From Acidobacteriota bacterium (lineage in GTDB: Bacteria > Acidobacteriota > Blastocatellia > UBA7656), in the NCBI GenBank assembly GCA_040754075.1, contig JBFMDH010000028.1, positions 1 to 64,000 of the forward strand: a stretch of DNA of 64,000 nucleotides, given 5' to 3'. The position numbers were made by a program, and so were the translations under genes. The notes under the pieces were generated by a model. It was not told where the DNA came from, did not search any database, and worked only from the letters and a program-made list of their open reading frames with translations. This document shows positions 1 through 64,000 of this stretch, one piece after another; the stretch's first letter is position 1; each line of letters begins with the position of its first letter.

Positions 1-972
1 CGAGCAGGCACTGAGCAAATTCGCGCAAGCGCCACAAGCGATTTTGTCGTTGTGCAGCCTACCAGAGGAACTGGCTTGGGCTGCCTGAGCGCGTGTTTTT
101 GAAATATCATTTTCTTGAAAGCTATAGTAACCGAGATCGGGTCTGCCGCGCGCATCCAAATCCATCGCCAGAAACGCGACTTCGCTGGCAACGTCTGCAC
201 ATCGGAAACGGTCGTTAAACTCTATGCAGTCGAAAATGCATATGCCATTGGTGATGCAGATGCTCTCGGAACGCAAATCGCCATGCCCGTCGCAGATTCG
301 TCCTTCCCGCACACGTTTGTTAAACAACCTATCAAAATCTTCAAGCCAATCCGCAACCCGATTGCGAATCAGATCGAATTCCGCGGTTGCAACGGTGCGC
401 TCGACATAAGGAATGGTTTGGGTGAAGTTCTCTTCCCAGTTACGCCGAATCACTGCCGCGCCGCCATAAAAATCGACCTCACTGCCGCGCCGTGCTTCCC
501 GATGAAAGGCGCTGAGGCGCTCTGCGACGCGAGCCATCAGGGATTCAGAAACCTCATTCTTTAGCAGCATCTGATCAAGCATGCGTTCGCCGGGGAGTCG
601 CTTCATCAACACACCATAATCAATAATGTGTCCGGCATTGGCGAGTTGCGGCTGTCCGTTCACCTCGACAATCGGTTGTACGGCAAGGTAGGTATTCGGG
701 CAAAGCCGACGATTCAAATTGATTTCGGCTTCGCAGGCGCGGTGACGTTTTGCCAGCGTCGTGTAATCTAAAAAGCCGAAATCCACAGGTTTTTTCAACT
801 TCAGCGCCTGTCGCTTACCGAGCAAGATGATGGAGATGTGAGTCTGAATCATCTCAATCGGCAGTTCATCTGCCGCCCAGCCGAACCCCTTGCAGAGACT
901 TTCGACCATGCCGAGCCAGACCTGCATATCGGTTTTCCGGTCGCCTTCCTCTTCTTCAAAACTCACCGCCAT
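1..972 (-). CDS. Aminoglycoside-phosphotransferase-like protein (COG2187 type), C-terminus beyond window
   Basis: The minus-strand frame is open from an ATG at 972 to the left edge, about 324 residues. An SD-like GAGG lies about 7 bases before the ATG. Near the start it reads KLKKPVDFGFLDYTTLAKR followed by an EAEINLNRRLCP segment, the N-terminal signature of the COG2187 phosphotransferase-fold proteins. Further on are LMKRLPGERML, an HREA motif, and DGHGDLRSESICI followed by FDCIEFNDRFR, which match the catalytic and Mg-binding loops of the APH fold. Many family members carry a second P-loop kinase domain after this one; whether this one does cannot be seen. The last ~35 residues before the edge fit the family poorly, so a frameshift or divergent tail is possible. 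Substrate unknown. It is the last visible gene of the mla-linked minus-strand cluster. Confidence 0.8.
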   Translation of the reverse strand, partial: MAVSFEEEEGDRKTDMQVWLGMVESLCKGFGWAADELPIEMIQTHISIILLGKRQALKLKKPVDFGFLDYTTLAKRHRACEAEINLNRRLCPNTYLAVQPIVEVNGQPQLANAGHIIDYGVLMKRLPGERMLDQMLLKNEVSESLMARVAERLSAFHREARRGSEVDFYGGAAVIRRNWEENFTQTIPYVERTVATAEFDLIRNRVADWLEDFDRLFNKRVREGRICDGHGDLRSESICITNGICIFDCIEFNDRFRCADVASEVAFLAMDLDARGRPDLGYYSFQENDISKTRAQAAQASSSGRLHNDKIACGACANLLSACS

Positions 973-1011
973 CAGTTCCTCGATTCCAATTAAAGCAGGC
1001 TCACCTGTAGC

Positions 1012-1248
1012 TTATTTGCTCTTGGCAAGCACATTTCTAACGATGGGAATGGTACTCAAAGCGCCGACCAGAAAGAGCGTCATGCCAACGGCTCTGCGGG
1101 GATTGTCATTGAGTTTACCGGCAAGCAGCAGCCCGACGCCCGCGCCAAGCGCCGCGCGTGTGCCACCAATCAAAGCAATTTCAGGTATGGTCAGGTTTCG
1201 CTCTTTCTTAGCAATCTTCGTGAGAAATTTGCTCACGTTCTTTTTCAT
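1012..1248 (-). CDS. Small membrane protein of unknown function
   Basis: A 78-residue protein with a basic N-terminus (MKKNVSKFLTKIAKKERN). Two hydrophobic segments follow, one around residues 25-44 containing a GGTRAALGAGVGLLLAG stretch and one around residues 52-70, and the C-terminus is basic. A GGAGG-like ribosome site precedes the ATG. It lies 27 bases after the MlaD-like gene on the same strand, so it is probably co-transcribed. I do not recognise the family. A role in the cell envelope is only a guess from its neighbours. Confidence 0.65.
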   Translation of the reverse strand: MKKNVSKFLTKIAKKERNLTIPEIALIGGTRAALGAGVGLLLAGKLNDNPRRAVGMTLFLVGALSTIPIVRNVLAKSK

Positions 1249-1275
1249 AACGCACCTCCGAAAGTTGATTTTCTA

Positions 1276-2397
1276 TCAACGGTTTTTTGCCGCGATGGAA
1301 TGTTGGTTGCCGCCGCCCGGATAGATCACTACGGATACCTGTCCGCCTCTATCCACCGTGGTTTGCCCCGCTTCACCCATTCCCAGAGTTTTGATTCGCG
1401 CATCATCCACTCTGAATTTTTGCGCCAGATATTGCCGCACGACCATCGCCCGCGCCTGCGACAGAATCAGGTTATCTTCCTTCGAGCCTGCCAAACTGGT
1501 CTGTGCCACGATGACTGCCAGTCCGAAAGGATTGCTTTCGAGATAGCTGCCGACTTGATTCAGCAATTTCTCTTTCCTGAATTTCGCCGTGTCGGTCTTA
1601 TCGAAAAGGTCTTTGCCCGCGAAAGTGAATTTCTGTTGCGGGGCGCGGGCGGGAAGTTTAGCGACCAGATGCCTGGTCAACTCGGACGAGTCGAAATAAC
1701 CCCGCTTTTTGAAAAAGCCCTTGAGGAAAAAGTTGTGCTTGAGGGCTTCCATATTTTCCTGAAAGGAAGTCACGCCTGCCATTGCCTGTCCGATGGTGCT
1801 GTTGAGGTTGCGATACAGGGTTTGGTCATTCACCATCGCGCCAATGGTTCCTTGCCCATTGTCAATTTTGCCGGTAATGGAGCGCAAATCGCCGCTCATG
1901 TCGTTGATATTGCCAATGGCGACTTTCGACGAATCAATCGCCTCTTTTGCTGAATCCAGCATGTCGCTGGCTTTCTTTGCCACATCGGCATAATCGAGTG
2001 GCGGTCGGCTCGCAATCGCTTCGCCATCGCGCACCGATTCGCTCTCCTCGGAACCGAAAGAGATGGCGACGTATTTGCTGCCGAGCAGCCCTTCGGTTTC
2101 TATCGAGGCGATGGAATCTTGCTTAATCACCTCGCGGGTGCTGTTTTCAAGCTCCATCTCGATTTTCACTTTATCGTCAGGACGGCGCGGCAGAAAAATC
2201 TTTTCAACCGTGCCGATGCGCACGCCGCCGGCGCGCACCGGCGCACCTTCATCAAGTCCCGCGACATTATCGAATGGGGCGCTGATGCGATAGGTGCGGC
2301 TGAAAAGAAATCGCCGGTCGCCTATCCAAAAGACCATCACCGCGAAAACGATTAACGCGGTGAGAATAAACGCGCCAAGACGCATCGTGCTGGACAT
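1276..2397 (-). CDS. mlaD: MCE/MlaD family substrate-binding protein fused to an OmpA-like C-terminal domain
   Basis: This 373-residue protein has one N-terminal membrane anchor (about residues 8-27). An MCE domain follows at about 38-115, with YRISAPFDNVAGLDEGAPV and RAGGVRIGTVEKI, then a helical region that resembles the needle or coiled segment of MCE proteins. MCE proteins bind phospholipid in the periplasm for an MlaEF-type ABC transporter. About residues 270-365 look like an OmpA peptidoglycan-binding domain (SQARAMVVRQYLAQKF, DDARIKTLGMGEAG). Typical MlaD is about 180 residues and lacks this domain. The gene follows the ATPase gene with a one-base gap. The likely role is a lipid-transport component that also grips the cell wall; the wall contact is inferred. 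Confidence 0.88.
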   Translation of the reverse strand: MSSTMRLGAFILTALIVFAVMVFWIGDRRFLFSRTYRISAPFDNVAGLDEGAPVRAGGVRIGTVEKIFLPRRPDDKVKIEMELENSTREVIKQDSIASIETEGLLGSKYVAISFGSEESESVRDGEAIASRPPLDYADVAKKASDMLDSAKEAIDSSKVAIGNINDMSGDLRSITGKIDNGQGTIGAMVNDQTLYRNLNSTIGQAMAGVTSFQENMEALKHNFFLKGFFKKRGYFDSSELTRHLVAKLPARAPQQKFTFAGKDLFDKTDTAKFRKEKLLNQVGSYLESNPFGLAVIVAQTSLAGSKEDNLILSQARAMVVRQYLAQKFRVDDARIKTLGMGEAGQTTVDRGGQVSVVIYPGGGNQHSIAAKNR

Positions 2398-2398
2398 A

Positions 2399-3160
2399 TC
2401 AACTCACCTCCCCGGACTCTTGCATAAATTTCGCGATCATCGGATGGTCACTTTGCTTCAAGTCCTCAAAAGTTCCTTCGATGATGATGCGGCCCTCATT
2501 GAGCATAGCGATGCGGTCGGCAACAACCTTCACACTGCGCATATCGTGGGTGACCACTATCGAAGAGATTTGCCGCTCTTGCTGCAAGTCGCGAATGAGT
2601 TGATTGATTTCGTCAGCGGTTATCGGGTCAAGTCCCGCCGTCGGCTCATCCAGCAGCATGATTTTGGGGTCGAGGGCAAGCGCCCGCGCCAGCCCAACAC
2701 GTTTCTTCATGCCGCCTGAAAGGTCGCCGGGCATCTTGTTTACAGCGTCATCCATGCCGACGCGGGCAAGCAACTGGCGGGCGCGGTCACGACGCTCGCG
2801 TTCGCTCATTCGCGTGTGGCGTTGCAGAGGAAAAGCGACATTCGCTTCTACGGTCAACGAGTCATAAAGCGCCGCCTGTTGAAAGAGAAAGCCCATGGTT
2901 TTACGCACCGCATTCAATTTGTCGAGCGATAATTTGGTGATTGCTTCACCGTTGATTTCGATTTCTCCATCGTCAGGTTTTTGCAAACCGATAATCAATT
3001 TGAGCAACACACTTTTGCCCGTGCCACTGCGACCCAGCACCGTCAAGGTCTCGCCCCGCGCGACTTCAAGGTCAAGGCGGTTTAACACCTTTTGCTCGCC
3101 AAATGATTTGCTCAGCGATTGCACATGAATCGCGGGTTTGTAATGGGCGCTTTCCATCAT
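2399..3160 (-). CDS. mlaF: Mla-type phospholipid ABC transporter ATP-binding protein
   Basis: A 253-residue ABC ATPase. The Walker A motif is GRSGTGKS (residues 43-50), the signature is LSGGMKKR (147-154), and Walker B is IMLLDEPTAGLDP (about 167-179). The H-loop is in IVVTHDM. The frame stays open well upstream, but the ATG at 3160 overlaps the stop codon of the permease gene by one base (TGATG), which indicates translational coupling and sets the start. In the MlaFEDB family this subunit sits on the cytoplasmic side of the permease and powers lipid movement between the membranes. Order mlaE-mlaF-mlaD is the usual one. Confidence 0.92.
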   Translation of the reverse strand: MMESAHYKPAIHVQSLSKSFGEQKVLNRLDLEVARGETLTVLGRSGTGKSVLLKLIIGLQKPDDGEIEINGEAITKLSLDKLNAVRKTMGFLFQQAALYDSLTVEANVAFPLQRHTRMSERERRDRARQLLARVGMDDAVNKMPGDLSGGMKKRVGLARALALDPKIMLLDEPTAGLDPITADEINQLIRDLQQERQISSIVVTHDMRSVKVVADRIAMLNEGRIIIEGTFEDLKQSDHPMIAKFMQESGEVS

Positions 3161-3951
3161 CACTCCGGGAAAAACGTAATAATCAATCGCACCAATATCA
3201 CATCGGCTAAAATCACAAACAGTGAAGCCAGCACGACGGCGCTCGTCGAGGCGCGACCCACACCGGCAGTTCCACCTTTGGCATGCATCCCCTGGAAACA
3301 TCCAATCACCCCGATGATGAAGCCAAAGACAATGGTCTTGAAAGTCGATGGCAAAAAGTCTGCGAAATCCGCTTGCGCGAGACCGTAGTTGAGAAAGAGT
3401 TTGAATGGCGTCGGTTCGGCAAGCGCATTCACCAACCAGCCGGTGAGGATGCCGCAGAAATCCGCCACAATGGTCAGCAGGGGCAGCATCAACATGCAGG
3501 CAATGATGCGCGTCGCTGCCAGAAACTTGTAAGGGTTGACCGCCGAGGCTTCGATGGCATCAATCTGTTCGGTGACTTTCATAGAGCCTAACTCCGCGCC
3601 GATGCCTGCACCCACGCGCCCGCTGACTACCAGAGCGGTGATAATCGGCCCACTCTCTTTGACGATGGAGATGATAATGAGCGCCGGTAATACCGACTTC
3701 GCGCCAAACTGAATCAAACTGTCACGTGTATGCAGAGACAACACCACGCCGATTGCTGCGCCCGCCAACGCCACAAGCGGCAGGGATTTTGCTCCGATTT
3801 CATCCATTTGACGCAGCAATTCGCGTCCTTCGTAGGGCGGCGTCACCGCTGCTTTTACGAATTGCAAACAAAATTTTCCTACCTCGCCGAACCACTCGAA
3901 GAGAGGAAAGAAAAAAATCTTTCTTTCCGATACTGTTTCACTTACGGTCAT
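3160..3951 (-). CDS. mlaE: MlaE-type phospholipid ABC transporter permease
   Basis: This 263-residue inner-membrane protein has about five hydrophobic segments. It contains the conserved MlaE stretch GPIITALVVSGRVGAGIGAE followed by LGSMKVTEQIDAIEASAVNP, and a FKTIVFGFIIGVIGCFQG segment. Length is normal for the family. A GAGGAG sequence lies about 13 bases before the ATG. It is first in the operon and overlaps the ATPase gene by one base. It forms the transmembrane channel of the lipid transporter. Family assignment is firm; the direction of transport cannot be read from sequence. Confidence 0.93.
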   Translation of the reverse strand: MTVSETVSERKIFFFPLFEWFGEVGKFCLQFVKAAVTPPYEGRELLRQMDEIGAKSLPLVALAGAAIGVVLSLHTRDSLIQFGAKSVLPALIIISIVKESGPIITALVVSGRVGAGIGAELGSMKVTEQIDAIEASAVNPYKFLAATRIIACMLMLPLLTIVADFCGILTGWLVNALAEPTPFKLFLNYGLAQADFADFLPSTFKTIVFGFIIGVIGCFQGMHAKGGTAGVGRASTSAVVLASLFVILADVILVRLIITFFPE

Positions 3952-4240
3952 AACGCTAAATCACTCCTCGCCAACCGGAAAAATTAAGAGGCAAGAAGAG
4001 TGCCAGAGCGTCGCCGCCGGCACAGAGAGAAAACTGAAAGGGTGAAGCGGCGATCAAGAGATTCATCCGAACTTAAAATACCCGCGCCAATCATTTGCTT
4101 TGCATTTGCGAGACCGCACTTTCAGCGAGAGCATTTAAATCAAAACCATCTCTTCACTTTTTGCGGTTTGAATCATCCGGTTATCGTCGGTCGCTAAATC
4201 TTGATTGAAAAACTCAGGCAATGCGTTTATCAATGAAACT

Positions 4241-5215
4241 ATGCGATTGATTTTTATGGGAACGCCGGAATTTGCGGTGCCGAGTTTAGCGCGACTCCTA
4301 AGCGATGGGCACGACATCGCGGCGGTATTTACACAACCCGATAAACCCGCCGGGCGCGGTAAACATCTGCACGCGCCGCCTGTGAAAAGCTTTGCGCTTG
4401 AACATCAGTTGATGGTCTATCAACCGGCGAAAATCAAAACCAATGAAGAGGCGCGGGCGGTGTTTGAACGGCTCGCGCCGGATGCTTGCGTAGTGGCGGC
4501 TTACGGAAAAATTTTGCCCGAATGGATGCTGCGCATTCCGCGACTCGGTTGCATCAATGTTCACGCCTCGCTATTGCCGAAATACCGAGGCGCGGCGCCG
4601 ATTAACTGGGCGATTGCCAACGGCGAGTGGGAAACCGGCGTGACGATTATGCAGATGGATGTGGGACTGGATACCGGCGCAATGTTCGCTAAATGCGCAA
4701 CCCCGATTGGTGAAACGGAAACTGCTGTCGAACTCACTGCGCGACTTGCCGAACTCGGCGCGGCGTTGTTATCGGAAACCCTGCCGCGCATTGAACGCGG
4801 CGAAATCATGCCGGAGCCGCAAGACGAAGCGGCGGCAACCTATGCGCCGATTTTAAAACGCGAAGATGGGTTGATTGACTGGCAGATGTCGGCGCGAGAA
4901 ATCGCTTGTCGGGTGCGCGCCTTTCAGCCTTGGCCTGCGACCTATACGATGTTTCGCGGCGCGCGATTGTTTTTATGGCAAGCAGATGAATCTCCAATTA
5001 GCAACGATTCAGCAAATTTGAATGCCACAACTCCATTCGCAACAATCACTGCAATTGATAAACAGGGATTCGTTATCGCTTGCGGCAGGCAAACGTTTTT
5101 ACACATTGGCGAAGTGCAGATCGAAGGCAAACGTCGCATTCCTGCCAGAGATTTTCTCAATGGCGCAAGGTTGACGGTTGGCGATGCCATCACGGATACT
5201 CACTCGGTCAATTAA
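4241..5215 (+). CDS. fmt: Methionyl-tRNA formyltransferase
   Basis: A 324-residue enzyme that formylates the initiator Met-tRNA using 10-formyl-tetrahydrofolate. The N-terminus [16 protein letters not shown] is the usual one for Fmt, so the ATG at 4241 is preferred over an in-frame TTG twelve codons upstream. The catalytic residues Asn106, His108 (in [16 protein letters not shown]) and Asp144 (in [10 protein letters not shown]) are present at the family positions. The C-terminal tRNA-binding domain follows from about residue 205. No strong ribosome site is visible. The def gene, a frequent partner, is not in the window. Confidence 0.96.
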
Positions 5216-5275
5216 AAGTGATAGAACAAATAATCAATCAATGCGTACAGGCTTTTGCTATACGGGGGAAAATAA

Positions 5276-5509
5276 TTGTCAGAAAAATTAAAAACCATCA
5301 GCGGGTTCGGGCTAATATTTTTAGGCGTGGTCGGTGCGGTTATTCCGATTTTGCCTTGTATTCCATGTTTTATTGCTGCTGCTTCATTGCTTGGCAAAGA
5401 GCATCCGGTGATTCATCCCTTCGCTTCACGCCTTGATCGTTGGCGCAACCGTCAAAGGAAAAAAGATAAAAACCTGCCGGAAACTTTGGCGGAAGAATTT
5501 TCCAACTGA
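5276..5509 (+). CDS. Small DUF454 (YbaN)-like inner-membrane protein
   Basis: A 77-residue protein starting at TTG. A GGGGGA ribosome site lies about 7 bases upstream, which supports the non-ATG start. The sequence ISGFGLIFLGVVGAVIPILP followed by CIPCFIAAASLLGKEHPVIHPF has the pattern of DUF454 membrane proteins (glycine-rich helix, a PxLP-type turn, then a second helix and a short arginine-rich tail). It is shorter than most family members, with a charged C-terminus. It begins 60 bases after fmt on the same strand. No function is known for the family. Confidence 0.7.
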   Translation: MSEKLKTISGFGLIFLGVVGAVIPILPCIPCFIAAASLLGKEHPVIHPFASRLDRWRNRQRKKDKNLPETLAEEFSN

Positions 5510-5836
5510 CTTTTATCAATGGCAAGCGATTTGCAAAAGTTTTGTTGCAAGTGAGGCTCATACCCAACATATTGCGATTTTGATTTTTCAAAGACTACAT
5601 CATACTGTGGAGAAGTGCTTGAAGCACTTATTGCGCAACAGGTTTTAAATTCTCTGCGATAGATGTCACATTTCACTAAAATTCATCGCCCGTGAATCCG
5701 TGTCAGCAAGATGTTCTTGTGCCCAAGTGCATCTTGCATTTCTTCAAGATTGTCGCTCGACTTTTCAACACAGAACGTTTCCTATACAAGCCCTTTTAGA
5801 ATTCTTGGTGAGTTATAATTCTTGAGGGGAAAAGCA
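5510..5836. other. Intergenic stretch with one dyad
   Basis: No coding frame is convincing here. The only structure noticed is a perfect dyad, AAGTGCTT at 5613-5620 and AAGCACTT at 5622-5629 around one central base, which could be a protein-binding site. The stretch lies between the convergent DUF454-like and metalloprotease-like genes. Confidence 0.5.
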
Positions 5837-6871
5837 TCACTTTACACCTGATCCGATAGAGGTGCGCAGTAACTCTTCCAGATAAACACCACCGCGCATC
5901 AACTTCTTTTTCCACTTAGAACCGAGTCCATCAAGCAGCCGCGCCTGAGCCATGCCGCTGAGATAGAAGCGCAAGTCTCCCTCCTGTCGCCCCAGTTGCT
6001 TCTCTAGCCTTATGAAATCCCATCGCCAATAAGACAGTTCCGGGCGATAGCTTGAATACCTTGGGTCGCCTGCGCGCGCCGCCGCAAGTTCGTAAAACCG
6101 GATCTCCGCGTATTTCGCTAACCCCTCCAACCATTCCAGTTCACGTTCAAAGGCAAGCAGATCAGGACTCAGAGCGGCGCGCGCCCGGCGCGCATCGCGC
6201 ACTTGTAGAAATTCACGGACGGCGAGACGAACCCTCATCTTATCTGTAGCTTTGAGCGCCGCTGCCAGCAAGCTTCCCTCTCTGTCCCACTCAGCCGCAA
6301 ATTTATCATCCCTACTCGGATAGCGAGCTTCTGCGGAATAAACTTTCGTCGCCTGCTTAAAGCGATCCGAAGCCTGTCCGGCTTGAAAAGCATGGAACAT
6401 TTCATGAAGGAGAAGCGCGACATGAAAGTCGCGGCTGAGCTTCAATGGAGACCTACGATTTATCAAATCAAGCAGGGTTAAGCTGCCAGCCCACCGTTTG
6501 CCAACCTGCACAGGGAAGGCTTGTGGCTCGTTAGCTTTGCGGCGGTGATAGAGCTTCCCATTGAAGGCATCCCCTTCAACAACCGTCCAGGGCGGTGGTG
6601 GATTCCTTTCGCCGACTAGAAATTCATAGCTTTCGTTGAAAAGAATGACCGGAATGTTGGCTCGGCTCAGCCCAGGCCACACCTGATCACCCAATTCCCT
6701 CTGTAAACGAAACGTCTCAGCGATCTCCGCTTTATCGTCAGCACTCAGCAGCATTGCATCGGTTATGGGGTTCTGCTGTTTGGTCTCGTAGGTACACTTC
6801 ACAGTAGTCGCTGGGGTAGGGAGCAAAAGCGCTATCACAGCAAGCCATCTTAGTGTCGGCTTTTTGCCCAT
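5837..6871 (-). CDS. Secreted protein with zincin-like HExxH motif
   Basis: This 344-residue protein starts with a basic n-region and a hydrophobic core (residues 1-22), consistent with a Sec signal peptide. Residues 151-163 read VALLLHEMFHAFQ, with HEMFH at 156-160, the HExxH zinc-binding pattern of metallopeptidases. A run of glutamate-rich helices follows (for example EWLEGLAKYAEIRFYELAAA), in which a third metal ligand could lie. GGAGG precedes the ATG by about 11 bases. I do not recognise a named family. A peptidase role is inferred only from the motif and the secretion signal. Confidence 0.7.
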   Translation of the reverse strand: MGKKPTLRWLAVIALLLPTPATTVKCTYETKQQNPITDAMLLSADDKAEIAETFRLQRELGDQVWPGLSRANIPVILFNESYEFLVGERNPPPPWTVVEGDAFNGKLYHRRKANEPQAFPVQVGKRWAGSLTLLDLINRRSPLKLSRDFHVALLLHEMFHAFQAGQASDRFKQATKVYSAEARYPSRDDKFAAEWDREGSLLAAALKATDKMRVRLAVREFLQVRDARRARAALSPDLLAFERELEWLEGLAKYAEIRFYELAAARAGDPRYSSYRPELSYWRWDFIRLEKQLGRQEGDLRFYLSGMAQARLLDGLGSKWKKKLMRGGVYLEELLRTSIGSGVK

Positions 6872-6988
6872 CTCCGTTATGCCTCCTAACGATATACTCG
6901 AAATGCCTACGCCATCCTCAATGCTTTCTCGAAAGATAAATCGCTCTCAGCCTCACAAGCTCTCCACTCCAACCGCCCAAGGTCAGCC

Positions 6989-7336
6989 CTAACTCATTTG
7001 GTACTGGCGATTTTCCACTTCCGCCAGAAATTGCATCTCGGTCTTGCCATAAGGCGTGCGCGACCGTATGGCGGGAAAGCGACCATGCACGTCCGGCCGG
7101 AGAATGTTTGCTGCGAGGCGAATCCCGTCGCGCATGGGAATCTTGACATTCGCCTCTTTGACAACCGCGTAGCCCGTTTGCTGGCACCGCGCTTGCACAG
7201 TAAGAGCAGGAACCAGGGCGAATGAGATGAGGCACTTCCATATCTCTGCGATTGGAATTTCGCGAAAGTTCAATCGATCTTCCCTTTTCTTGACCACGCC
7301 GGGCTTTGACGCCATTACACTAGCCATGATGATCAT
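6989..7336 (-). pseudogene. N-terminal remnant of a CocE/NonD-type (S15) hydrolase
   Basis: The 115-residue frame contains ANVKIPMRDGIRLAANILRP followed by a GRFPAIRSRTPYGKTE stretch. This is the N-terminal strand pair and RTPY motif of the CocE/NonD and X-Pro dipeptidyl-peptidase hydrolases, which are normally 500-650 residues long. Here the frame stops soon after, at 6989. Neither the catalytic GxSxGG nor the later domains occur downstream in any frame. It is therefore read as a truncated gene. A short protein might still be made. Confidence 0.65.
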
Positions 7337-7522
7337 GAATTAAGTGAACTCTCCAACTATGCAAATTATTGCGCTTCATTCGACCCTCATTAAATATCGG
7401 TTTTGCTTACTCACACAATCTTGACACTGACTATCGACAGACTCGCGTTCAGCCTGCAAGCCAACGCTGTACAGTCGGTAGGCTCACTTGACTGGAAAGA
7501 CGTAGCAATGTCATTTCGGCAA

Positions 7523-8011
7523 TTACAGAAGGCGACAATTTCCTTTATAACTCTCCGGCAAATACTCAGAAAGGCTTGATCTGCAAATCAGCCTGAGCAG
7601 CTTGTACCCATCGCATTTATCGATTGCTACAACTCGATCCTTATCCCGAACAAGAATGCGTCCCGGAAGTAACCAGAGAAACTCCGACACACGAATGTTT
7701 TGATGCGGCATCGGAGATATTTCGATAGGTTTTGCATAAGCTAATAGCAAGTATGATTCGGACGACAGTTCCTGGCTCCATTTTGCCAGCCCGATGTTGT
7801 TGTCAGTGACATACCAGCATGACTCGAGGAGGCTCTGGCTATCTCCAAAGATTTTGGGTTCATGGGCCGGGTCGATCTCAACTATTCTTTTTTCAATTCG
7901 CAGAGTCAATGCTCTGACCGGACTTTCGGTAGCGGGCTGTTGCCCCCTGGGCGAAGAGATTGGCATGGCAAAAAGCCACGCAACACAAAATATGAGGAAA
8001 ACCTTTGTCAT
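7523..8011 (-). CDS. Secreted protein of unknown function
   Basis: A 162-residue protein with a clear signal peptide (MTKVFLIFCVAWLFAMPISS, cleavage likely after the following RGQQ region). GGAGAGGG precedes the ATG. The mature part is mixed alpha/beta with four cysteines (LLESCWYV, IDKCDG, LICRSS, GNCRLL), which could form two disulfides outside the cytoplasm. I do not recognise the family. It sits among other secreted unknowns and gene remnants. Confidence 0.6.
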   Translation of the reverse strand: MTKVFLIFCVAWLFAMPISSPRGQQPATESPVRALTLRIEKRIVEIDPAHEPKIFGDSQSLLESCWYVTDNNIGLAKWSQELSSESYLLLAYAKPIEISPMPHQNIRVSEFLWLLPGRILVRDKDRVVAIDKCDGYKLLRLICRSSLSEYLPESYKGNCRLL

Positions 8012-8142
8012 ATACCCTCTCCAAAAGAGTTTCGCTTCTTGCCTCTGCCAGCAAACTCCCCTTGATTCAAGAAGATCGTAATGCCCACAAGTGATCGCTC
8101 AGAGGCACGGATCGCTGCGAGCCGCTTCGGAATAATGTCAAC

Positions 8143-8826
8143 CTATTTCTTGCTCGTAGCGGACTCAACATCCGCCATCATCCTTGCCAGGGTTTGTTTC
8201 GCATAGTATTTGCCATTGACCATAACCGCCGCGATTTTTTGCGTATGGTTGATGTTTTCAAGCGGACTGGCTTCGAGCAGAACCAGGTCGGCGATTTTTC
8301 CCGCTTCGATAGTTCCAAGTGAATCCGCCATTCCGAAAAATTCCGCCGGACAGCGAGTCGCGTTGATGATGGCTTCCATCGGGGTCATGCCGATCTGCTC
8401 AACAAACAATCGCAGTTCATCATGCAAACTGAAGCCGGGGAAAATCAGCAGCACTGCCGCATCCGTGCCGGGCATCAGTCGGACTCCTGCTTCGCGCATC
8501 TCGCGCATGTCGCGCAACCGCTCTGCTATCAACTTCGTCAAGTCGAGCTTCATTTCCTTCTTCTCCGCGAGTTGTTCGCGCCAGTCTTCTATCAAGTAGC
8601 CGGAAAGGTACTTTCTGCGCGCCTCAATCTTTCCTTCTCTGTCCGCAACCACCTCGGCCACTTTGTCATAAGGAGTCAGCAGGGCTTCACCGACAATCAG
8701 CGTCGGGACGACTGCCAGATTGTTGGCGGCGAATTCGCGGAACAGCTCGGCGCGTTGCTCTTTTGTGCGACCGGAAAGCGGCAAGAAAAATCCGTGTGCG
8801 ATGCTGTGTTTTCCGGCATTGATCGT
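8143..8826 (-). pseudogene. C-terminal remnant of an imidazolonepropionase-like amidohydrolase
   Basis: The frame opens just after an in-frame TAG at about 8829-8827 and encodes the second half of a metal-dependent amidohydrolase. It has NAGKHSIAHG (a metal-ligand histidine region), GVRLMPGTDAAVLL (the metal-binding Asp), and the C-terminal beta-sandwich signature GTIEAGKIADLVLLEASPLENI. The first ~200 residues, including the N-terminal HxH metal site and signal peptide, are missing. The only in-frame alternative start is a TTG at 8784. The region just upstream belongs to the CPBP gene, so the gene lost its 5' part, probably by deletion. Confidence 0.75.
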
Positions 8827-8897
8827 CTCCTAAGACGAAACGACCGGATGCTCCACTAACGCAAGCTTGTGATTTTTTGCGGCAGATTTATTGCCAA

Positions 8898-9587
8898 TCA
8901 AGAAGCCAGTCCGAAGTACAGCATCACGACTCCAAACGAATCCACTAATCCATGTGCCAGAATGCTGGCCCAGAGATTGCGGCCTGAGAATAGATAGGCT
9001 ATACCAAACATCAAACCTGCAAAGCCGGAATCCACCATTCCCGCAGGCCCTTTGTAATAATGTCCAATCCCGAATAGAACGGAGACCAAGATCATTCCCG
9101 CCCAATAGGCAACCTTGGTTCGTTGACCTAGGTCGGCGGCGCGGGTGAGCAAATAGCCGCGATAGACGATCTCTTCGCCGAACGCGGCGAAGCTCCAGAC
9201 GATAGCCAACCAGCGCAGCGCCTCCAGCGGGTTGCCTGTGATCGCATCAACCCCGGCGGGAGCTACTGCCGGAGGCCAGATTCGCTCGGTGAGCGGGTCA
9301 ATGACAATTGCGGCAAGCGCAATTCTCAACGCCGCCGCGCCCAGCGCAATCAGAATCACGCGCTTCCAGGAATCGGGTCGCTTGAACCCCAACGCCGAAA
9401 ATCCGCCATTGCGCAGGCGCACCGATAACAGCCCCAGCACGACGAGAATCGGCACTTCGTTCGGAATTACATGGAAAACGTTGTACCCAATCACAATGGC
9501 AGCGCCCAGCGCAAGTTCAAAGCCACTCAACAGACGCGAATCCGGGAGGTAAGGCTTCACACGCTGGTTTGAGGATATAAAACCCAT
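8898..9587 (-). CDS. CPBP family intramembrane glutamic endopeptidase
   Basis: This 229-residue polytopic protein has about seven hydrophobic segments. The three CPBP (Abi, formerly CAAX protease) motifs are in order: EExxxR in FGEEIVYRGYLL (E138, E139, R143), FxxxH in LFGIGHYYKG (F172, H176), and HxxxD in AHGLVDSFG (H212, D216). AGGAGTG precedes the ATG. Family members cleave or process membrane proteins, peptides or prenylated substrates. The substrate here is unknown and no bacteriocin genes are adjacent. Confidence 0.88.
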   Translation of the reverse strand: MGFISSNQRVKPYLPDSRLLSGFELALGAAIVIGYNVFHVIPNEVPILVVLGLLSVRLRNGGFSALGFKRPDSWKRVILIALGAAALRIALAAIVIDPLTERIWPPAVAPAGVDAITGNPLEALRWLAIVWSFAAFGEEIVYRGYLLTRAADLGQRTKVAYWAGMILVSVLFGIGHYYKGPAGMVDSGFAGLMFGIAYLFSGRNLWASILAHGLVDSFGVVMLYFGLAS

Positions 9588-9805
9588 ACAATCACTCCTA
9601 TGATGAGAATCTACTTCTGCATTTCTTTAATTCCTTGTCGGAGGTTTTCAACAAGCACGAGAGCAATTACACTTTGGCATCACTGAGACCGGGAGTTTGA
9701 TGAAATTCAAACGCGCTCAACATCCAAAACCAAAAACGCCATTAAGAGGAAACCTAACCCTATTACACTGAAAGCCTGTGAGTTGTAGGAATCAAATTCC
9801 CAATA

Positions 9806-10249
9806 TTATTGGCGAACGGCAGTAAATGTTCCGCTTTTCATTACATAACCGGTTGGGGAACTCTCATCAACTTGATCGGTGATAATCACCAAGTTGCCGA
9901 TTATAGAATTCTCTCCCACCTTCATTCCCCGCAAAATGATTGTCGAAGGTCCGCTGGTAAACTGTGCCGGAAAAACCGGTCCTGCAAACTCCCAACTCAC
10001 TTTTAATTCGGTGGCGGTCTCTTGATACGCCAAAGGTCCGCCGCTAATTTCAGTGCCGCCGATTCCCCTTCCATTTTTTTGAAATATCATGGGTGTTGTT
10101 AAACCCGCCGACTCATTAGGTCTCATAGTGAATAACCATTGCCCCTTAGACTTCGCGCCTGTCTCCGGCAGATTTAGAAGGAATACAATGAAAAGAGGCA
10201 TTACTACTATTCCTATAAGAAGAACTTGATTTACATTTTTTTGCTTCAT
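9806..10249 (-). CDS. Secreted or anchored protein of unknown function
   Basis: A 147-residue protein starting MKQKNVNQVLLIGIVVMPLF with a hydrophobic segment to about residue 26, so it is secreted or membrane-anchored. The ATG at 10249 has GGAGAATAACG directly upstream and is preferred over a longer frame starting at 10333. The rest is predicted beta-rich with many glycines (TPMIFQKNGRGIGGTEISGG, GNLVIITDQVDE). The pattern is reminiscent of small lipocalin-like or beta-sandwich proteins, but no family was recognised. Confidence 0.6.
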   Translation of the reverse strand: MKQKNVNQVLLIGIVVMPLFIVFLLNLPETGAKSKGQWLFTMRPNESAGLTTPMIFQKNGRGIGGTEISGGPLAYQETATELKVSWEFAGPVFPAQFTSGPSTIILRGMKVGENSIIGNLVIITDQVDESSPTGYVMKSGTFTAVRQ

Positions 10250-10478
10250 CGTTATTCTCCGATGCCTGCTTCCAGATTTCGCGTGAGTGCTAGTTTTCTT
10301 TTCAGAACGCCAGTTGGCTCGGCTTAGGGTCATGAGTGAGCCGATTGCGCGAGTGAAAACTACCGGCTCAAGTGGAGTGTAAAACTCCCCCCGCTTCTTA
10401 CGATAACCTTGAGAGCTATTTCACAATGCAAAAGCATGAAGTTGCCAGTTGGTCTTGCAGCCCTTTTGAATTGAGAAC

Positions 10479-11009
10479 TCACCTTGTAGCTGGCATATTG
10501 GTGGCAGGCTTGATTTGTCCTCGATGGCACGTCGTGCAATTGATGGAGCCTTTTCCAATAGTTTGTTTCAATTCCTCATTGACCTTGCCCATGAACTGCC
10601 ACATTTTGCGCGTCGTCTGTTTCGCTTCTTTATCATCTTTTTCCCATTGGTCAGGAATATGACAATGCGCGCAGTCGACGCCAAGCGAGGTATTAAACGC
10701 CACTTCCATTACCCGCAGGAGGCGTCCGGCAGGCATACCTTTGAACAGTTGAATATTTTTGAAAACCTGTTCAGCGGGTTTATTTTCTTGCCCGGCAATC
10801 TGCTTTTCAAGCGCCGTTATCAACGGATTCTTGGCGTTTTGAGTCCCGCCAGCCTGCGTTGCCTGCATTTCAGCAATAAACCGATCCTCTCGATAGTTAT
10901 TCATCGCCGCAGAAGCGTCGGTGATGATTGCTTGATTGTTCAGCAAAAAGAGGCATACCAAAACGAGCAAAAGCCCGGTGAGTGTGCGGTTAATAGTATT
11001 TTTTTGCAT
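10479..11009 (-). CDS. Secreted c-type cytochrome of the reaction-centre cytochrome (CytoC_RC) type
   Basis: A 176-residue exported protein (signal anchor at about residues 8-32). It has two haem-binding motifs, CAHCH at 113-117 and CTTCH at 158-162. The spacing and surroundings (FKGMPAGRLLRVMEVAFNTS, SLGVDCAHCHIPDQWEKDD, QTTRKMWQFMGKVNEEL, CTTCHRGQ) match the short proteins related to photosynthetic reaction-centre cytochrome c subunits that are common in non-phototrophic acidobacteria. GAGGAG precedes the ATG. The likely role is periplasmic electron transfer; the partner is unknown. Confidence 0.85.
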   Translation of the reverse strand: MQKNTINRTLTGLLLVLVCLFLLNNQAIITDASAAMNNYREDRFIAEMQATQAGGTQNAKNPLITALEKQIAGQENKPAEQVFKNIQLFKGMPAGRLLRVMEVAFNTSLGVDCAHCHIPDQWEKDDKEAKQTTRKMWQFMGKVNEELKQTIGKGSINCTTCHRGQIKPATNMPATR

Positions 11010-11521
11010 TGTATAATCTCCTCAAGATTTAAATTGTTCGGTTTCAGTGGGGGAGACAGTTCCGTCGAAATGTCGTCGCCTGTTGACTTCTACGAATTTT
11101 AAGCAACAGAATTTTGTCGGGAAAAATGCCTCTGCCAGAAGCCGGTTTCCTTCTACCACAAGGGATGTAACCTTCTCTCGCATCATACGAATCCCTCTTT
11201 GTTTGCAAAGTAATGTTAAGTTTTCGTCAGCACTAATCTAGCGGCGCGCGCTTGACTCCGCCATTCAATTGGGATGGAGTGCAAGCTTTAAGGGGCAATT
11301 TGCCGAAATTATGGGACAGTTGTTTGGACTCAGTATGGCTTATCGAACCAATTAACTCGCGTTCAACTAAAATCTGCCCCTTCAAAGAAAAAAGTTCGAG
11401 TAATGAGCGAAAAAACGAGGGTGTCTCATCTCCTAAGCAAGAAGGCGATGAGCAAAACCTAAAGCAAATCTCGCTACTCGTTAATTCAACTAAGCGATGG
11501 GAATGAAATAAATGTGCCTTG
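11010..11521. other. Intergenic stretch, no gene supported
   Basis: About 510 bases between the cytochrome gene and the end of the TetR gene. Short frames exist on the plus strand (for example one of 84 codons starting with TTG at 11252) but have no ribosome site, no recognisable motif and unusual composition. No RNA gene, strong hairpin or repeat was found. Confidence 0.45.
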
Positions 11522-12175
11522 TCAGTTGTCTCTCAGGTTTTCCAAAGCAGGCTTAGGGATTCCTAATCCCAGCAAAAATTCACGACACATAGTCCACAAC
11601 TGTTTCTCCTCACGGATAACTTTGGAAATCGTATTCAATCCAATAAGAAAGGCAACGAAAGTTCTTGCAGCCGTGTTTACGTCTGCAAGAGGTTCAACCT
11701 CCCCTTGATGAATAGCTTGTTGCAGCAACTGTTCAAGCACTGTCACTTGAGTTTCTACAAGTTCCTCAAGCATTGGACCTATAGAATTTTCGACGCCAAC
11801 CAATTCCGCGATACTATTGCAAACCAAACAGCCGCGCGCTTCTGCGTCAGCGGCTCGAACCTGGCATATCTTGCGCATAACCCTAACTAACACAGGGATG
11901 ACAGGCTGACCTGTTTCCAGTTTACTGAGCGGCACATCAGGTGTTTGTGTTGCATAAAGTTGAAGCGCCTCACTGAACAGGCTTTCACGACTTCCGAAAC
12001 TGTTATAAAAACTCGAACGCTGAATTCCCATTGCATCAGCTAAGTCTTTTGCTGAAACAGCTAGAAATCCCTTTCTCCAGAACAGATTCATTGCTGCCTC
12101 GACGGCTTCTTCACGTACAAAACCCACCGGTCGCCCGGTTCTGTTTTGCAAAGACTCACTCACCTTTTCATCCAC
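11522..12175 (-). CDS. TetR/AcrR family transcriptional regulator
   Basis: A 217-residue regulator. The DNA-binding part (about residues 20-65) reads EEAVEAAMNLFWRKGFLAVS then KDLADAMGIQRSSFYNSFGS, a textbook TetR helix-turn-helix. The rest is a helical ligand-binding and dimerisation domain with a cysteine pair (EARGCLVCNS). The GTG at 12175 is chosen because GGAGGTGG ends about 5 bases before it; a TTG ten codons upstream has no such site. It is divergent from the carboxymuconolactone-decarboxylase-like gene, and a palindrome lies between them, so it probably represses that gene and itself. Ligand unknown. Confidence 0.9.
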   Translation of the reverse strand: MDEKVSESLQNRTGRPVGFVREEAVEAAMNLFWRKGFLAVSAKDLADAMGIQRSSFYNSFGSRESLFSEALQLYATQTPDVPLSKLETGQPVIPVLVRVMRKICQVRAADAEARGCLVCNSIAELVGVENSIGPMLEELVETQVTVLEQLLQQAIHQGEVEPLADVNTAARTFVAFLIGLNTISKVIREEKQLWTMCREFLLGLGIPKPALENLRDN

Positions 12176-12200
12176 TACACCACCTCCAAAATAATATCTG

Positions 12201-12212
12201 GACAATATTGTC
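12201..12212. promoter_or_regulatory. Palindrome GACAATATTGTC, candidate TetR operator
   Basis: A perfect 12-base palindrome lies just upstream of the TetR start. Related half-sites TGGACA and TGTCCA recur nearby at about 12223 and 12270, within the 164-base divergent promoter region. This is the normal place for a TetR-family operator. Binding itself is inferred. Confidence 0.6.
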
Positions 12213-12339
12213 TAAAAAATACTGGACACAAATGTACAAAACTGGTATCTTCCTGTCAAGTTCTGTTCAAGCTTGTCCAAAACTAGAATTTGTCGCCTCA
12301 GATGGTGACTAATCCAAATTATTTCTAGGAGAAATCGAA

Positions 12340-12915
12340 ATGATCTTTCAAATCCATGATCTAAACACTGCTCCCGCTGGTTCAAGGGAGACCTTGTCAA
12401 TGATTGCACAGAACTACGGATTTTTACCCAACCTCGCAGGGGTCTTCGCGGAGTCTCCGGCGGTGCTCAGGGGTTTGCTGGGAACTATCAGCGCATTCGA
12501 TGCCAAAGAGATGACACTGTCGCCAATTGAGCGACAAGTCGTCTTGCTTGCTGTATCAGTGAAAAACCGGTGTGAGTACTGTACGGCAGCTCACAGTATG
12601 TTAACCAATAAGCTTGGCATCGACCGGAATGAAATCGAAAACCTGCAACAGGGGCGGCGATTGACTGACCAGCGGTTGGAAATTCTGCGTCACTTTGCAG
12701 AAGAAATTCTCGACCGCCGCGGTTTAGTAACCGACAGTGAGCTTGAACTGTTCCTCAACTCCGGGTTCACTAAGGCACAGATTCTCGAAGTGATTTTTGG
12801 CATAGCGATTAAGACCTTGACCAACTATGCCAACCACATTGCTAATCCGCCTGTGAATGAGCAGTTCGCAGGATTCCAACCCAATTGGGCTAATGCTGAA
12901 GTGCGTTTTCTTTGA
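12340..12915 (+). CDS. Carboxymuconolactone decarboxylase family (AhpD-like) protein
   Basis: A 191-residue helical protein. The active-site segment VKNRCEYCTAAHSML has the CxxC pair at residues 78 and 81 and His85, as in AhpD/CMD peroxidase-like proteins. In AhpD the cysteine pair cycles as a redox centre for peroxide reduction. AGGAGA precedes the ATG. It is divergent from a TetR regulator, an arrangement common for CMD genes that respond to electrophiles or oxidants. The exact substrate is not deducible. A near-copy of 20 bases of its 3' end (12881-12900) recurs at 12946-12965 after the stop. Confidence 0.88.
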   Translation: MIFQIHDLNTAPAGSRETLSMIAQNYGFLPNLAGVFAESPAVLRGLLGTISAFDAKEMTLSPIERQVVLLAVSVKNRCEYCTAAHSMLTNKLGIDRNEIENLQQGRRLTDQRLEILRHFAEEILDRRGLVTDSELELFLNSGFTKAQILEVIFGIAIKTLTNYANHIANPPVNEQFAGFQPNWANAEVRFL

Positions 12916-12935
12916 GCGCAGAGGCATAAGCAATT

Positions 12936-13073
12936 TTGTTCCGACCTAATTGAGCTAATGCTGAATTCACAACAGAAACTAATCAAGGACGTTGACTTAC
13001 AGGGGAAACAGTCCAAAGTTTCGGGTATCAGCAGCATACTGAAACACGGTTGATGCCCAATAGGTCGGAACAA
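12936..13073. repeat. Long-loop inverted repeat with TTCCGACC arms
   Basis: TTGTTCCGACCTAATTG at 12936-12952 and its near-perfect reverse complement CAATAGGTCGGAACAA at 13058-13073 enclose about 105 bases between two plus-strand genes. The left arm overlaps a 20-base near-copy (18/20) of the 3' end of the upstream gene. It may be a small mobile palindrome or a transcript-stabilising structure. No open frame of note lies inside it. Confidence 0.6.
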
Positions 13074-13156
13074 TCTGAAAGGGTCGCTTTATGGCGGTCT
13101 CAAGTAATATTTAATTTTTCTCGTCGCAGAAACGGCGAGGCTTTAGAGGAGAAAAA

Positions 13157-13978
13157 ATGGTCAGTAAGAAAATATATGTTGCTTTGATGATAGCGGCATC
13201 TTTGCTGTTTGGGGCTAATATTGCTGTTGCTTGGAATACCAAGAATTTGAATGATGGAAAAATAAAGAGTAGCAAAAAGGTTCGCGCGAAGCCGGTTGCA
13301 CTGTGTGTTGTGCCTGTAAACCGAACCATTGAGTTCAAGGCAGACAAGATGTATGAGTTTGCTATGCTCAGGGTGAAACCTGAAAAGCAGCAGCAATTGA
13401 TGCGATATTTTGGCAGAGTTTTTCCGCTTGCCATAAAATATGGTGTACGCCCTGTCGTATCTTTTATTCCAGAGAGCACTTTTGCCGGTGATGTACATCC
13501 CTCCTTATTCTTTGTAAACGAATGGCCCAGCGAGGAAGCCTTTCGGAATTTCGTCAACGACGCAGAAGTGAAAAGCCACTTTTCGGAGCGAGATGATGCG
13601 CTTGAACAACTAATCAATACGCATACCCGTGTGCAACAGTCCGTAAGCGTATCGCTTAAAGAAGGTGATGTCGTCGAATTAGCTGCCCTTTGGATCAAGC
13701 CGGGAAAAGCTAACCAACTTAGTGAGTATTTTGAACAGGCTATGCCCGTCGCTATGAAATACGGGGTGAAACCATTAGCGCATTTTCAGCCTATAGGAAC
13801 TTACGCTGGCGATTTCATGCCTCAAGTAATGGCTCTCAACCAGTGGCCGAGTATGAAAGCTTTTCAGCAGTTCGTCAAAGATCCGCAACTCGGCAAAATG
13901 ATTCCGCAACGGGATGATGCCCTCTCTCGTATGGTTGTGATCCATTCCAAAGTTCATTTTGAAGTTGATGGAAGGTAA
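13157..13978 (+). CDS. Secreted protein with two tandem DUF1330-like dimeric alpha/beta-barrel domains
   Basis: A 273-residue protein with a signal peptide ending near residue 26 (FGANIAVAW). Two clearly homologous halves follow. The first (about 62-160) has YEFAMLRVKPEKQQQLMRYF, AIKYGVRPVVSF, FAGDVHPSLFFVNEWPSEEA and FRNFVND. The second (about 168-268) has VELAALWIKPGKANQLSEYF, AMKYGVKPLAHF, YAGDFMPQVMALNQWPSMKA and FQQFVKD. The shared pattern, ending in RDDAL, fits the DUF1330/ferredoxin-like fold, which usually occurs as a single cytoplasmic domain. GAGGAG precedes the ATG. A fused pair could mimic the usual dimer. Function unknown. Confidence 0.8.
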   Translation: MVSKKIYVALMIAASLLFGANIAVAWNTKNLNDGKIKSSKKVRAKPVALCVVPVNRTIEFKADKMYEFAMLRVKPEKQQQLMRYFGRVFPLAIKYGVRPVVSFIPESTFAGDVHPSLFFVNEWPSEEAFRNFVNDAEVKSHFSERDDALEQLINTHTRVQQSVSVSLKEGDVVELAALWIKPGKANQLSEYFEQAMPVAMKYGVKPLAHFQPIGTYAGDFMPQVMALNQWPSMKAFQQFVKDPQLGKMIPQRDDALSRMVVIHSKVHFEVDGR

Positions 13979-13998
13979 TGTAAGAGGCGCAAATTGTG

Positions 13999-14040
13999 TC
14001 CGACCAAGATAACATTTTCCCGAATGCTACCTTGGTCGGA
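13999..14040. terminator. Hairpin TCCGACCAAG / CTTGGTCGGA
   Basis: Arms at 13999-14008 and 14031-14040 pair perfectly over 10 bases with a 22-base loop. It lies between the plus-strand gene ending at 13978 and the minus-strand gene ending at 14072. A T-containing run (AATCTTTTC) follows on the plus side. It probably ends transcription from one or both sides. The arm core TCCGACC is shared with the inverted repeat at 12936-13073. Confidence 0.6.
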
Positions 14041-14071
14041 AATCTTTTCAATCAACTCCCCCATGCGGAAA

Positions 14072-14842
14072 TTAGCCTGACTGATTCAGTAGTTTTTGCA
14101 GGTGCTCACGATAGCCTCGACTTGAAGTCAACTGTGTGCCATCCCGCATTACAATCGTATATTTGCCGTGAAACCAGGGAAGCAACTCCTTGATGCGTTC
14201 GATATTGACGATGAGCGAGCGATGAATGCGCAGAAATTTGTCAGGGTCGAGCCGGACAGCCAGTGAATTAATAGTTTCGCGTAGAAGGTGTGATTCTTGA
14301 CCGACGTGCAGTTGGACATAATTGGCTGCTGATTCAATCCAGTCTATTTCCTCGACCCGTAGAAAAAAGACCCGACCACCTGATTTAATCACCAGCCGTT
14401 CAAGCAATTTTGGTCGCGCTTTGAGGTCAGCCAGCAATTCGACAAGTTGGTGGTTGATGCTGCGCGTTTGTTCCCGTTCGATCTGGCGTTTTGCTCGGTA
14501 AAGCGCCTTCTCAAATCGTTCGCGGTCAAAGGGCTTCAGCAAATAATCAAGCGCATGCACCTCGAATGCGCGTAGCGCGTACTGGTCGTATGCGGTCACG
14601 AAAATGACGAATGGTAGAGTATCTGGTTTAATGGTTTCCAGCACACCAAAACCATCCAGTTCAGGCATTTGTACATCCAGGAAAATCAGATCGGGAGAGC
14701 GCTCTTCGATAGCAGCGACCGCAGCCAGCCCGTTACTGCACTCGCCTATAATGTCAATCTCCGCATCCTCTGCGAGTAGAACTGCAAGTTTCTCGCGCGC
14801 CAGAGATTCATCATCAACAATCAATATCCGGAGTTTTGTCAT
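14072..14842 (-). CDS. LytTR family response regulator
   Basis: A 256-residue regulator. The receiver domain (about 1-120) starts MTKLRILIVDDESLAREKL, with the phosphoacceptor Asp in PDLIFLDVQMPELDGFGVLE and the conserved Lys in YLLKPFDRERFE. The LytTR DNA-binding domain (about 150-250) has RVFFLRVEEIDWIESAANYV, RIHRSLIVNIERIKEL and TQLTSSRGYREHLQKL. The ATG at 14842 lies four bases after the kinase stop codon, which supports it over a longer frame from 14866. It forms a two-component system with the upstream kinase. Targets are unknown. Confidence 0.93.
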   Translation of the reverse strand: MTKLRILIVDDESLAREKLAVLLAEDAEIDIIGECSNGLAAVAAIEERSPDLIFLDVQMPELDGFGVLETIKPDTLPFVIFVTAYDQYALRAFEVHALDYLLKPFDRERFEKALYRAKRQIEREQTRSINHQLVELLADLKARPKLLERLVIKSGGRVFFLRVEEIDWIESAANYVQLHVGQESHLLRETINSLAVRLDPDKFLRIHRSLIVNIERIKELLPWFHGKYTIVMRDGTQLTSSRGYREHLQKLLNQSG

Positions 14843-14846
14843 TACT

Positions 14847-15929
14847 TTACCTGTTGCCTTTTTCAATCTGTGCGCTGCACTGCCGAAAAGGAATGATTAG
14901 CTTGACGGTTACCCCCCCTTCAGTTCGATTTTTCAACTCAAAATGTTGCGCAGCACCATAAAGCTGGATAAGCCGCGCTCGCGTGTTCGCCAATCCGACC
15001 CCTTCTGTCAGCCCACTTGAATCGTTATGTTGCAAACCACAACCATTGTCCTGCACCTGAATTTCGAGGGTTTCCCCCTGTCGTCTGGCAAAAACCTCAA
15101 CTGTGCCAGGGGCTGCGCGGGGAGCGATGCCATGCCGAATTGCGTTCTCAACCAGCGGTTGTAGAATCAGATTGGGGACAAGCGCATCCAGGGTCTCTGG
15201 TGCTATCTCCATACAAACTCGCAACCGCTCCTGAAAGCGTGTTTGCTCAATCTCCAAATAGCGTTTGAGAAATTCCAGTTCCTGATTTAATGGCACTTCC
15301 TGCTGCCCTGTATGCTCAAGCGAAAGTCGCAGTAAATCGCTAAGGTGAGCAATCATCCGGTCTGCTTCCTCAACATTCCTCCGCATCAGCGATGATATAG
15401 CGTGTAGCGTATTGAAAAGGAAGTGAGGATTCAACTGCATTCTGAGCGCCTGCAACTGCGCCTGCGAAAGTTGGATTTCCAATTGCGAGGCTCTCAACTC
15501 ATGCAACCGATACTTGCGGTAATACTCGAAGGCATAGATAACACCAACCATCGCCCAGAAGGTGAATAATGTTGAAGAGAATTCCAGACTAGGGAAACGT
15601 TGAGTGAAATTCGGTGCAAGCTGTCGTCGCGCAGAGAACTCAATGGTCATCTTCAAAATCGAAAGAAAAACGCTTGCCGGAAGTTGGACGAATAGTCCGC
15701 GCCTCCAACCTCGCGATTCAAATGGGAAACGTCTGGCTAACCAGATGATTACGGGTGAGAGAGCAGCCCAGACATACCAGTCTGTAAATGCGAGAATCAG
15801 CGCTTCGCGCCAAGCTATCGGATTGTTAGAATAGGCGTAGCTTAACTTGAGGCGGGTGGCAGCAAGCAGTCCAATCGCTGTCCATCCCAACGCCACCAAA
15901 CCAATTTTCAAGAATTTGTTTACGCTCAT
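14847..15929 (-). CDS. LytS-type sensor histidine kinase
   Basis: A 360-residue membrane kinase of the His_kinase (PF06580) class. Four hydrophobic segments (about residues 8-135) form the sensor region and a coiled linker follows. The phosphoacceptor box is LRMQLNPHFLFNTLHAISSL and the ATPase domain has NLILQPLVENAIRHGI and VQDNGCG, then GVGLANTRARLIQLYG. No periplasmic sensing domain of note is visible. The start at 15929 (MSVNKFLK) is chosen because the frame upstream lacks a ribosome site, but it is not certain. It is co-transcribed with the LytTR regulator. Confidence 0.9.
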   Translation of the reverse strand: MSVNKFLKIGLVALGWTAIGLLAATRLKLSYAYSNNPIAWREALILAFTDWYVWAALSPVIIWLARRFPFESRGWRRGLFVQLPASVFLSILKMTIEFSARRQLAPNFTQRFPSLEFSSTLFTFWAMVGVIYAFEYYRKYRLHELRASQLEIQLSQAQLQALRMQLNPHFLFNTLHAISSLMRRNVEEADRMIAHLSDLLRLSLEHTGQQEVPLNQELEFLKRYLEIEQTRFQERLRVCMEIAPETLDALVPNLILQPLVENAIRHGIAPRAAPGTVEVFARRQGETLEIQVQDNGCGLQHNDSSGLTEGVGLANTRARLIQLYGAAQHFELKNRTEGGVTVKLIIPFRQCSAQIEKGNR

Positions 15930-16671
15930 TCGGATGCCATTGCCTTTCTTGCTTTGCCCTGCCTGGCATTGTTGAAAATTTGCCCTCAAGCTATCGATTC
16001 ATTTTTCACTCAATGTTCAGAAAACCGGTTAACCTTATACTTCCTTGAGGAGGATACTCAAGCACCGTGAAAACTGAAAGCATGGCGAGTATCTAAGGCG
16101 GATGAAAATGGGATGGTGGAACAATTCTTGAATCAACTTGATTCCATTGACATCATCCAAATCTCATGAATAGAGCGTTCAATTGCGAACCGCTATTTCT
16201 CGCCGTCAAATATGCAGGAAATCCTAATTTGACCGAAATCTATCACGAAAATCGCGTTTGATTAATGCGCGTTTTGAACTGGCTTTTACAGGTTATATGG
16301 CTTAATACTTCTTTTGATGTTGCATAGGCATCAAACGGCCATAACAAAATTATCATCGTCCATACAGGGATTGAAATCAGCGCAAGAAAGACTTTCTGCA
16401 ACACGACTCCGCAGTTAATCCGTACGGTTGGCGTCAGGCTATCAGTCATTGCTTGGATAAGCGGAGCCGATACCAGGTGATGGACTGTCTGTTCTTTGAG
16501 AACATGTGTAACCAATGCAAGGTGTGATTGAGAATTGGCGTCTGCACCTCCAACACCTGTCTTTATGGGAGTATGGACATGAATTTCATCGGATTTCGTT
16601 TGCACCAGAGATTGATTTTCAACAAGAGAAGTAATTCCCCAACGGTTGAGTCTTTTAACCCAGCGTGATCA
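15930..16671. other. Largely non-coding stretch before the riboswitch promoter
   Basis: Between the kinase gene and the promoter at 16672 nothing is convincingly coding. The only long frame is the weak one described separately at 16243-16605. The kinase promoter should lie near 15930-16060, but no clear -35/-10 pair was identified for it. Confidence 0.4.
16243..16605 (-). CDS. Doubtful small membrane protein
   Basis: A 120-residue frame beginning with GTG. It has one hydrophobic segment (around VFLALISIPVWTMIILLWPF) and no visible ribosome site or known motif. It is the longest frame in this gap but may not be a gene. Confidence 0.2.
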   Translation of the reverse strand: MQTKSDEIHVHTPIKTGVGGADANSQSHLALVTHVLKEQTVHHLVSAPLIQAMTDSLTPTVRINCGVVLQKVFLALISIPVWTMIILLWPFDAYATSKEVLSHITCKSQFKTRINQTRFS

Positions 16672-16701
16672 TTGACAGAATAATGAAAAAGTTTTTATAG
16701 T
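16672..16701 (+). promoter_or_regulatory. Sigma70-type promoter of the htpX leader
   Basis: TTGACA at 16672-16677 and TATAGT at 16696-16701 are separated by 18 bases, close to the housekeeping consensus. Transcription would start near 16708, about 10 bases before the riboswitch begins and about 180 bases before the htpX start. Confidence 0.8.
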
Positions 16702-16718
16702 GAAATTTCACAATCGAA

Positions 16719-16831
16719 TAGGGGAGTAGATCACTCCAGTCTGATTGAGCCGTCAATACGATTGCCATAAATGCCCAGGCAATCCGGTTCATCAGCGAAA
16801 GCGAATTTAAGCTTTTCGGATCAAGACCTTT
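16719..16831 (+). ncRNA. yybP-ykoY (Mn2+) riboswitch aptamer
   Basis: The sequence carries the family hallmarks in order. GGGGAGTAG is at 16721-16729. A CTGAT/ATCAG stem encloses CGTCAATACG, a GATTGCC/GGCAATC hairpin and then CGG. A second hairpin is built from CGAAAGC and GCTTTTCG, and the closing strand TCAAGACCTTTT starts at about 16821. This is the layout of yybP-ykoY aptamers (for example CGUCAAUUC-stem-CGG in the Lactococcus RNA), which bind Mn2+ between two loops. The closing strand is also the first arm of the following terminator. Mn2+ binding should therefore keep the terminator from forming and switch the genes on. The consensus was compared from memory; no covariance search was run. 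Confidence 0.92.
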
Positions 16832-16860
16832 TGCGGCACGTGCTGCAAAAGGTCTTTTTA
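16823..16860 (+). terminator. Riboswitch expression-platform terminator
   Basis: AAGACCTTTTGC at 16823-16834 pairs with GCAAAAGGTCTT at 16845-16856. The stem continues inward through GGCAC/GTGCT pairs, and a T-rich run (TTTTTATTTT) follows. It overlaps the closing strand of the Mn2+ aptamer and ends 26 bases before the htpX start codon, so it is an attenuator rather than the end of an upstream gene. Confidence 0.9.
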
Positions 16861-16885
16861 TTTTGGGCAAAAGAGGTTTAAGGGT

Positions 16886-17752
16886 ATGAACAGAATGAAG
16901 ACTATGTTTTTGCTGGCTGTGCTGACAGCCATGTTTTTATTTATCGGGCAGGCGCTCGGCGGGCAAACCGGCCTCATCATCGCTATCGCTTTGGCTGGGA
17001 TAATGAACTTCGGCGCTTACTGGTTTTCCGACAAAATCGTTTTGCGGATGTATCGCGCGCAGGAAATCACTCGCGAAGATGCGCCGGAGCTTTTCCAAAT
17101 CGTCCGCGATTTAACCGCTCGCGCCGCAATGCCAATGCCCAAGGTTTACATCATTCCCGAAGCGCCGCCGAACGCCTTTGCCACAGGTCGCAATCCGCAG
17201 AATGCGGCGGTGGCAGTGACCGTCGGGTTGATGCGGTTGCTCACTCCTGAAGAACTCGCGGGCGTCATCGCGCATGAACTCGGACACGTTAAAAACCGCG
17301 ACACTTTGATTATGACCGTGGCGGCGGCGCTTGGCGGCGCTTTGAGTATGCTTGCGGATATGGCGATGTGGAGCGCCATTTTCGGCGGCAGTTCAAGCGA
17401 TGATGAAGAAGGCGGAAACCCCCTTGGCGGACTGCTTGGCATTATCCTCGCGCCGATTGCGGCTAGCATGATTCAGATGGCGATTTCGCGCTCGCGTGAA
17501 TTTATCGCCGATGAAGAGGGCGCGAAACTCACGGGCAATCCGCTGGCGCTTGCCCGCGCGTTAAGAAAAATCGAAACCTGGAGTCGCGAAGTTCCCATCC
17601 ATGCGGGAACGCCTGCGACTGCGCATCTATTCATCATCAATCCGTTTGCGGGCGGTGGGTTTCTCAAACTGTTCAGCACCCACCCGACGACCGACGCGCG
17701 GGTTGAACGTCTGGAGCGATTGGCGCAATCCGGTTTGCGCGTCGCTGCCTGA
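16886..17752 (+). CDS. htpX: HtpX-type M48 zinc metalloprotease
   Basis: A 288-residue inner-membrane protease. Two N-terminal hydrophobic segments (about 5-45) are followed by the zinc motif AGVIAHELGHVKNRD (HELGH at 130-134). Two more membrane segments follow at about 145-195, and then the third zinc ligand region SREFIADEEGAKLTGNP. Length and order match HtpX, which degrades damaged membrane proteins. An AGAGG-type site lies upstream of the ATG. The gene is directly behind a Mn2+ riboswitch and 94 bases ahead of a TerC-family gene on the same strand, so both are probably switched on by manganese. Confidence 0.95.
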   Translation: MNRMKTMFLLAVLTAMFLFIGQALGGQTGLIIAIALAGIMNFGAYWFSDKIVLRMYRAQEITREDAPELFQIVRDLTARAAMPMPKVYIIPEAPPNAFATGRNPQNAAVAVTVGLMRLLTPEELAGVIAHELGHVKNRDTLIMTVAAALGGALSMLADMAMWSAIFGGSSSDDEEGGNPLGGLLGIILAPIAASMIQMAISRSREFIADEEGAKLTGNPLALARALRKIETWSREVPIHAGTPATAHLFIINPFAGGGFLKLFSTHPTTDARVERLERLAQSGLRVAA

Positions 17753-17846
17753 TAAAAATTAACTTGATTTACCAATAAAAAACTGATGAAGGCGGCAACC
17801 GATTCGCCAAGGGGCTGGAAGATTTTTAAGGTGGAGGAGAAGAGAG

Positions 17847-18902
17847 ATGGACGTTAGCTTGTTTCCGTTTGCGGATTACTGGTGGTTTTACGCCGTGTTT
17901 ACGGGGTTTGTCGCCTTGTTGTTGGTTTTGGATTTAGGCGTTTTTCATCGCAAAGCCCACGCCGTGTCATTCAAAGAGGCGACCACCTGGAGCATCGCCT
18001 GGGTGACGATGGCGATGGGCTTTAATTTCATGCTCTATAAGTATGCGATGTGGAGATTCCCGCAAGATGCGCGTCTGCTGAGCATTCCGGGATTCGACCC
18101 GTCGGCTGCGGCTTCGCAGGTATCGCTGGAATTTCTGACCGGTTACATTATCGAAAAGTCGCTTTCCGTCGATAATATCTTTGTCTTTGTGGTGATCTTC
18201 GCCTATTTTGCGGTGCCGGCGATGTATCAACATCGGGTGCTGTTTTACGGCATCATCGGCGCATTCTTCTTTCGCGCGATTTTCATTTCGCTGGGTTCGG
18301 TGTTGATGCAGTACCACTGGGTCATCTGGGTTTTCGGCGGATTCTTGATTCTCACCGGCGCAAAGATGATGTTTGCGCCGGACAGGGAAATCGAACCGGA
18401 AAAGAATTTTGTCATCCGACTGTTTAAACGTTTCATGCCAGTGACCAATGAAGGGCACGGCAAACGCTTTTTTGTGCGACTCGATAAGCGGTGGCACGCT
18501 ACATCGTTGTTTATCGCATTATTGTTTTTGGAACTCACGGACATAATATTTGCGGTCGATTCGGTGCCGGCGATTTTCGCGGTCTCCAAAGAACCGATGA
18601 TCGTCTTTACCTCGAACATCTTTGCCATTCTGGGACTCAGAGCCATGTATTTTATGCTCGCCGGAGCCATCGATAAATTCTATATGCTCAAATACGGTCT
18701 GGCGGTGGTGTTGATTTTTGTGGGACTCAAGATGGTCTGGTTGAATGATCTGTACAATGGCAAATTTCCGATTGCCCTGTCGCTTGGCATCATCAGCGGC
18801 GTCATGGCGGTGTCGGTCGTTTTGTCATTGTGGTTTCCGAAAAAACTCGAAGTGCCGGTGCCCGATCCCAAGTTGAAAGCTGGCAAGAGCAATTTGGCGT
18901 AA
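17847..18902 (+). CDS. TerC/Alx family membrane protein, probable Mn2+ exporter
   Basis: A 351-residue polytopic protein with about nine hydrophobic segments. It contains the TerC family signature EFLTGYIIEKSLSVDNIFVF and the second acidic repeat ALLFLELTDIIFAVDSVPAIFAV, whose aspartates and glutamates line the metal path. Alx and other members regulated by yybP-ykoY RNAs export Mn2+. GGAGGAGA precedes the ATG. It is the second gene after the Mn2+ riboswitch (through htpX), which supports a manganese role better than the tellurite name. Confidence 0.9.
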   Translation: MDVSLFPFADYWWFYAVFTGFVALLLVLDLGVFHRKAHAVSFKEATTWSIAWVTMAMGFNFMLYKYAMWRFPQDARLLSIPGFDPSAAASQVSLEFLTGYIIEKSLSVDNIFVFVVIFAYFAVPAMYQHRVLFYGIIGAFFFRAIFISLGSVLMQYHWVIWVFGGFLILTGAKMMFAPDREIEPEKNFVIRLFKRFMPVTNEGHGKRFFVRLDKRWHATSLFIALLFLELTDIIFAVDSVPAIFAVSKEPMIVFTSNIFAILGLRAMYFMLAGAIDKFYMLKYGLAVVLIFVGLKMVWLNDLYNGKFPIALSLGIISGVMAVSVVLSLWFPKKLEVPVPDPKLKAGKSNLA

Positions 18903-18954
18903 AAAAATGTTGTTGAAAATTCCGGGAAAGCAACCTGAACGCTACGCTTTGAAA

Positions 18955-19007
18955 AAAGCCGGTTCGGGTTTGAATTGCAGTTCGCAATTCAAACCCGAAC
19001 CGGCTTT
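18955..19007. terminator. Bidirectional terminator, 24-bp perfect stem
   Basis: The left arm 18955-18978 (AAAGCCGGTTCGGG...) is the exact reverse complement of 18984-19007, with a five-base loop AGTTC. A T-rich run follows on the plus side, and an A run on the left gives Ts on the other strand. It lies between the convergent TerC gene and the 1399-residue gene and can serve both. Confidence 0.95.
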
Positions 19008-19037
19008 AAATTTTTACTCGATGAAGCAATGCCCGAA

Positions 19038-22000
19038 CTACTGACAGTTGCAATTATTATTAGCGGTGTTGCTGTCGATAATCGTGCAGGCAGTGGTGCC
19101 AATCGGCGATTGCACCGAGGCGCTGCCTTTCTGCTGCGAAGCGTCGAATTGAATCAGCACACGCTTGGTGGTCGTGTTATGTTGAATGGTCACCGTGCAA
19201 CCTCTCAGTTGAATGACTCCATTGCCGGACGCGATGACCGTGCCGTTGCAACAGAATTTATAAGCGCCGGTCAGATGATTGAATAAAACCACGTTGCCGG
19301 AATTGGAATTATCCTGCAAACAACCGGAATAAACGGTCACGGAAAAACTGCACGAGGCGCTATTGCCACTCGCATCGGTTGCTGTGCAGGTCACGATTGT
19401 GGTGCCGACAGCAAACATCGAACCCGATGGCGGCGAACAAACGGTGGTTGCGGGTGAACAGGTGTCTGTGGCTACAGGCGTCACATAATTAACGATGGTG
19501 GCGCTTGCGACCGGGCAACCACTGGGCACCACGGCGGTGATGTTTGCCGGGCAAGTGAGCGATGGCGCTTGCGTGTCATTGACCGTCACAGTAAATGAAC
19601 AACTCGCTGTATTCAGGCTGGCGTCGGTCGCCGTGCAGGTCACGGTTGTCGTGCCTTGCGGAAAACTTGAACCGGAAGCCGGCGTACATATGGTTGTCGC
19701 GCCCGGACAATTATCCGAAGCGGTTGGAGTGGTGTAATTCACTACCGCAGTGCACTGGGCAGTTTGCGCTGATGCCGTGATATTCGTCGGACAGCTAAGC
19801 GACGGCGGTTGCGTATCATTTACCGTAACCGTAAACGAACAACTCGCGGAATTACCCGAACTATCCTGCACGGAACAACTCACTGTGGTTATGCCTTTCG
19901 CAAAACTTGACCCCGCTGCCGGTGAGCAAGTGACTGTGCCACCTCCCGAACAGTTATCTGTCGCCACTGGCACGGCGTAATTCACAACTGCCGAACAGAG
20001 TCCCGGTGCGGCATCAGTCGTGATGTTTGCCGGACAACTGAGGGTTGGTGGCGTCGTGTCATTGACCGTGACTGTGGCTGTGCAAGAAGTGCTGAGGTTA
20101 TGGCTATCGGTGACGGTGAGGGTTACCGTGGTGACGCCTTTCGGATAGGGTCCTGCGGGTGATTGAGAGACCGTAATCATATCGCCCATATCGGGGTCGA
20201 ATGAACCGTTGTTAATCGAAGCGTCTGCCGTACAACTTGGTCCTGCGGAAACCGTGACGTTTTGACATTGAGCAACCGGCGGTTGATTTTGCGTGACCGT
20301 AAAATAAGCAACCACCGGGTCATGGTCGGAAAGGCGCGTCGGCGAATTCGCGTCGTTGCGCGCGGTTTCGGGAAAATCGCTGTCAATGCGCGGATGCTCT
20401 TCGCGTCGCGCCGTCGTAGAAGAAATCAATGGCGCGTTCACCAATATGTGATCGAGTGATTGCGCGTTGCCGTCAAAGATAAACGAATAACGCTCGCTGG
20501 CGGGCGGCGTGTTGAACAGATTGACGAAATCGGGATTGACCAGGTCAACACCATCGCCGGGAACCGCAGTTTGATTGTCGGGCACAGGGGTTCCGGCAAT
20601 CACGCTCAGCGAATCAACAAAGCCGTCATTGACTTCAAAAGCGTTGAAATCGCCGACGAGAATGATGTGCTCATTGGGATTTGCCACTTGTCGCGCCTGC
20701 ACGAGATTGGCGAGGTCTTCGGCTTGTTTCAAACGTTTGGCGCGCACCCGGTCGCCTTCGGTTGCCCAGCCATTCGACCCGGTACCAACCCCATCAACCC
20801 CATTCAGCGACCGCAGGTGATTGACGATGACCGTGACCGGATAGGTCGTGCCGTTTGCATAATTAATGATGGCACTCAACCTGAGCGGCGGGCGGTCATT
20901 CAGTGTTTCAGTGGATGAATCAGGGTTGACGAACAGGGTGCCATCAAGTTCCTGTAGCACTTCAATAACCGAAACGCGCGGCGTCATGCCACTGACCGGC
21001 GCGGTCTTTACTAAAAACCCTACATCAATGCCGCCGACATCATTGCCTTCGATAAGGTAGCCGACATATTGCGGGTCGGGCTGACTTGCGGCAATTGCAT
21101 CTGTGCTGATACGCGCTGCAAGGGTTTGCAAGGTCGTCAGGTTTTCTATCTCTTCGATGCCGATGATGTCCGGCAATCTCAGGAAATCGCGAATCGCCAG
21201 GCTGGCTTTATTCAAACGATTATTGAACGCGGTTGTAGTCAACGTCGGTTCACCAATTGCCGGGTCATTGACGTTGTCAAAGAAACGTTCAAGGTTGAAC
21301 GACGCAACCGTGAATTCTGCCGCGACGGGCGCAGTGACTGCCGTGGGCGTCGGCCCACCCATTACACCAACTGATGCGCCGGGATCAGGCAAAATCGTAT
21401 AGGTGCGGAAAGAATAATCAAGCGGCCCGACCAGTCCGGTCACCACTGCGCCTGTGCCAACATCGATAACGGGTCCGCCGGTCAGTCCGTCGCTATCGAC
21501 GCGAATGCGTTCGGGATTTGCATCAAAGCGCGGAATTGGCGGAATGGTTCCCGCAGGCGGCGGGTCTGGCGCTTGAATGCCCGCTTCGCGGAAAGGTCGC
21601 GCCACCCCCGTGACTACGCCAAAAAAGACGCCGGTCGAGGTTGACGTGGCATTCACTTCGCTGATGTTGCCTCCGGTTGGACCAACGACTGTCAGTGAAG
21701 CGACACTGACGCGCATGCCTTCGAGTCGTTCAAGCTGGTCATGCACGCCCGCAGGGTCTGGGAAAGTCGCAGTGAGCGGGATCGGCGCGGGCAATGGATT
21801 TCCCGAAGAAAGTAAACTGACGGTGGGCGCAGTGAGTTCCGTAAGCGGCGGTTGCAGCGGGTCTGCGCTCGGCACGAATTCGGAAACCGTTGCGGTTACT
21901 TGCACATTATTACCGACAGCCGCTGCGGCAGGCGGCGCGCTTGAAGTGAAGACGAAAATGCCTTCAGAGGTTGCCGGGTCAGCGTCAACCATGGCGTCGG

Positions 22001-23237
22001 GTTCTTGAATGAAAAAGCCGTTGGATTTCACGCCGGTGACGATGCCGCGTGTGGTGATGCTACTGCCAACGATTGGCGAACTCGCGCCGGGTCCTTGAAT
22101 ATCGTGAATCGGTATGAGGATTACATCATCGTTATTGATGGTGCCTTGTCCCTGCCCGTCGGCGACGTTGGCGCCGGTCACGTTGGTGACATTGACGAAG
22201 AAGGTTTCGTTCGGCTCAGGCGTGGTGTCGCCATTGACTGTCACACTGAAAGTGTAGGTTGAACTGCCAGCCGGAATGGTTTGTCCGGTGAGTGAGTTGG
22301 CAACGTAGTCATTGTCTTCAGATATGGGATTGCCGTCCTGAGCCGTGCCATCTGCCGTGGCAATATCGAAGGTCACGCCGCCTGCGCCAGCCGGTGCGCT
22401 GAGGCTCACCGTAAAAGTGAAGGTGGTGGTGCCGCTGTTGCCTTCAGCCAGGGTTACATCATTAATCGTTAAGTTGGGCAAGGCGACGCCGCCATTTGGC
22501 GTGAGCGAAAAATCATCAACTGCCAATCCATCATCGGCGCTCGATGCATCGGTGTCGGTCCAGCGAATCCAGAAGGTTGCTCCGTTGGCAATACTCAGTC
22601 CCGTGATGGTCGAGTTGAGCGCCGTGCGGTTGCCGGCGGCGTTGCCGTCTTTCGCGCCGGTCGTCACCGTGTTGGGCGTAACGAAATTGAGAGCCGATAC
22701 ATTCGTCCAGGTGCCGGTCGTCAAGTCAGTGGCATTGGTGCTGTATTCAAAATTCAATTGGTCTGTGCGCGATGCCGTTCCCAAACGCCACTGTTCACCG
22801 GTAAAGGCGACTTGTAGAGAGGTAATGGTTGCTCCCGTATTATTGGTAAAGCTTGCGCCAAAAAGCGGGATTAAGGTGCCGCTTCGCAACTCGCCTAAGG
22901 CGCGTTCAGTGTTGCCCGCCGCGCCATAGCTATAGGTATCGCCGGTGTTGCTGCCGCCGGTGTCTACGGCATATTGTTCGTTGTCTCTTGCGCCGCCACC
23001 CGACTCGGTCATCGCCCAGCCGTTGATGGTCAGGTTGTTGGTGGTTGACCCGGCGGTGTTCGATAAGGTGTTGAAGTCCTGAGTATAAGGACTGCCAAGC
23101 GTCGTTAAGCTGATTGTACCGGCGGCTGAGACTCTGCGGGTATGGTAGACCCCTACCACGGTAAGCATGAAAAGGACAATGATTGAACAGCAAAATAGCA
23201 GACGAAATCTTTTCGATTGGGCGACAAATAATTTCAT
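19038..23237 (-). CDS. Large secreted multidomain nuclease-like protein (Calx-beta, EEP nuclease, HYR repeats)
   Basis: A 1399-residue exported protein (signal peptide about residues 1-39). In order it has a beta-sandwich region (about 40-250) and a Calx-beta domain (about 255-370: LTINDVTLAEGNSGTTTFTF). An OB-like segment typical of ExeM/NucH nucleases follows (STTRGIVTGVKSNGFFIQEP), then an endonuclease/exonuclease/phosphatase domain (about 640-990). Its catalytic landmarks are all visible: ASFNLERFFDN, IIGIEEIENL, VIVNHLRSLN, ILVGDFNAFE, QSLDHILVN and RLSDHDPVVAYF. Four HYR-like, cysteine-rich repeats follow (TPPTLSCPANIT, QPPSLSCPTNIT, QAPSLTCPANIT). The C-terminal ~60 residues are unassigned. 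It probably degrades extracellular DNA, a role inferred from ExeM homologues. Confidence 0.88.
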   Translation of the reverse strand: MKLFVAQSKRFRLLFCCSIIVLFMLTVVGVYHTRRVSAAGTISLTTLGSPYTQDFNTLSNTAGSTTNNLTINGWAMTESGGGARDNEQYAVDTGGSNTGDTYSYGAAGNTERALGELRSGTLIPLFGASFTNNTGATITSLQVAFTGEQWRLGTASRTDQLNFEYSTNATDLTTGTWTNVSALNFVTPNTVTTGAKDGNAAGNRTALNSTITGLSIANGATFWIRWTDTDASSADDGLAVDDFSLTPNGGVALPNLTINDVTLAEGNSGTTTFTFTVSLSAPAGAGGVTFDIATADGTAQDGNPISEDNDYVANSLTGQTIPAGSSTYTFSVTVNGDTTPEPNETFFVNVTNVTGANVADGQGQGTINNDDVILIPIHDIQGPGASSPIVGSSITTRGIVTGVKSNGFFIQEPDAMVDADPATSEGIFVFTSSAPPAAAAVGNNVQVTATVSEFVPSADPLQPPLTELTAPTVSLLSSGNPLPAPIPLTATFPDPAGVHDQLERLEGMRVSVASLTVVGPTGGNISEVNATSTSTGVFFGVVTGVARPFREAGIQAPDPPPAGTIPPIPRFDANPERIRVDSDGLTGGPVIDVGTGAVVTGLVGPLDYSFRTYTILPDPGASVGVMGGPTPTAVTAPVAAEFTVASFNLERFFDNVNDPAIGEPTLTTTAFNNRLNKASLAIRDFLRLPDIIGIEEIENLTTLQTLAARISTDAIAASQPDPQYVGYLIEGNDVGGIDVGFLVKTAPVSGMTPRVSVIEVLQELDGTLFVNPDSSTETLNDRPPLRLSAIINYANGTTYPVTVIVNHLRSLNGVDGVGTGSNGWATEGDRVRAKRLKQAEDLANLVQARQVANPNEHIILVGDFNAFEVNDGFVDSLSVIAGTPVPDNQTAVPGDGVDLVNPDFVNLFNTPPASERYSFIFDGNAQSLDHILVNAPLISSTTARREEHPRIDSDFPETARNDANSPTRLSDHDPVVAYFTVTQNQPPVAQCQNVTVSAGPSCTADASINNGSFDPDMGDMITVSQSPAGPYPKGVTTVTLTVTDSHNLSTSCTATVTVNDTTPPTLSCPANITTDAAPGLCSAVVNYAVPVATDNCSGGGTVTCSPAAGSSFAKGITTVSCSVQDSSGNSASCSFTVTVNDTQPPSLSCPTNITASAQTAQCTAVVNYTTPTASDNCPGATTICTPASGSSFPQGTTTVTCTATDASLNTASCSFTVTVNDTQAPSLTCPANITAVVPSGCPVASATIVNYVTPVATDTCSPATTVCSPPSGSMFAVGTTIVTCTATDASGNSASCSFSVTVYSGCLQDNSNSGNVVLFNHLTGAYKFCCNGTVIASGNGVIQLRGCTVTIQHNTTTKRVLIQFDASQQKGSASVQSPIGTTACTIIDSNTANNNCNCQ

Positions 23238-23497
23238 AGAATAATTCCTTAATTTTTAGTTTTGCAGTAATGCTTGGGGAATGTAACTAAAACCGCTCAA
23301 GACGAAGCCGCATTGTAGCCTACCCGTATAGGCTCAGCAAGCAAGTTGAGATGAGTTCAAAGAGATTTAATTTTTCGTTATTTCGTCGATTGCGCTTGCG
23401 ATTTTGTGTGATGCTTTCAATCTTTTGCGGGCGCGCCGGTTTCCTGTAAAATGGCGCTTTGTCAGTAGTCCAACCTTTTCTTCAAAGGAGTCATTCC

Positions 23498-25714
23498 ATG
23501 CGACGAACCATGATAATTTTCGCTTTAATTTTCTGTGTTGTTGCGCTCTCTCCGGCAACTCAGGCGCAAAATAAACTTTTAACCATTGATGAACTGTTCG
23601 ACCCGGTCAAACGGGTTAATTTCAGTGGCACCCCGCCCACAGGATTGCGTTGGTTAAATAACGGCACGCATTACCTGCAAGCCAAATCAAATCCCGAAAC
23701 CCGCGCCTGGCAACTTCTGAAAGTCAATGCCGCGACCGGCGAGGCTGAGCCTTTTTATGATGCCGCGAAAATGGAAAAAGCGTTTGCGGGGCTTGCCGGA
23801 ATGAGCGCCGATGATGCCAAAGAGATTGCTCATCAACGCGCTTATTTAATGAATGAACAAGAGACTGCGGCGCTCATCAACACCGCCAATGACCTGTTCT
23901 ATTATGAATTCGGCAGCGACCGCGCCATTCGTTTAACCAACACCCCCGAACCCGAAGAGGGCGAAGAGTTCAGTCCAGACGGTCGCATGGTGAGTTTTGC
24001 GCGCAGCAATAATCTCTACATCGTTGACATCGCGAATCAAAAAGAGCGCGCACTCACCAACGATGGCAGCGGCAAAATTTTTAACGGACGCTTGAACTGG
24101 GTTTATCAGGAAGAACTCTATGGGCGCGGCAATTTCAAAGGTTACTGGTGGAGTCCCGATTCGACGCGCATTGTTTACCTGCAACTCAATGACGCGCCGG
24201 TCGCGGAATTCACCATCGTTGACCACATCCCGCATTTTCAGACGGTCGAAAATACGTCGTATCCGAAAGCCGGTGATGCCAATCCAACGGCGCGACTCGG
24301 CGTGGTTGATGCGGCGGGCGGCGCAACGCGCTGGGTCGATCTGTTCAAATACAACACGGTCGAACCGCTGATTGTGCGCGTTGGTTGGACGCCCGATGGC
24401 AAAAAGGTGGTTTATGAAGTGCAGAATCGCGAACAGACCTGGTTGGATTTGAATTATGCAGACCCCGCAAGCGGCGCGACTATAACGCTACTGCGCGAAA
24501 CCACTAAAGCGTGGGTTGATGTCGAAGGCGTCGAGTTGCCCATCTGGTTAAAAGACGGAACCTTTCTGCTGACCAGCGAACGCACCGGCTGGCAACACAT
24601 CTATCACTATAAACCGGATGGCACCTTGATTCGCCAGGTCACGGATGGCAGATGGGAAGCCGAAGTCGTAAACGGCATAGACGAAACCAACGGCTTCATT
24701 TATTTCACCGGCACCAAAGACAGCTACCTCGGCTATCAGGTCTATCGCGTAAAACTCAATGGCACTGAACTCACAAGACTCACACAAAGCGAGGGCACCC
24801 ATGCGGCGAATTTCAATCCGCAAAAAACACTTTTCATAGACAACTGGAGCGACCTCCATACGCCTATGCAGGTGCGACTCATCAAAGCCGATGGCGCGCT
24901 TGCCCGTGTCATTGATGAAAATAAAGTCGAAGTGCTCAAGCAATACAAACTGAGCAAGCCGGAACTCTTGCAAATGAAAACCCGCGACGGTTTCGTGATG
25001 GAAGCGATGATGATTAAGCCTGTGGATTTCGACGCCTCGAAAAAATATCCGGTAATGAGTTTTACCTACAGCGGGCCGCACGCGCCGCAGGTGCGTAATG
25101 TGTGGCAAGGTACAACTTTGATGTGGTATCAGATGCTCGCGCAAAAAGGCTATATCATCTGGGTCTGCGACAATCGCACGGCAAGTGGCAAAGGCGCGGA
25201 ATCGACGTGGTCGGTCTATAAAAATTTTGGCGAACTGGAACTCCGCGATTTGGAAGACGGCGTGAGTTATTTAAAAACCCTGTCTTTCATTGATTCGTCG
25301 CGCATCGGGCTTTCGGGCTGGAGTTTCGGCGGTTTTATGACTTCGTATGCCCTGACGCACAGCAAGAGTTTCAAAATTGGCATTGCCGGTGGCAGTGTTA
25401 CGGATTGGCGACTCTATGACACGATTTATACGGAGCGTTATATGGGCACGCCGCAGATGAACCCCGAAGGCTATCGGAAGAGTTCGGTGATTGCGGCGGC
25501 TAAGAATTTAAGCGGCAAACTGCTTTTGGTGCACGGCATGATTGATGACAATGTGCATATGCAAAACACCATTCAACTGGCTTACGAATTGCAGAAAGCC
25601 GGACTGCCGTTTCAATTGATGCTCTATCCGAAATCGCGGCACGGCATCGCTGACCCACTGCTCGTCAAACATATGCGGTCGATGATGACCGATTTCATCT
25701 TGCAGAATTTATAA
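23498..25714 (+). CDS. Secreted prolyl oligopeptidase family peptidase (DPP-IV-like, S9B)
   Basis: A 738-residue protein. The ATG at 23498 follows AAGGAG and starts a signal peptide (MRRTMIIFALIFCVVALSPA). The first ~470 residues form the beta-propeller domain of DPP IV (DPPIV_N), with WWSPDSTRIVYLQLND and GRLNWVYQEELYGR, the last holding the paired glutamates that bind the substrate amino terminus. The C-terminal alpha/beta-hydrolase has the nucleophile in GLSGWSFGGFMTSYAL, the Asp in HGMIDDNVHMQNT and the His in PKSRHGI. It removes X-Pro dipeptides from peptides outside the cytoplasm, by family knowledge. Confidence 0.94.
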   Translation: MRRTMIIFALIFCVVALSPATQAQNKLLTIDELFDPVKRVNFSGTPPTGLRWLNNGTHYLQAKSNPETRAWQLLKVNAATGEAEPFYDAAKMEKAFAGLAGMSADDAKEIAHQRAYLMNEQETAALINTANDLFYYEFGSDRAIRLTNTPEPEEGEEFSPDGRMVSFARSNNLYIVDIANQKERALTNDGSGKIFNGRLNWVYQEELYGRGNFKGYWWSPDSTRIVYLQLNDAPVAEFTIVDHIPHFQTVENTSYPKAGDANPTARLGVVDAAGGATRWVDLFKYNTVEPLIVRVGWTPDGKKVVYEVQNREQTWLDLNYADPASGATITLLRETTKAWVDVEGVELPIWLKDGTFLLTSERTGWQHIYHYKPDGTLIRQVTDGRWEAEVVNGIDETNGFIYFTGTKDSYLGYQVYRVKLNGTELTRLTQSEGTHAANFNPQKTLFIDNWSDLHTPMQVRLIKADGALARVIDENKVEVLKQYKLSKPELLQMKTRDGFVMEAMMIKPVDFDASKKYPVMSFTYSGPHAPQVRNVWQGTTLMWYQMLAQKGYIIWVCDNRTASGKGAESTWSVYKNFGELELRDLEDGVSYLKTLSFIDSSRIGLSGWSFGGFMTSYALTHSKSFKIGIAGGSVTDWRLYDTIYTERYMGTPQMNPEGYRKSSVIAAAKNLSGKLLLVHGMIDDNVHMQNTIQLAYELQKAGLPFQLMLYPKSRHGIADPLLVKHMRSMMTDFILQNL

Positions 25715-25808
25715 CGGTTGCATCACAAAATCATCTGCAAGAGTAGATGGCGTTTTTTCCATGCCGGATGATTTTCACTGAGGGAAGTCGCTCTCATTGA
25801 TGATGAAA

Positions 25809-25896
25809 AATTTATTTTCGGATAAGGCGATTTGAACGGATTTTATTTGTAGTATTCTCCGTTCAATTCGCCTTATCCGCTCAATCCGAAAATAAA
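25809..25896. repeat. Nested inverted repeats between convergent genes
   Basis: An inner hairpin pairs 25819-25840 with 25858-25879 (GGATAAGGCGA...GAACGGA, one mismatch over 22 bases). An outer pair joins TTTATTTTCGGAT (25811-25823) to ATCCGAAAATAAA (25884-25896) exactly. The two share bases 25819-25823, so they compete. It can terminate transcription from the peptidase gene. The sequence ATTCGCCTTATCCG recurs with one change at about 32481 (ATTCGCCCTATCCG). Confidence 0.75.
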
Positions 25897-25989
25897 CGAT
25901 TCCTTTTGCTTAGTGAGCGGTTGGTTTTATAAGTAAGCCTAGCTGATACGGCGGTCAGGATATTCAAACAGGCAGTGCCACTTGCCAGC

Positions 25990-27588
25990 TTAAAATTTGT
26001 AAATCACATCAAACTGCATGCGGTTGAGATAACGATTAAATGGCGACAGTTGAACGACGCGGTTCACCCGCCCAGAAAATAGTCCCGTCCATTGCAGGGT
26101 GACGCCGTTGCTCAGTTGATAGCTTACGGTCGGCATATGGGCGCGGCTGTTCGAGGCGAGAATGTCGCTGAAGTTAAACGGCACCAAAACCGCATCCTGC
26201 TCGATGCGCGTGAAATAATAACCAAACAGCCAATCGCCACGTTCTCTTGCCTGCCCGACTTGCGCGCCTGTCCAGTAGCCGTTTCTTTCATCATTGATGC
26301 GGCTCGTCATATTGCGAACATAATCGAACGTAAAGGTCACAGGGAATCGAGAACTCGCTTGCCAGGTCACGTTGCCAAGAACATCAAGCAGATGAAAATT
26401 CGCCAGAAATCCAACAGGGCTGCCGCCTGCGTTTCTGAGAATGCGATTGGTTGTACCCAGTGAACCATTCTGTCCGCCCGCTACGCCAGAGCCGTTACTG
26501 ATGCCGCCGTTGACTTGCGTAGCCGAAGCGCCAAGCGCCAGTAACACCTGATCGGCGCGGTTCCAATCAAAGTAAGCCAGATTGAAATTCGCAGAAACTT
26601 TGGATGACCATTTCCAATCGGTCTGCAATTGTCCGCCATAAAGAAAGCCATCTCTGCCATTTGCCACTTCGTTGAAAGGCAGTTGAAAAGCTACGAGTTT
26701 CACCTGATTTAAAGCGGTTTTGGTTTTGAAATAGAGGGCTTCGGAAAGTCCTTCGACATTGACATCATCATCCCAGACCATCTGGGTGCGGCGAAATGTC
26801 GGTTCAAATTTGCCGCCGATGAGTTGCACGCCGACGCTGTCGCTTTTCGAGTCGTATCGCACAAAAGCGCGTTCGAGCGCGAACGGTTTACGCTCGAAAA
26901 AATCGGTGAGCGTCTGGTTGGTGCTGATCGGGTCTGTGAAGGTGCCGCTTGCGAGCCGCAAGCCCCAGTCGAAATGTGGATTGAGGCTGCCGTCAAGCGC
27001 CAGGCGCGCACGAATGCGGTGGCGTATGCGGTCGGGCGATTCAACTAAATTATCAAAACCCTGATTGGCGAAAGTCTCTGTGCGAAAACGGAGGTCGCCG
27101 CTGAAGCGAATCGCCCCGAATTTTTTATACAACTCGTCCACCTTTTTTTGTGTCGCCTCGCTTTGGGTGGCGGCAGTTGTCGAAATATTTGGTGGATGGT
27201 TCGTCGCAACGTTGGTTGTCGGTTGACCGGCAGTTGAAATTGCGACCGGTGCTGCCGGTTGATGGGTTGTAGCAGCAGCCACATTTGCGTTGTGACTGGC
27301 TGCCTCTTGGTTACGACTTTCGAGCAAGTCGCGCAGGGTTTGAATCTCGCGTTGCTGGCGTTCGATGACTTGTTCGAGCGCCTTCAATCGCCCTTCTATT
27401 GACTCCAGATCGGACGCCGTATCTTTCGGATTCGCGCTGCTTGTCGAACTTGTCGAACGATTGCTTGTAGGTTGAGCTTTATCGTGGTCTGCCGCTTGTG
27501 ATTGTGCCAGTACCTGGCTCGTATTCACGCAGACCAAAAAAGTGAAAGCCATAGCGGAACACCAAACCGCTCTGATGATTTTTCTCAT
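25990..27588 (-). CDS. Outer-membrane porin with N-terminal coiled coil, likely phosphate-responsive
   Basis: A 532-residue protein. The ATG at 27588 has AGAGGGG upstream and starts a signal peptide (MRKIIRAVWCSAMAFTFLVC). Next comes a short coiled coil (LESIEGRLKALEQVIERQQR) and a Ser/Thr/Ala linker. A beta-barrel region of about 350 residues follows, with alternating hydrophobic strands and aromatic girdles (FSGDLRFRTETFANQGFD, GLRLASGTFTDP) and a final strand ending in IYKF. A terminal Phe is typical of Bam-inserted porins. The coiled coil may bind the cell wall, as in cyanobacterial and OprP-like porins. It is divergent from pstSCAB-phoU, which suggests phosphate-dependent uptake; that link is inferred. 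Confidence 0.85.
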   Translation of the reverse strand: MRKIIRAVWCSAMAFTFLVCVNTSQVLAQSQAADHDKAQPTSNRSTSSTSSANPKDTASDLESIEGRLKALEQVIERQQREIQTLRDLLESRNQEAASHNANVAAATTHQPAAPVAISTAGQPTTNVATNHPPNISTTAATQSEATQKKVDELYKKFGAIRFSGDLRFRTETFANQGFDNLVESPDRIRHRIRARLALDGSLNPHFDWGLRLASGTFTDPISTNQTLTDFFERKPFALERAFVRYDSKSDSVGVQLIGGKFEPTFRRTQMVWDDDVNVEGLSEALYFKTKTALNQVKLVAFQLPFNEVANGRDGFLYGGQLQTDWKWSSKVSANFNLAYFDWNRADQVLLALGASATQVNGGISNGSGVAGGQNGSLGTTNRILRNAGGSPVGFLANFHLLDVLGNVTWQASSRFPVTFTFDYVRNMTSRINDERNGYWTGAQVGQARERGDWLFGYYFTRIEQDAVLVPFNFSDILASNSRAHMPTVSYQLSNGVTLQWTGLFSGRVNRVVQLSPFNRYLNRMQFDVIYKF

Positions 27589-27715
27589 TATTTGTATCCC
27601 CTCTAAATCGAAATGCATGACCTGATGTTGAACACTTAACGATTTGCTATATCGCGTTTTTGTCCGAGCAGTGAAAGTTGTCGAACGACGTAGCTGGTTT
27701 GCAATAAATTTACAA

Positions 27716-27737
27716 ACCTTTAAATAACCTTTAATAA
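27716..27737. promoter_or_regulatory. 11-bp direct repeats upstream of the porin, candidate Pho box
   Basis: ACCTTTAAATA (27716-27726) is followed directly by ACCTTTAATAA (27727-27737). On the porin strand this reads as two units spaced by exactly 11 bases. PhoB-type regulators bind 11-base direct repeats. The location between a porin and the pst operon fits, but the motif differs from the E. coli consensus. Confidence 0.45.
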
Positions 27738-27810
27738 AGAAGTCCAATTTAACATTGTCGTAAGGCGAATCCATCACCACAGAGGTCGTTTAAGAGAGAT
27801 TTAATATCTA

Positions 27811-27828
27811 TGTTACATTGTTGTAACA
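27811..27828. promoter_or_regulatory. TGTTACA-TTGT-TGTAACA site upstream of pstS
   Basis: The two 7-base elements are inverted repeats and are also direct TGTnACA repeats spaced 11 bases apart. The site lies 64 bases before the pstS start, with a TATACT-like -10 box at 27838-27843. It may be the operator of the phosphate regulator or of a dimeric repressor. Confidence 0.45.
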
Positions 27829-27891
27829 CACGCCGCCTATACTACCGACTTGCAGAAATTACCTACACCGAATGAGAGGATTCCAATCATC

Positions 27892-28968
27892 ATGAGCAAT
27901 CGTAAACCAGCAGCACGAGCCGTTTTTACACTCACCATCTTAATGTTAATGACCTTCATCGGTTGCAGTCGTTCATCGAATGGTGGCGGCGACGTCCGAG
28001 TTCAAGGCGCGGGCGCAACCTTTCCCAATCCGCTTTATCAAAAATGGTTCAGCGAATACAACAAAGCCCATGCAAACGTGAAATTCGATTACCAATCCAT
28101 CGGTTCAGGCGGAGGCATTAAACAGATTTCCGAAAAGACCATTGATTTCGGTGGCTCGGACGCGCCGATGAAAGATGAAGATTTACAGAAGGTCAATAAT
28201 GGCGTGCTGCATATTCCGACGGTGCTTGGCGCAGTTGTCCTGACGTACAACCTGCCGGATGTAAAAGCCGAACTCAAACTCACGCCCGAAGCCATCGCCG
28301 GTATCTTTCTCGGCAAGGTGAAAAAATGGAACGACCCGGCGATTGCCTCAGCCAACGCCGATGTTGCATTGCCCGACAAAGAGATTACCGTCGTGCATCG
28401 TTCGGACGGCAGTGGCACCAGTTTCGTATTCACCGATTACCTCGCGAAAGTCAGTCCCGAATGGAAACAGGCAGTCGGCGCGGGAACTTCTGTGAGTTGG
28501 CCCACAGGCGTTGGCGCAAAAGGCAACGAAGGCGTTACCGGGCAGGTTAAACAAACGCCCAGTGCGATTGGTTATGTTGAGTTGCAATATGCCGAGCAAA
28601 ATAAATTGCCGGTGGCGCAAGTGAAAAATGCGGCGGGCGAATTTGTGCGCCCGGTGCTTGATTCGATTACCGAAGCCGCCGCCGGTGCAGCGACCGCCAT
28701 GCCCGATGATTTGCGCGTGTCGATTACCAACGCGCCGGGCGCTGGCGCGTATCCGATTGCTTCGTACACCTACCTGCTGGTTTACAAAGAGCAGGTAGAC
28801 CAGACCAAAGGCAAAGCCCTGGTGGATTTCCTGTGGTGGGCGATTCATGATGGGCAACAGATGGCGCGTGATCTGCTCTATGCGCCGCTGCCAGCGGAAG
28901 TCGTCAAGAAAACCGAAGCGAAAATTGGTTCAATTGCTTATCAGGGCAAACCGTTGCGCGCCAGTTAA
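27892..28968 (+). CDS. pstS: Phosphate-binding lipoprotein of the Pst transporter
   Basis: A 358-residue protein. The ATG at 27892 (GAGAGGA upstream) starts a lipoprotein signal with Cys25 in MTFIGCSRS. Phosphate-binding landmarks are present: VQGAGATFPNPLYQKW, YQSIGSGGGIKQI, FGGSDAPM and VHRSDGSGTSFVFTDYL. A TTG-initiated longer frame from 27850 is rejected because it lacks a ribosome site. It captures phosphate in the periplasm for PstCAB. It is first in the operon and preceded by a possible Pho box. Confidence 0.96.
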   Translation: MSNRKPAARAVFTLTILMLMTFIGCSRSSNGGGDVRVQGAGATFPNPLYQKWFSEYNKAHANVKFDYQSIGSGGGIKQISEKTIDFGGSDAPMKDEDLQKVNNGVLHIPTVLGAVVLTYNLPDVKAELKLTPEAIAGIFLGKVKKWNDPAIASANADVALPDKEITVVHRSDGSGTSFVFTDYLAKVSPEWKQAVGAGTSVSWPTGVGAKGNEGVTGQVKQTPSAIGYVELQYAEQNKLPVAQVKNAAGEFVRPVLDSITEAAAGAATAMPDDLRVSITNAPGAGAYPIASYTYLLVYKEQVDQTKGKALVDFLWWAIHDGQQMARDLLYAPLPAEVVKKTEAKIGSIAYQGKPLRAS

Positions 28969-29023
28969 TCAAAAAGCGAAAGCGTCGAACAAGATTCAGG
29001 CGCTTTCGCTTTGTTGAAAAGCG

Positions 29024-30022
29024 ATGAAAGCCACCAATACATCAAGTGAACTGCTGTCTTCCAAGCCCCAAAACCCAACGCTTCTCAGCAGGTTTATGGG
29101 TTCGATGCGCCCTGCCGATTGGCTTTTCAAACAAACGACCATGCTGTTTGCGCTGGCGATTGCCGGACTCGTGGTTTTGATTATCTACGAGATGGTGCGC
29201 AACTCGCAGTTGACCTTTGAAAAATTCGGTTTCACGTTCTTAACCGAAACGGTGTGGGACCCTGTGCGTGAACAGTTCGGCGCACTGCCGTTCATTTACG
29301 GCACCGTGATTTCTTCAATACTGGCGTTGTTGATTGCCGTGCCGATAAGCCTTGGCGTGGCGATTTTTCTTGTCGAACACGCGCCAGTGAAACTTGCGCA
29401 ACCCATCTCCTTCGTCGTTCAACTCCTCGCAGCAATCCCTTCGGTGGTTTACGGACTGTGGGCAATCTTTGTGCTCGCGCCGCTGCTGCGCGATAACATC
29501 TATCCGCTGATTCAATCAACGCTGGGGTTTCTGCCGATTTTTCAAGGCAATATCAACGGACTCGGACTTTTGACTGCCGGCATCATTCTTTCGATTATGA
29601 TTGTGCCGATCATCACCGCCGTCACCACGGACGTGATGCGGGCTGTGCCCAATACGCAACGCGAAGCCAGTTTTGCATTGGGCGCGACGAAATGGGAAGC
29701 GACCCAGATGATTTTGCAAAATGCCAAATCGGGAATCACCGGCGCGGTGATTCTCGGACTGGGTCGCGCGGTCGGCGAAACTATGGCGGTAACTATGGTC
29801 ATCGGCAATCGCCCGAAAATTTCAGCATCATTGTTTGATCCGTCGTTTACTATCGCTTCGGCGATTGCCAATGAATTCACCGAAGCGACTTCGGAAATCT
29901 ACCGCCACGCCTTAGTTGAATTAGGACTCATCCTTTTCATCATCACCTTTCTGATTAATGCCAGCGCCCGTTTGCTGGTTTACGCGGCAACCCGGCGGCA
30001 AGGAGGTGCAGCGCATGGATAG
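29024..30022 (+). CDS. pstC: Phosphate ABC transporter permease PstC
   Basis: A 332-residue inner-membrane protein with about six hydrophobic segments. The permease EAA-type loop is in REASFALGATKWEATQMIL and the later membrane segment has ILGLGRAVGETMAVTMVIGN, both typical of PstC. It lies 55 bases after pstS and overlaps the pstA start by eight bases. It pairs with PstA to form the phosphate channel. Confidence 0.95.
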   Translation: MKATNTSSELLSSKPQNPTLLSRFMGSMRPADWLFKQTTMLFALAIAGLVVLIIYEMVRNSQLTFEKFGFTFLTETVWDPVREQFGALPFIYGTVISSILALLIAVPISLGVAIFLVEHAPVKLAQPISFVVQLLAAIPSVVYGLWAIFVLAPLLRDNIYPLIQSTLGFLPIFQGNINGLGLLTAGIILSIMIVPIITAVTTDVMRAVPNTQREASFALGATKWEATQMILQNAKSGITGAVILGLGRAVGETMAVTMVIGNRPKISASLFDPSFTIASAIANEFTEATSEIYRHALVELGLILFIITFLINASARLLVYAATRRQGGAAHG

Positions 30023-30851
30023 CCTATGGCGACGCAAAATGTTGAGCCGTGTGATGACTGTGCTCACCAGCGGTTCGGCGGTTCTGGTCATCGGGGTACT
30101 GGTGGTGATTCTCGGCTATCTGGCAATCAAAGGCGTAAGCGAGTTGAATCTCGGCTTTCTCATCAACACGCCCAAACCTGTCGGTGAAGCGGGAAGCGGC
30201 ATTGCCAATGCCATCGTCGGTACATTGATTTTGATTGCGGTGGCGTCAGGTATAGGGCTTCCCATCGGCATACTCGGTGGCATGTATTTAGCCGAATTCA
30301 GTTCCAATCGTTTTGGCACGGTGCTCAGATTTCTGATTGATACGCTTACGGGCGTGCCGTCAATCGTCGTCGGGGTTGTCGCCTGGACAATTATCGTCAA
30401 ACCGATGGGGCATTTTTCGGCGCTTTCGGGCGGCGTGGCGCTGTCGATTATCATGATGCCGATTGTCGCGCGCACCACCGAAGAGATGATTCGTCTGGTG
30501 CCGCAAAATTTGCGTGAAGCGGCGCTGGCGCTTGGTGCGCCGGTCTGGCGCATGAGCCTTGGCGTGGTGTTGCGCGCCGCTGCCGCAGGCGTTGCCACCG
30601 GCGCAATGCTTGCTATCGCCCGCATCGCCGGTGAAACCGCGCCGCTACTGTTTACCGCGCTCAGTTACAATGGCATGAGCCTGGACCTTTATCAGCCCAT
30701 CGCCTCGCTCACCTATCAAATTTATTACTATGCCGGTTCGCCTTATGAGCAATGGCACGCGATGGCTTGGGCAGCGACGCTGGTGCTGGTCGGCATGATT
30801 TTTGCGATTAATGTCACGGTTCGGCTGCTCACCAGAAATCGCCACCAGTGA
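30015..30851 (+). CDS. pstA: Phosphate ABC transporter permease PstA
   Basis: A 278-residue protein with six hydrophobic segments. The ATG at 30015 has AGGAGGT directly upstream and lies inside the end of pstC, so translation is coupled; a longer frame from 29958 is rejected. The cytoplasmic loop LREAALALGAPVWRMSLGVV and the MLAIARIAGETAPLLFTAL segment are characteristic of PstA. Confidence 0.95.
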   Translation: MDSLWRRKMLSRVMTVLTSGSAVLVIGVLVVILGYLAIKGVSELNLGFLINTPKPVGEAGSGIANAIVGTLILIAVASGIGLPIGILGGMYLAEFSSNRFGTVLRFLIDTLTGVPSIVVGVVAWTIIVKPMGHFSALSGGVALSIIMMPIVARTTEEMIRLVPQNLREAALALGAPVWRMSLGVVLRAAAAGVATGAMLAIARIAGETAPLLFTALSYNGMSLDLYQPIASLTYQIYYYAGSPYEQWHAMAWAATLVLVGMIFAINVTVRLLTRNRHQ

Positions 30852-30897
30852 TTTTGCGTGAAAGCGGCGCGAAAAATTCGTGATTGAGAAATTGATT

Positions 30898-31797
30898 ATG
30901 AGTGAATCTGTAAATGCACAACGAATGAATGACCATCTGCAAAGTCGCAACCCGGCGTCTCAAAGCGTCGTTCCGCAAACTGTAAAATCGGAACAGGTGG
31001 TTGCGGAACCGGAGCAGGTCAAAGACACGGCGATGCGCGAGAAAACGGTGATTAAAATTCAGAATTTGAATTTTTATTACGGACGAACGCGCGCGCTCAA
31101 AAATATCACCTTTGCCATGCCTGAAAATCAGGTGACCGCTTTCATCGGCCCGTCGGGGTGCGGCAAATCGACGTTGATTCGCACGCTCAATCGTATGAAC
31201 GATGTCATACCCGGCACGCGGGTTGAAGGTCTTGTAGAAATCGACGGGGAAAATATTTATGCGCCGTCAACCGATGTGGTTTCACTCAGACGCCGTGTCG
31301 GCATGGTCTTTCAAAAAGCCAATCCGTTTCCGCGTTCGATTTTCGATAACGTCGCTTATGGACTGCGCATCAATCGCTTGACGGGCTCGAAAGCCGAACT
31401 CAAAGAGCGCGTCGAAGCGAGTCTTCAGGCTGCTGCCTTGCTTGATGAAGTCAAAGACCGCATGCATGAATCGGCTTATGGATTGTCGGGCGGGCAACAA
31501 CAACGTTTATGTATCGCGCGGGCGCTTGCCGTCGAACCGGAAGTCTTGTTGATGGACGAACCGACCTCTGCGCTTGACCCGATTGCGACGCAGAAAATCG
31601 AAGAGTTGATTGCCGAGTTGAAAGAGAAGTATACGATTGTTATTGTCACCCACAATATGCAACAGGCGGGTCGCATATCGGATTTGACGGCGTTTTTCTG
31701 GCTTGGCGAGTTGATTGAATTCAACACAACAGAGAAAATGTTTACCAAACCCGACAAACAGATGACCGAAGATTACATTACGGGTCGATTCGGATGA
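30898..31797 (+). CDS. pstB: Phosphate ABC transporter ATP-binding protein PstB
   Basis: About 299 residues. The Walker A motif is [19 protein letters not shown], the signature is [17 protein letters not shown] and Walker B is [15 protein letters not shown]. The frame carries about 45 extra polar residues before the usual PstB N-terminus ([12 protein letters not shown]). The start is uncertain: ATG at 30898, GTG at 30880 or an internal ATG at 31033, none with a strong ribosome site. It energises PstCA and, with PhoU, signals phosphate status. Confidence 0.93.
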
Positions 31798-31813
31798 TTC
31801 AGGAACCAGGTTT

Positions 31814-32473
31814 ATGCACACACGACTAATCGAACATGATTTAAATCAATTGCGCGATAAATTGCTGTTGATGGGCGGCGCTGCCGAACAGGCGATTATG
31901 CGAACCATGCGCGCCTTAACGGAACGCGACTGCGACCTTGCCGAAGCGGTCATTCGCGAAGACGACGCCATCGATCAGATGGAACTGGAAATAGACCGCC
32001 TCTGTGTTGATGTTCTGGTGCTTAAACAACCTGCCGCTTCCGATTTGCGTTTTGTCATCTCGGCGGCGCGCACCGCTCCCGTAGTTGAACGCATCGCCGA
32101 CCACGCGGTGAACATCGCCAAACACACACTGGCTTTAAATGATGAACCACAGATGAACGTCAACATCGATGTGATGCGAATGTCAAAAATCGTGCAGGAG
32201 ATGTTGATTGCCGGGCTTGATGCCTTCACCTCGGGCGACCCCGAACGGGCGCGCGCCACGATTGCCCGCGATGACGAAGTCGATGTGTTATATGACCGCT
32301 TTACGGCGCAAGTCCTCGAAGCTATGGAAAGCAATCCGGCAAATATCAGGCGCGGTGCCGAGTGGCTGTCGATTTTGAAACATCTCGAACGCATCGCCGA
32401 TTACGTGACCAATATTTGTGAACAGATTGTTTATATGGCGCGCGGGCAGGTCATCAAACACACCGTCTGGTAA
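31814..32473 (+). CDS. phoU: Phosphate-signalling protein PhoU
   Basis: A 219-residue all-helical protein of two similar PhoU halves. It has the acidic metal-binding motifs (EREDDAIDQMELEI-like in AVIREDDAIDQMELEIDRLC, and TIARDDEVDVLYDRF) and the paired hydrophobic motifs VVERIADHAVNIAKH and HLERIADYVTNICEQI. It is last in the pst operon and starts 16 bases after pstB. PhoU represses Pho signalling when phosphate is plentiful. The PhoR/PhoB genes are not in this window. Confidence 0.95.
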   Translation: MHTRLIEHDLNQLRDKLLLMGGAAEQAIMRTMRALTERDCDLAEAVIREDDAIDQMELEIDRLCVDVLVLKQPAASDLRFVISAARTAPVVERIADHAVNIAKHTLALNDEPQMNVNIDVMRMSKIVQEMLIAGLDAFTSGDPERARATIARDDEVDVLYDRFTAQVLEAMESNPANIRRGAEWLSILKHLERIADYVTNICEQIVYMARGQVIKHTVW

Positions 32474-32867
32474 ACGCCAATCAAATTCGCCCTATCCGTT
32501 TTACAGACGTTTTATTCGATTGCCCCACATCCGGTCACCCCATCGCTATTGCTGATCATTGCGCCGCTATGCGACAGATTGACGTAACTGCCACTTGATG
32601 CGCGTGTAGGCGAAGCGAAAGCCCTGTCGTTCGTCGTAAAGTTGCGAGGCGCTGCCCGGCAAAGCGTGCGTCAGGGCGATGTCATGCCCTTGTTTTGCGC
32701 CGATGCCACTCCTTTTTTCAACATTTGTCCGTAACAATTTTTTAGTTGGCAAAATGTTTCATGACTGCTGTATAAATTCATGGTGGCTCTGAACTTTTGC
32801 CACTCATCCAGCGTAGGGTGGTGTGAGTTTTTCAATTTTTCAAATCAATTTTCAGGAGACTATAAAA
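32474..32867. other. Intergenic stretch after phoU
   Basis: No convincing gene. The sequence ATTCGCCCTATCCG near 32481 resembles an arm of the hairpin at 25819-25879. A TATAAAT sequence near 32771 could be the -10 element of the next gene. A 61-codon minus-strand frame at 32567-32752 has no support. Confidence 0.45.
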
Positions 32868-33566
32868 ATGCAGCTAAAAAGAATAGTGGCTCTCGCGGTC
32901 GTTGCTCTGTTGATTGGCGCAACAGCGGCAATGGCACAAAATAAATTTTCGGGTAAATACAAGGGCGTGGCAAAGAGCGATGCAATGGGCGATCTCCCCA
33001 TCGAAGTGAATCTGGTCAACACCAACGGTAAACTCTCTGGCTCGATTGATACGGCGCAAGGTTCAGCGGCAATTACCGGCGGCTCCATCGCGGATGACGG
33101 CAAGTTCACCATGACGTTTGATGCAGGCGGAACGGAAGGCAAAGTTGAAGGCATGATCAAAGACGGCGTGGTCACTGGCAAATGGGATTTGGGCGGCGTC
33201 GGCGGCTCTTTGGAAGCCAAGACGGAAGGCGCAGGCACCCCGGCAGCGCCAGCCGCGCCAACAGCGGGCGGAGCACCGGCACTTTCAGGCGATTGGGCTG
33301 GTGAAGCCGATGTCATGGGACAAGCCATGCCGTTTACCCTCAAACTTACACAGGACGGCGCGGCGCTCAAGGGTGAAAGCACCTCCGACCAGGGTAGCGT
33401 GCCACTCAGCAACGGTAAAGTCGAAGGCAACAAAATCAGCTTTACACTCGATAGCCCGCAAGGTGCCATCGTTTTGACAGGGGTTGTCGTCGGCGACAAG
33501 ATTGACGGCGAATATGATTTCGCGGGTCAAATGAAGGGCAAATGGAAAGCCACGAAGAAAAAATAA
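32868..33566 (+). CDS. Secreted protein of two tandem beta-rich repeats
   Basis: A 232-residue protein. AGGAGAC precedes the ATG at 32868, which starts a signal peptide (MQLKRIVALAVVALLIGATA, cleavage near AMAQ). Two similar ~90-residue halves follow. The first has FSGKYKGVAKSDAMGDLPIE, LVNTNGKLSGSID, DGKFTMTFDAG and DGVVTGKWDLGG. The second has LSGDWAGEADVMGQAMPFTL, LTQDGAALKGEST, GNKISFTLDSPQ and GDKIDGEYDFAGQ. They are joined by an Ala/Pro/Gly linker. The pattern suggests a small beta-barrel or sandwich exported in large amounts. The family is common in acidobacteria as far as I know, with no assigned function. Confidence 0.75.
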   Translation: MQLKRIVALAVVALLIGATAAMAQNKFSGKYKGVAKSDAMGDLPIEVNLVNTNGKLSGSIDTAQGSAAITGGSIADDGKFTMTFDAGGTEGKVEGMIKDGVVTGKWDLGGVGGSLEAKTEGAGTPAAPAAPTAGGAPALSGDWAGEADVMGQAMPFTLKLTQDGAALKGESTSDQGSVPLSNGKVEGNKISFTLDSPQGAIVLTGVVVGDKIDGEYDFAGQMKGKWKATKKK

Positions 33567-33576
33567 CCTTTCTTCA

Positions 33577-33623
33577 ATTGCGGATTGCAAATTGCGGATT
33601 GCGGATTAAACTTCGCAATCCGC
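33577..33623 (+). repeat. Heptamer-repeat hairpin (ATTGCGG units), also a terminator
   Basis: Four tandem seven-base units, ATTGCGG, ATTGCAA, ATTGCGG and ATTGCGG (33577-33604), are followed by CGCAATCCGC at 33614-33623, which pairs exactly with GCGGATTGCG at 33594-33603. A T-rich run (TTTTATTTTT) follows. It lies 11 bases after the stop of the secreted repeat protein and should terminate its transcript. It belongs to the heptamer-hairpin family described in the findings. Confidence 0.85.
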
Positions 33624-33815
33624 TTTTATTTTTGCACACTCAGATCCTGAGTTTGTTTCAGGCGTTCAAGTCGCTTTCGGCGCTGCCTCGGTGTACTCTG
33701 CGGTGAACAGGCGTTGGCGGTGAAGATTTTTTAGGCTGACCAAATTCAGCAAAGCAAATTTGTGGAAGGATCAATACAAAAATTTCTTTCCCAGTCGGGA
33801 CGCTAAACTTTTTCT

Positions 33816-35405
33816 TTACCTGCCTGCATAAACGCGATAATCAATCTCCTGAAAAATCGTGTCGCGCGATTCGACCTCCGCGAGCCACGCTTCATCAATC
33901 TCCTGCTTTTGAATCATCTCGTAGAGTTTCGTGAAGCGATGAATGTGGTCGCGGAATCGCTTAATCGCATACTGCACCGAAGTCGCAGTGGTAATAATAA
34001 ATGCCCAGTCCGATGATTCCGCCAGCAACAGTTCGCGCGCCGCTTGATTCAAGGCGCGCAACATCAAGCCTTCAGCCTGCGGGTGCTTTTCGACGAGTTC
34101 AACCATGCGGTCTTCGGCAACGTGCTGGTGCATATACATCCAGTCGGTGTCGTTGTTAATCCAGACGCGATAGTAACCTTCTGCGCCCCACGATGAAGGA
34201 CTCAAATCTTGATGTTGATTTTCGGTGTATTCGTTCAAATAATCCATCGGCGTTGCGAGTTTTATATCCGATTGGTCGTAATGAATTTTGCGAATCAAGT
34301 AATTTAAAAATTGCGGTCCTTCAAACCACCAATGCCCGAATAGTTCCGCATCATAGGGCGAAACCACCATTGGCTTTCGCCCCATCCACGAACGCAGACT
34401 GCGAACCTGCGCCTGCCGATGAAACATAAAATGCCCGGCGTGTTGCGCCGCTTTATTCGTAGCCCACGACGGCACGTAATGCTCTTTGAGTCCGAGATCA
34501 ACTTTGCCGGTGACGCGATGATACTTGATTCCTAAATTGCGCCGCACGCCGTCTTCGTGCAGGTAAGGTTTGACGTATTCATAATCGCCATCAAATCCGA
34601 GGTCGCGATAGAACTCGCGATAATCGGGGTCGCCCGGATAACCGATGTCGGCGCTCCAGACCTGTTCGCTGGTCTGCACGTCGCGGGCAAAAGCCGCTAT
34701 GCCTGCGGGCGTGATGACCGGCGCATAGATGCCGCGTCGCGGTTGCGGCGAACCGAATAGAATGGCGTGCGAATCGACGAAGAAATAACGAATGCCGGCT
34801 TCGGCGAGCAAACTGTCAACCTCCGGCGCAAAAGCGCATTCCGGCAGCCAGATGCCAAGAGGTGAGCGCCCGAAATGTTTTTCGTAATTGCGCTTGGCAA
34901 CCTGAATCTGCGCGCGGCGCACTTCGTTGCGCGTCATGAGCGGCAAAAACCCGTGGGTAGCGCCGCACGTCATGATGTCAAGCGCCCCGGCATCCTGAAG
35001 GGCGCGAAAACCGTTTAACAGGTTGCGTTGATATTTGCCTTCAAACAAATCGCGTGAAGCGGTGAAATGGTTCAAATACATCTCGGCGGTCTCATTCATC
35101 GCCGGATGATTTTTGGTGCGGCTGACCTCTTTTTCGCAAAGCTCGACGAGTTTGTTGACGTGACGCAGGTAACGTTCTTGCAGATGCGGGTCGGCAAGCA
35201 TTTCGCAAAGCGGCGGCGTCAGCCCGATGGTGACGCGCAAAGGAATATTTTCGTTGACGATGTTCTCAAAGACGAAAAGTAACGGCAGGTAAGTTTCGCT
35301 GATCGCTTCAAAGAGCCATTCTTCTTCGAGAAATTCGGGATATTCCGGGTGACGCACAAACGGCAAATGCGCGTGTAAAACAATGGCGAGTAGTCCTTGT
35401 TCCAT
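33816..35405 (-). CDS. GH57 family 1,4-alpha-glucan branching enzyme
   Basis: A 529-residue protein beginning MEQGLLAIVLHAHLPFVRHP, the start of GH57 branching enzymes. The catalytic Glu is in GIWLPECAFAPEVD and the catalytic Asp in VVSPYDAELFGHWWFEGPQF. The C-terminal helical DUF1957 domain follows (about 430-529), with the aromatic substrate-binding segment SSDWAFIITTATSVQYA. It introduces alpha-1,6 branches into glycogen-like glucan. No other glycogen genes are adjacent. A DUF4912 gene, often linked to this enzyme, lies 8 kb away. Confidence 0.93.
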   Translation of the reverse strand: MEQGLLAIVLHAHLPFVRHPEYPEFLEEEWLFEAISETYLPLLFVFENIVNENIPLRVTIGLTPPLCEMLADPHLQERYLRHVNKLVELCEKEVSRTKNHPAMNETAEMYLNHFTASRDLFEGKYQRNLLNGFRALQDAGALDIMTCGATHGFLPLMTRNEVRRAQIQVAKRNYEKHFGRSPLGIWLPECAFAPEVDSLLAEAGIRYFFVDSHAILFGSPQPRRGIYAPVITPAGIAAFARDVQTSEQVWSADIGYPGDPDYREFYRDLGFDGDYEYVKPYLHEDGVRRNLGIKYHRVTGKVDLGLKEHYVPSWATNKAAQHAGHFMFHRQAQVRSLRSWMGRKPMVVSPYDAELFGHWWFEGPQFLNYLIRKIHYDQSDIKLATPMDYLNEYTENQHQDLSPSSWGAEGYYRVWINNDTDWMYMHQHVAEDRMVELVEKHPQAEGLMLRALNQAARELLLAESSDWAFIITTATSVQYAIKRFRDHIHRFTKLYEMIQKQEIDEAWLAEVESRDTIFQEIDYRVYAGR

Positions 35406-35441
35406 AGCTGCTAATCCTAGCGTGATTATCGGTTAAGTTCT

Positions 35442-35495
35442 AGCCAAGCGACTCGGTCAAAACGCGAATCCAGTTGCCGCCCATGATTTTTTCAA
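35442..35495. repeat. 54-bp direct repeat, copy 1: duplicate of the dipeptidase gene 3' end
   Basis: This copy matches 36202-36255 at 52 of 54 positions. On the minus strand it still encodes EKIMGGNWIRVLTESLG and a stop codon (TAG at 35442-35440). The two differences are a synonymous TTG/TTA and a conservative Ile/Leu change. It begins 8 bases after the VapC stop. The upstream part of the dipeptidase is absent here. Confidence 0.93.
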
Positions 35496-35503
35496 CAAAC
35501 GAG

Positions 35504-35893
35504 TTATGGATAGGCAAGTATTTTCAGCCCTTTGATGAATCGGAAATCTCTTTGATTTTTGGTAATGAATTCGGCGTTATGTTGCAAAGCAGTAGCAGCA
35601 ATCATCGCATCGGGTATCAACAAACCATGACTCAATCGATATTGTTTCAACAAACCAACAGCATTTTCTGAAATTTCTTCGGTAATGTTGATTATTTTAA
35701 ATCTGGACAGGAAGCGTTCAAGCTCTTTGACCTCTGTTTTGTTGCGACAGCCAACCAGCAATTCCATTTGGGTGATGATGCTTGCTGCCAAATAAGACTT
35801 TTGCTCAATGTGGTTCAAACAAATAATGGCATCACTTACACCGCGACCTGCGTCAATCAAAATATCCGTATCGGTAATCGTGAAATCAGCCAT
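35504..35893 (-). CDS. vapC: PIN-domain toxin, VapC type
   Basis: A 129-residue PIN-domain ribonuclease. Acidic active-site residues are seen in FTITDTDILIDAG (Asp8/Asp10 region), QMELLVG, LIPDAMIAATAL and TKNQRDF. VapC toxins cleave tRNA or rRNA when their antitoxin is degraded. The ATG directly follows the antitoxin stop (TGAATG), so the two are coupled. Base composition is more AT-rich than the neighbours. The stop codon lies 8 bases from a 54-bp direct repeat, so the pair looks inserted. Confidence 0.9.
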   Translation of the reverse strand: MADFTITDTDILIDAGRGVSDAIICLNHIEQKSYLAASIITQMELLVGCRNKTEVKELERFLSRFKIINITEEISENAVGLLKQYRLSHGLLIPDAMIAATALQHNAEFITKNQRDFRFIKGLKILAYP

Positions 35894-36130
35894 TCAATCT
35901 TTCCATTCGCGCTCACGCAAATTGCGAACCCAGGTGCTGCTGTCTTTCATATCGTCGCGGTCATGCCACATACCAATAAAGGCTTCTTTTTTGATGTCTG
36001 ACCTTTTTGATTTTTTTTTCGGCTTCGGTTTTTTATAACGACTCTGTAAAAATGCAATAAAGTCGGCAACCAGACGCTTGTCTTCAGGTGGTAGCGCATT
36101 GAATTCTCGCAAAAACTCTTCTTGGCTCAT
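35894..36130 (-). CDS. vapB: VapB-type antitoxin
   Basis: A 78-residue protein. The helical N-terminus MSQEEFLREFNALPPEDKRL followed by VADFIAFLQSRYKKPKPKK is typical of VapB-like (DUF2281-related) antitoxins. The tail FIGMWHDRDDMKDSSTWVRN is the toxin-neutralising part that fills the PIN active site. The ATG at 36130 has CGGGAG upstream and is preferred over a TTG at 36160. It is the first gene of the pair. Confidence 0.85.
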   Translation of the reverse strand: MSQEEFLREFNALPPEDKRLVADFIAFLQSRYKKPKPKKKSKRSDIKKEAFIGMWHDRDDMKDSSTWVRNLREREWKD

Positions 36131-36199
36131 CAGATTGACTCCCGATGTTATGCGGTTCAATACTGCCAGAAATCAATTTTAATGAGAAGCCATTCGCGC

Positions 36200-37345
36200 T
36201 CAGCCAAGCGACTCGGTTAAAACGCGAAGCCAGTTGCCGCCCATGATTTTTTCAATCTCCGTCAGCTTAAAGCCGCTTTTTTCTAATGCCGCGTGAATCG
36301 TAAACATGCGATTAATGTTGTTGAGTTCGGGAATGACGACGTGTTGCGGGTCTTTATCAAATCCCAGTACACCTTGCTTGCCGACCGACCGCCACCAGTC
36401 GAGATAATCTTTGACGCCTTCGGTATTGTTGTTTTTGAGTTTGACTAAATTGGGTTCGCCAGACAGCGGATAATCATTAGCAATCGCTGCGGTATCAATG
36501 CCGCCGATTTTGATGATATGACGCAATTGTTTAATCAATGCGTCAAGGTTGGGCGCTGAATTATTGGTGAGCCAGAAACTCATCATGAAAATGCCCATCG
36601 CGCCGCCGGTTCGGGCAATGCCGCGAATCACTTCATCCGAGGCGCAACGCGCATTGTTGACAATCGCCCGACACGCGCCATGCGAAAGGATTACCGGCTT
36701 GCGACTGGCGCGCAACACATCAAGCGAAGTCGGGTCGGCAACGTGTGACAAATCGGCAATGATGCCAATCGCATTCATGCGTTCGACCGCTTCAAAGCCG
36801 AGTTTCGTCAGTCCCATCCAGTTTTTTTCAATGCAACCGCCGCCAAACGGGTTGTTGTTGTGATGGGTGATTTGCAGAATTCTCAGTCCGAGTTCATAAA
36901 ATAAATCAATGCGCGAAGGGTCTTCGCCGAGCGGTTCGCAACCTTGAAATTGCAAAAAGACCGCCGTTTTACCTTGCCGAAACGCTTCTTTGATGTCACT
37001 GCCGCGAGTTGCCAAAAAGGCGCGTTTTTTTGTTCGTAACAATTGTCGCGCCTGCACTATAGAACTGGAGCAGGCTTCAAAGGTGCGCCAGTAACGAATG
37101 CTGCCGTCAGTGGTTTTCAGTTGCGTGGCTTGTGATACGTCGGCAATTAATGCCGAAAGCCCTGATGCCGCAAAATCTTCGTCAGGGGTTGAAGGAATCG
37201 CCAGACATAACCCATCAACAAAAGGGAAGTCGGGTTTTCGGCGCTTAATCGGTTTGGTCAGTCCCAAAGGGGCAAGCGCGGCAACCCCAGCGGCATTTTT
37301 TATAAAGCTTCTGCGCGACAGCAGAGACAAATTCTTTTTTATCAT
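36200..37345 (-). CDS. Tat-exported membrane dipeptidase (peptidase M19)
   Basis: A 381-residue enzyme with a twin-arginine signal (SRRSFIKNAAGVAALAPLGL). The M19 zinc site is visible in FPFVDGLCLA (usually DGHxD; here the His is replaced), GIIADLSHVADPTSLD and KPVILSHGACRAI, with the later RSVGKQGVLGFD region. The first metal motif reads DGLCL rather than DGHND, so one zinc ligand may be missing and activity is uncertain. Its last 18 codons are duplicated beyond the vapBC pair. AGAGGAAAG precedes the ATG. Confidence 0.87.
   Translation of the reverse strand: MIKKNLSLLSRRSFIKNAAGVAALAPLGLTKPIKRRKPDFPFVDGLCLAIPSTPDEDFAASGLSALIADVSQATQLKTTDGSIRYWRTFEACSSSIVQARQLLRTKKRAFLATRGSDIKEAFRQGKTAVFLQFQGCEPLGEDPSRIDLFYELGLRILQITHHNNNPFGGGCIEKNWMGLTKLGFEAVERMNAIGIIADLSHVADPTSLDVLRASRKPVILSHGACRAIVNNARCASDEVIRGIARTGGAMGIFMMSFWLTNNSAPNLDALIKQLRHIIKIGGIDTAAIANDYPLSGEPNLVKLKNNNTEGVKDYLDWWRSVGKQGVLGFDKDPQHVVIPELNNINRMFTIHAALEKSGFKLTEIEKIMGGNWLRVLTESLG
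36202..36255. repeat. 54-bp direct repeat, copy 2: 3' end of the dipeptidase gene
   Basis: This copy is inside the intact dipeptidase gene and encodes EKIMGGNWLRVLTESLG plus the start of the stop codon (TGA). Together with 35442-35495 it brackets a 706-bp segment that contains little more than vapB and vapC. Confidence 0.93.
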
Positions 37346-37460
37346 CTTTCCTCTTCTTCGGGTTTCGGTAACGCTGCAAAATATTACACGTTAATCAATT
37401 GCTAGACAAAAACCTTCGTAAATCTTATCTTGTAACGAACACTTGAGCGCGAGATAACGA

Positions 37461-38033
37461 ATGGAACAAAGCGATGCGGAATTGGTGAAGGCTTGCAGAA
37501 ATGGCGACGAATCGGCATGGGAAAAATTGATTTTGCGTTACCAGCGATTGATTTACAGCATTCCGCGTCGCGCCGGTCTTGATGAAGATACCGCCACCGA
37601 AATTTTTCAAAACGTCTTTGCCAGTTTCATTGAAAAGCTCGACACCATCGAACAACCCGACCGCATTCAAGCCTGGCTTGTGACCACCGCGAAACGCGAA
37701 ACCTGGCGCTTCATCTTCAAACAAAAAAATCTGCAAACCGAAACTCTGCGCGACGAAGTTGATGGCAGTGAAGCGTTGGATTTGCCCGATAATGCGCCGC
37801 TCGCCGATGAAGTCTTGCTCAGGCTGGAAGCGCAAAATCAGGTTCGCAATGCCGTCGAGACTCTCGATGAACGCTGTCACCGCTTATTGAAAATGCTCTT
37901 TTATACGAGCGAGCCGCCGACTTATGCGGAAATCACCGCCGCGCTGGGCATTCCCTCTGGCAGTATTGGCCCGACCCGGGCACGGTGTTTGCAAAAACTG
38001 CTGACGGTTTTGCAGGGACAGGGATTTGTTTAA
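37461..38033 (+). CDS. ECF-type RNA polymerase sigma factor
   Basis: A 190-residue sigma factor. Region 2 (about 8-75) reads LVKACRNGDESAWEKLILRY through EIFQNVFASFIEKL and IQAWLVTTAKRETWRF. Region 4 (about 125-185) has RNAVETLDERCHRLLKMLFY and YAEITAALGIPSGSIGPTRA, a helix-turn-helix for the -35 element. There is no sigma 3 domain, as in ECF factors. It is followed by a zinc-finger anti-sigma-like gene, a TPR-CHAT gene and a subtilase gene, and probably controls them. Confidence 0.93.
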   Translation: MEQSDAELVKACRNGDESAWEKLILRYQRLIYSIPRRAGLDEDTATEIFQNVFASFIEKLDTIEQPDRIQAWLVTTAKRETWRFIFKQKNLQTETLRDEVDGSEALDLPDNAPLADEVLLRLEAQNQVRNAVETLDERCHRLLKMLFYTSEPPTYAEITAALGIPSGSIGPTRARCLQKLLTVLQGQGFV

Positions 38034-38047
38034 ATTAATTTTCGAGT

Positions 38048-38060
38048 AGGTATTTTTTAC
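38048..38060 (+). promoter_or_regulatory. Motif AGGTATTTTTTAC before the anti-sigma gene
   Basis: The 13-base motif lies 55 bases before the anti-sigma start. It recurs with one added T at 41639-41652, 73 bases before the subtilase. Both sites are followed by GCACT at a similar distance. It also forms a short AGGTAT/ATACCT hairpin here. It may be the -35 part of a promoter for the upstream ECF sigma. Confidence 0.35.
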
Positions 38061-38114
38061 ATACCTCAGCGCACTGTCCGATTGAGAGAAGCCTTTAAAT
38101 GGAGAGCTGAAAGC

Positions 38115-38708
38115 ATGAGCCAAAAGCCGCACATCGAATTTTCAAAAATTGCCGACCTCATTGACCACCGTCTTCCGGCAGACGAAACGTCGTCCGTTCT
38201 CACACACCTTGCCGCCTGCCCCGACTGTGCAGCGCAACACGCGAAACTCGAAAGAGCAGTTTCGCTGATGCAGGCAAATGAACTGGAAGACGCGCCGCGT
38301 TATGCCGTCGCCAAGGTCGTCGATTTGTTCAAGCCACGCGCCAGACAAAGTATTCCTTTATTGAAACGCCTTGTTGGGTTATTAAAATTCGATAGTCAAC
38401 AGATGATGCCGGCATTCGGTGTTCGTTCAGGCGCGGCTGCGGAACGCCAGATGCTCTTTTCGGCAGGCGACCACGAATTGCAATTGCAAATCACTCGCGC
38501 AGATGAAGGCTGGATGGTTTCCGGGCAAGTCCTCGGCGATTGCGATGGCGGTGAAATCGCCATTAAAAACCCGAATCTGACGAAACAGACCGCGCTCAAT
38601 GAATTATGTGAATTCACGTTGCCGCCGGTTCCCGCTGGCAACTACGCCTTGACTCTCAGTTTGAATCACATTGAAATAGAGGTTTCTGATTTAAACTTAG
38701 GGGCTTAA
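38115..38708 (+). CDS. Zinc-finger anti-sigma-like protein
   Basis: A 197-residue protein. The N-terminal segment LIDHRLPADETSSVLTHLAACPDCAAQHAK carries the HxxxCxxC pattern of zf-HC2 anti-sigma domains (His around residue 35, Cys around 39 and 42). No membrane segment is visible; the C-terminal part is a beta-rich domain (LFSAGDHELQLQITRADEGW). It may be a soluble anti-sigma that senses a cytoplasmic signal. The ATG at 38115 has GGAGAGC upstream. It ends one base before the CHAT gene start. Confidence 0.8.
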   Translation: MSQKPHIEFSKIADLIDHRLPADETSSVLTHLAACPDCAAQHAKLERAVSLMQANELEDAPRYAVAKVVDLFKPRARQSIPLLKRLVGLLKFDSQQMMPAFGVRSGAAAERQMLFSAGDHELQLQITRADEGWMVSGQVLGDCDGGEIAIKNPNLTKQTALNELCEFTLPPVPAGNYALTLSLNHIEIEVSDLNLGA

Positions 38709-38709
38709 T

Positions 38710-41544
38710 ATGACAGCAGATGAGTTAGCCGCCAGGCTCATTGCGGCTGACCCGGCAGAGCAAATCGAACTGCTCGCCAAGTATCAATCATCGCTTAACC
38801 TTGACCTTGCCTACGTGCTCAAATCCTTGTTTTATGACACAAGGATTGCTGACCCGGCATCTGCGCGGCGCGCATCAGATGCGCTCACGGGGCTTGCCAC
38901 CTTCACGAAAAATCCTGAAATCACGGCGCTCGCCAACTGGATTGCCGGGATTGCCGCGCTTGAAATCGACGGACAAATCGAACCGGCGCTCGCGCAACTC
39001 AATGCCGCCGAACAGCGTTTTCTGGAAATGCATAAACCCCATGATGCGGCGCTAACCTCCATCAGTAAACTGAGAGCTTTGGCGATGCTTGGGCGTTATG
39101 ACGAGGCGCTCGAATGCGGCGCGCAGGCGCGTGATGTTTTGGTGGCGCAGGGCGATTTACTTGCCGCAGGGAAAATCGAACACAATCTCGGCAATATTTA
39201 TTTTCGCCGCGACCGTTACCATGAAGCAGAAAAATTATATCGCGCGGCGCGCGCGCGTTTTGCTGCGGTTGATGACCAGAATCAATTGGTGTTGATTGAT
39301 ACCTCGCTGGCGATGACGCTCATCAATCAACATCGCTTTCGTGATGCCGAGGCGCTTTGTCGGCAAGCCCTGGCGCGCGCCGAAGCGACCGGACAGGTCA
39401 TCGCACAAGCGGCGATTGAATGCGACCTGGGTTGTCTGGCGTTGTTGCAGGGGCGTTATCATCAATCGCTTGATTTGCTGGAAAAATCGCGTCGTCGATA
39501 TGCCGCGCTTGGCCTCGCGCATGAATCGGCAATTGCCGATTTGGAACTTGCGAATGCTTACCTTGAACTCAATCTTGCGCCCGAAGCCGAGGCGCTTTAC
39601 AGCAAAACCATCCCGGTTTTTGCGAAACTCGGAATGCAAGCCGAACAGGCGCACGCCCTGGCTGCAAATGCCCGCGCCCATCTTCTGCTCGGTCAGTTTA
39701 AAGAGGCGGCAACAAGCCTTGCCGAGGCGCGCGCGCTTTACGTTTTGGAAGGCAACCTGGTCGGTGAGGCGATGGTCAATTTCGCCGAAGCGCAAATTGA
39801 TTTCGCGCGCGGCGATTTCGCTCGGTGCGAGGCGAGGGCGCTGAAAGCGGAATTGCCGCTTACCAGGGTTGGCGCGCGCGAACGCGCTTTGCTGGCGCGA
39901 TGGCTGCGCGGCGAAGCCTGCCGCGCCCAAAATCGCGAAGCCGATGCCCGCGAAATTTTCAATGCGATTTTAAGCGATGCCGGAATTCAGGGGTTGCCGC
40001 AAATCGCTCAACGCTGTTACACCTCGCTGGGTTTTCTCGAAGAAAACCATCATGAATTTTTAAACGCCGAAGCCGCCTTTAAACACGCCGTTGAACTCAT
40101 CGAAGATTTACGCGCCCTGTTGCCGAGCGATGAATTTCGCACCGCTTTTGTTTCCGACAAACTGATTCCTTATATCAAACTCGTTGAACTGTGTTTGCGA
40201 GATGAAAACCGACTGGCTGAAGCGATTGATTATGTCGAGCGTTCGCGTTCACGCTCACTTGCCGATATGTTGAGCGGCGCGGTGCAACTTAAAACCAAAG
40301 CGCGCGACCCGTTTGAAGCCGGAATGCTTGTCCAACTTGAAACCTTACGCGAAGAGTTGAACTGGCTTTACCGGCAAATCAATCGCCCGCCGGAAACCGA
40401 CCCGGAACAGCACGCAAAAAATATCGCCGCGCTCTATGAAACGGTTCATGAGCGCGAAACCCGCATGCTTGAAATCATGCGCCATATCCAACAACGCGGC
40501 GATGATCGGTTGATTCGCGTTGAACCGTTCGACCTTGCAAAACTGCAAAGGCAATTAGAACGCGAGACGGCGATTATTGAGTATTTCAGCATCAATGATG
40601 AATTGCTCGCTTTCATCATCACCGGAGATGCTATTCATCTGGCGCGCAATTTAGGCAGCGAACGCGCCATCACCTCAATGGTTGAACGCCTGCGCTTTCA
40701 AATCAATTCATTGCGTTATGGCGCGGCGCGTATGCAAAACCACTTGTCGCAACTTGCCGTTCGCGCGCGCCATTATCTGGCGTCGCTTTATGATGCCTTG
40801 CTCAGACCGTTTATAGAAAATTTGGTGGCGCAACGGCTCGTCGTGGTGCCGCATCGCGCCCTGCATTATGTGCCGTTTCACGCGCTTTATGACGGCGAGC
40901 ATTATGTGATTGAAAGGCGCGAAATCTGTTATGCGCCAAGCGCCAATGTGTTGAGTCATTGTTTGAATGCGCCGCAACGCAATTTTCAAAAGGCTTTATT
41001 ATTTGGCGTTGCCGACGAACAAGCGCCACAAGTGCTCGATGAAGCAGTGGCGCTCGAACCGTTGTTTGCAGAGGCAAAAATATTTCTGGGTGAGGCGGCA
41101 ACGCTTGCCGCGCTCAATGAACAGGCTGCCGATGCGGAAGTTTTGCATCTGGCTTGTCACGGGCAATTTCGTTCGGATAATCCGCTGTTTTCGAGTTTGA
41201 AATTAAGTGATGGCTATCTGACGGCGCGCGACGCTTATCAGTTGAATCTGCAATGTGGGCTGGTGACCTTGAGCGCCTGTGAAACGGGAATGAATGCGAT
41301 TGCGCCGGGCGATGAATTGCTGGGTTTGACGCGCGGATTTTTTTCCGCAGGCGCGCCAACCTTGTTGCTCACTTTATGGACGGTTGATGATGCCGCAACC
41401 GCTGAACTCATGAAAATTTTTTACGGGCGATTGCTTGCAGGCAACGCGCCCGCTGCGGCTTTGCGGTTTGCGCAATGTGAAATGTTAAAGCGCGCGCCGC
41501 ATCCTTTCTTCTGGTCTCCCTTCGTATTAATGGGTCGCTGGTGA
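38710..41544 (+). CDS. TPR-CHAT caspase-like protease
   Basis: A 944-residue protein. About residues 1-520 are TPR-like helical repeats (for example KIEHNLGNIYFRRDRYHEAE, IECDLGCLALLQGRYHQSLD). A coiled region follows, then a CHAT domain (about 630-944). The catalytic dyad is His817 in VLHLACHGQFRSDNPLFSSL and Cys857 in GLVTLSACETGMN, as in separase/caspase-like CHAT peptidases. The family-typical GDELLGLTRGFFSAGAPTLL and FFWSPFVLMGRW are present. No signal peptide, so it is cytoplasmic. The start is one base after the anti-sigma stop. The TPRs probably bind a regulator or substrate; a natural target could be the adjacent anti-sigma or subtilase (inference). Confidence 0.93.
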   Translation: MTADELAARLIAADPAEQIELLAKYQSSLNLDLAYVLKSLFYDTRIADPASARRASDALTGLATFTKNPEITALANWIAGIAALEIDGQIEPALAQLNAAEQRFLEMHKPHDAALTSISKLRALAMLGRYDEALECGAQARDVLVAQGDLLAAGKIEHNLGNIYFRRDRYHEAEKLYRAARARFAAVDDQNQLVLIDTSLAMTLINQHRFRDAEALCRQALARAEATGQVIAQAAIECDLGCLALLQGRYHQSLDLLEKSRRRYAALGLAHESAIADLELANAYLELNLAPEAEALYSKTIPVFAKLGMQAEQAHALAANARAHLLLGQFKEAATSLAEARALYVLEGNLVGEAMVNFAEAQIDFARGDFARCEARALKAELPLTRVGARERALLARWLRGEACRAQNREADAREIFNAILSDAGIQGLPQIAQRCYTSLGFLEENHHEFLNAEAAFKHAVELIEDLRALLPSDEFRTAFVSDKLIPYIKLVELCLRDENRLAEAIDYVERSRSRSLADMLSGAVQLKTKARDPFEAGMLVQLETLREELNWLYRQINRPPETDPEQHAKNIAALYETVHERETRMLEIMRHIQQRGDDRLIRVEPFDLAKLQRQLERETAIIEYFSINDELLAFIITGDAIHLARNLGSERAITSMVERLRFQINSLRYGAARMQNHLSQLAVRARHYLASLYDALLRPFIENLVAQRLVVVPHRALHYVPFHALYDGEHYVIERREICYAPSANVLSHCLNAPQRNFQKALLFGVADEQAPQVLDEAVALEPLFAEAKIFLGEAATLAALNEQAADAEVLHLACHGQFRSDNPLFSSLKLSDGYLTARDAYQLNLQCGLVTLSACETGMNAIAPGDELLGLTRGFFSAGAPTLLLTLWTVDDAATAELMKIFYGRLLAGNAPAAALRFAQCEMLKRAPHPFFWSPFVLMGRW

Positions 41545-41638
41545 GGCTTTGACTCCCATTCAATCGCAATAAATCGTTTTACTACTCGCACAACTGAAAT
41601 GGTTACGCCAATCGCTTTGAAATTTTATTTGCAACAAC

Positions 41639-41652
41639 AGGTATTTTTTTAC
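41639..41652 (+). promoter_or_regulatory. Second copy of the AGGTATTTTTTTAC motif, before the subtilase gene
   Basis: It matches the motif at 38048-38060 apart from one extra T and lies in the 180-base gap between the CHAT and subtilase genes. A separate promoter for the subtilase is possible. Confidence 0.35.
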
Positions 41653-41724
41653 CGCTTCGCTGCACTTATATACAAAAGGGATTTCTGCACTTAAAGATGA
41701 GCAAGGATTTCGGAGGAGACCAAG

Positions 41725-42993
41725 ATGCGTAGAAGCGGGATTTTTATTTTATTACTCGGACTGATATTTTTCTGTCTGTGTGCCTTTCCTGGTGCTCAAT
41801 CGAAAAACGTGAAAGCGGCTCCAAGCGGCAGAACGGTGCCGACCGAAGTCGTTGTCAAACTCAATAATCCCGATGATCTCGTCGCGGTGGCGCTTGATTA
41901 CGATCTTGATCCGACGCCGATTGCCCAATTTGGCGCGCGTCCGATTTACCTTTTAAAAATTGTCGGGGGCGATTCGCCTAACGATAGAGCCGATGCTTTA
42001 ATGGCTGACTTGCAAGGGCGGGTGGCTTATGCGGAACCCAATTTCGTCGCCGAACCGCCGGAAGATTCGGGGCGTGTATTGTGGTCGGCGGGCGGCGGCG
42101 CAACCGAATATTATACGCAATGGGTTCCCCTGAAAATTCGCTTGCCGGAAGCCCATATGGTGACGCGCGGCGCGGGCAACACGATTGCGGTGCTCGATAC
42201 GGGTGTTGATTTCAACCACCCTCAACTCGCCGGGCATTTGCTTCCGGGTTATGATTTTATTGATGACGATAATGACCCGACCGAAGTCGGTGTTTATGGC
42301 GAAGACCGCGGATTCGGGCATGGCACACACGTTACCGGTCTGGTGGCGCTGGTTGCGCCCGACGCCCGCATTATGCCCATACGAATTTTAAATGAGCGGG
42401 GGGAAGGCAGTTTGTGGACGCTCGCCCAAGGGTTGCTCTATGCCGTTGACCCTGATGATAATCTTTCAACCAATGATGGCGCGAACATCATTAACCTCAG
42501 TCTCAGCACCATTGAAAGAAGCAAACTGATAAAGGATATTTTAAGAGCCGTGACCTGTCAGGACATTACATCGCCCGATGCTTTTCCTTGCATCAAACCC
42601 GGCGTTGTCGTCGTCGCTTCGGCGGGCAATAACGGGTATGACACCCTCGAATATCCCGCGGCGGAACCGGTCAGCGGTTTGATTTCGGTGGGGGCGAGCA
42701 CCGAATTCGATACCTTAGCATCATTTTCAAATTTCGGTTCGTGGGTAGAAATTGCTGCCCCCGGCGAATTGGTTTTGAGCACCGTTCCGGGTGGCGGGTT
42801 TGGCACCTGGAGCGGAACATCGATGGCTGCGCCACTGGTCGCCGGCGAAGCTGCACTGGTGCGTTCGGTGCTATCCAAATCTGCTCCGTCAAAAATTATT
42901 CAACGGATTACTTCAAGCAGCGCAGATATCAGCGGAGCGGTGCGCGAGCGCATTGATACGGCTTACGCGGTTGGCCTCAGTCGCCTGCATTAA
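41725..42993 (+). CDS. Secreted subtilisin-like serine protease (S8)
   Basis: A 422-residue exported protease. After a signal peptide (about 1-28) comes an inhibitor-like propeptide (about 35-110, ending AYAEPNFVAEPP). The catalytic triad is Asp158 in TIAVLDTGVDFNHPQL, His199 in GFGHGTHVTGLVAL and Ser366 in WSGTSMAAPLVAGEAAL. AGGAGA precedes the ATG. It is the last gene of the sigma/anti-sigma/CHAT cluster and overlaps the convergent acetyltransferase gene by 17 bases. Confidence 0.94.
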   Translation: MRRSGIFILLLGLIFFCLCAFPGAQSKNVKAAPSGRTVPTEVVVKLNNPDDLVAVALDYDLDPTPIAQFGARPIYLLKIVGGDSPNDRADALMADLQGRVAYAEPNFVAEPPEDSGRVLWSAGGGATEYYTQWVPLKIRLPEAHMVTRGAGNTIAVLDTGVDFNHPQLAGHLLPGYDFIDDDNDPTEVGVYGEDRGFGHGTHVTGLVALVAPDARIMPIRILNERGEGSLWTLAQGLLYAVDPDDNLSTNDGANIINLSLSTIERSKLIKDILRAVTCQDITSPDAFPCIKPGVVVVASAGNNGYDTLEYPAAEPVSGLISVGASTEFDTLASFSNFGSWVEIAAPGELVLSTVPGGGFGTWSGTSMAAPLVAGEAALVRSVLSKSAPSKIIQRITSSSADISGAVRERIDTAYAVGLSRLH

Positions 42994-43501
42994 AGGCATC
43001 GCGCATTAACGCATAATAGACGGTATCGCGTCCGTTACTTATCTGGCGTTTTAAGAAAGTCATTCCCAACTTTTGCATTACCCGAACCGAAGCTGTATTC
43101 GGGGCATCGGCGCTCGCTTGAATGCGCTCAAAATTGAGTCGTTCAAAGCCGTACTGAATCACGGCTTGCGCGGCTTCGCTGGCGTAGCCGTTGCCCCAGT
43201 GCCTTGCGGAAATCGCGTAAAGCAATTCGCATTCGGGCGGTTCGTGAAAAAACCAGTAACCGCAAAATCCAATCAACGACCCTGTATCGCCGAGGCGCAC
43301 ACCCCAGAGTCCAAAATTTTGCGCAGCAAAAAGCTCTGTGCTGGTTTGCAAAAAACTCTCAATCTGTTCACGCGGTAAAATTTCATCATCGAAAAGATAG
43401 CGGCGCACACCCGCTTCGATGCAGAGTTGATAAAACGCTTCCACGTCATCCGGGCTGAGCGGACGCAGATTCAATCTATGCGTTTCAATGATGCGTGACA
43501 T
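42977..43501 (-). CDS. GNAT family N-acetyltransferase (RimJ-like)
   Basis: A 174-residue acetyltransferase. It has the RimJ/RimL-type start SRIIETHRLNLRPLSPDDVE, the middle strand LIGFCGYWF, the acetyl-CoA loop region ARHWGNGYASEAAQAVIQYG, and NTASVRVMQKLGMTFLKRQI. The start is uncertain between the ATGs at 43501 and 43507, neither with a ribosome site. The gene overlaps the end of the subtilase gene on the other strand. Substrate unknown. Confidence 0.88.
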   Translation of the reverse strand: MSRIIETHRLNLRPLSPDDVEAFYQLCIEAGVRRYLFDDEILPREQIESFLQTSTELFAAQNFGLWGVRLGDTGSLIGFCGYWFFHEPPECELLYAISARHWGNGYASEAAQAVIQYGFERLNFERIQASADAPNTASVRVMQKLGMTFLKRQISNGRDTVYYALMRDAFNAGD

Positions 43502-43565
43502 ATGCATAGAATTGATTGAGGGAAAACGTAAGGCGTCGTTGCGCGCCTGTCGGTTGCTGGTAGCC

Positions 43566-43668
43566 TTTGCGTGAAACACGGTTTTCCAGGTGAAAAATAT
43601 ATTTCACGCAAAGACGCAAAGGTTGGCAAAGACCGCAAAGCTGTATCCGCCACAAACTCACCAGCTTT
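43566..43668. repeat. Short-unit repeat hairpins (CGCAAAG units)
   Basis: TTTGCGTGAAA at 43566-43576 pairs with TTTCACGCAAA at 43602-43612. CGCAAAG units then repeat with slightly variable spacing (ACGCAAAG, GTTGGCAAAG, ACCGCAAAG). A second stem joins AAAGCTG (43637-43643) to CAGCTTT (43662-43668) and reaches the stop codon of the DUF4912 gene. It resembles the heptamer hairpins elsewhere in the window, although here the unit is eight to ten bases. Confidence 0.7.
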
Positions 43669-44710
43669 ACAAATCTTTCAATAATTGTCTGAGCGTCGAG
43701 CCGTAACTGAGTTCCGGCTTCTGATATTTGGCGTCGGAACTGATGCGCCGCAAGGGTAATTTCGGAAAGTGCAATTCGCTCACCGGCAGTTGCATCATGT
43801 CCGATGCGCCGACAAAAAATCTCGGCGCGAGATGCACGGGATGGGTGTGGTCTGTGACCCATTCGCGTTCGTCCTCGATGGCTTCGCGCAAGAGTTCCGG
43901 CAAAAAATGCATCAAGCCAACCGACGCGATGTCGCTGCCGCTTTCTCTCATCAACTGCATCAACAAGTCGCGAATATTTTCGGGAAACGCCGAAATCATA
44001 TCCGCCGTCAGCTTGCCCCCCGCTAAAACAAAGAGTATCGCTTCGCGAATATCATCAGAGAGTTTATCGAGGGTTTCCGCCATCGCATCTTCGCTCACTT
44101 CGATACCGGGCATCGCCGCGACCGTAATGTCCAGGGATTGCTCTGCGCCAAAGCCCGATTTTTCGAGCACCTCGATAAACTCGACCGGTTCAAGCCGATA
44201 TTCGGCTTCGTCGGCGGTAAGCGGCGAAATCGTGCCGCGCGGCGTTTGAACGGTGTTTGAAGCAATCAGGGAAATGTAACCATGAATCGGCGAATGCACG
44301 CCGATTTCAAATTGATAGGCGCGGTCTGGAAAGACCATCATCCAGTAACGCCCGCGATTTTTGACATTGAAAAAGGCTTCCTGCCCGCCATTCATATCGC
44401 GTAATTTCAACACGGTTTTGAAAGTGGCAACCTCTGCGGGCGCGAAAAGTCTGGTGAGCGCTTCGAGATGGGCTTCGCGCACCTCCCAGTAAATGAAGAC
44501 GCGAAACGGGTCTTGAATCATGGCGCGAATAATGTCTGTGCCGTAAGTTTCAGGGATGGGCAACCCCAAATCTATGTAAGGCTCGGCATCTACCGAGGGT
44601 TGCGCCTGGGCATCCGGTACAGGCAAAGCGGTTGAAAGCGGCGGTTCAGATATAGCGGGTTTCAGAATCGGTGATGTCTTAAAAGGCGACGATGGTCTCA
44701 GTACAAACAA
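43667..44710 (-). CDS. DUF4912 domain protein
   Basis: A 347-residue protein starting at TTG. AGGAGAT lies about 6 bases upstream, which fixes the start. After a Pro/Ala-rich N-terminus comes the DUF4912 core: LGLPIPETYGTDIIRAMIQD then PFRVFIYWEVREAHLEAL, and further GRYWMMVFPDRAYQFEIGVH. The C-terminal half is helical and unassigned. DUF4912 genes often sit beside GH57 glucan branching enzymes; one is present in the window but 8 kb away. A role in glucan metabolism is inference. Confidence 0.85.
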   Translation of the reverse strand: MFVLRPSSPFKTSPILKPAISEPPLSTALPVPDAQAQPSVDAEPYIDLGLPIPETYGTDIIRAMIQDPFRVFIYWEVREAHLEALTRLFAPAEVATFKTVLKLRDMNGGQEAFFNVKNRGRYWMMVFPDRAYQFEIGVHSPIHGYISLIASNTVQTPRGTISPLTADEAEYRLEPVEFIEVLEKSGFGAEQSLDITVAAMPGIEVSEDAMAETLDKLSDDIREAILFVLAGGKLTADMISAFPENIRDLLMQLMRESGSDIASVGLMHFLPELLREAIEDEREWVTDHTHPVHLAPRFFVGASDMMQLPVSELHFPKLPLRRISSDAKYQKPELSYGSTLRQLLKDL

Positions 44711-44999
44711 TTTTATATCTCCTAAGTCAGATCGAATTTTCCGAGTAAAATAAGCAGCTAGTTTGTCGGCTCAAGCGGGCGAGTGTCAAGTAAGTTAGCT
44801 ACAGGGTCTGAAACATCAGTTGTAAACCAAAAAGTTTCAAAGCATAATAGAGGCTGCGAATAGCGGTTAGGGTCTTTAAAATCAGTAGCCGAATTAAACA
44901 AACGCAAGCCCTGTTGCTATCGCTAAGGTAACGATTTCTTCACATGATTGCAGGAACAGGATATCCGCTTTAACTTTTTGCGGGAGGAGACTTTGCAAA

Positions 45000-45290
45000 A
45001 TGGAAAAAAATCCACAAACACAAAACACCATACAAGATAATTTCCTAAATCACATTAGAAAAGACCGGATACCGGTCACGATTTACTTGATGAGTGGGGT
45101 CAAGTTGTCAGGTAAAGTCCGAAGCTTTGACAAATATTCATTGATCTTAGAAGCAGGCGCACAGGAGCAGTTGATATTCAAACACGCCATTTCAACGGTT
45201 TGCATCACGCGCATGGGCGGGGGACGAGATTCGTATCACAGCCGCGACCGCGACCATTCCGAAAGTTCCGAACATTCATCACCGGAGTAA
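45000..45290 (+). CDS. hfq: RNA chaperone Hfq
   Basis: A 96-residue Sm-like protein. [39 protein letters not shown] and IFKHAISTV match the Sm1 and Sm2 motifs of Hfq. The C-terminal ~28 residues are polar with histidines and acidic residues. GGGAGGAGA precedes the ATG. It binds sRNAs and mRNAs. The usual neighbours miaA and hflX are absent; tmk follows 32 bases later on the same strand. Confidence 0.95.
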
Positions 45291-45322
45291 CGAGTCGTTA
45301 GGATTTTCTCAACCGGAAACTA

Positions 45323-45964
45323 ATGGCTAACGGATTTTTCATCACCTTTGAAGGCATAGACGGTTGCGGCAAGAGTACGCAATTGGAGATGCTTGCGGAT
45401 GCTTTAGGCAAACGCGGGTTGCCGGTCGTCACCACCCGCCAACCGGGCGGCACCGGTATTGGTCAACAAATTCGCGAGTTGATGATTAAGGAACACCACC
45501 GTCTGGCGGCGCTTGCCGAACTGTTGCTCCTGATGGCTGACCGCGCACAACACGTCGCCGAATTCATTAAACCGCATCTCGAACGCGGTCACATCGTGCT
45601 CTCAGACCGTTATACTGATTCAAGCGTGGCGTTTCAAGGGTATGGGCGCGGCGTAGAGATTGCAACGGTCGATGAACTCAATCGTTTGGCAACGGCTGCC
45701 CTTGAGCCGGATTTAACGCTGCTGTTTGATTTGGATTTGCAGGTAGCGCGGTTGCGACTCGATAAACGTGATGCGAGCCAAGCGCAGGAAGCAATGAAAG
45801 GCTTTGATGATGAAGAAGAGGATTTTCATCGTCGGGTTCGCGAAGGTTATTTAGAGATTGCCAAAGCTCACACCTCGCGCTTTCGCATCATCGAAGCTGG
45901 CGGCGGCGTACAGGAAACCCACGACCAGGTTCTCGCGATAGTTTTACCTTTGCTGCAACCCTAA
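45323..45964 (+). CDS. tmk: Thymidylate kinase
   Basis: A 213-residue kinase that makes dTDP from dTMP. The P-loop is FEGIDGCGKSTQLEML and the substrate-binding DR motif is VLSDRYTDSSVAFQGYGRG. The dTMP-binding RQPGGTGIGQQIRELM segment has the family pattern. Near residue 150, RLDKRDASQAQEAMKGFDDE is the lid-type region. It follows hfq and ends exactly one base before the stop of the convergent NtrC-like gene. Confidence 0.96.
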   Translation: MANGFFITFEGIDGCGKSTQLEMLADALGKRGLPVVTTRQPGGTGIGQQIRELMIKEHHRLAALAELLLLMADRAQHVAEFIKPHLERGHIVLSDRYTDSSVAFQGYGRGVEIATVDELNRLATAALEPDLTLLFDLDLQVARLRLDKRDASQAQEAMKGFDDEEEDFHRRVREGYLEIAKAHTSRFRIIEAGGGVQETHDQVLAIVLPLLQP

Positions 45965-47326
45965 TCAATTCTGATTGAGTTTGCCGTTAATCCCCAGCGC
46001 TTTCATGCGGCGGTAAAGATGTGAGCGGTCGTAGCCCATCGCTTCGGCGGTGCGGGTGATGTTGCCGTCATGTTCAGCCAGCTTGCGCAAAATGTATTTG
46101 CGCTCGAATACATCCCGTCCCTCTTTGAAGGAATTGAAATCAAAGCGCACCGGCAACGCCTCTTCGTTATAATCCAGCGAAGGTAAATCGCTCGATTTAA
46201 TCTCAGATTTGGAAGTCATAATCACCACCCGCTCGACAATATTTCTCAGTTCCCGCACATTGCCGGGCCAGGCGTGCGCGGCTAAAGTTTCAAGCGCATC
46301 GGCAGTGAAATGTTTCGGCAAACGATTGTAGCTTGCGGAAAACTTGCGATTGAAATAATCAATGAGCAGCGGAATGTCTTCGATGCGCTCCCTGAGCGGC
46401 GGCACTTCAAAGGGAATCACATTCAAACGATAAAACAGGTCGGCGCGAAAGGTGCCGCGTTCGATTTCCTCATTTAACTGTTTATTCGTAGCCGCAATGA
46501 TGCGCACATCAACTTTAATCGGAGTATTTGACCCGACTGCTTCAAAGCGTTGCTCTTCAAGAACGCGCAACACTTTTGCCTGCACTTTCAAACTCATATC
46601 ACCGACTTCATCGAGAAAAAGCGTACCGCCATCGGCTTGTTCAAATTTTCCGCGCTTGGCTTGAGTCGCGCCGGTAAACGCGCCCTTCGTATGTCCGAAA
46701 AGTTCCGATTCGATTAACTCTTCAGGAATTGCCGCGCAGTTGAGTTCAACAAAAGGCTGCGCGGCGCGAGCAGATTCGCGATGCAGAGCACGCGCCACGA
46801 GTTCTTTGCCGGTTCCCGATTCGCCGTAAATCAGAATGCGCCCGTTGGTCGGCGCGGCAAGCGCAATCTGCTGGCGCAAGGCGCGCATCGGCACGCTTTC
46901 ACCGACCATTGCATATTCATCGCTGAGTTGCTGGCGCAGTCTTTGATTATCGGCTTCGAGTTGTTTCTGGCGCAGCGCGTTGCTGACGGCTAAAACCGTG
47001 TGTTCGATTTTTAAAGGCTTTTCAATGAAATCGAGCGCCCCGAGACGTGTGGCTTTAACCGCGGTTTCGATATTGCCGTGACCGCTAATCATAATCACGG
47101 CGGTTTCGGGAAAAGTGGTTTTCAAGCGTTCAAGGGTTTCAATGCCGTCAATCCCCGGCAACCAGACATCGAGCAACACACAACTGAAAATGCGTTGTTC
47201 AAATGCCGCAAGACAGGCTTCACCCGATGCGGCGGTTTCAACTGCAAAACCTTCGTCTTCGAGAACCGCTGCCAGCGTGCTGCGAATCCCTGCTTCATCA
47301 TCAACGATTAAAACGGAATTGGGCAT
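45965..47326 (-). CDS. NtrC-family sigma54-dependent response regulator
   Basis: A 453-residue regulator with three domains. The receiver (about 1-120) has [16 protein letters not shown], the phosphoacceptor Asp in [16 protein letters not shown] and Lys in FIEKPLK. The AAA+ domain (about 140-375) has the Walker [16 protein letters not shown], the sigma54-contact loop [13 protein letters not shown] and Walker B-type [12 protein letters not shown]. The Fis-type helix-turn-helix (about 405-450) reads [20 protein letters not shown]. It resembles NtrX. No cognate kinase is adjacent. A heptamer-repeat element starts 6 bases upstream of its ATG, leaving no clear ribosome site. Confidence 0.94.
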
Positions 47327-47331
47327 ATGTC

Positions 47332-47472
47332 AGGACTGAGTGCTGAGGACTGAGGACTGAGAAGAAACGATGAAGTAGGAACGATGAAGGATGAACAAGA
47401 AGAAAATCTCAGTTCATCGTTTATATTTCATACTTCATACTTTCTACAACTCAGTCCTCAGTCCTCAGTCCT
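47332..47472. repeat. Double heptamer-repeat hairpin (AGGACTG and ACGATGA units)
   Basis: The outer left arm is AGGACTG, AGTGCTG, AGGACTG, AGGACTG (47332-47359) and the outer right arm is three TCAGTCC units (47451-47471). The inner left arm is ACGATGA, AGTAGGA, ACGATGA, AGGATGA (47367-47394). The inner right arm is TTCATCG, TTTATAT, TTCATAC, TTCATAC, TTTCTAC (47413-47447). Both levels have a period of seven and pair with their partner. It fills the whole gap between two minus-strand genes. Confidence 0.92.
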
Positions 47473-47474
47473 TT

Positions 47475-48722
47475 TTACTCTTTCTTTGGCGGCAAGCCGA
47501 GAATGATGTCTTCCAGCGGATCAAGTTGCAAGCGCAGCATGCCACCGGCATCGGAAAACGATTCGCGATTTTGTTTGCGGCGTTTGAGAAAAACAAAGGT
47601 TCCGAAAAACAATCCACCAAACATCATCAACCCGCCTGCAAGACCAATCAGGCTGAAAATCGATAGCAGCATCTGCGCGACCTTTTGTTCGTGAAACGGG
47701 TCGCGTGTGGGAATCGCCGGATTTTGCAGCCACTTGACGACATACGGATATTCGATGGAACCGACTAACTGTTCTGCCTGTTCGCGGTCTGTGAAATTCG
47801 TAGCGCCAACCAGAAAATTACCGATGCGTTTGACGATGAGTTGTTGTTGCGCTTCGGCAGAAAGCGATGCAACAAAACTGGTCGCCTGGGCGTCGGCGTC
47901 TGCGGCAAATTGCGGCGTGTGATATTCGACAATCACTAACTGCAAGGCTTTGGCTTGCGAACCCACAAGCTTTCCGACAGTTGTTTGGTTGGGTGTCGCG
48001 ACGGTCAACGGATATTCGGCAAACGCGGCTTCGGCATCGCCATCGAAGATGAAGATTTCACTAGCGCGCGGGAAATATTTACCGAGGGACTGGCCGCCGA
48101 GAAAGTAACGTTCACTGCGCGCCGCCGGATTTTTCGGCAAACTATTGAATAATGTCGGGCGCTCTGCCGAGGCTTCATCTGCGGAAATATTTTTCGCGAC
48201 CTCGGTGGCAACGGCGTTAAAACTTGCGCCAGCAGTTCGCCCCGGTTGAAGGCTTGCGATGCGAACAAAATAATTTTGCTTCCAGAAAATCAAACTGTCG
48301 CCAAGCGCCAGGCTATTTGCGCCAATCGCCGATTTCACCGGTTGGCTCAACGTTTCACCGGCTTGATAAGTGAACGCGCCAAAAGCAGCACTCGGCGAAT
48401 CGCTTTGAAAAATATCAACGCGAACCTTGCCATAGGCGCGCGAGGCTGCCGCAACCGTGCGGTATTCCTGATAGATTTTGGCTTTATCGCCGACCAGTTG
48501 ATTCAAGCTTTCGGCATTGAAAGTTTTGGCTTCGCCGGTCGCAATGATACCCGCAAGTCTTGCGGGCAATAACTCGGCAAGCGGTTTTGCGGGCGCGGGT
48601 TTTGCAGGTTCAATAGTGACAATTTGTGGCGCGGGATTTTGATTGTCCTGGGCGACCGCAAACGATTGTGTAAATAATAAAGCGATAATTAAGTTGAATA
48701 ATAAAACGCTTAGGCGCTTCAT
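47475..48722 (-). CDS. Exported membrane-anchored protein, DUF6599-like
   Basis: A 415-residue protein. A signal peptide (about 1-24, ending FAVAQ) is followed by a Pro/Ala-rich linker and a large extracytoplasmic domain of two similar halves (for example VRVDIFQSDSPSAAFGAFTY and FIFDGDAEAAFAEY). A membrane segment lies at about 350-377 (LLSIFSLIGLAGGLMMFGGL), with a cytoplasmic basic tail. The pattern fits the DUF6599 family seen in acidobacteria, but this is from memory. Function unknown. It is downstream of the zinc-ribbon PH-domain gene on the same strand. Confidence 0.65.
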   Translation of the reverse strand: MKRLSVLLFNLIIALLFTQSFAVAQDNQNPAPQIVTIEPAKPAPAKPLAELLPARLAGIIATGEAKTFNAESLNQLVGDKAKIYQEYRTVAAASRAYGKVRVDIFQSDSPSAAFGAFTYQAGETLSQPVKSAIGANSLALGDSLIFWKQNYFVRIASLQPGRTAGASFNAVATEVAKNISADEASAERPTLFNSLPKNPAARSERYFLGGQSLGKYFPRASEIFIFDGDAEAAFAEYPLTVATPNQTTVGKLVGSQAKALQLVIVEYHTPQFAADADAQATSFVASLSAEAQQQLIVKRIGNFLVGATNFTDREQAEQLVGSIEYPYVVKWLQNPAIPTRDPFHEQKVAQMLLSIFSLIGLAGGLMMFGGLFFGTFVFLKRRKQNRESFSDAGGMLRLQLDPLEDIILGLPPKKE

Positions 48723-48741
48723 CCGATAAACCTCTTCGATA

Positions 48742-48795
48742 GTTTCTGATTTCTGGTTTCTGGTTCATAAGGCTTAATAACCGGAAACCAGTAAC
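48742..48795. repeat. Heptamer-repeat hairpin (GTTTCTG units)
   Basis: GTTTCTG, ATTTCTG, GTTTCTG and GTT (48742-48765) are followed after 13 bases by AACCGGAAACCAGTAAC (48779-48795). Its reverse complement reads GTTACTG, GTTTCCG, GTT, again with a period of seven and matching the left arm with a few changes. It lies between two minus-strand genes. Confidence 0.85.
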
Positions 48796-48843
48796 TTCTT
48801 TTATTAGACACCTGTAATTTTCATTCGGTTCCGACAAACCGGT

Positions 48844-49479
48844 TTATTTAACGCGACGCAATTCCGTGAGAATGATGTTGGCATAATGCTCAGGGTTATG
48901 GACTTCGTCCAAGACAATTTTGCCGCCTTCCGATGCGCTATCGATTTCAATGTCGCCAAGTTTGAGCAAACGTTGCCAGACCGAAGCCGTGACCGTGACA
49001 TCCTGAATTTTCGCCAGCGGAATGTTGCGCACGGTCTTGGCGATAATGCCATAACGCATTTCGAGTTTGTGATTGGTTAAAACATAAACTTCGCGGCGGC
49101 GGAGAAAATGTTTGTAAAGCGGAATCGCGTAAATCACCAGCGCCACAATCAGGATGACGATAAAGGCGATGCCATTGCTCATATCCTTGAAATAGGCGCT
49201 TTTCAGCCAACCGAGCAAAGCTGCGACCACCAGCAAAAGCACAGTCGCGATGGCATACCAGACCATCACGAAAATCAACGTCGGTCTGAGGGTAAAGATG
49301 TTGTGTTCATCGGCAATCGGCCCAAGCGTTGGCGCTGATGGCGTATATCCCGCAGCATAATTGGGAACGCCTTGAGCCGTCGGCGGAGGCGCGCTTTGAC
49401 CTGCGGGCAGGGCTGCGCCACAACTATTACAAAACCGGCTGCCGGGTGTGAGTTTCGCGCCGCATTGATTACAAAACAT
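48844..49479 (-). CDS. Zinc-ribbon membrane protein with bacterial PH domain
   Basis: A 211-residue protein. The N-terminal zinc ribbon has two CxxC pairs (MFCNQCGAKL and RFCNSCGAAL). A Pro/Ala linker and two membrane segments (about 68-90 and 103-122) follow. The C-terminal bPH2 (YdbS-like) domain has REVYVLTNHKLEMRYGIIAK, IPLAKIQDVTVTASVWQRLL and GDIEIDSASEGG. Such proteins are poorly studied membrane components. It is first of a two-gene minus-strand unit. Confidence 0.85.
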   Translation of the reverse strand: MFCNQCGAKLTPGSRFCNSCGAALPAGQSAPPPTAQGVPNYAAGYTPSAPTLGPIADEHNIFTLRPTLIFVMVWYAIATVLLLVVAALLGWLKSAYFKDMSNGIAFIVILIVALVIYAIPLYKHFLRRREVYVLTNHKLEMRYGIIAKTVRNIPLAKIQDVTVTASVWQRLLKLGDIEIDSASEGGKIVLDEVHNPEHYANIILTELRRVK

Positions 49480-49813
49480 AGATTTATTCGCTGACCTTAT
49501 GTTGGAATTTTGTCTTCAACGGTCATTCTAACATACGAACAAATGCGGCGGCGAAGCCTGAAAAGGCAAAATTATTCAGCATTCAGCGAATACTTTGAAA
49601 AACCCATCCGCCAAATCCCTTTCATTCGCCTGATTCGGGGATAAGTTTGACCTCTCATTGGTGAGCGATTTACTTGATGGAGACAATTTGAAGGCTGCTG
49701 GTTTTTAATCACCGAGCGAAGTTCGCTATTCGCATCACGCAGGCGGACATCTTATAATCAAGGTGAGACTTCTTATCAACAACAAATTTGAATTTCATCA
49801 ATGAGGTGATGAA
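49480..49813. other. Divergent intergenic region
   Basis: It separates the divergent zinc-ribbon and alpha/beta-hydrolase genes and must hold both promoters. No clear promoter pair, hairpin or repeat was recognised. Confidence 0.4.
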
Positions 49814-50836
49814 ATGAACGAAGATAACAAAGAGATAAACCAGACCCCGATTACTGAATCAACGGCAGCGAGCTGGCTTCCCAAAATAGATAGAGAACAT
49901 GCTTCGCGCTGGCTGAAACTTGCGGGGTTGTTTGCCGCAGGCGCAGCCGGGTCGTTGACCTTGCTGGTGGGCGCGGCAAGTTTCCCGCTTTCAGGGTTGC
50001 TGGTTCGACCCAAAATGAAGCGCGTCGCGCAACTCAAAAGTCACCGCCTGCGCGAGTTTATCAAATACGCGGGGATTGAGTATGAAGATGTCCAGATGCC
50101 TTCATTCGATGGAACGCAACTGCATGGTTGGTGGTTTGAAAGCGGAAAAGATGCAGCCACGGTCATCGTGATTCACGGCGTCAGAAAAAACCGCACGGAT
50201 GTTTTACGCGCCGCCCTGGCATTGCACCACGCGGGATTTAATGCGCTGGTGTTTGACGGACGCGGGCACGGCAACAGCGAAGGTTACTATGTGACCTACG
50301 GGTTTAACGAACGCCGCGATGTTGAATCGGTGATTGACTGGTTGGCGAACCATAAAGCGATTGATAAAACCCGCATCGGGCTGGTAGGCGAATCGATGGG
50401 CGCGGCGATTGCTTTGCAGGTAGCCGCGGCGAACGATTGGATTGGCTGTGTGTGGGCAGATAGCCCGTTTGCGTCGCTCAGACGCATCTCGCACGAATTT
50501 ATTCAAAGCGCCACACGTTTGCCGAATGTGGTTTTACATCCGGTGATGTGGACGGCGAGACAATGGGCGAATTATCGCGGCAGTTTCGACATCGAAGCCA
50601 TCGAACCCGTCGCCCTTGCGCCGCAAATCAAATGCCCAGTCTATCTGGTTCACGGAACCGGCGACGAGTTAATCGCGGTCAGACATTCCCAGGAAATTTA
50701 CGAGGCACTGACGATTGAAAAAGAGTTATGGATAGTCGATGGTGTGCGCCATGCGAAAGCCGCGCGCCATGCCAAACACGATTATCGCGAACGCCTGCTT
50801 AAATTTTTCAAAACCAAACTGGCAAAAAGCGAATGA
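49814..50836 (+). CDS. Membrane-anchored alpha/beta hydrolase
   Basis: A 340-residue protein with one N-terminal hydrophobic segment (about 38-62), so it is probably anchored in the inner membrane. The hydrolase fold shows the oxyanion strand ATVIVIHGVRKNRTD and VFDGRGHGNSEGYY. The nucleophile is in IGLVGESMGAAIAL, the Asp in YLVHGTGDELIAV and the His in VDGVRHAKAARH. GAGGTGATGAA precedes the ATG. It resembles the YqkD/FrsA-like serine hydrolases. Substrate unknown. Confidence 0.88.
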   Translation: MNEDNKEINQTPITESTAASWLPKIDREHASRWLKLAGLFAAGAAGSLTLLVGAASFPLSGLLVRPKMKRVAQLKSHRLREFIKYAGIEYEDVQMPSFDGTQLHGWWFESGKDAATVIVIHGVRKNRTDVLRAALALHHAGFNALVFDGRGHGNSEGYYVTYGFNERRDVESVIDWLANHKAIDKTRIGLVGESMGAAIALQVAAANDWIGCVWADSPFASLRRISHEFIQSATRLPNVVLHPVMWTARQWANYRGSFDIEAIEPVALAPQIKCPVYLVHGTGDELIAVRHSQEIYEALTIEKELWIVDGVRHAKAARHAKHDYRERLLKFFKTKLAKSE

Positions 50837-50853
50837 TGAATTTTGATTCGGCG

Positions 50854-50883
50854 TTGACATTTTTGCGCGGGCTTTGGTAAGTT
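50854..50883 (+). promoter_or_regulatory. Promoter of the tRNA-Asn gene
   Basis: TTGACA at 50854-50859 and TAAGTT at 50878-50883, spaced by 18 bases. Transcription would begin near 50890, about 20 bases before the mature 5' end of the tRNA. Confidence 0.65.
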
Positions 50884-50910
50884 ATCGGTTCCTTCACCAC
50901 GAAGGATTTT

Positions 50911-51223
50911 TCCTGAGTAGCTCAATGGTAGAGCATCCGGCTGTAAACCGTTGCAGCTTCCACAGGCGACTGTGGTTGACAAACTGGGTGAATTCAAGGA
51001 ACCCTTCGCTAATGCAAGTTAGCATGGCAACCTTGAGCGAAGCCTGCTGAAGGGTATCAAAGTAAGCAGGAACGTGCAGAGACTAGGAGTTGAGGAACCC
51101 ATCCAATAAAACTCCCACGAGCGCCCGGCAACTTGAAAAAGTTGATGAAATAGTCCGCACCTTTGCGAAAGCATAGGAGAAAGCGTAACCGGAGGGTTGT
51201 AGGTTCGAGCCCTACCTCAGGAG
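50911..51223 (+). tRNA. tRNA-Asn(GUU), split by a group I intron
   Basis: Exon 1 is 50911-50944 and exon 2 is 51186-51223. Joined, they give a full class I cloverleaf. The acceptor stem is TCCTGAG/CTCAGGA and the D stem is GCTC/GAGC. The anticodon stem TCCGG/CCGGA has loop CTGTTAA, so the anticodon is GTT. The T stem is GTAGG/CCTAC with loop TTCGAGC, and the discriminator is G73, as expected for Asn. CCA is not encoded. Without the intron model the local loop would read CTGTAAA (GTA), but a Tyr tRNA should have a long variable arm and A73, so that reading is rejected. Confidence 0.95.
50945..51185 (+). ncRNA. Group I self-splicing intron in the anticodon of tRNA-Asn
   Basis: The 241-base intron splits the anticodon between its second and third bases. 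P1 forms between the exon end GCTGT (50940-50944) and the guide GCAGC (50953-50957), with the hallmark U.G pair at the splice site. P10 forms between GTTG (50950-50953) and the 3' exon TAAC. The last intron base is G. Core elements are GGCAACCTTGAGCGAAGCC (51026-51044), which matches the P4-P6 region of plastid trnL introns, and GTGCAGAGACTA (51075-51086), which matches their P7/P3 region. It has no open frame, so no homing endonuclease. Subgroup IC3 is likely. Confidence 0.93.
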
Positions 51224-51232
51224 TTCAAAACG

Positions 51233-51269
51233 AAAGCGGTAGTCAGTAATGGCTGCCGCTTTTGTTTTT
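51233..51269 (+). terminator. Terminator of the tRNA-Asn gene
   Basis: AAAGCGGTAG (51233-51242) pairs with CTGCCGCTTT (51253-51262) with one G.U pair, followed by TGTTTTT. It lies 10 bases after the tRNA 3' end. Confidence 0.88.
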
Positions 51270-51321
51270 CAGCCGATATTGATTTGCCTGCGTTCAACTA
51301 TTCATTCATCATAAGCCGCGT

Positions 51322-51762
51322 ATGAAAACGGACTTCAAATTTCATCACTCCTACCGCGTGATTTTTGCCGATACCGATTTGCAGGGCATCGTTTTTAACG
51401 GCAATTACATGACCTATTACGACATCGCCTGGACGGAATACTTTCGGGCGATGGGCTATAACTATCAATCGCTTCTGGAAACCACCGGCGTCGATACGGT
51501 GCTCGCCAGAACCACTATTGAATTTAAAGCGCCCGCGCGATTCGATGATATGCTGGAAATCTATACCCGCATCGCGAGAATCGGCGCCAAAAGCCTCACC
51601 TTTGAATTTGAAATTTACCAGGCAGGCGAAGACCGACTCCTCAGCACAGCGACTTCGATTTATGTTTGCGTAGACCCGAAAACCCTCGCCTCAGTTGTCG
51701 TCCCCGATGCCATGCGAAAAATGATTGCTGAATTTGAAGGCAGCGCCTTGTTAAGCGTTTAA
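51322..51762 (+). CDS. Acyl-CoA thioesterase, YbgC/4HBT hotdog family
   Basis: A 146-residue hotdog-fold protein. The active-site segment RVIFADTDLQGIVFNGNYMT YYDIA contains the Asp and the Tyr-rich pattern of the 4-hydroxybenzoyl-CoA thioesterase family (YbgC-like D-T-D-x-x-G-x-V). The long helix ARTTIEFKAPARFDDMLEIY follows. It hydrolyses acyl-CoA thioesters by family knowledge; chain preference is unknown. Its end overlaps the convergent esterase gene by four bases. Confidence 0.9.
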   Translation: MKTDFKFHHSYRVIFADTDLQGIVFNGNYMTYYDIAWTEYFRAMGYNYQSLLETTGVDTVLARTTIEFKAPARFDDMLEIYTRIARIGAKSLTFEFEIYQAGEDRLLSTATSIYVCVDPKTLASVVVPDAMRKMIAEFEGSALLSV

Positions 51763-53393
51763 TGATTGCTTCGCGACTTCTCAATGCGCGCCGCCATTTC
51801 ATCAATCATCTGTCTTTGGGTGAGTCCGAGCCAACAATGACCTTTACCCGCGCCGTAAAAAATTCGCGCTTCGATTGACGGTTTAGCTTGCGTGAAATGT
51901 TCATCCAGCATATGCACGGCGTTATTCAAAAAATAATTATCGGCTTCGCCAACCCAGATATTGATTTTGCCTTTTAATTTCGGCGCAAGCGTCGTCCAGT
52001 TGGTTTGCAACACCAGTCGCAAATCATATTTTTTCCAATGTTCGACGACGCTCGCATCAATCTCGCCGGTCTTGGGATGCCAGAGCGGACGCGGGCGACC
52101 ATCCGCGCCGCGCGGCCCATAGGTCGCATTCCAGGCGCCCCATTGTTCGCCTGACATTGCCCAACTGTCGCCCGCGCCCAAGACATTTTCCATCTGGCAT
52201 TCGTGGCGAATCGTGAAGCGGGTTTCGCCGTTTATCTCTCTGGCGCTTGGGCGTTCAAAGCCGTATTGATTCACATAAGCATTTTTATCGCGGTAGATGT
52301 TGACGAGTTGAAAGCCGCGAAAATCCACGCCATCGGGACAGTATGACCAGGTGCCATTAAAGAAATCGGGATAGAAAACCTGCAAGGCAAACGATACCCA
52401 ACCGCCCGTCGAACCGCCATCCAATACCCGCGCGTAAGGTTCACCGATGCCGCGAAATTTCTGTTCAACAAAAGGAATCAATTCCTGCGTGACGGCATCC
52501 CCGTAGGGACCGTTATTTGCCGAGTTGACTTGATAGCAGTCACCAAACGGGCCATCGCCGTCCAGGTGCAACACAATCATTTTCGGTGTACTGTCGTCAT
52601 TCCAGGCGCTGAAAAATTCCGAACCCGGCGACATCATGCGCTGTACGCCTGTAAAGCGCGAACCGTAACCGCCGATGTGCACCCGCAAAGGGTATTGGCG
52701 CGACGGCTCTTTGGCGAAATCTTTGGGCAAGATGATTCCGGCGCGCAGATAAATCGGACGCCCATGAAATTTACTGAGCAATGCGGATTTGATTTTGACG
52801 AATTTGACCGAGTCGCTGTCGGCAGGCAATTGTTCTTCGGGTATTTTTTGCGTGAGTTCGATTTTTATGGTGCCGCCTTTTGTCGGGTCAATGGTGGCGC
52901 GTTGCACCATGCTGTAAAGATTATGCGGCGCGTTCACCGATTTTAAATCGTTGTTGATATCGAAAAGCGCTTGAATGAAATAGTCGCCCGCCGGTAATTT
53001 CGCTAGGCTTTCAATCGGAAATGCGACACAGGAATTATCAATGACGCCAGGTTTGCCGGTTGCAAAATTTTCCACGTCGCGCGCGAAAACCGGCGCGGAT
53101 TCCATGCCGGTGCGCCCAATCAACAGGCGCGGTTCGGGTTGCGCGAATTTTCCGAGAACCATAAACAGTCTGCCGTTTTGTGGTTTGTCGAGTAATCCGG
53201 CGGCAACCGTCACTTCAAATTTCAAACTTGAGCTTTGCGAGTCTGTAGCCAACAAAGCGTATTCGACGGGCAGGCGCGCAATTGCCGATGGCGCATTTTC
53301 ATTCGCGTAAATCGGTTCATTGAAATGGCTGACCGCTAAAAAAGCGAAAACCGTAACCAGTAAGGCGAAGCTAACCAATAGAAATTTATTCAT
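51759..53393 (-). CDS. Secreted esterase of the enterochelin-esterase/esterase D-like fold
   Basis: A 544-residue exported protein (signal anchor about 1-22). The first ~190 residues are a beta-sandwich domain. The alpha/beta-hydrolase domain has YPLRVHIGGYGSRF (oxyanion region), the nucleophile in VLDGGSTGGWVSFALQVFYP, an Asp in INIWVGEADNYF and the His in YGAGKGHCWLGLT. The nearest types are ferri-enterobactin esterase-like and antigen-85-like hydrolases, which act on diverse esters. No siderophore genes are nearby, so the substrate is open. Confidence 0.8.
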   Translation of the reverse strand: MNKFLLVSFALLVTVFAFLAVSHFNEPIYANENAPSAIARLPVEYALLATDSQSSSLKFEVTVAAGLLDKPQNGRLFMVLGKFAQPEPRLLIGRTGMESAPVFARDVENFATGKPGVIDNSCVAFPIESLAKLPAGDYFIQALFDINNDLKSVNAPHNLYSMVQRATIDPTKGGTIKIELTQKIPEEQLPADSDSVKFVKIKSALLSKFHGRPIYLRAGIILPKDFAKEPSRQYPLRVHIGGYGSRFTGVQRMMSPGSEFFSAWNDDSTPKMIVLHLDGDGPFGDCYQVNSANNGPYGDAVTQELIPFVEQKFRGIGEPYARVLDGGSTGGWVSFALQVFYPDFFNGTWSYCPDGVDFRGFQLVNIYRDKNAYVNQYGFERPSAREINGETRFTIRHECQMENVLGAGDSWAMSGEQWGAWNATYGPRGADGRPRPLWHPKTGEIDASVVEHWKKYDLRLVLQTNWTTLAPKLKGKINIWVGEADNYFLNNAVHMLDEHFTQAKPSIEARIFYGAGKGHCWLGLTQRQMIDEMAARIEKSRSNH

Positions 53394-53543
53394 GTGCAGA
53401 AAGACTCCGATTCGATTCGGCTGTCAGCCGAGCATAGCTTGTTTTACAGATACGCTCAAGCTATAACAGAATTGCTGAGACAGACTAGCCAATTCCGCAA
53501 TCTTTATGCTATTTTCTCACACTTTGAACGGCATAATTATTGA

Positions 53544-55079
<1,536 letters not shown>

Positions 55080-55102
55080 GCGGTTAATGACAGACCGTCA
55101 CT

Positions 55103-55162
55103 GATGAAGAGGTGAGAGGGGAAAGCGGTGAAGAGGTGAGGTTAATTTCAACTCTTCACCTC
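55103..55162. repeat. Purine-rich short-repeat hairpin between atpD and atpC
   Basis: Units of the type TGAAGAGG and TGAGAGG repeat in 55103-55140. GGTGAAGAG (55127-55135) pairs exactly with CTCTTCACC (55152-55160). Unit length varies between seven and nine bases, so it is a looser member of the short-unit hairpin group. It begins about 24 bases after the atpD stop and could adjust the ratio of beta to epsilon subunit. Confidence 0.7.
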
Positions 55163-55237
55163 GGCGCGCGTTGGTTCAATCAAAAGTTGAATGATTGGCG
55201 CGCGGCGCGGACAGAAAAATGAGAAGGTGAAAAACAG

Positions 55238-55645
55238 ATGATACGTCTTGAAGTGGTAACGCCGGAGCGTAAGGTTTTCGATGAAGATATTGACAGTGTG
55301 GAAGTGCCGGGGCTTGATGGCGAACTCGGCATTCTGCCCGGACATACGGAACTGGTGTCGATGCTCAAACCCGCAGGGCTGTTGATCTATCACAAAGGCG
55401 ATCATGCCGGAAAGATGGTCATTAGCGGCGGCTATGTCGAAGTTGGACCAAAACTCGTCACCGTGCTTGCCGATTCAGCCGTAACCCCCGAAGAGATTGA
55501 TTTGGCGCAAGCGATTGCCGAACGCGAACACGCCGAAAAACTGTTGCAACAGGCGATGACCGATACCTCGCAACACAACCTTGATGAAGCCCTGGCGAAA
55601 CTCGAACGCGCCAACCTCGAAAAACAACTGGCTGAAGCAAAATAA
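55238..55645 (+). CDS. atpC: F1 ATP synthase subunit epsilon
   Basis: A 135-residue subunit. The N-terminal beta-sandwich reads MIRLEVVTPERKVFDEDIDS, VEVPGLDGELGILPGHTELV and VISGGYVEVGPKLVTVLADS. The C-terminal helical hairpin (EREHAEKLLQQAMTD onward) is the regulatory part that can block rotation. It follows atpD by 158 bases, with a repeat hairpin in between. Confidence 0.96.
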   Translation: MIRLEVVTPERKVFDEDIDSVEVPGLDGELGILPGHTELVSMLKPAGLLIYHKGDHAGKMVISGGYVEVGPKLVTVLADSAVTPEEIDLAQAIAEREHAEKLLQQAMTDTSQHNLDEALAKLERANLEKQLAEAK

Positions 55646-55836
55646 TTTTCCGTTCGCAAAACTCTACAACTCACAAAGACTTTCCAAAGGTCATTCGTCC
55701 GTTTGAGAAACTGTTGATTGAAGCGTCGCGCCTGCGCGTCCAGAGGTAAGCATCTGCGCCGATGATGAAAGACGGCAATCACTTTCTCAATTCAGTTTTT
55801 GAATTTGCATCGCAGAAAACGCAAGAGGGGGAACCG

Positions 55837-56613
55837 ATGAATGAAACCGGGCGTTTTGCCAGTTATCCAAGTCTCAAAGATAAAGTTGTACTGGTGACCG
55901 GCGGCGGTTCAGGTATCGGCGCTGCAATCGTCGAACATTTCGTTTTGCAAGGCGCAAAGGTCGCGTTTCTCGATATTGCCGCTGAAGACGCCAACGCGCT
56001 GGTCAGTGATTTAGCTTCGCGCTGCGCCCTTCCGCCAATATTTTTGCAATGTGATGTGACAGACATTGCTGCTTTACAGAATGCGATAAAACAAGTCACC
56101 ACGCGGCTGGGCAATGTCAACGTGCTGGTAAACAATGCCGCAAGCGATGACCGTCACAATTTCGCGGAAGTGACCGAAGCTTACTGGGATAATCGCCTCG
56201 CGGTAAATTTGCGCCATCAGTTTTTCGCCATTCAAACGGTCGCGCCGATGATGATGGCAGCGGGCGGCGGTTCGATTATCAACCTGAGTTCGATTGCCTG
56301 GAAAATTCCTTCAACCGGATTGCCGGTTTATGTGACCGCGAAAGCCGCGATTGTCGGACTCACGCGCGCGATGGCAAAAGAGTTGGGCGCAGCCAACATT
56401 CGCGTCAATTGCGTTTTGCCCGGGGCGATTTTCACTGAGCGGCAGAAGCGTTTATGGATGACCGAAGACTATGTAGCCGAAATCATGAATGCCCAATGCT
56501 TGAAGCGCCAACTCCTGCCCGAAGATGTTGCAAGGCTTGTGTTGTTTCTTGCTGCTGATGACAGCTCGGCGATTACCAATCAAAGTTATGTAATTGACGG
56601 CGGCTGGGTGTGA
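55837..56613 (+). CDS. Short-chain dehydrogenase/reductase
   Basis: A 258-residue classical SDR. The NAD(P)-binding motif is VLVTGGGSGIGAAIVE, followed by CDVTD and NVLVNNAASD. The catalytic Ser152, Tyr165 and Lys169 lie in INLSSIAWKIPSTGLPVYVT then AKAAIVGL. The Asp in VAFLDIAAEDA after the second strand suggests NAD preference. The ATG at 55837 has GAGGGGGA upstream and is preferred over a frame from 55762. It is closest in style to sugar or hydroxyacid dehydrogenases. Substrate unknown. Confidence 0.92.
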   Translation: MNETGRFASYPSLKDKVVLVTGGGSGIGAAIVEHFVLQGAKVAFLDIAAEDANALVSDLASRCALPPIFLQCDVTDIAALQNAIKQVTTRLGNVNVLVNNAASDDRHNFAEVTEAYWDNRLAVNLRHQFFAIQTVAPMMMAAGGGSIINLSSIAWKIPSTGLPVYVTAKAAIVGLTRAMAKELGAANIRVNCVLPGAIFTERQKRLWMTEDYVAEIMNAQCLKRQLLPEDVARLVLFLAADDSSAITNQSYVIDGGWV

Positions 56614-56708
56614 AGTTATTGATTCAATCAATCTGTGCTTCAAACGTTTGCCTTAAAAATAATCAGAATATTTGCAAAGCCCTGCGAGGCTTATGAATTT
56701 GTAATTCT

Positions 56709-57758
56709 CTACGAAATTCTTCCCGCCGATATATCTGTGTGAATGCAGGCGACGCGATGACCTTTGTAAATTTCAACAAGCGGTGGTTTCGCGGTTTTGC
56801 ATTCGTCTGTGGCAATCGGGCAGCGCGTGTGAAAACGACAACCTGCGGGCGGGTTGATTGGCGTCGGCACATCGCCCCGCAATTTTTCGCGCTCGCGTTT
56901 GGCTCTCGGTTTAGCAATCGGAATTGCCGCGAGCAAAGCCTGGGTGTAAGGGTGTAGCGGGCGCGCATAAATTTCATCGGTATCAGCCTCTTCGACAATT
57001 TCACCGAGATACATCACCGCCACCTGGTCTGAAATATGTTTAACGACGGCAAGGTCATGGGCGATGAACAGATAGGTGAGGTTGAATTTCTGTTGTAGTT
57101 CACGAAGCAGATTTAAAATCTGCGCTTGAATGGAAACGTCGAGCGCCGACACCGCTTCGTCACAAACAATGAATTTCGGTTGCAGCGTCAAAGCGCGCGC
57201 GATGCCGATGCGTTGGCGTTGCCCGCCGGAAAATTCATGTGGATAGCGATTGGCGTATTCCGGTCTGAGTCCCACGAGTTGCAAAAGTTCCGCGACCTGC
57301 TGTTTCGCCGATTGTTTATTCGATGTTCCATTTGCTGATGCGACGGATGAACTTGCATCACGTTTGTCATTCACCAAACTCGATTCGATGCCATGCGCCA
57401 ACAAGGGTTCTTCAAGCATACTGCCAACCGTCATGCGCGGATTTAGAGAGCCATACGGGTCTTGAAAGATAATCTGCATGTCGCGCCGGAGTTTGCGCAA
57501 CTCACTGGCATTTAAATTAAAAACTTCCTGCCCATCGAAAACCACGCGCCCCGAGGTTGGCTCAATCAATCGTAAAATCGTCCGTCCCGCAGTGGTCTTG
57601 CCGCAACCCGATTCGCCGACGAGTCCAAGCGTTCGTCCGCGTTCGATGGAAAACGAAATGCCATCAACGGCGCGCACCACGCCGATGGTTTGTGGAATGA
57701 TGCCTTTGCGAATCGGATAGTGTTTGACGAGATTTTCAACCGTGAGCAGTTCATTCAT
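56709..57758 (-). CDS. Oligopeptide/dipeptide ABC transporter ATP-binding protein (OppF/DppF type)
   Basis: A 349-residue ATPase. Walker A is [20 protein letters not shown], the Q-loop is [14 protein letters not shown], the signature is [15 protein letters not shown] and Walker B is [14 protein letters not shown]. The C-terminal peptide-transporter extension [20 protein letters not shown] carries the cysteines that bind an Fe-S cluster in some members. A polar insertion of about 30 residues ([20 protein letters not shown]) lies in the helical domain. No permease, binding protein or OppD is adjacent on this strand, so partners may lie elsewhere. Confidence 0.93.
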
Positions 57759-57935
57759 AACCTGTGAGCAAGGTAACACAGCCCATCGGTGGCAGCAACA
57801 AACAAAATTTATACGCCAAGTGTCGGGGAATTATTGCGCTTGGAGTTGGAATAGTTTGGAAAAAAGCCCGATTTTTCAGCAGTTAGGGTGAACTTTCGGC
57901 TGGCATCAGAGTTGCTCTTAGCTATCATGTTCGCC

Positions 57936-59003
57936 ATGACCTACAGAAAGGCAACGATAATTTACAATCCCATGTCCGGGCGAAAAGGCAAACGAACCGA
58001 GAAAGCCAAAGAGATGGTGCGGCTTTTGGAAACGCGCGGCATTCAGGCGGAAGCCTGTGCCACGACCGCGCCGCACGATGCCACGCGCCTTGCCCGCGAA
58101 GCGATTGCCAACGGCGCGAACCTCATCATCAGTTATGGCGGCGACGGAACCTTGAACGAAGTGATTCAACCGATGGTCGGCACCGATGTCGCGCTTGCGG
58201 TATGGGCAGGTGGCACGGCAAATGTCGTAGCGAAAGATTTACATCTGCCGAAAAACAGCGAACGTCTTGCGGATGTCATCGCCGCCGGAAAGACCAGACG
58301 CATCGCTTTAGGGTGCGCTTCGCGCAGTCAGGAGTCAGGAGTCTGGAGTCGAGAGTCTGGTGTTCGGTGTCCGGCGTCCGATGCCTTTGACAATGAACCT
58401 GGTGTGCAAAAAGTCGAATCCGATTCGGCGATTGACCAGCAAAGCGATTTACGGCAACCAGATATTTCAAACAACGGACTCCAGACTCCAGACTCCAAAC
58501 TCCAGACTCTTAAAAGATATTTTTTCATGTTCGCGGGTATCGGGCTTGATGCTTCGATTTCGCGGGGCGTGAATGCGAAACTTAAACGCAAGACCGGTGA
58601 ATTTGCCTTCTGGGTGTCCGGCATTAAGCATCTCTTTGCCTGGGATGCCCCGGTATTCGATGTTCAGGTTGATGGTCAAAAATATCAGAGCGCCTTTACC
58701 CTGGTCGGCAAAGGTAAAGGATATGGCGGCGGCATCAAAATGGCGAAGAACGCCAAACTCGAACAGCCCGAATTTGAACTGTTCATCTTGCCGCGCCACA
58801 AAAGAAACATTGTTTATTTGATTGATTTATTGAAAGGCTTTTTAGGCAAGCCCGAACGTTCGAGCGCAACCATTCTTTGCGCCAAACGCATCAAGGTCAA
58901 TTCCGATAAGGAAATTTGGGTTGAGCTTGATGGCGAACTCGCGGGCACCTTGCCGATGACCTTTGAAGCCGTGCCTGATGCGTTATCGGTTATCGTGCCG
59001 TGA
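57936..59003 (+). CDS. YegS/diacylglycerol kinase family lipid kinase with an internal repeat insertion
   Basis: About 355 residues. The kinase part reads ATIIYNPMSGRKGKRTEKAK, the nucleotide motif ISYGGDGTLNEVIQPM and AVWAGGTANVVAKDLHLP. At about residue 128 the usual LGCANGRYFF-type strand is broken after LGCA by about 65 residues (QESGVWSRESGVRCPAS to LQTPDSKLQTL) encoded by a heptamer-repeat hairpin; the frame then resumes with RYFFMFAGIGLDASISRGVN. The C-terminal domain is intact to VPDALSVIV. The insertion sits in a surface loop between strands, so the enzyme may still fold. The start among three ATGs (57888, 57927, 57936) is uncertain. Confidence 0.88.
   Translation: MTYRKATIIYNPMSGRKGKRTEKAKEMVRLLETRGIQAEACATTAPHDATRLAREAIANGANLIISYGGDGTLNEVIQPMVGTDVALAVWAGGTANVVAKDLHLPKNSERLADVIAAGKTRRIALGCASRSQESGVWSRESGVRCPASDAFDNEPGVQKVESDSAIDQQSDLRQPDISNNGLQTPDSKLQTLKRYFFMFAGIGLDASISRGVNAKLKRKTGEFAFWVSGIKHLFAWDAPVFDVQVDGQKYQSAFTLVGKGKGYGGGIKMAKNAKLEQPEFELFILPRHKRNIVYLIDLLKGFLGKPERSSATILCAKRIKVNSDKEIWVELDGELAGTLPMTFEAVPDALSVIVP
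58326..58510. repeat. Heptamer-repeat hairpin (AGTCTGG units) inside a coding sequence
   Basis: The left arm has eight units: AGTCAGG twice, AGTCTGG, AGTCGAG, AGTCTGG, TGTTCGG, TGTCCGG and CGTCCGA (58326-58381). The right arm has five: GGACTCC, AGACTCC twice, AAACTCC and AGACTCT (58476-58510). The arms are reverse complements with unit-level variation. The whole element is read in frame as part of the lipid kinase without a stop codon. Confidence 0.93.
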
Positions 59004-59095
59004 AGGTTTATTTTCCGCTTTGCCAGACAGCGAAGATTGAACGAAAATAAAAGGTACGGGCAGCCATAACGCAAAGATATTTTGGAGGTAGTTTT

Positions 59096-60352
59096 ATGCG
59101 TTCCCTGCTTTTATTTATTCTCATTCTCACTCTTCCGGCTTTGAGCCTTGCTCAATCAACCCCTGTGCAGGCTGCTGTGGAACCGAATGCGGGAGCGGCG
59201 ACTGCGTCGGCTGCATCAACCGCTGCCGAATTTGATCGCCTGCGATTTTCGGGTAACGATGCGGTTTACAATATGGATTACAAGTTTGCCGCAAACACCT
59301 TTCAACAGATGGTCAAACTCATACCTGACCACCCTGCCGGATATATTTATCTCGCCAACAATATGTGGTTGGAATGGTTGAATGCCAACCGGCGATTGAG
59401 CACCTCGCTTTATTCGGGCGGCTCTTTTTACAATCAGGACGCCGAGGAGGATAAATTCGACCCCAAACGCGATAAAGAATTCCAGGATTTAATCAAGAAA
59501 GCCATTGAGGTCGCAAAAGCGCGGCTCGCTGCCAATCCTAAAGATGTCGAGGCGCTCTATTATCAAGGTGCGGCGCAAGGGCTGCGCGCCGCTTATACGG
59601 TTACGGTCAAGCGCAGTTTTCGTAAAGCCATCGGTGATGCCAATGGTTCCGTGAAAATTCAAAAGCAGGTCGTCAAACTCGACCCCAATTACACGGACGC
59701 TTATCTGAGCATAGGGGTTTATGAGTACACGGTTGATAATCTGTCATTTTTCTGGCGGACGCTGGCGCGCGTCGTCGGCATTCGCGGCTCCAAGAAAAAA
59801 GGTATCGAATATCTGGAATCGGTCACGCAGAAAGGCAAATTCACCGCCGATGATGCGCGGGTGGTTTTAATCGGAGTTTACAGTCGCGAAAAACAACCGG
59901 AAAAATCGCTGGAGTTGATTAGTTATTTATCAAAGAAATATCCCCGCAATTATCTCTTCGGTATTGAACGCGCCACCATGCTCTATCAACGAAATCGCGG
60001 CGCGGAAGGCGCGCAGGTCTTTTCCGAATTGCTCAAAGATGAGCGCACGGCTTCACTGGTAACCGATTTGATTAATTATCAATGGGCGGAATCATTGATG
60101 AAAACCGGCGAAACTGCCGCCGCCGTTGACCATTACAAAGAGGTGATTAAATGGGCGAAATCCGAAAAATCGCTGGTCTCGCAAGCGCATCTGCGGTTGG
60201 GGCAGGCACTCGACACGCTCGGCAAACGCGATGAAGCGGTTGCTCAGTATCAAACCGTTTTAAAACGCGAAAATATTTTCGATTCGCATAAACAGGCAAA
60301 AGCCTATATCGAGAAACCTTTTGTTGATGAAGCCGCGAAGCGCAAAAGTTGA
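59096..60352 (+). CDS. Exported TPR-repeat protein
   Basis: A 418-residue protein with a signal peptide (MRSLLLFILILTLPALSLAQ) and about six or seven TPR-like helical pairs, for example DAVYNMDYKFAANTFQQMVK, GSVKIQKQVVKLDPNYTDAY and LRLGQALDTLGKRDEAVAQY. GGAGGT precedes the ATG. It is probably a periplasmic scaffold. The sequence gives no partner. It begins 92 bases after the lipid kinase. Confidence 0.82.
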   Translation: MRSLLLFILILTLPALSLAQSTPVQAAVEPNAGAATASAASTAAEFDRLRFSGNDAVYNMDYKFAANTFQQMVKLIPDHPAGYIYLANNMWLEWLNANRRLSTSLYSGGSFYNQDAEEDKFDPKRDKEFQDLIKKAIEVAKARLAANPKDVEALYYQGAAQGLRAAYTVTVKRSFRKAIGDANGSVKIQKQVVKLDPNYTDAYLSIGVYEYTVDNLSFFWRTLARVVGIRGSKKKGIEYLESVTQKGKFTADDARVVLIGVYSREKQPEKSLELISYLSKKYPRNYLFGIERATMLYQRNRGAEGAQVFSELLKDERTASLVTDLINYQWAESLMKTGETAAAVDHYKEVIKWAKSEKSLVSQAHLRLGQALDTLGKRDEAVAQYQTVLKRENIFDSHKQAKAYIEKPFVDEAAKRKS

Positions 60353-60689
60353 GCGCAAATAATCTATGGGCAGGCGCAACCCTGCCCACATCTCCTTTCA
60401 CCCACCGACCAATTATTGCTGCTGTGATTGCCTCCGTAGCTAAAATTCTGCTACTTGCCAATTGCCCTTGATTGATGTCTAATAATCGCACGGTCCCGAC
60501 ATCTCTAATCCTTTAAAACGATTAAACAAACATCAGGTAACGGATAAAAAATTGTTCAAGCATCAGGGGTAAAGCCTGCGAAATAAATTTTGTGATAGCC
60601 CGCTGGCAACCTGCGGGCAAAATGTTTGATTGTTCCGGCTAAACGGTTCCGACAAAACTTTCATTTCTAAGGATGAGTTTATCTCTATG
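60353..60689. other. Leader region of the GH3 gene with two hairpins
   Basis: GGGCAGG (60368-60374) pairs with CCTGCCC (60381-60387) just after the TPR gene stop, without a T run. GCCCGC (60598-60603) pairs with GCGGGC (60613-60618), about 70 bases before the GH3 start, followed by AAAATG. No known riboswitch was recognised. Confidence 0.5.
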
Positions 60690-63050
60690 AGAAAGCTGTC
60701 GGTTGTTCTGCTTCTTTTATTCATCTGCTCCCAGACCTTCAACCTTCAATCAGTCGCATTCAATTCCGATTCTTCGGATTCCACTTCGTTGCTATTAATC
60801 AATGGCAAAGACCCTGTAAATGAAGACCTGTTGGATAGCCAGGCGTTTTTTGAAAAAGCCAGTCAAGCGCCGCGTCCTTCAGCGGCTATCAATGCAAAGG
60901 TCGAAGTCTTGCTGAGAAAGATGACGCTCGAAGAAAAAGTCGGGCAGATGACGCAACTTGAAATCGGCATGATTTGCGATGGCAGCAATCAGGATTTACG
61001 CATCAATCCTGAGAAGTTGGAAAAGGCGATTGTCAAATACGGCGTCGGTTCGATTTTGAACGTCAGCGGCGAAGCCTTGACCGTGGATAAATGGCACGAA
61101 ATTATCGGACAGATTCAGGAAGCCGCGAAAAAAACGCGATTGAAAATCCCGGTCATCTACGGCATTGATTCGGTTCACGGTTTGAATTACGCGCAAGGCT
61201 CGACGCTCTTTCCACAAAATACGGGAATGGCGGCGACCTGGAATCCGGCTTTGATGATGCGGACTTCGGAAATCACCGCAATGGAAACCCGCGCCAGCGC
61301 CATTCCCTGGAATTTCGCGCCGGTGCTTGATTTGGGCAGACAGGTGATCTGGCCCCGTTACTATGAAACCTTTGGTGAAGACCCCTATCTCGCAAAGGTG
61401 ATGGGCGTCGCATCGGTGCGCGGTTACGAAGGCGCGAACGTCGCCGCGCCGAATAAAGTCGCTGCCTGTTTGAAACATTACCTGGGTTATAGCTTCCCTT
61501 TGAGTGGCAAAGACCGCACGCCCGCCTGGATTCCCGAAAATTATTTGCGCGAATATTTTCTGCCGCCTTTTCAGGCAGCGGTTGCCGCTGGCGCGCGTTC
61601 CGTGATGGTCAACTCTGCGGAAATCAACGGCGTGCCTGTGCATGCCAGCAAACATATTTTGACGGATATTTTGCGCACCGAACTTGGTTTCAAAGGTTTG
61701 GTGGTAAGCGATTGGGAAGATATAAAAAAAATGGTTACGCAACACGGCGTAGCGGCTTCGGAAAAAGAAGCGACCCGCATGGCAATTATGGCTGGCATAG
61801 ATATGAGTATGGTGCCCGGCAGTTACAGTTTCAGCGACCACTTGATGGCGCTTGTCAAAGAAGGCGCAGTACCGATGACGCGCATTGATGAAGCGGTGCG
61901 ACGGGTGTTGTATTTGAAATTCGATCTTGGACTTTTTGAAAAGCCGATGCCCGATGCGTCTTTGAAAGCGAAATTCGGTTCGGTTGAATCGCGAGCCGTG
62001 AGTTTGCAGGCGGCGCGCGAATCTTTGACGTTACTTAAAAACGATAAAAATATTTTGCCGCTCGCAAAAAATACGAAGGTGTTGGTCGCAGGTCCCACCG
62101 CCGATTCGCTCAGTTCGCTCAACAATGGTTGGACGTATGTCTGGCAGGGGACAAATGAAAATCTCTATCCCAAAGACCGCGCCACGATTCTTGCAGCTAT
62201 CAAAGCGAAGGTCGGTAGTAACAATGTGAATTTCGTGCAAGGCGCATCGCTTGAGAAAGCAGAAAATGTCGCGGCAGCCACACAGGCGGCGCGGGATGCA
62301 GATGTTGTGGTGCTCTGTCTTGGCGAAGGCGCGTATGCAGAAACGCCCGGAAACATTGATGATTTAACCTTGCCCGAAGCGCAATTGGAACTTGCCGAAG
62401 CGGTCGCCGCCACCGGCAAGCCCGTCGTCCTGGTTTTAGCCGAAGGTCGCCCGCGCGTCATCAGTCGCATCGCCGACAAAATGACTGCCGTTTTAATGGC
62501 TTACAATCCGAGCAACGAAGGCGGTCAGGCGATTGCCGATGTACTATTCGGCGATTTCAACCCTTGCGGCAAATTGCCCTTCACCTATCCGCGTCATCCC
62601 AACGCCTTGCTTGCCTATGACCACAAAATCTGGGAAGACGGCGCGACCAGTTTCGGCTACACGGCATTCAAACCGCAGTGGAATTTCGGCGATGGCATGA
62701 GCTACACAACATTCGCTTATAGCGATTTGCGACTCGATAAAAAGACGGTTGGTTTAAATGGCGCAATCAACGTCAGCGTCAAAGTCACCAACACCGGCAA
62801 TCGCCCAGGCAAAGAAGCGGTGTTGCTGTATGTGCGCGATGTGGTGGCTTCGATCACCCCGCCCGGCAAACGCCTCAAACGCTTTGCGAAAATTTATCTC
62901 GAACCGGGGAGTAGCAAAACCCTCAGTTTCACTTTGAAGCGCGATGATTTTTCGTTCATCGCGGCGAACAATAAACCGACGGTTGAACCCGGCGATTTTG
63001 AAGTAATGGCCGGCGCGTTGAAAGAGAAATTCACCCTGCTTGCGAAATGA
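60690..63050 (+). CDS. Exported GH3 family beta-glucosidase
   Basis: A 786-residue enzyme. The ATG at 60690 starts a signal peptide (MRKLSVVLLLLFICSQTFNL); a TTG-initiated extension from 60630 is less likely. The GH3 N-terminal barrel (about 80-400) has PVIYGIDSVHGLNYAQGSTL, FPQNTGMAATWNP, the KHYLGYSFP substrate loop and the catalytic nucleophile Asp in GLVVSDWEDI. The C-terminal sandwich has VVLCLGEGAYAETPGNIDDL and the fibronectin-like tail NTGNRPGKEAVLLYV. It cleaves terminal beta-glucosides (cello-oligosaccharides or similar) in the periplasm or outside. Confidence 0.94.
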   Translation, partial: RKLSVVLLLLFICSQTFNLQSVAFNSDSSDSTSLLLINGKDPVNEDLLDSQAFFEKASQAPRPSAAINAKVEVLLRKMTLEEKVGQMTQLEIGMICDGSNQDLRINPEKLEKAIVKYGVGSILNVSGEALTVDKWHEIIGQIQEAAKKTRLKIPVIYGIDSVHGLNYAQGSTLFPQNTGMAATWNPALMMRTSEITAMETRASAIPWNFAPVLDLGRQVIWPRYYETFGEDPYLAKVMGVASVRGYEGANVAAPNKVAACLKHYLGYSFPLSGKDRTPAWIPENYLREYFLPPFQAAVAAGARSVMVNSAEINGVPVHASKHILTDILRTELGFKGLVVSDWEDIKKMVTQHGVAASEKEATRMAIMAGIDMSMVPGSYSFSDHLMALVKEGAVPMTRIDEAVRRVLYLKFDLGLFEKPMPDASLKAKFGSVESRAVSLQAARESLTLLKNDKNILPLAKNTKVLVAGPTADSLSSLNNGWTYVWQGTNENLYPKDRATILAAIKAKVGSNNVNFVQGASLEKAENVAAATQAARDADVVVLCLGEGAYAETPGNIDDLTLPEAQLELAEAVAATGKPVVLVLAEGRPRVISRIADKMTAVLMAYNPSNEGGQAIADVLFGDFNPCGKLPFTYPRHPNALLAYDHKIWEDGATSFGYTAFKPQWNFGDGMSYTTFAYSDLRLDKKTVGLNGAINVSVKVTNTGNRPGKEAVLLYVRDVVASITPPGKRLKRFAKIYLEPGSSKTLSFTLKRDDFSFIAANNKPTVEPGDFEVMAGALKEKFTLLAK

Positions 63051-63061
63051 ACTTGAAATGA

Positions 63062-63142
63062 GTCAGTACCACCTGTGTGAGCGGGCGTGACAAGCTCACG
63101 AATGCAGCCATTGAATCTTCCGCTTACGCAGGCGGTACTGAC
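63062..63142. repeat. Palindromic element with a nested hairpin after the GH3 gene
   Basis: A 23-base left arm (63062-63084, starting GTCAGTACCACCTG) pairs with 63120-63142 (ending GGCGGTACTGAC). There is one mismatch and two G.U pairs. Inside, CGTGA (63086-63090) pairs with TCACG (63096-63100). The cross-like shape is typical of REP-type intergenic elements. There is no T run, so it is unlikely to be a simple terminator. The rest of 63051-63386 shows nothing else. Confidence 0.75.
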
Positions 63143-63386
63143 AGGCGTTCATTCCTTGCTCGTAATCCCGCTTTTAACGATACGGTCATCTTGACTGACT
63201 GAGAAATAGTTTCTACCGGAAACAAGAGGAAAAACTTACATAGCTGCCTTGTAATCTTTACCCAAAAATCCTTCCCCGAATCGGCGATAAATTCGCCCGC
63301 CCTTGATTTTTAACTAACTTATGCGGTTGCAGTTTACGGCACATCTGTTGCACTAAAGCGGGGCGCAAAGAGGAGTAAAGCACTCA

Positions 63387-64000
63387 ATGAAAACACCTAT
63401 CCTAACGATCATTGCTCTGAGCGTTTTTATAATTTTTGCAACGAGCGCCTGCGCTACCCGCAAGTATGCCCGCAACCGCGTCAACGAGCGCGTTGCCCCC
63501 CTTGAACAGCGCACAGGCGAGTTGGAAGAAACCTCTCGGCGCAACACCCAGGATATTGCCGGTCTGACCAACAGTGTCAAAGATGTCAGCGGTCGGGTTG
63601 ACCGCGCCCAGGCGCAAGCTGATACCGCTCTGGCTCGCGCCGATGCCGCCAACAACCGCGCTGGCGTCGTTGAACAGTCAATGACCGATTTACGCGAAAA
63701 TCTTGATAAATTCACCTTGCAGAACTCCGCAACCGTAAATTTTAAAGTCGATAGCGCGGAACTCAATCCCGAAGCCCAGTTAGCTCTCGATCAACTGGCT
63801 GGGCAGATTAAAGACCGCAACAATTTTATTCTCGAAATTCAGGGCTTTGCCGATGCCCAAGGCTCTGAAAGCTATAATCATCAACTGACCCAGAAACGCG
63901 CCGAAAGCGTGCGTCGCTATTTAGCCGAACACCATAATATCTCGCTGCATCGCATGCACGTTTTGGGGTTTGGCAAAGTTCGTCCTGTCGCTGATAACAC
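63387..64000 (+). CDS. OmpA-family lipoprotein, C-terminus beyond window
   Basis: The frame runs from the ATG at 63387 (GAGGAG about 11 bases upstream) to the right edge, about 204 residues. A lipoprotein signal ends at the Cys in FATSACATRK. A coiled-coil region follows (about 40-115: LEQRTGELEETSRRNTQDIA, VDRAQAQADTALARADAANN), then an OmpA domain (about 120 onward: VNFKVDSAELNPEAQLALDQ, GFADAQGSESYNHQLTQKRA, VLGFGKVRPVADN). The domain is nearly complete. The coiled coil resembles Lpp/Pal-type spacers. It probably ties the outer membrane to peptidoglycan. Confidence 0.88.
   Translation, partial: MKTPILTIIALSVFIIFATSACATRKYARNRVNERVAPLEQRTGELEETSRRNTQDIAGLTNSVKDVSGRVDRAQAQADTALARADAANNRAGVVEQSMTDLRENLDKFTLQNSATVNFKVDSAELNPEAQLALDQLAGQIKDRNNFILEIQGFADAQGSESYNHQLTQKRAESVRRYLAEHHNISLHRMHVLGFGKVRPVADN

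Follow-up and report, generated by a model that had tools for sequence, protein, structure and literature searches.

A tRNA-Asn(GUU) gene split within its anticodon by a small group I intron that recurs at the same site in many bacterial phyla

The stretch of DNA considered here (hereafter the window) consists of the first 64,000 nucleotides of contig JBFMDH010000028.1, from an Acidobacteriota genome of the class Blastocatellia. On its forward strand, at 50911-51223, lies a gene for tRNA-Asn(GUU) into which a group I intron of 241 nt (50945-51185) is inserted between U35 and U36. The 5' exon, TCCTGAGTAGCTCAATGGTAGAGCATCCGGCTGT (50911-50944, 34 nt), and the 3' exon, TAACCGGAGGGTTGTAGGTTCGAGCCCTACCTCAGGAG (51186-51223, 38 nt), give a complete cloverleaf when they are joined, with the anticodon GUU and the discriminator G73, and they reach the top score of the cloverleaf scorer used to place the junction. 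In this scorer, a U before the intron and a G after it (the intron's own last base) are obligatory. It is stricter than ARAGORN, which it replaced after the latter, run on candidate exon joins, had picked shifted junctions and wrong tRNAs and was discarded. The boundaries are unique, as a shift of the junction by a single base in either direction destroys the CUGUUAA loop. The initial annotation, which saw a perfect Asn cloverleaf only after removal of 50945-51185 and placed the insertion between the second and third anticodon bases, was correct on both points. ARAGORN calls no tRNA at all in the window, which means that the split gene can escape standard annotation. The features of the locus are as follows.

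50854-50883, + strand: possible promoter, TTGACA, 18-base spacer, TAAGTT (read by eye)
50911-50944, + strand: 5' exon of tRNA-Asn(GUU), positions 1-35, ending in U35 (cloverleaf on joining; the same exon is intact in intronless relatives)
50945-51185, + strand: group I intron, 241 nt, no ORF (RF00028 and covariation over 105 homologues)
50953-50958, + strand: internal guide GCAGCU, pairing with GGCUGU of the 5' exon (50939-50944) to form P1, with U.G at the splice site
50960-50975, + strand: P2 hairpin (helix covaries)
50984-50989, + strand: P3 5' strand, its 3' strand at 51123-51128 (helix covaries)
50994-51036, + strand: P4 (50994-50999 with 51031-51036) enclosing P5 (RF00028 and consensus fold)
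51037-51072, + strand: P6 region, outer helix 51043-51048 with 51065-51070 (strong covariation)
51081-51085, + strand: P7 5' strand GACUA, guanosine-binding helix, partner UAGUC at 51151-51155
51129-51144, + strand: P8 hairpin (helix covaries)
51151-51155, + strand: P7 3' strand UAGUC
51160-51177, + strand: P9 hairpin with a GAAA loop (helix covaries)
51185, + strand: terminal (omega) G
51186-51223, + strand: 3' exon of tRNA-Asn(GUU), U36 to discriminator G73, CCA not encoded (cloverleaf on joining)
51233-51270, + strand: probable intrinsic terminator, 10-pair stem, 10-base loop and T-rich tail (by eye)

The possible promoter is a weak candidate, since a promoter consensus scan called no sigma-70 site there. 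The split tRNA-Asn gene of G007, a genome of the same order, carries TTGACA-18-TAGTTT at the equivalent position. The loop of the probable terminator is longer than those permitted by the terminator scan. A hairpin followed by T's also lies immediately 5' of the tRNA start (50890-50906), and a similar one precedes the G007 gene; it may serve as a leader element or as terminator of the upstream gene.

The covariance model RF00028 matches 50935-51177 from its first to its last position, at 82.7 bits (E=2.6e-21), and this is its single match in the whole 7.58-Mb genome. The group I assignment that had been made from the bare sequence is thereby confirmed, at the level of the whole class, since the model makes no distinction between subgroups such as IC3. 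The RF00028 alignment and helix covariation agree on a conserved core, P3-P8, with the guanosine site in P7. Two core segments had been singled out beforehand: the one taken for P7 (51075-51086) does contain its 5' strand, while the one likened to P4-P6 (51026-51044) holds the 3' strands of P5 and P4. A consensus fold of 105 distinct introns recovers the anticodon stem, P1, P2, P3, P4, P5, P6, P8, and P9. Standard pairs occupy 97.6% of the cells of the 44 intron pairs, a share that drops to 33-44% on sliding the partners by 1-3 columns, though the fold was built from the same 105 sequences and is thus favored over its slid versions. Double changes occur at 32 of the 44 pairs, against 10-20 in the slid controls, in counts that ignore kinship. 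The covarying helices match the independent RF00028 alignment. Three of the P7 pairs are invariant in all 105 introns, and the remaining ones are kept in 104 and 103. The four P1 pairs nearest the splice site are equally invariant, among them the predicted U.G splice pair (U50944 with G50953), whose U is a precondition of the junction search. Covariation with the guide is absent at exon base 31 (G or A), which leaves P1 with only 4-5 pairs in those members. The intron ends in G, as had been noted, and so do all 105, which is no independent evidence because the junction search demanded a terminal G. Archaeal and eukaryotic bulge-helix-bulge tRNA introns are short, lie at a canonical site after the anticodon and have no ribozyme core; such an intron is excluded here by the full group I core, the length of 241 nt and the site within the anticodon. 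The P10 helix that the initial annotation held possible did not materialize: across the 105 introns, no conserved pairing between guide and 3' exon appears in either of two registers. This is not counted against group I membership, since P10 is not universal in tRNA introns, in which the anticodon stem can align the exons, to go by the title of Zaug (1993) as listed in PMC3984707.

Group I introns are unusually common in the tRNA genes of the window's class (for instance L083-L148). RF00028 matches occur in at least 62 of its 162 genomes, a lower bound given the stricter filters used for this count. The search for the same insertion in related genomes, which had been proposed as a check, succeeded: the cloverleaf scorer resolves 14 tRNA-Asn(GUU) introns in the class, all of them at 35|36, and the G007 gene is split at the identical site by an intron ~83% identical to that of the window (195 identities, 41 mismatches). 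Four more tRNA-Asn introns, of 320-573 nt, are present in G040, G064, G053, and G056. The class also has introns in tRNA-Lys(CUU) at 35|36, in tRNA-Arg(UCU) and tRNA-Leu(UAA) at 34|35, and in CAU-anticodon tRNAs at 33|34; in many more CAU cases, the 5' exon lies farther upstream than the search range. One CAU-anticodon tRNA of G007, probably fMet, carries a second group I intron of that genome, apparently between positions 33 and 34 (L064, G007:C131:37558-37754). Two others interrupt a 23S rRNA gene on G002:C87 (L063, L065), where long inserts look protein-coding. The nearest named relatives of the window intron are found in Acidobacteriota, including Pyrinomonadaceae.

The distribution reaches far beyond the class. 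About 85,000 species genomes were scanned with a pattern consisting of a tRNA 5' exon ending in CTGT, a next base other than T and two conserved core words at set distances; this fixes the 5' side of the site and puts no constraint on its 3' side or on the remaining cloverleaf. Among the 113 stretches retrieved, 101 are tRNA-Asn(GUU) genes split at 35|36, nine start alike but run past the end of the stretch, and three (L242, L250, L254) are chance matches. Carriers with long introns or with less typical exons escape this pattern, which makes the species count a minimum. The 101 genes fall under 28 NCBI phylum names, Patescibacteria included, plus 24 records with no phylum name. Some of these labels seem mistaken, as on a “Klebsiella” bin and on a “Nanoarchaeota” bin, and GTDB merges several Patescibacteria subgroups, so “roughly two dozen” phyla is an upper-end NCBI figure that would be smaller under GTDB. 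What had at first seemed a singular oddity is thus shared by about a hundred species of many phyla. In a tree that also holds the Lys, Leu, Arg, and CAU introns of the class, a branch with 99% SH-aLRT has all 33 Asn introns, sampled from many phyla, on the same side. Judged by their sequences, the sampled Asn introns are one lineage, apart from the Lys, Leu, and Arg tRNA introns of the class. In a quick tree of the Asn introns, based on about 246 columns and on uncertain bin labels, phylum labels are strongly clustered (35 changes, against a minimum of 27 and a shuffled mean of 57.5), and some phyla appear in several places. This suggests a history of long vertical stretches with some transfer.

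Clues to mobility come from the longer introns. Those of G064 (553 nt), G040 (555 nt), and G056 (573 nt) each carry an HNH-like ORF in the P1 loop. The G064 ORF scores above the cut-off for Pfam PF01844 and matches phrog_2255 at 1.5e-31, and the G056 protein scores just below the cut-off for HNH_2. The G053 intron (320 nt) has extra sequence at the same place with no long ORF, and the window intron is the ORF-less form. The intron is absent from the phage and plasmid records searched, where the sole match was one of 35 bases, to a phage tRNA-Asn. From the ORFs we infer homing of the Asn intron lineage by means of an HNH endonuclease, and the distribution may instead reflect old vertical descent with losses.

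Our interpretation, which we hold with high confidence, is that the window carries an ORF-less group I intron in tRNA-Asn(GUU) at U35|U36, part of a single lineage that occupies this site in many bacterial phyla and whose HNH-bearing members point to spread by homing. The splicing chemistry can be proposed from what is known of group I introns. The exons of the precursor RNA would pair as the anticodon stem, and the guide GCAGCU would pair with GGCUGU of the 5' exon to form P1. An exogenous guanosine bound at P7 would then attack after U35, and the freed U35 would attack after the terminal G, yielding tRNA-Asn and a linear intron. The intron would have spread by homing into the conserved anticodon loop of tRNA-Asn, as the members with an HNH ORF suggest; ORF loss would have followed, along with a mixture of inheritance, transfer, and intron loss.

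One alternative is that the intron is kept because it benefits the host, for example by breaking up an anticodon-loop attachment site for elements that integrate into tRNA-Asn. Lone intronless 3' halves of tRNA-Asn, starting at the anticodon loop, are found at G062:C212:7212-7258 (L268, L289), at G108:C36:1-44, where the half lies at a contig end, and at C128:10411-10453. They look like scars of an integrating element in G062, and probably do so in G108. Both genomes also carry the split gene, which speaks for a protective role. However, these are only two genomes, no integrase is linked to the scars, and sporadic presence suits a selfish intron equally well. We consider this explanation quite unlikely.

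The window genome itself raises another alternative. In addition to the split gene, 71 further tRNAs were read, and these include one intact tRNA-Asn(GUU) with an encoded CCA (G000:C3:323023-323098), located in a 28-tRNA run on contig C3 (320491-324390); no tRNA-Asn beyond these two was found among them. An earlier search pattern for tRNA-Asn had been dropped as too loose, with 81 matches against 110 in the control. Because of the intact copy, splicing of the window gene is not strictly required as far as the sequence tells, and the suggestion that all AAC/AAU decoding would depend on splicing if this were the sole tRNA-Asn does not apply here. It could also be argued that the split gene is a relic, with an intron that no longer splices and an array copy that does the work. 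But a relic free of constraint would show decay of its exons or core, whereas the exons still form a complete cloverleaf, the helices P1, P3, P4, P6, P7, P8, and P9 are undamaged, and the -35-like element persists upstream. That the gene is a relic is therefore very unlikely. The 28-tRNA run (L042) adjoins ATP synthase genes, an HNH gene, and a gene whose product combines an intein with a Ro60-like vWA domain; tRNA runs with an intact tRNA-Asn are also seen in G002, G007, G032, G059, G135, G137, G138, and G141.

Within the window's order, for which only eight genomes are available, G007 is split and the tRNA-Asn genes of G001-G006 are intact. That of G003 differs by one base from the joined exons of the window. 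Upstream of it lies a homologue (65% identity) of the alpha/beta hydrolase that is also encoded upstream of the split gene. This is a natural empty site at what seems to be the corresponding locus. Synteny between the window and G007 was sought as well, but without success, as the two align over no more than the tRNA gene plus about 70 bases on its 5' side.

Other carriers appear to have no such spare copy. Nitrospira moscoviensis NSP M-1 is a cultured isolate with a complete chromosome of 4.59 Mb, on which 46 canonical tRNAs account for 19 amino acids. Apart from the split gene (L233), no tRNA-Asn was found in it, and the chromosome has 0 matches to the intact tRNA-Asn pattern. Its decoding of AAC and AAU should depend on removal of the intron, and since the isolate must read both codons with the split tRNA-Asn, this intron family very probably splices in vivo. 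The complete Aminicenantes chromosome CP070825, whose split gene lies only partly within the stretch analyzed, also has 0 matches to the intact pattern. G064 (95% complete) has 40 canonical tRNAs, none for Asn; it lacks a few other tRNAs too, and probably depends on splicing of its split tRNA-Asn. An assembly or binning artefact, in favor of which only the gene's low visibility to tRNA finders can be cited, is refuted by the identical gene structure in independent genomes, the complete N. moscoviensis chromosome included, and can be given practically no weight.

The interpretation of an Asn intron lineage spread by homing can be taken further, although with a little less than even confidence. 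There would be a single undescribed lineage of mobile ribozymes, present in roughly two dozen phyla and in all of them at a single site, U35|U36 of tRNA-Asn. It would have spread by HNH homing and become indispensable baggage in many of its carriers, among them a cultured nitrite oxidizer, by sitting in their only tRNA-Asn gene. The practical consequences are more immediate. Because the tRNA-Asn lineage is missed by a standard tRNA finder, some genomes will appear to have no tRNA-Asn. Dependence of translation on a ribozyme becomes directly testable in a cultured organism whose complete genome shows no tRNA-Asn other than the split gene. Finally, the co-occurrence of ORF-bearing introns, ORF-less introns, and empty sites in one class provides material for studying how such introns spread and persist.

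Several known systems invite comparison. The group I intron of tRNA-Leu(UAA) lies at 34|35, one base earlier than the tRNA-Asn site. Those of tRNA-Ile(CAU), tRNA-Arg(CCU), and tRNA-fMet in proteobacteria and cyanobacteria, which self-splice in vitro where studied, are likewise group I introns in bacterial tRNA anticodon loops, but they occupy other tRNAs and sites, and are set apart here by description rather than by sequence. The tRNA-Leu introns are also small group I introns in the anticodon, usually ORF-less and with a U at the 5' splice site (PMC4033280, PMC3984707); they differ in host tRNA and site, and form a separate group in the class tree. Most descriptions of bacterial tRNA group I introns concern cyanobacteria and some proteobacteria, in which they interrupt the tRNAs for Leu, fMet, Arg, and Ile (PMC4033280, PMC3984707), with further cases in fMet and Ile2 tRNAs found by hand (PMC8450103). 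In a chloroplast survey, Asn is among the intron-free tRNAs (PMC9840617), and tRNAs with group I introns are mentioned without detail for circularized, mostly Patescibacteria genomes (PMC8172020). Nowhere in the open-access literature searched is a group I intron reported for tRNA-Asn. Outside that comparison stands the preprint of Nakagawa et al. (2025), which, as cited in PMC12641178, describes a new tRNA insertion site in Patescibacteria. As far as that citation goes, it too concerns group I introns that interrupt bacterial tRNA genes at a new site. Patescibacteria are among the carriers here as well, and the preprint may partly anticipate the present finding for that group; novelty is for this reason stated with reserve. 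A group I intron in a bacterial tRNA is thus of a known kind, but its host tRNA, its site, and the breadth of its distribution look new in the open-access literature searched.
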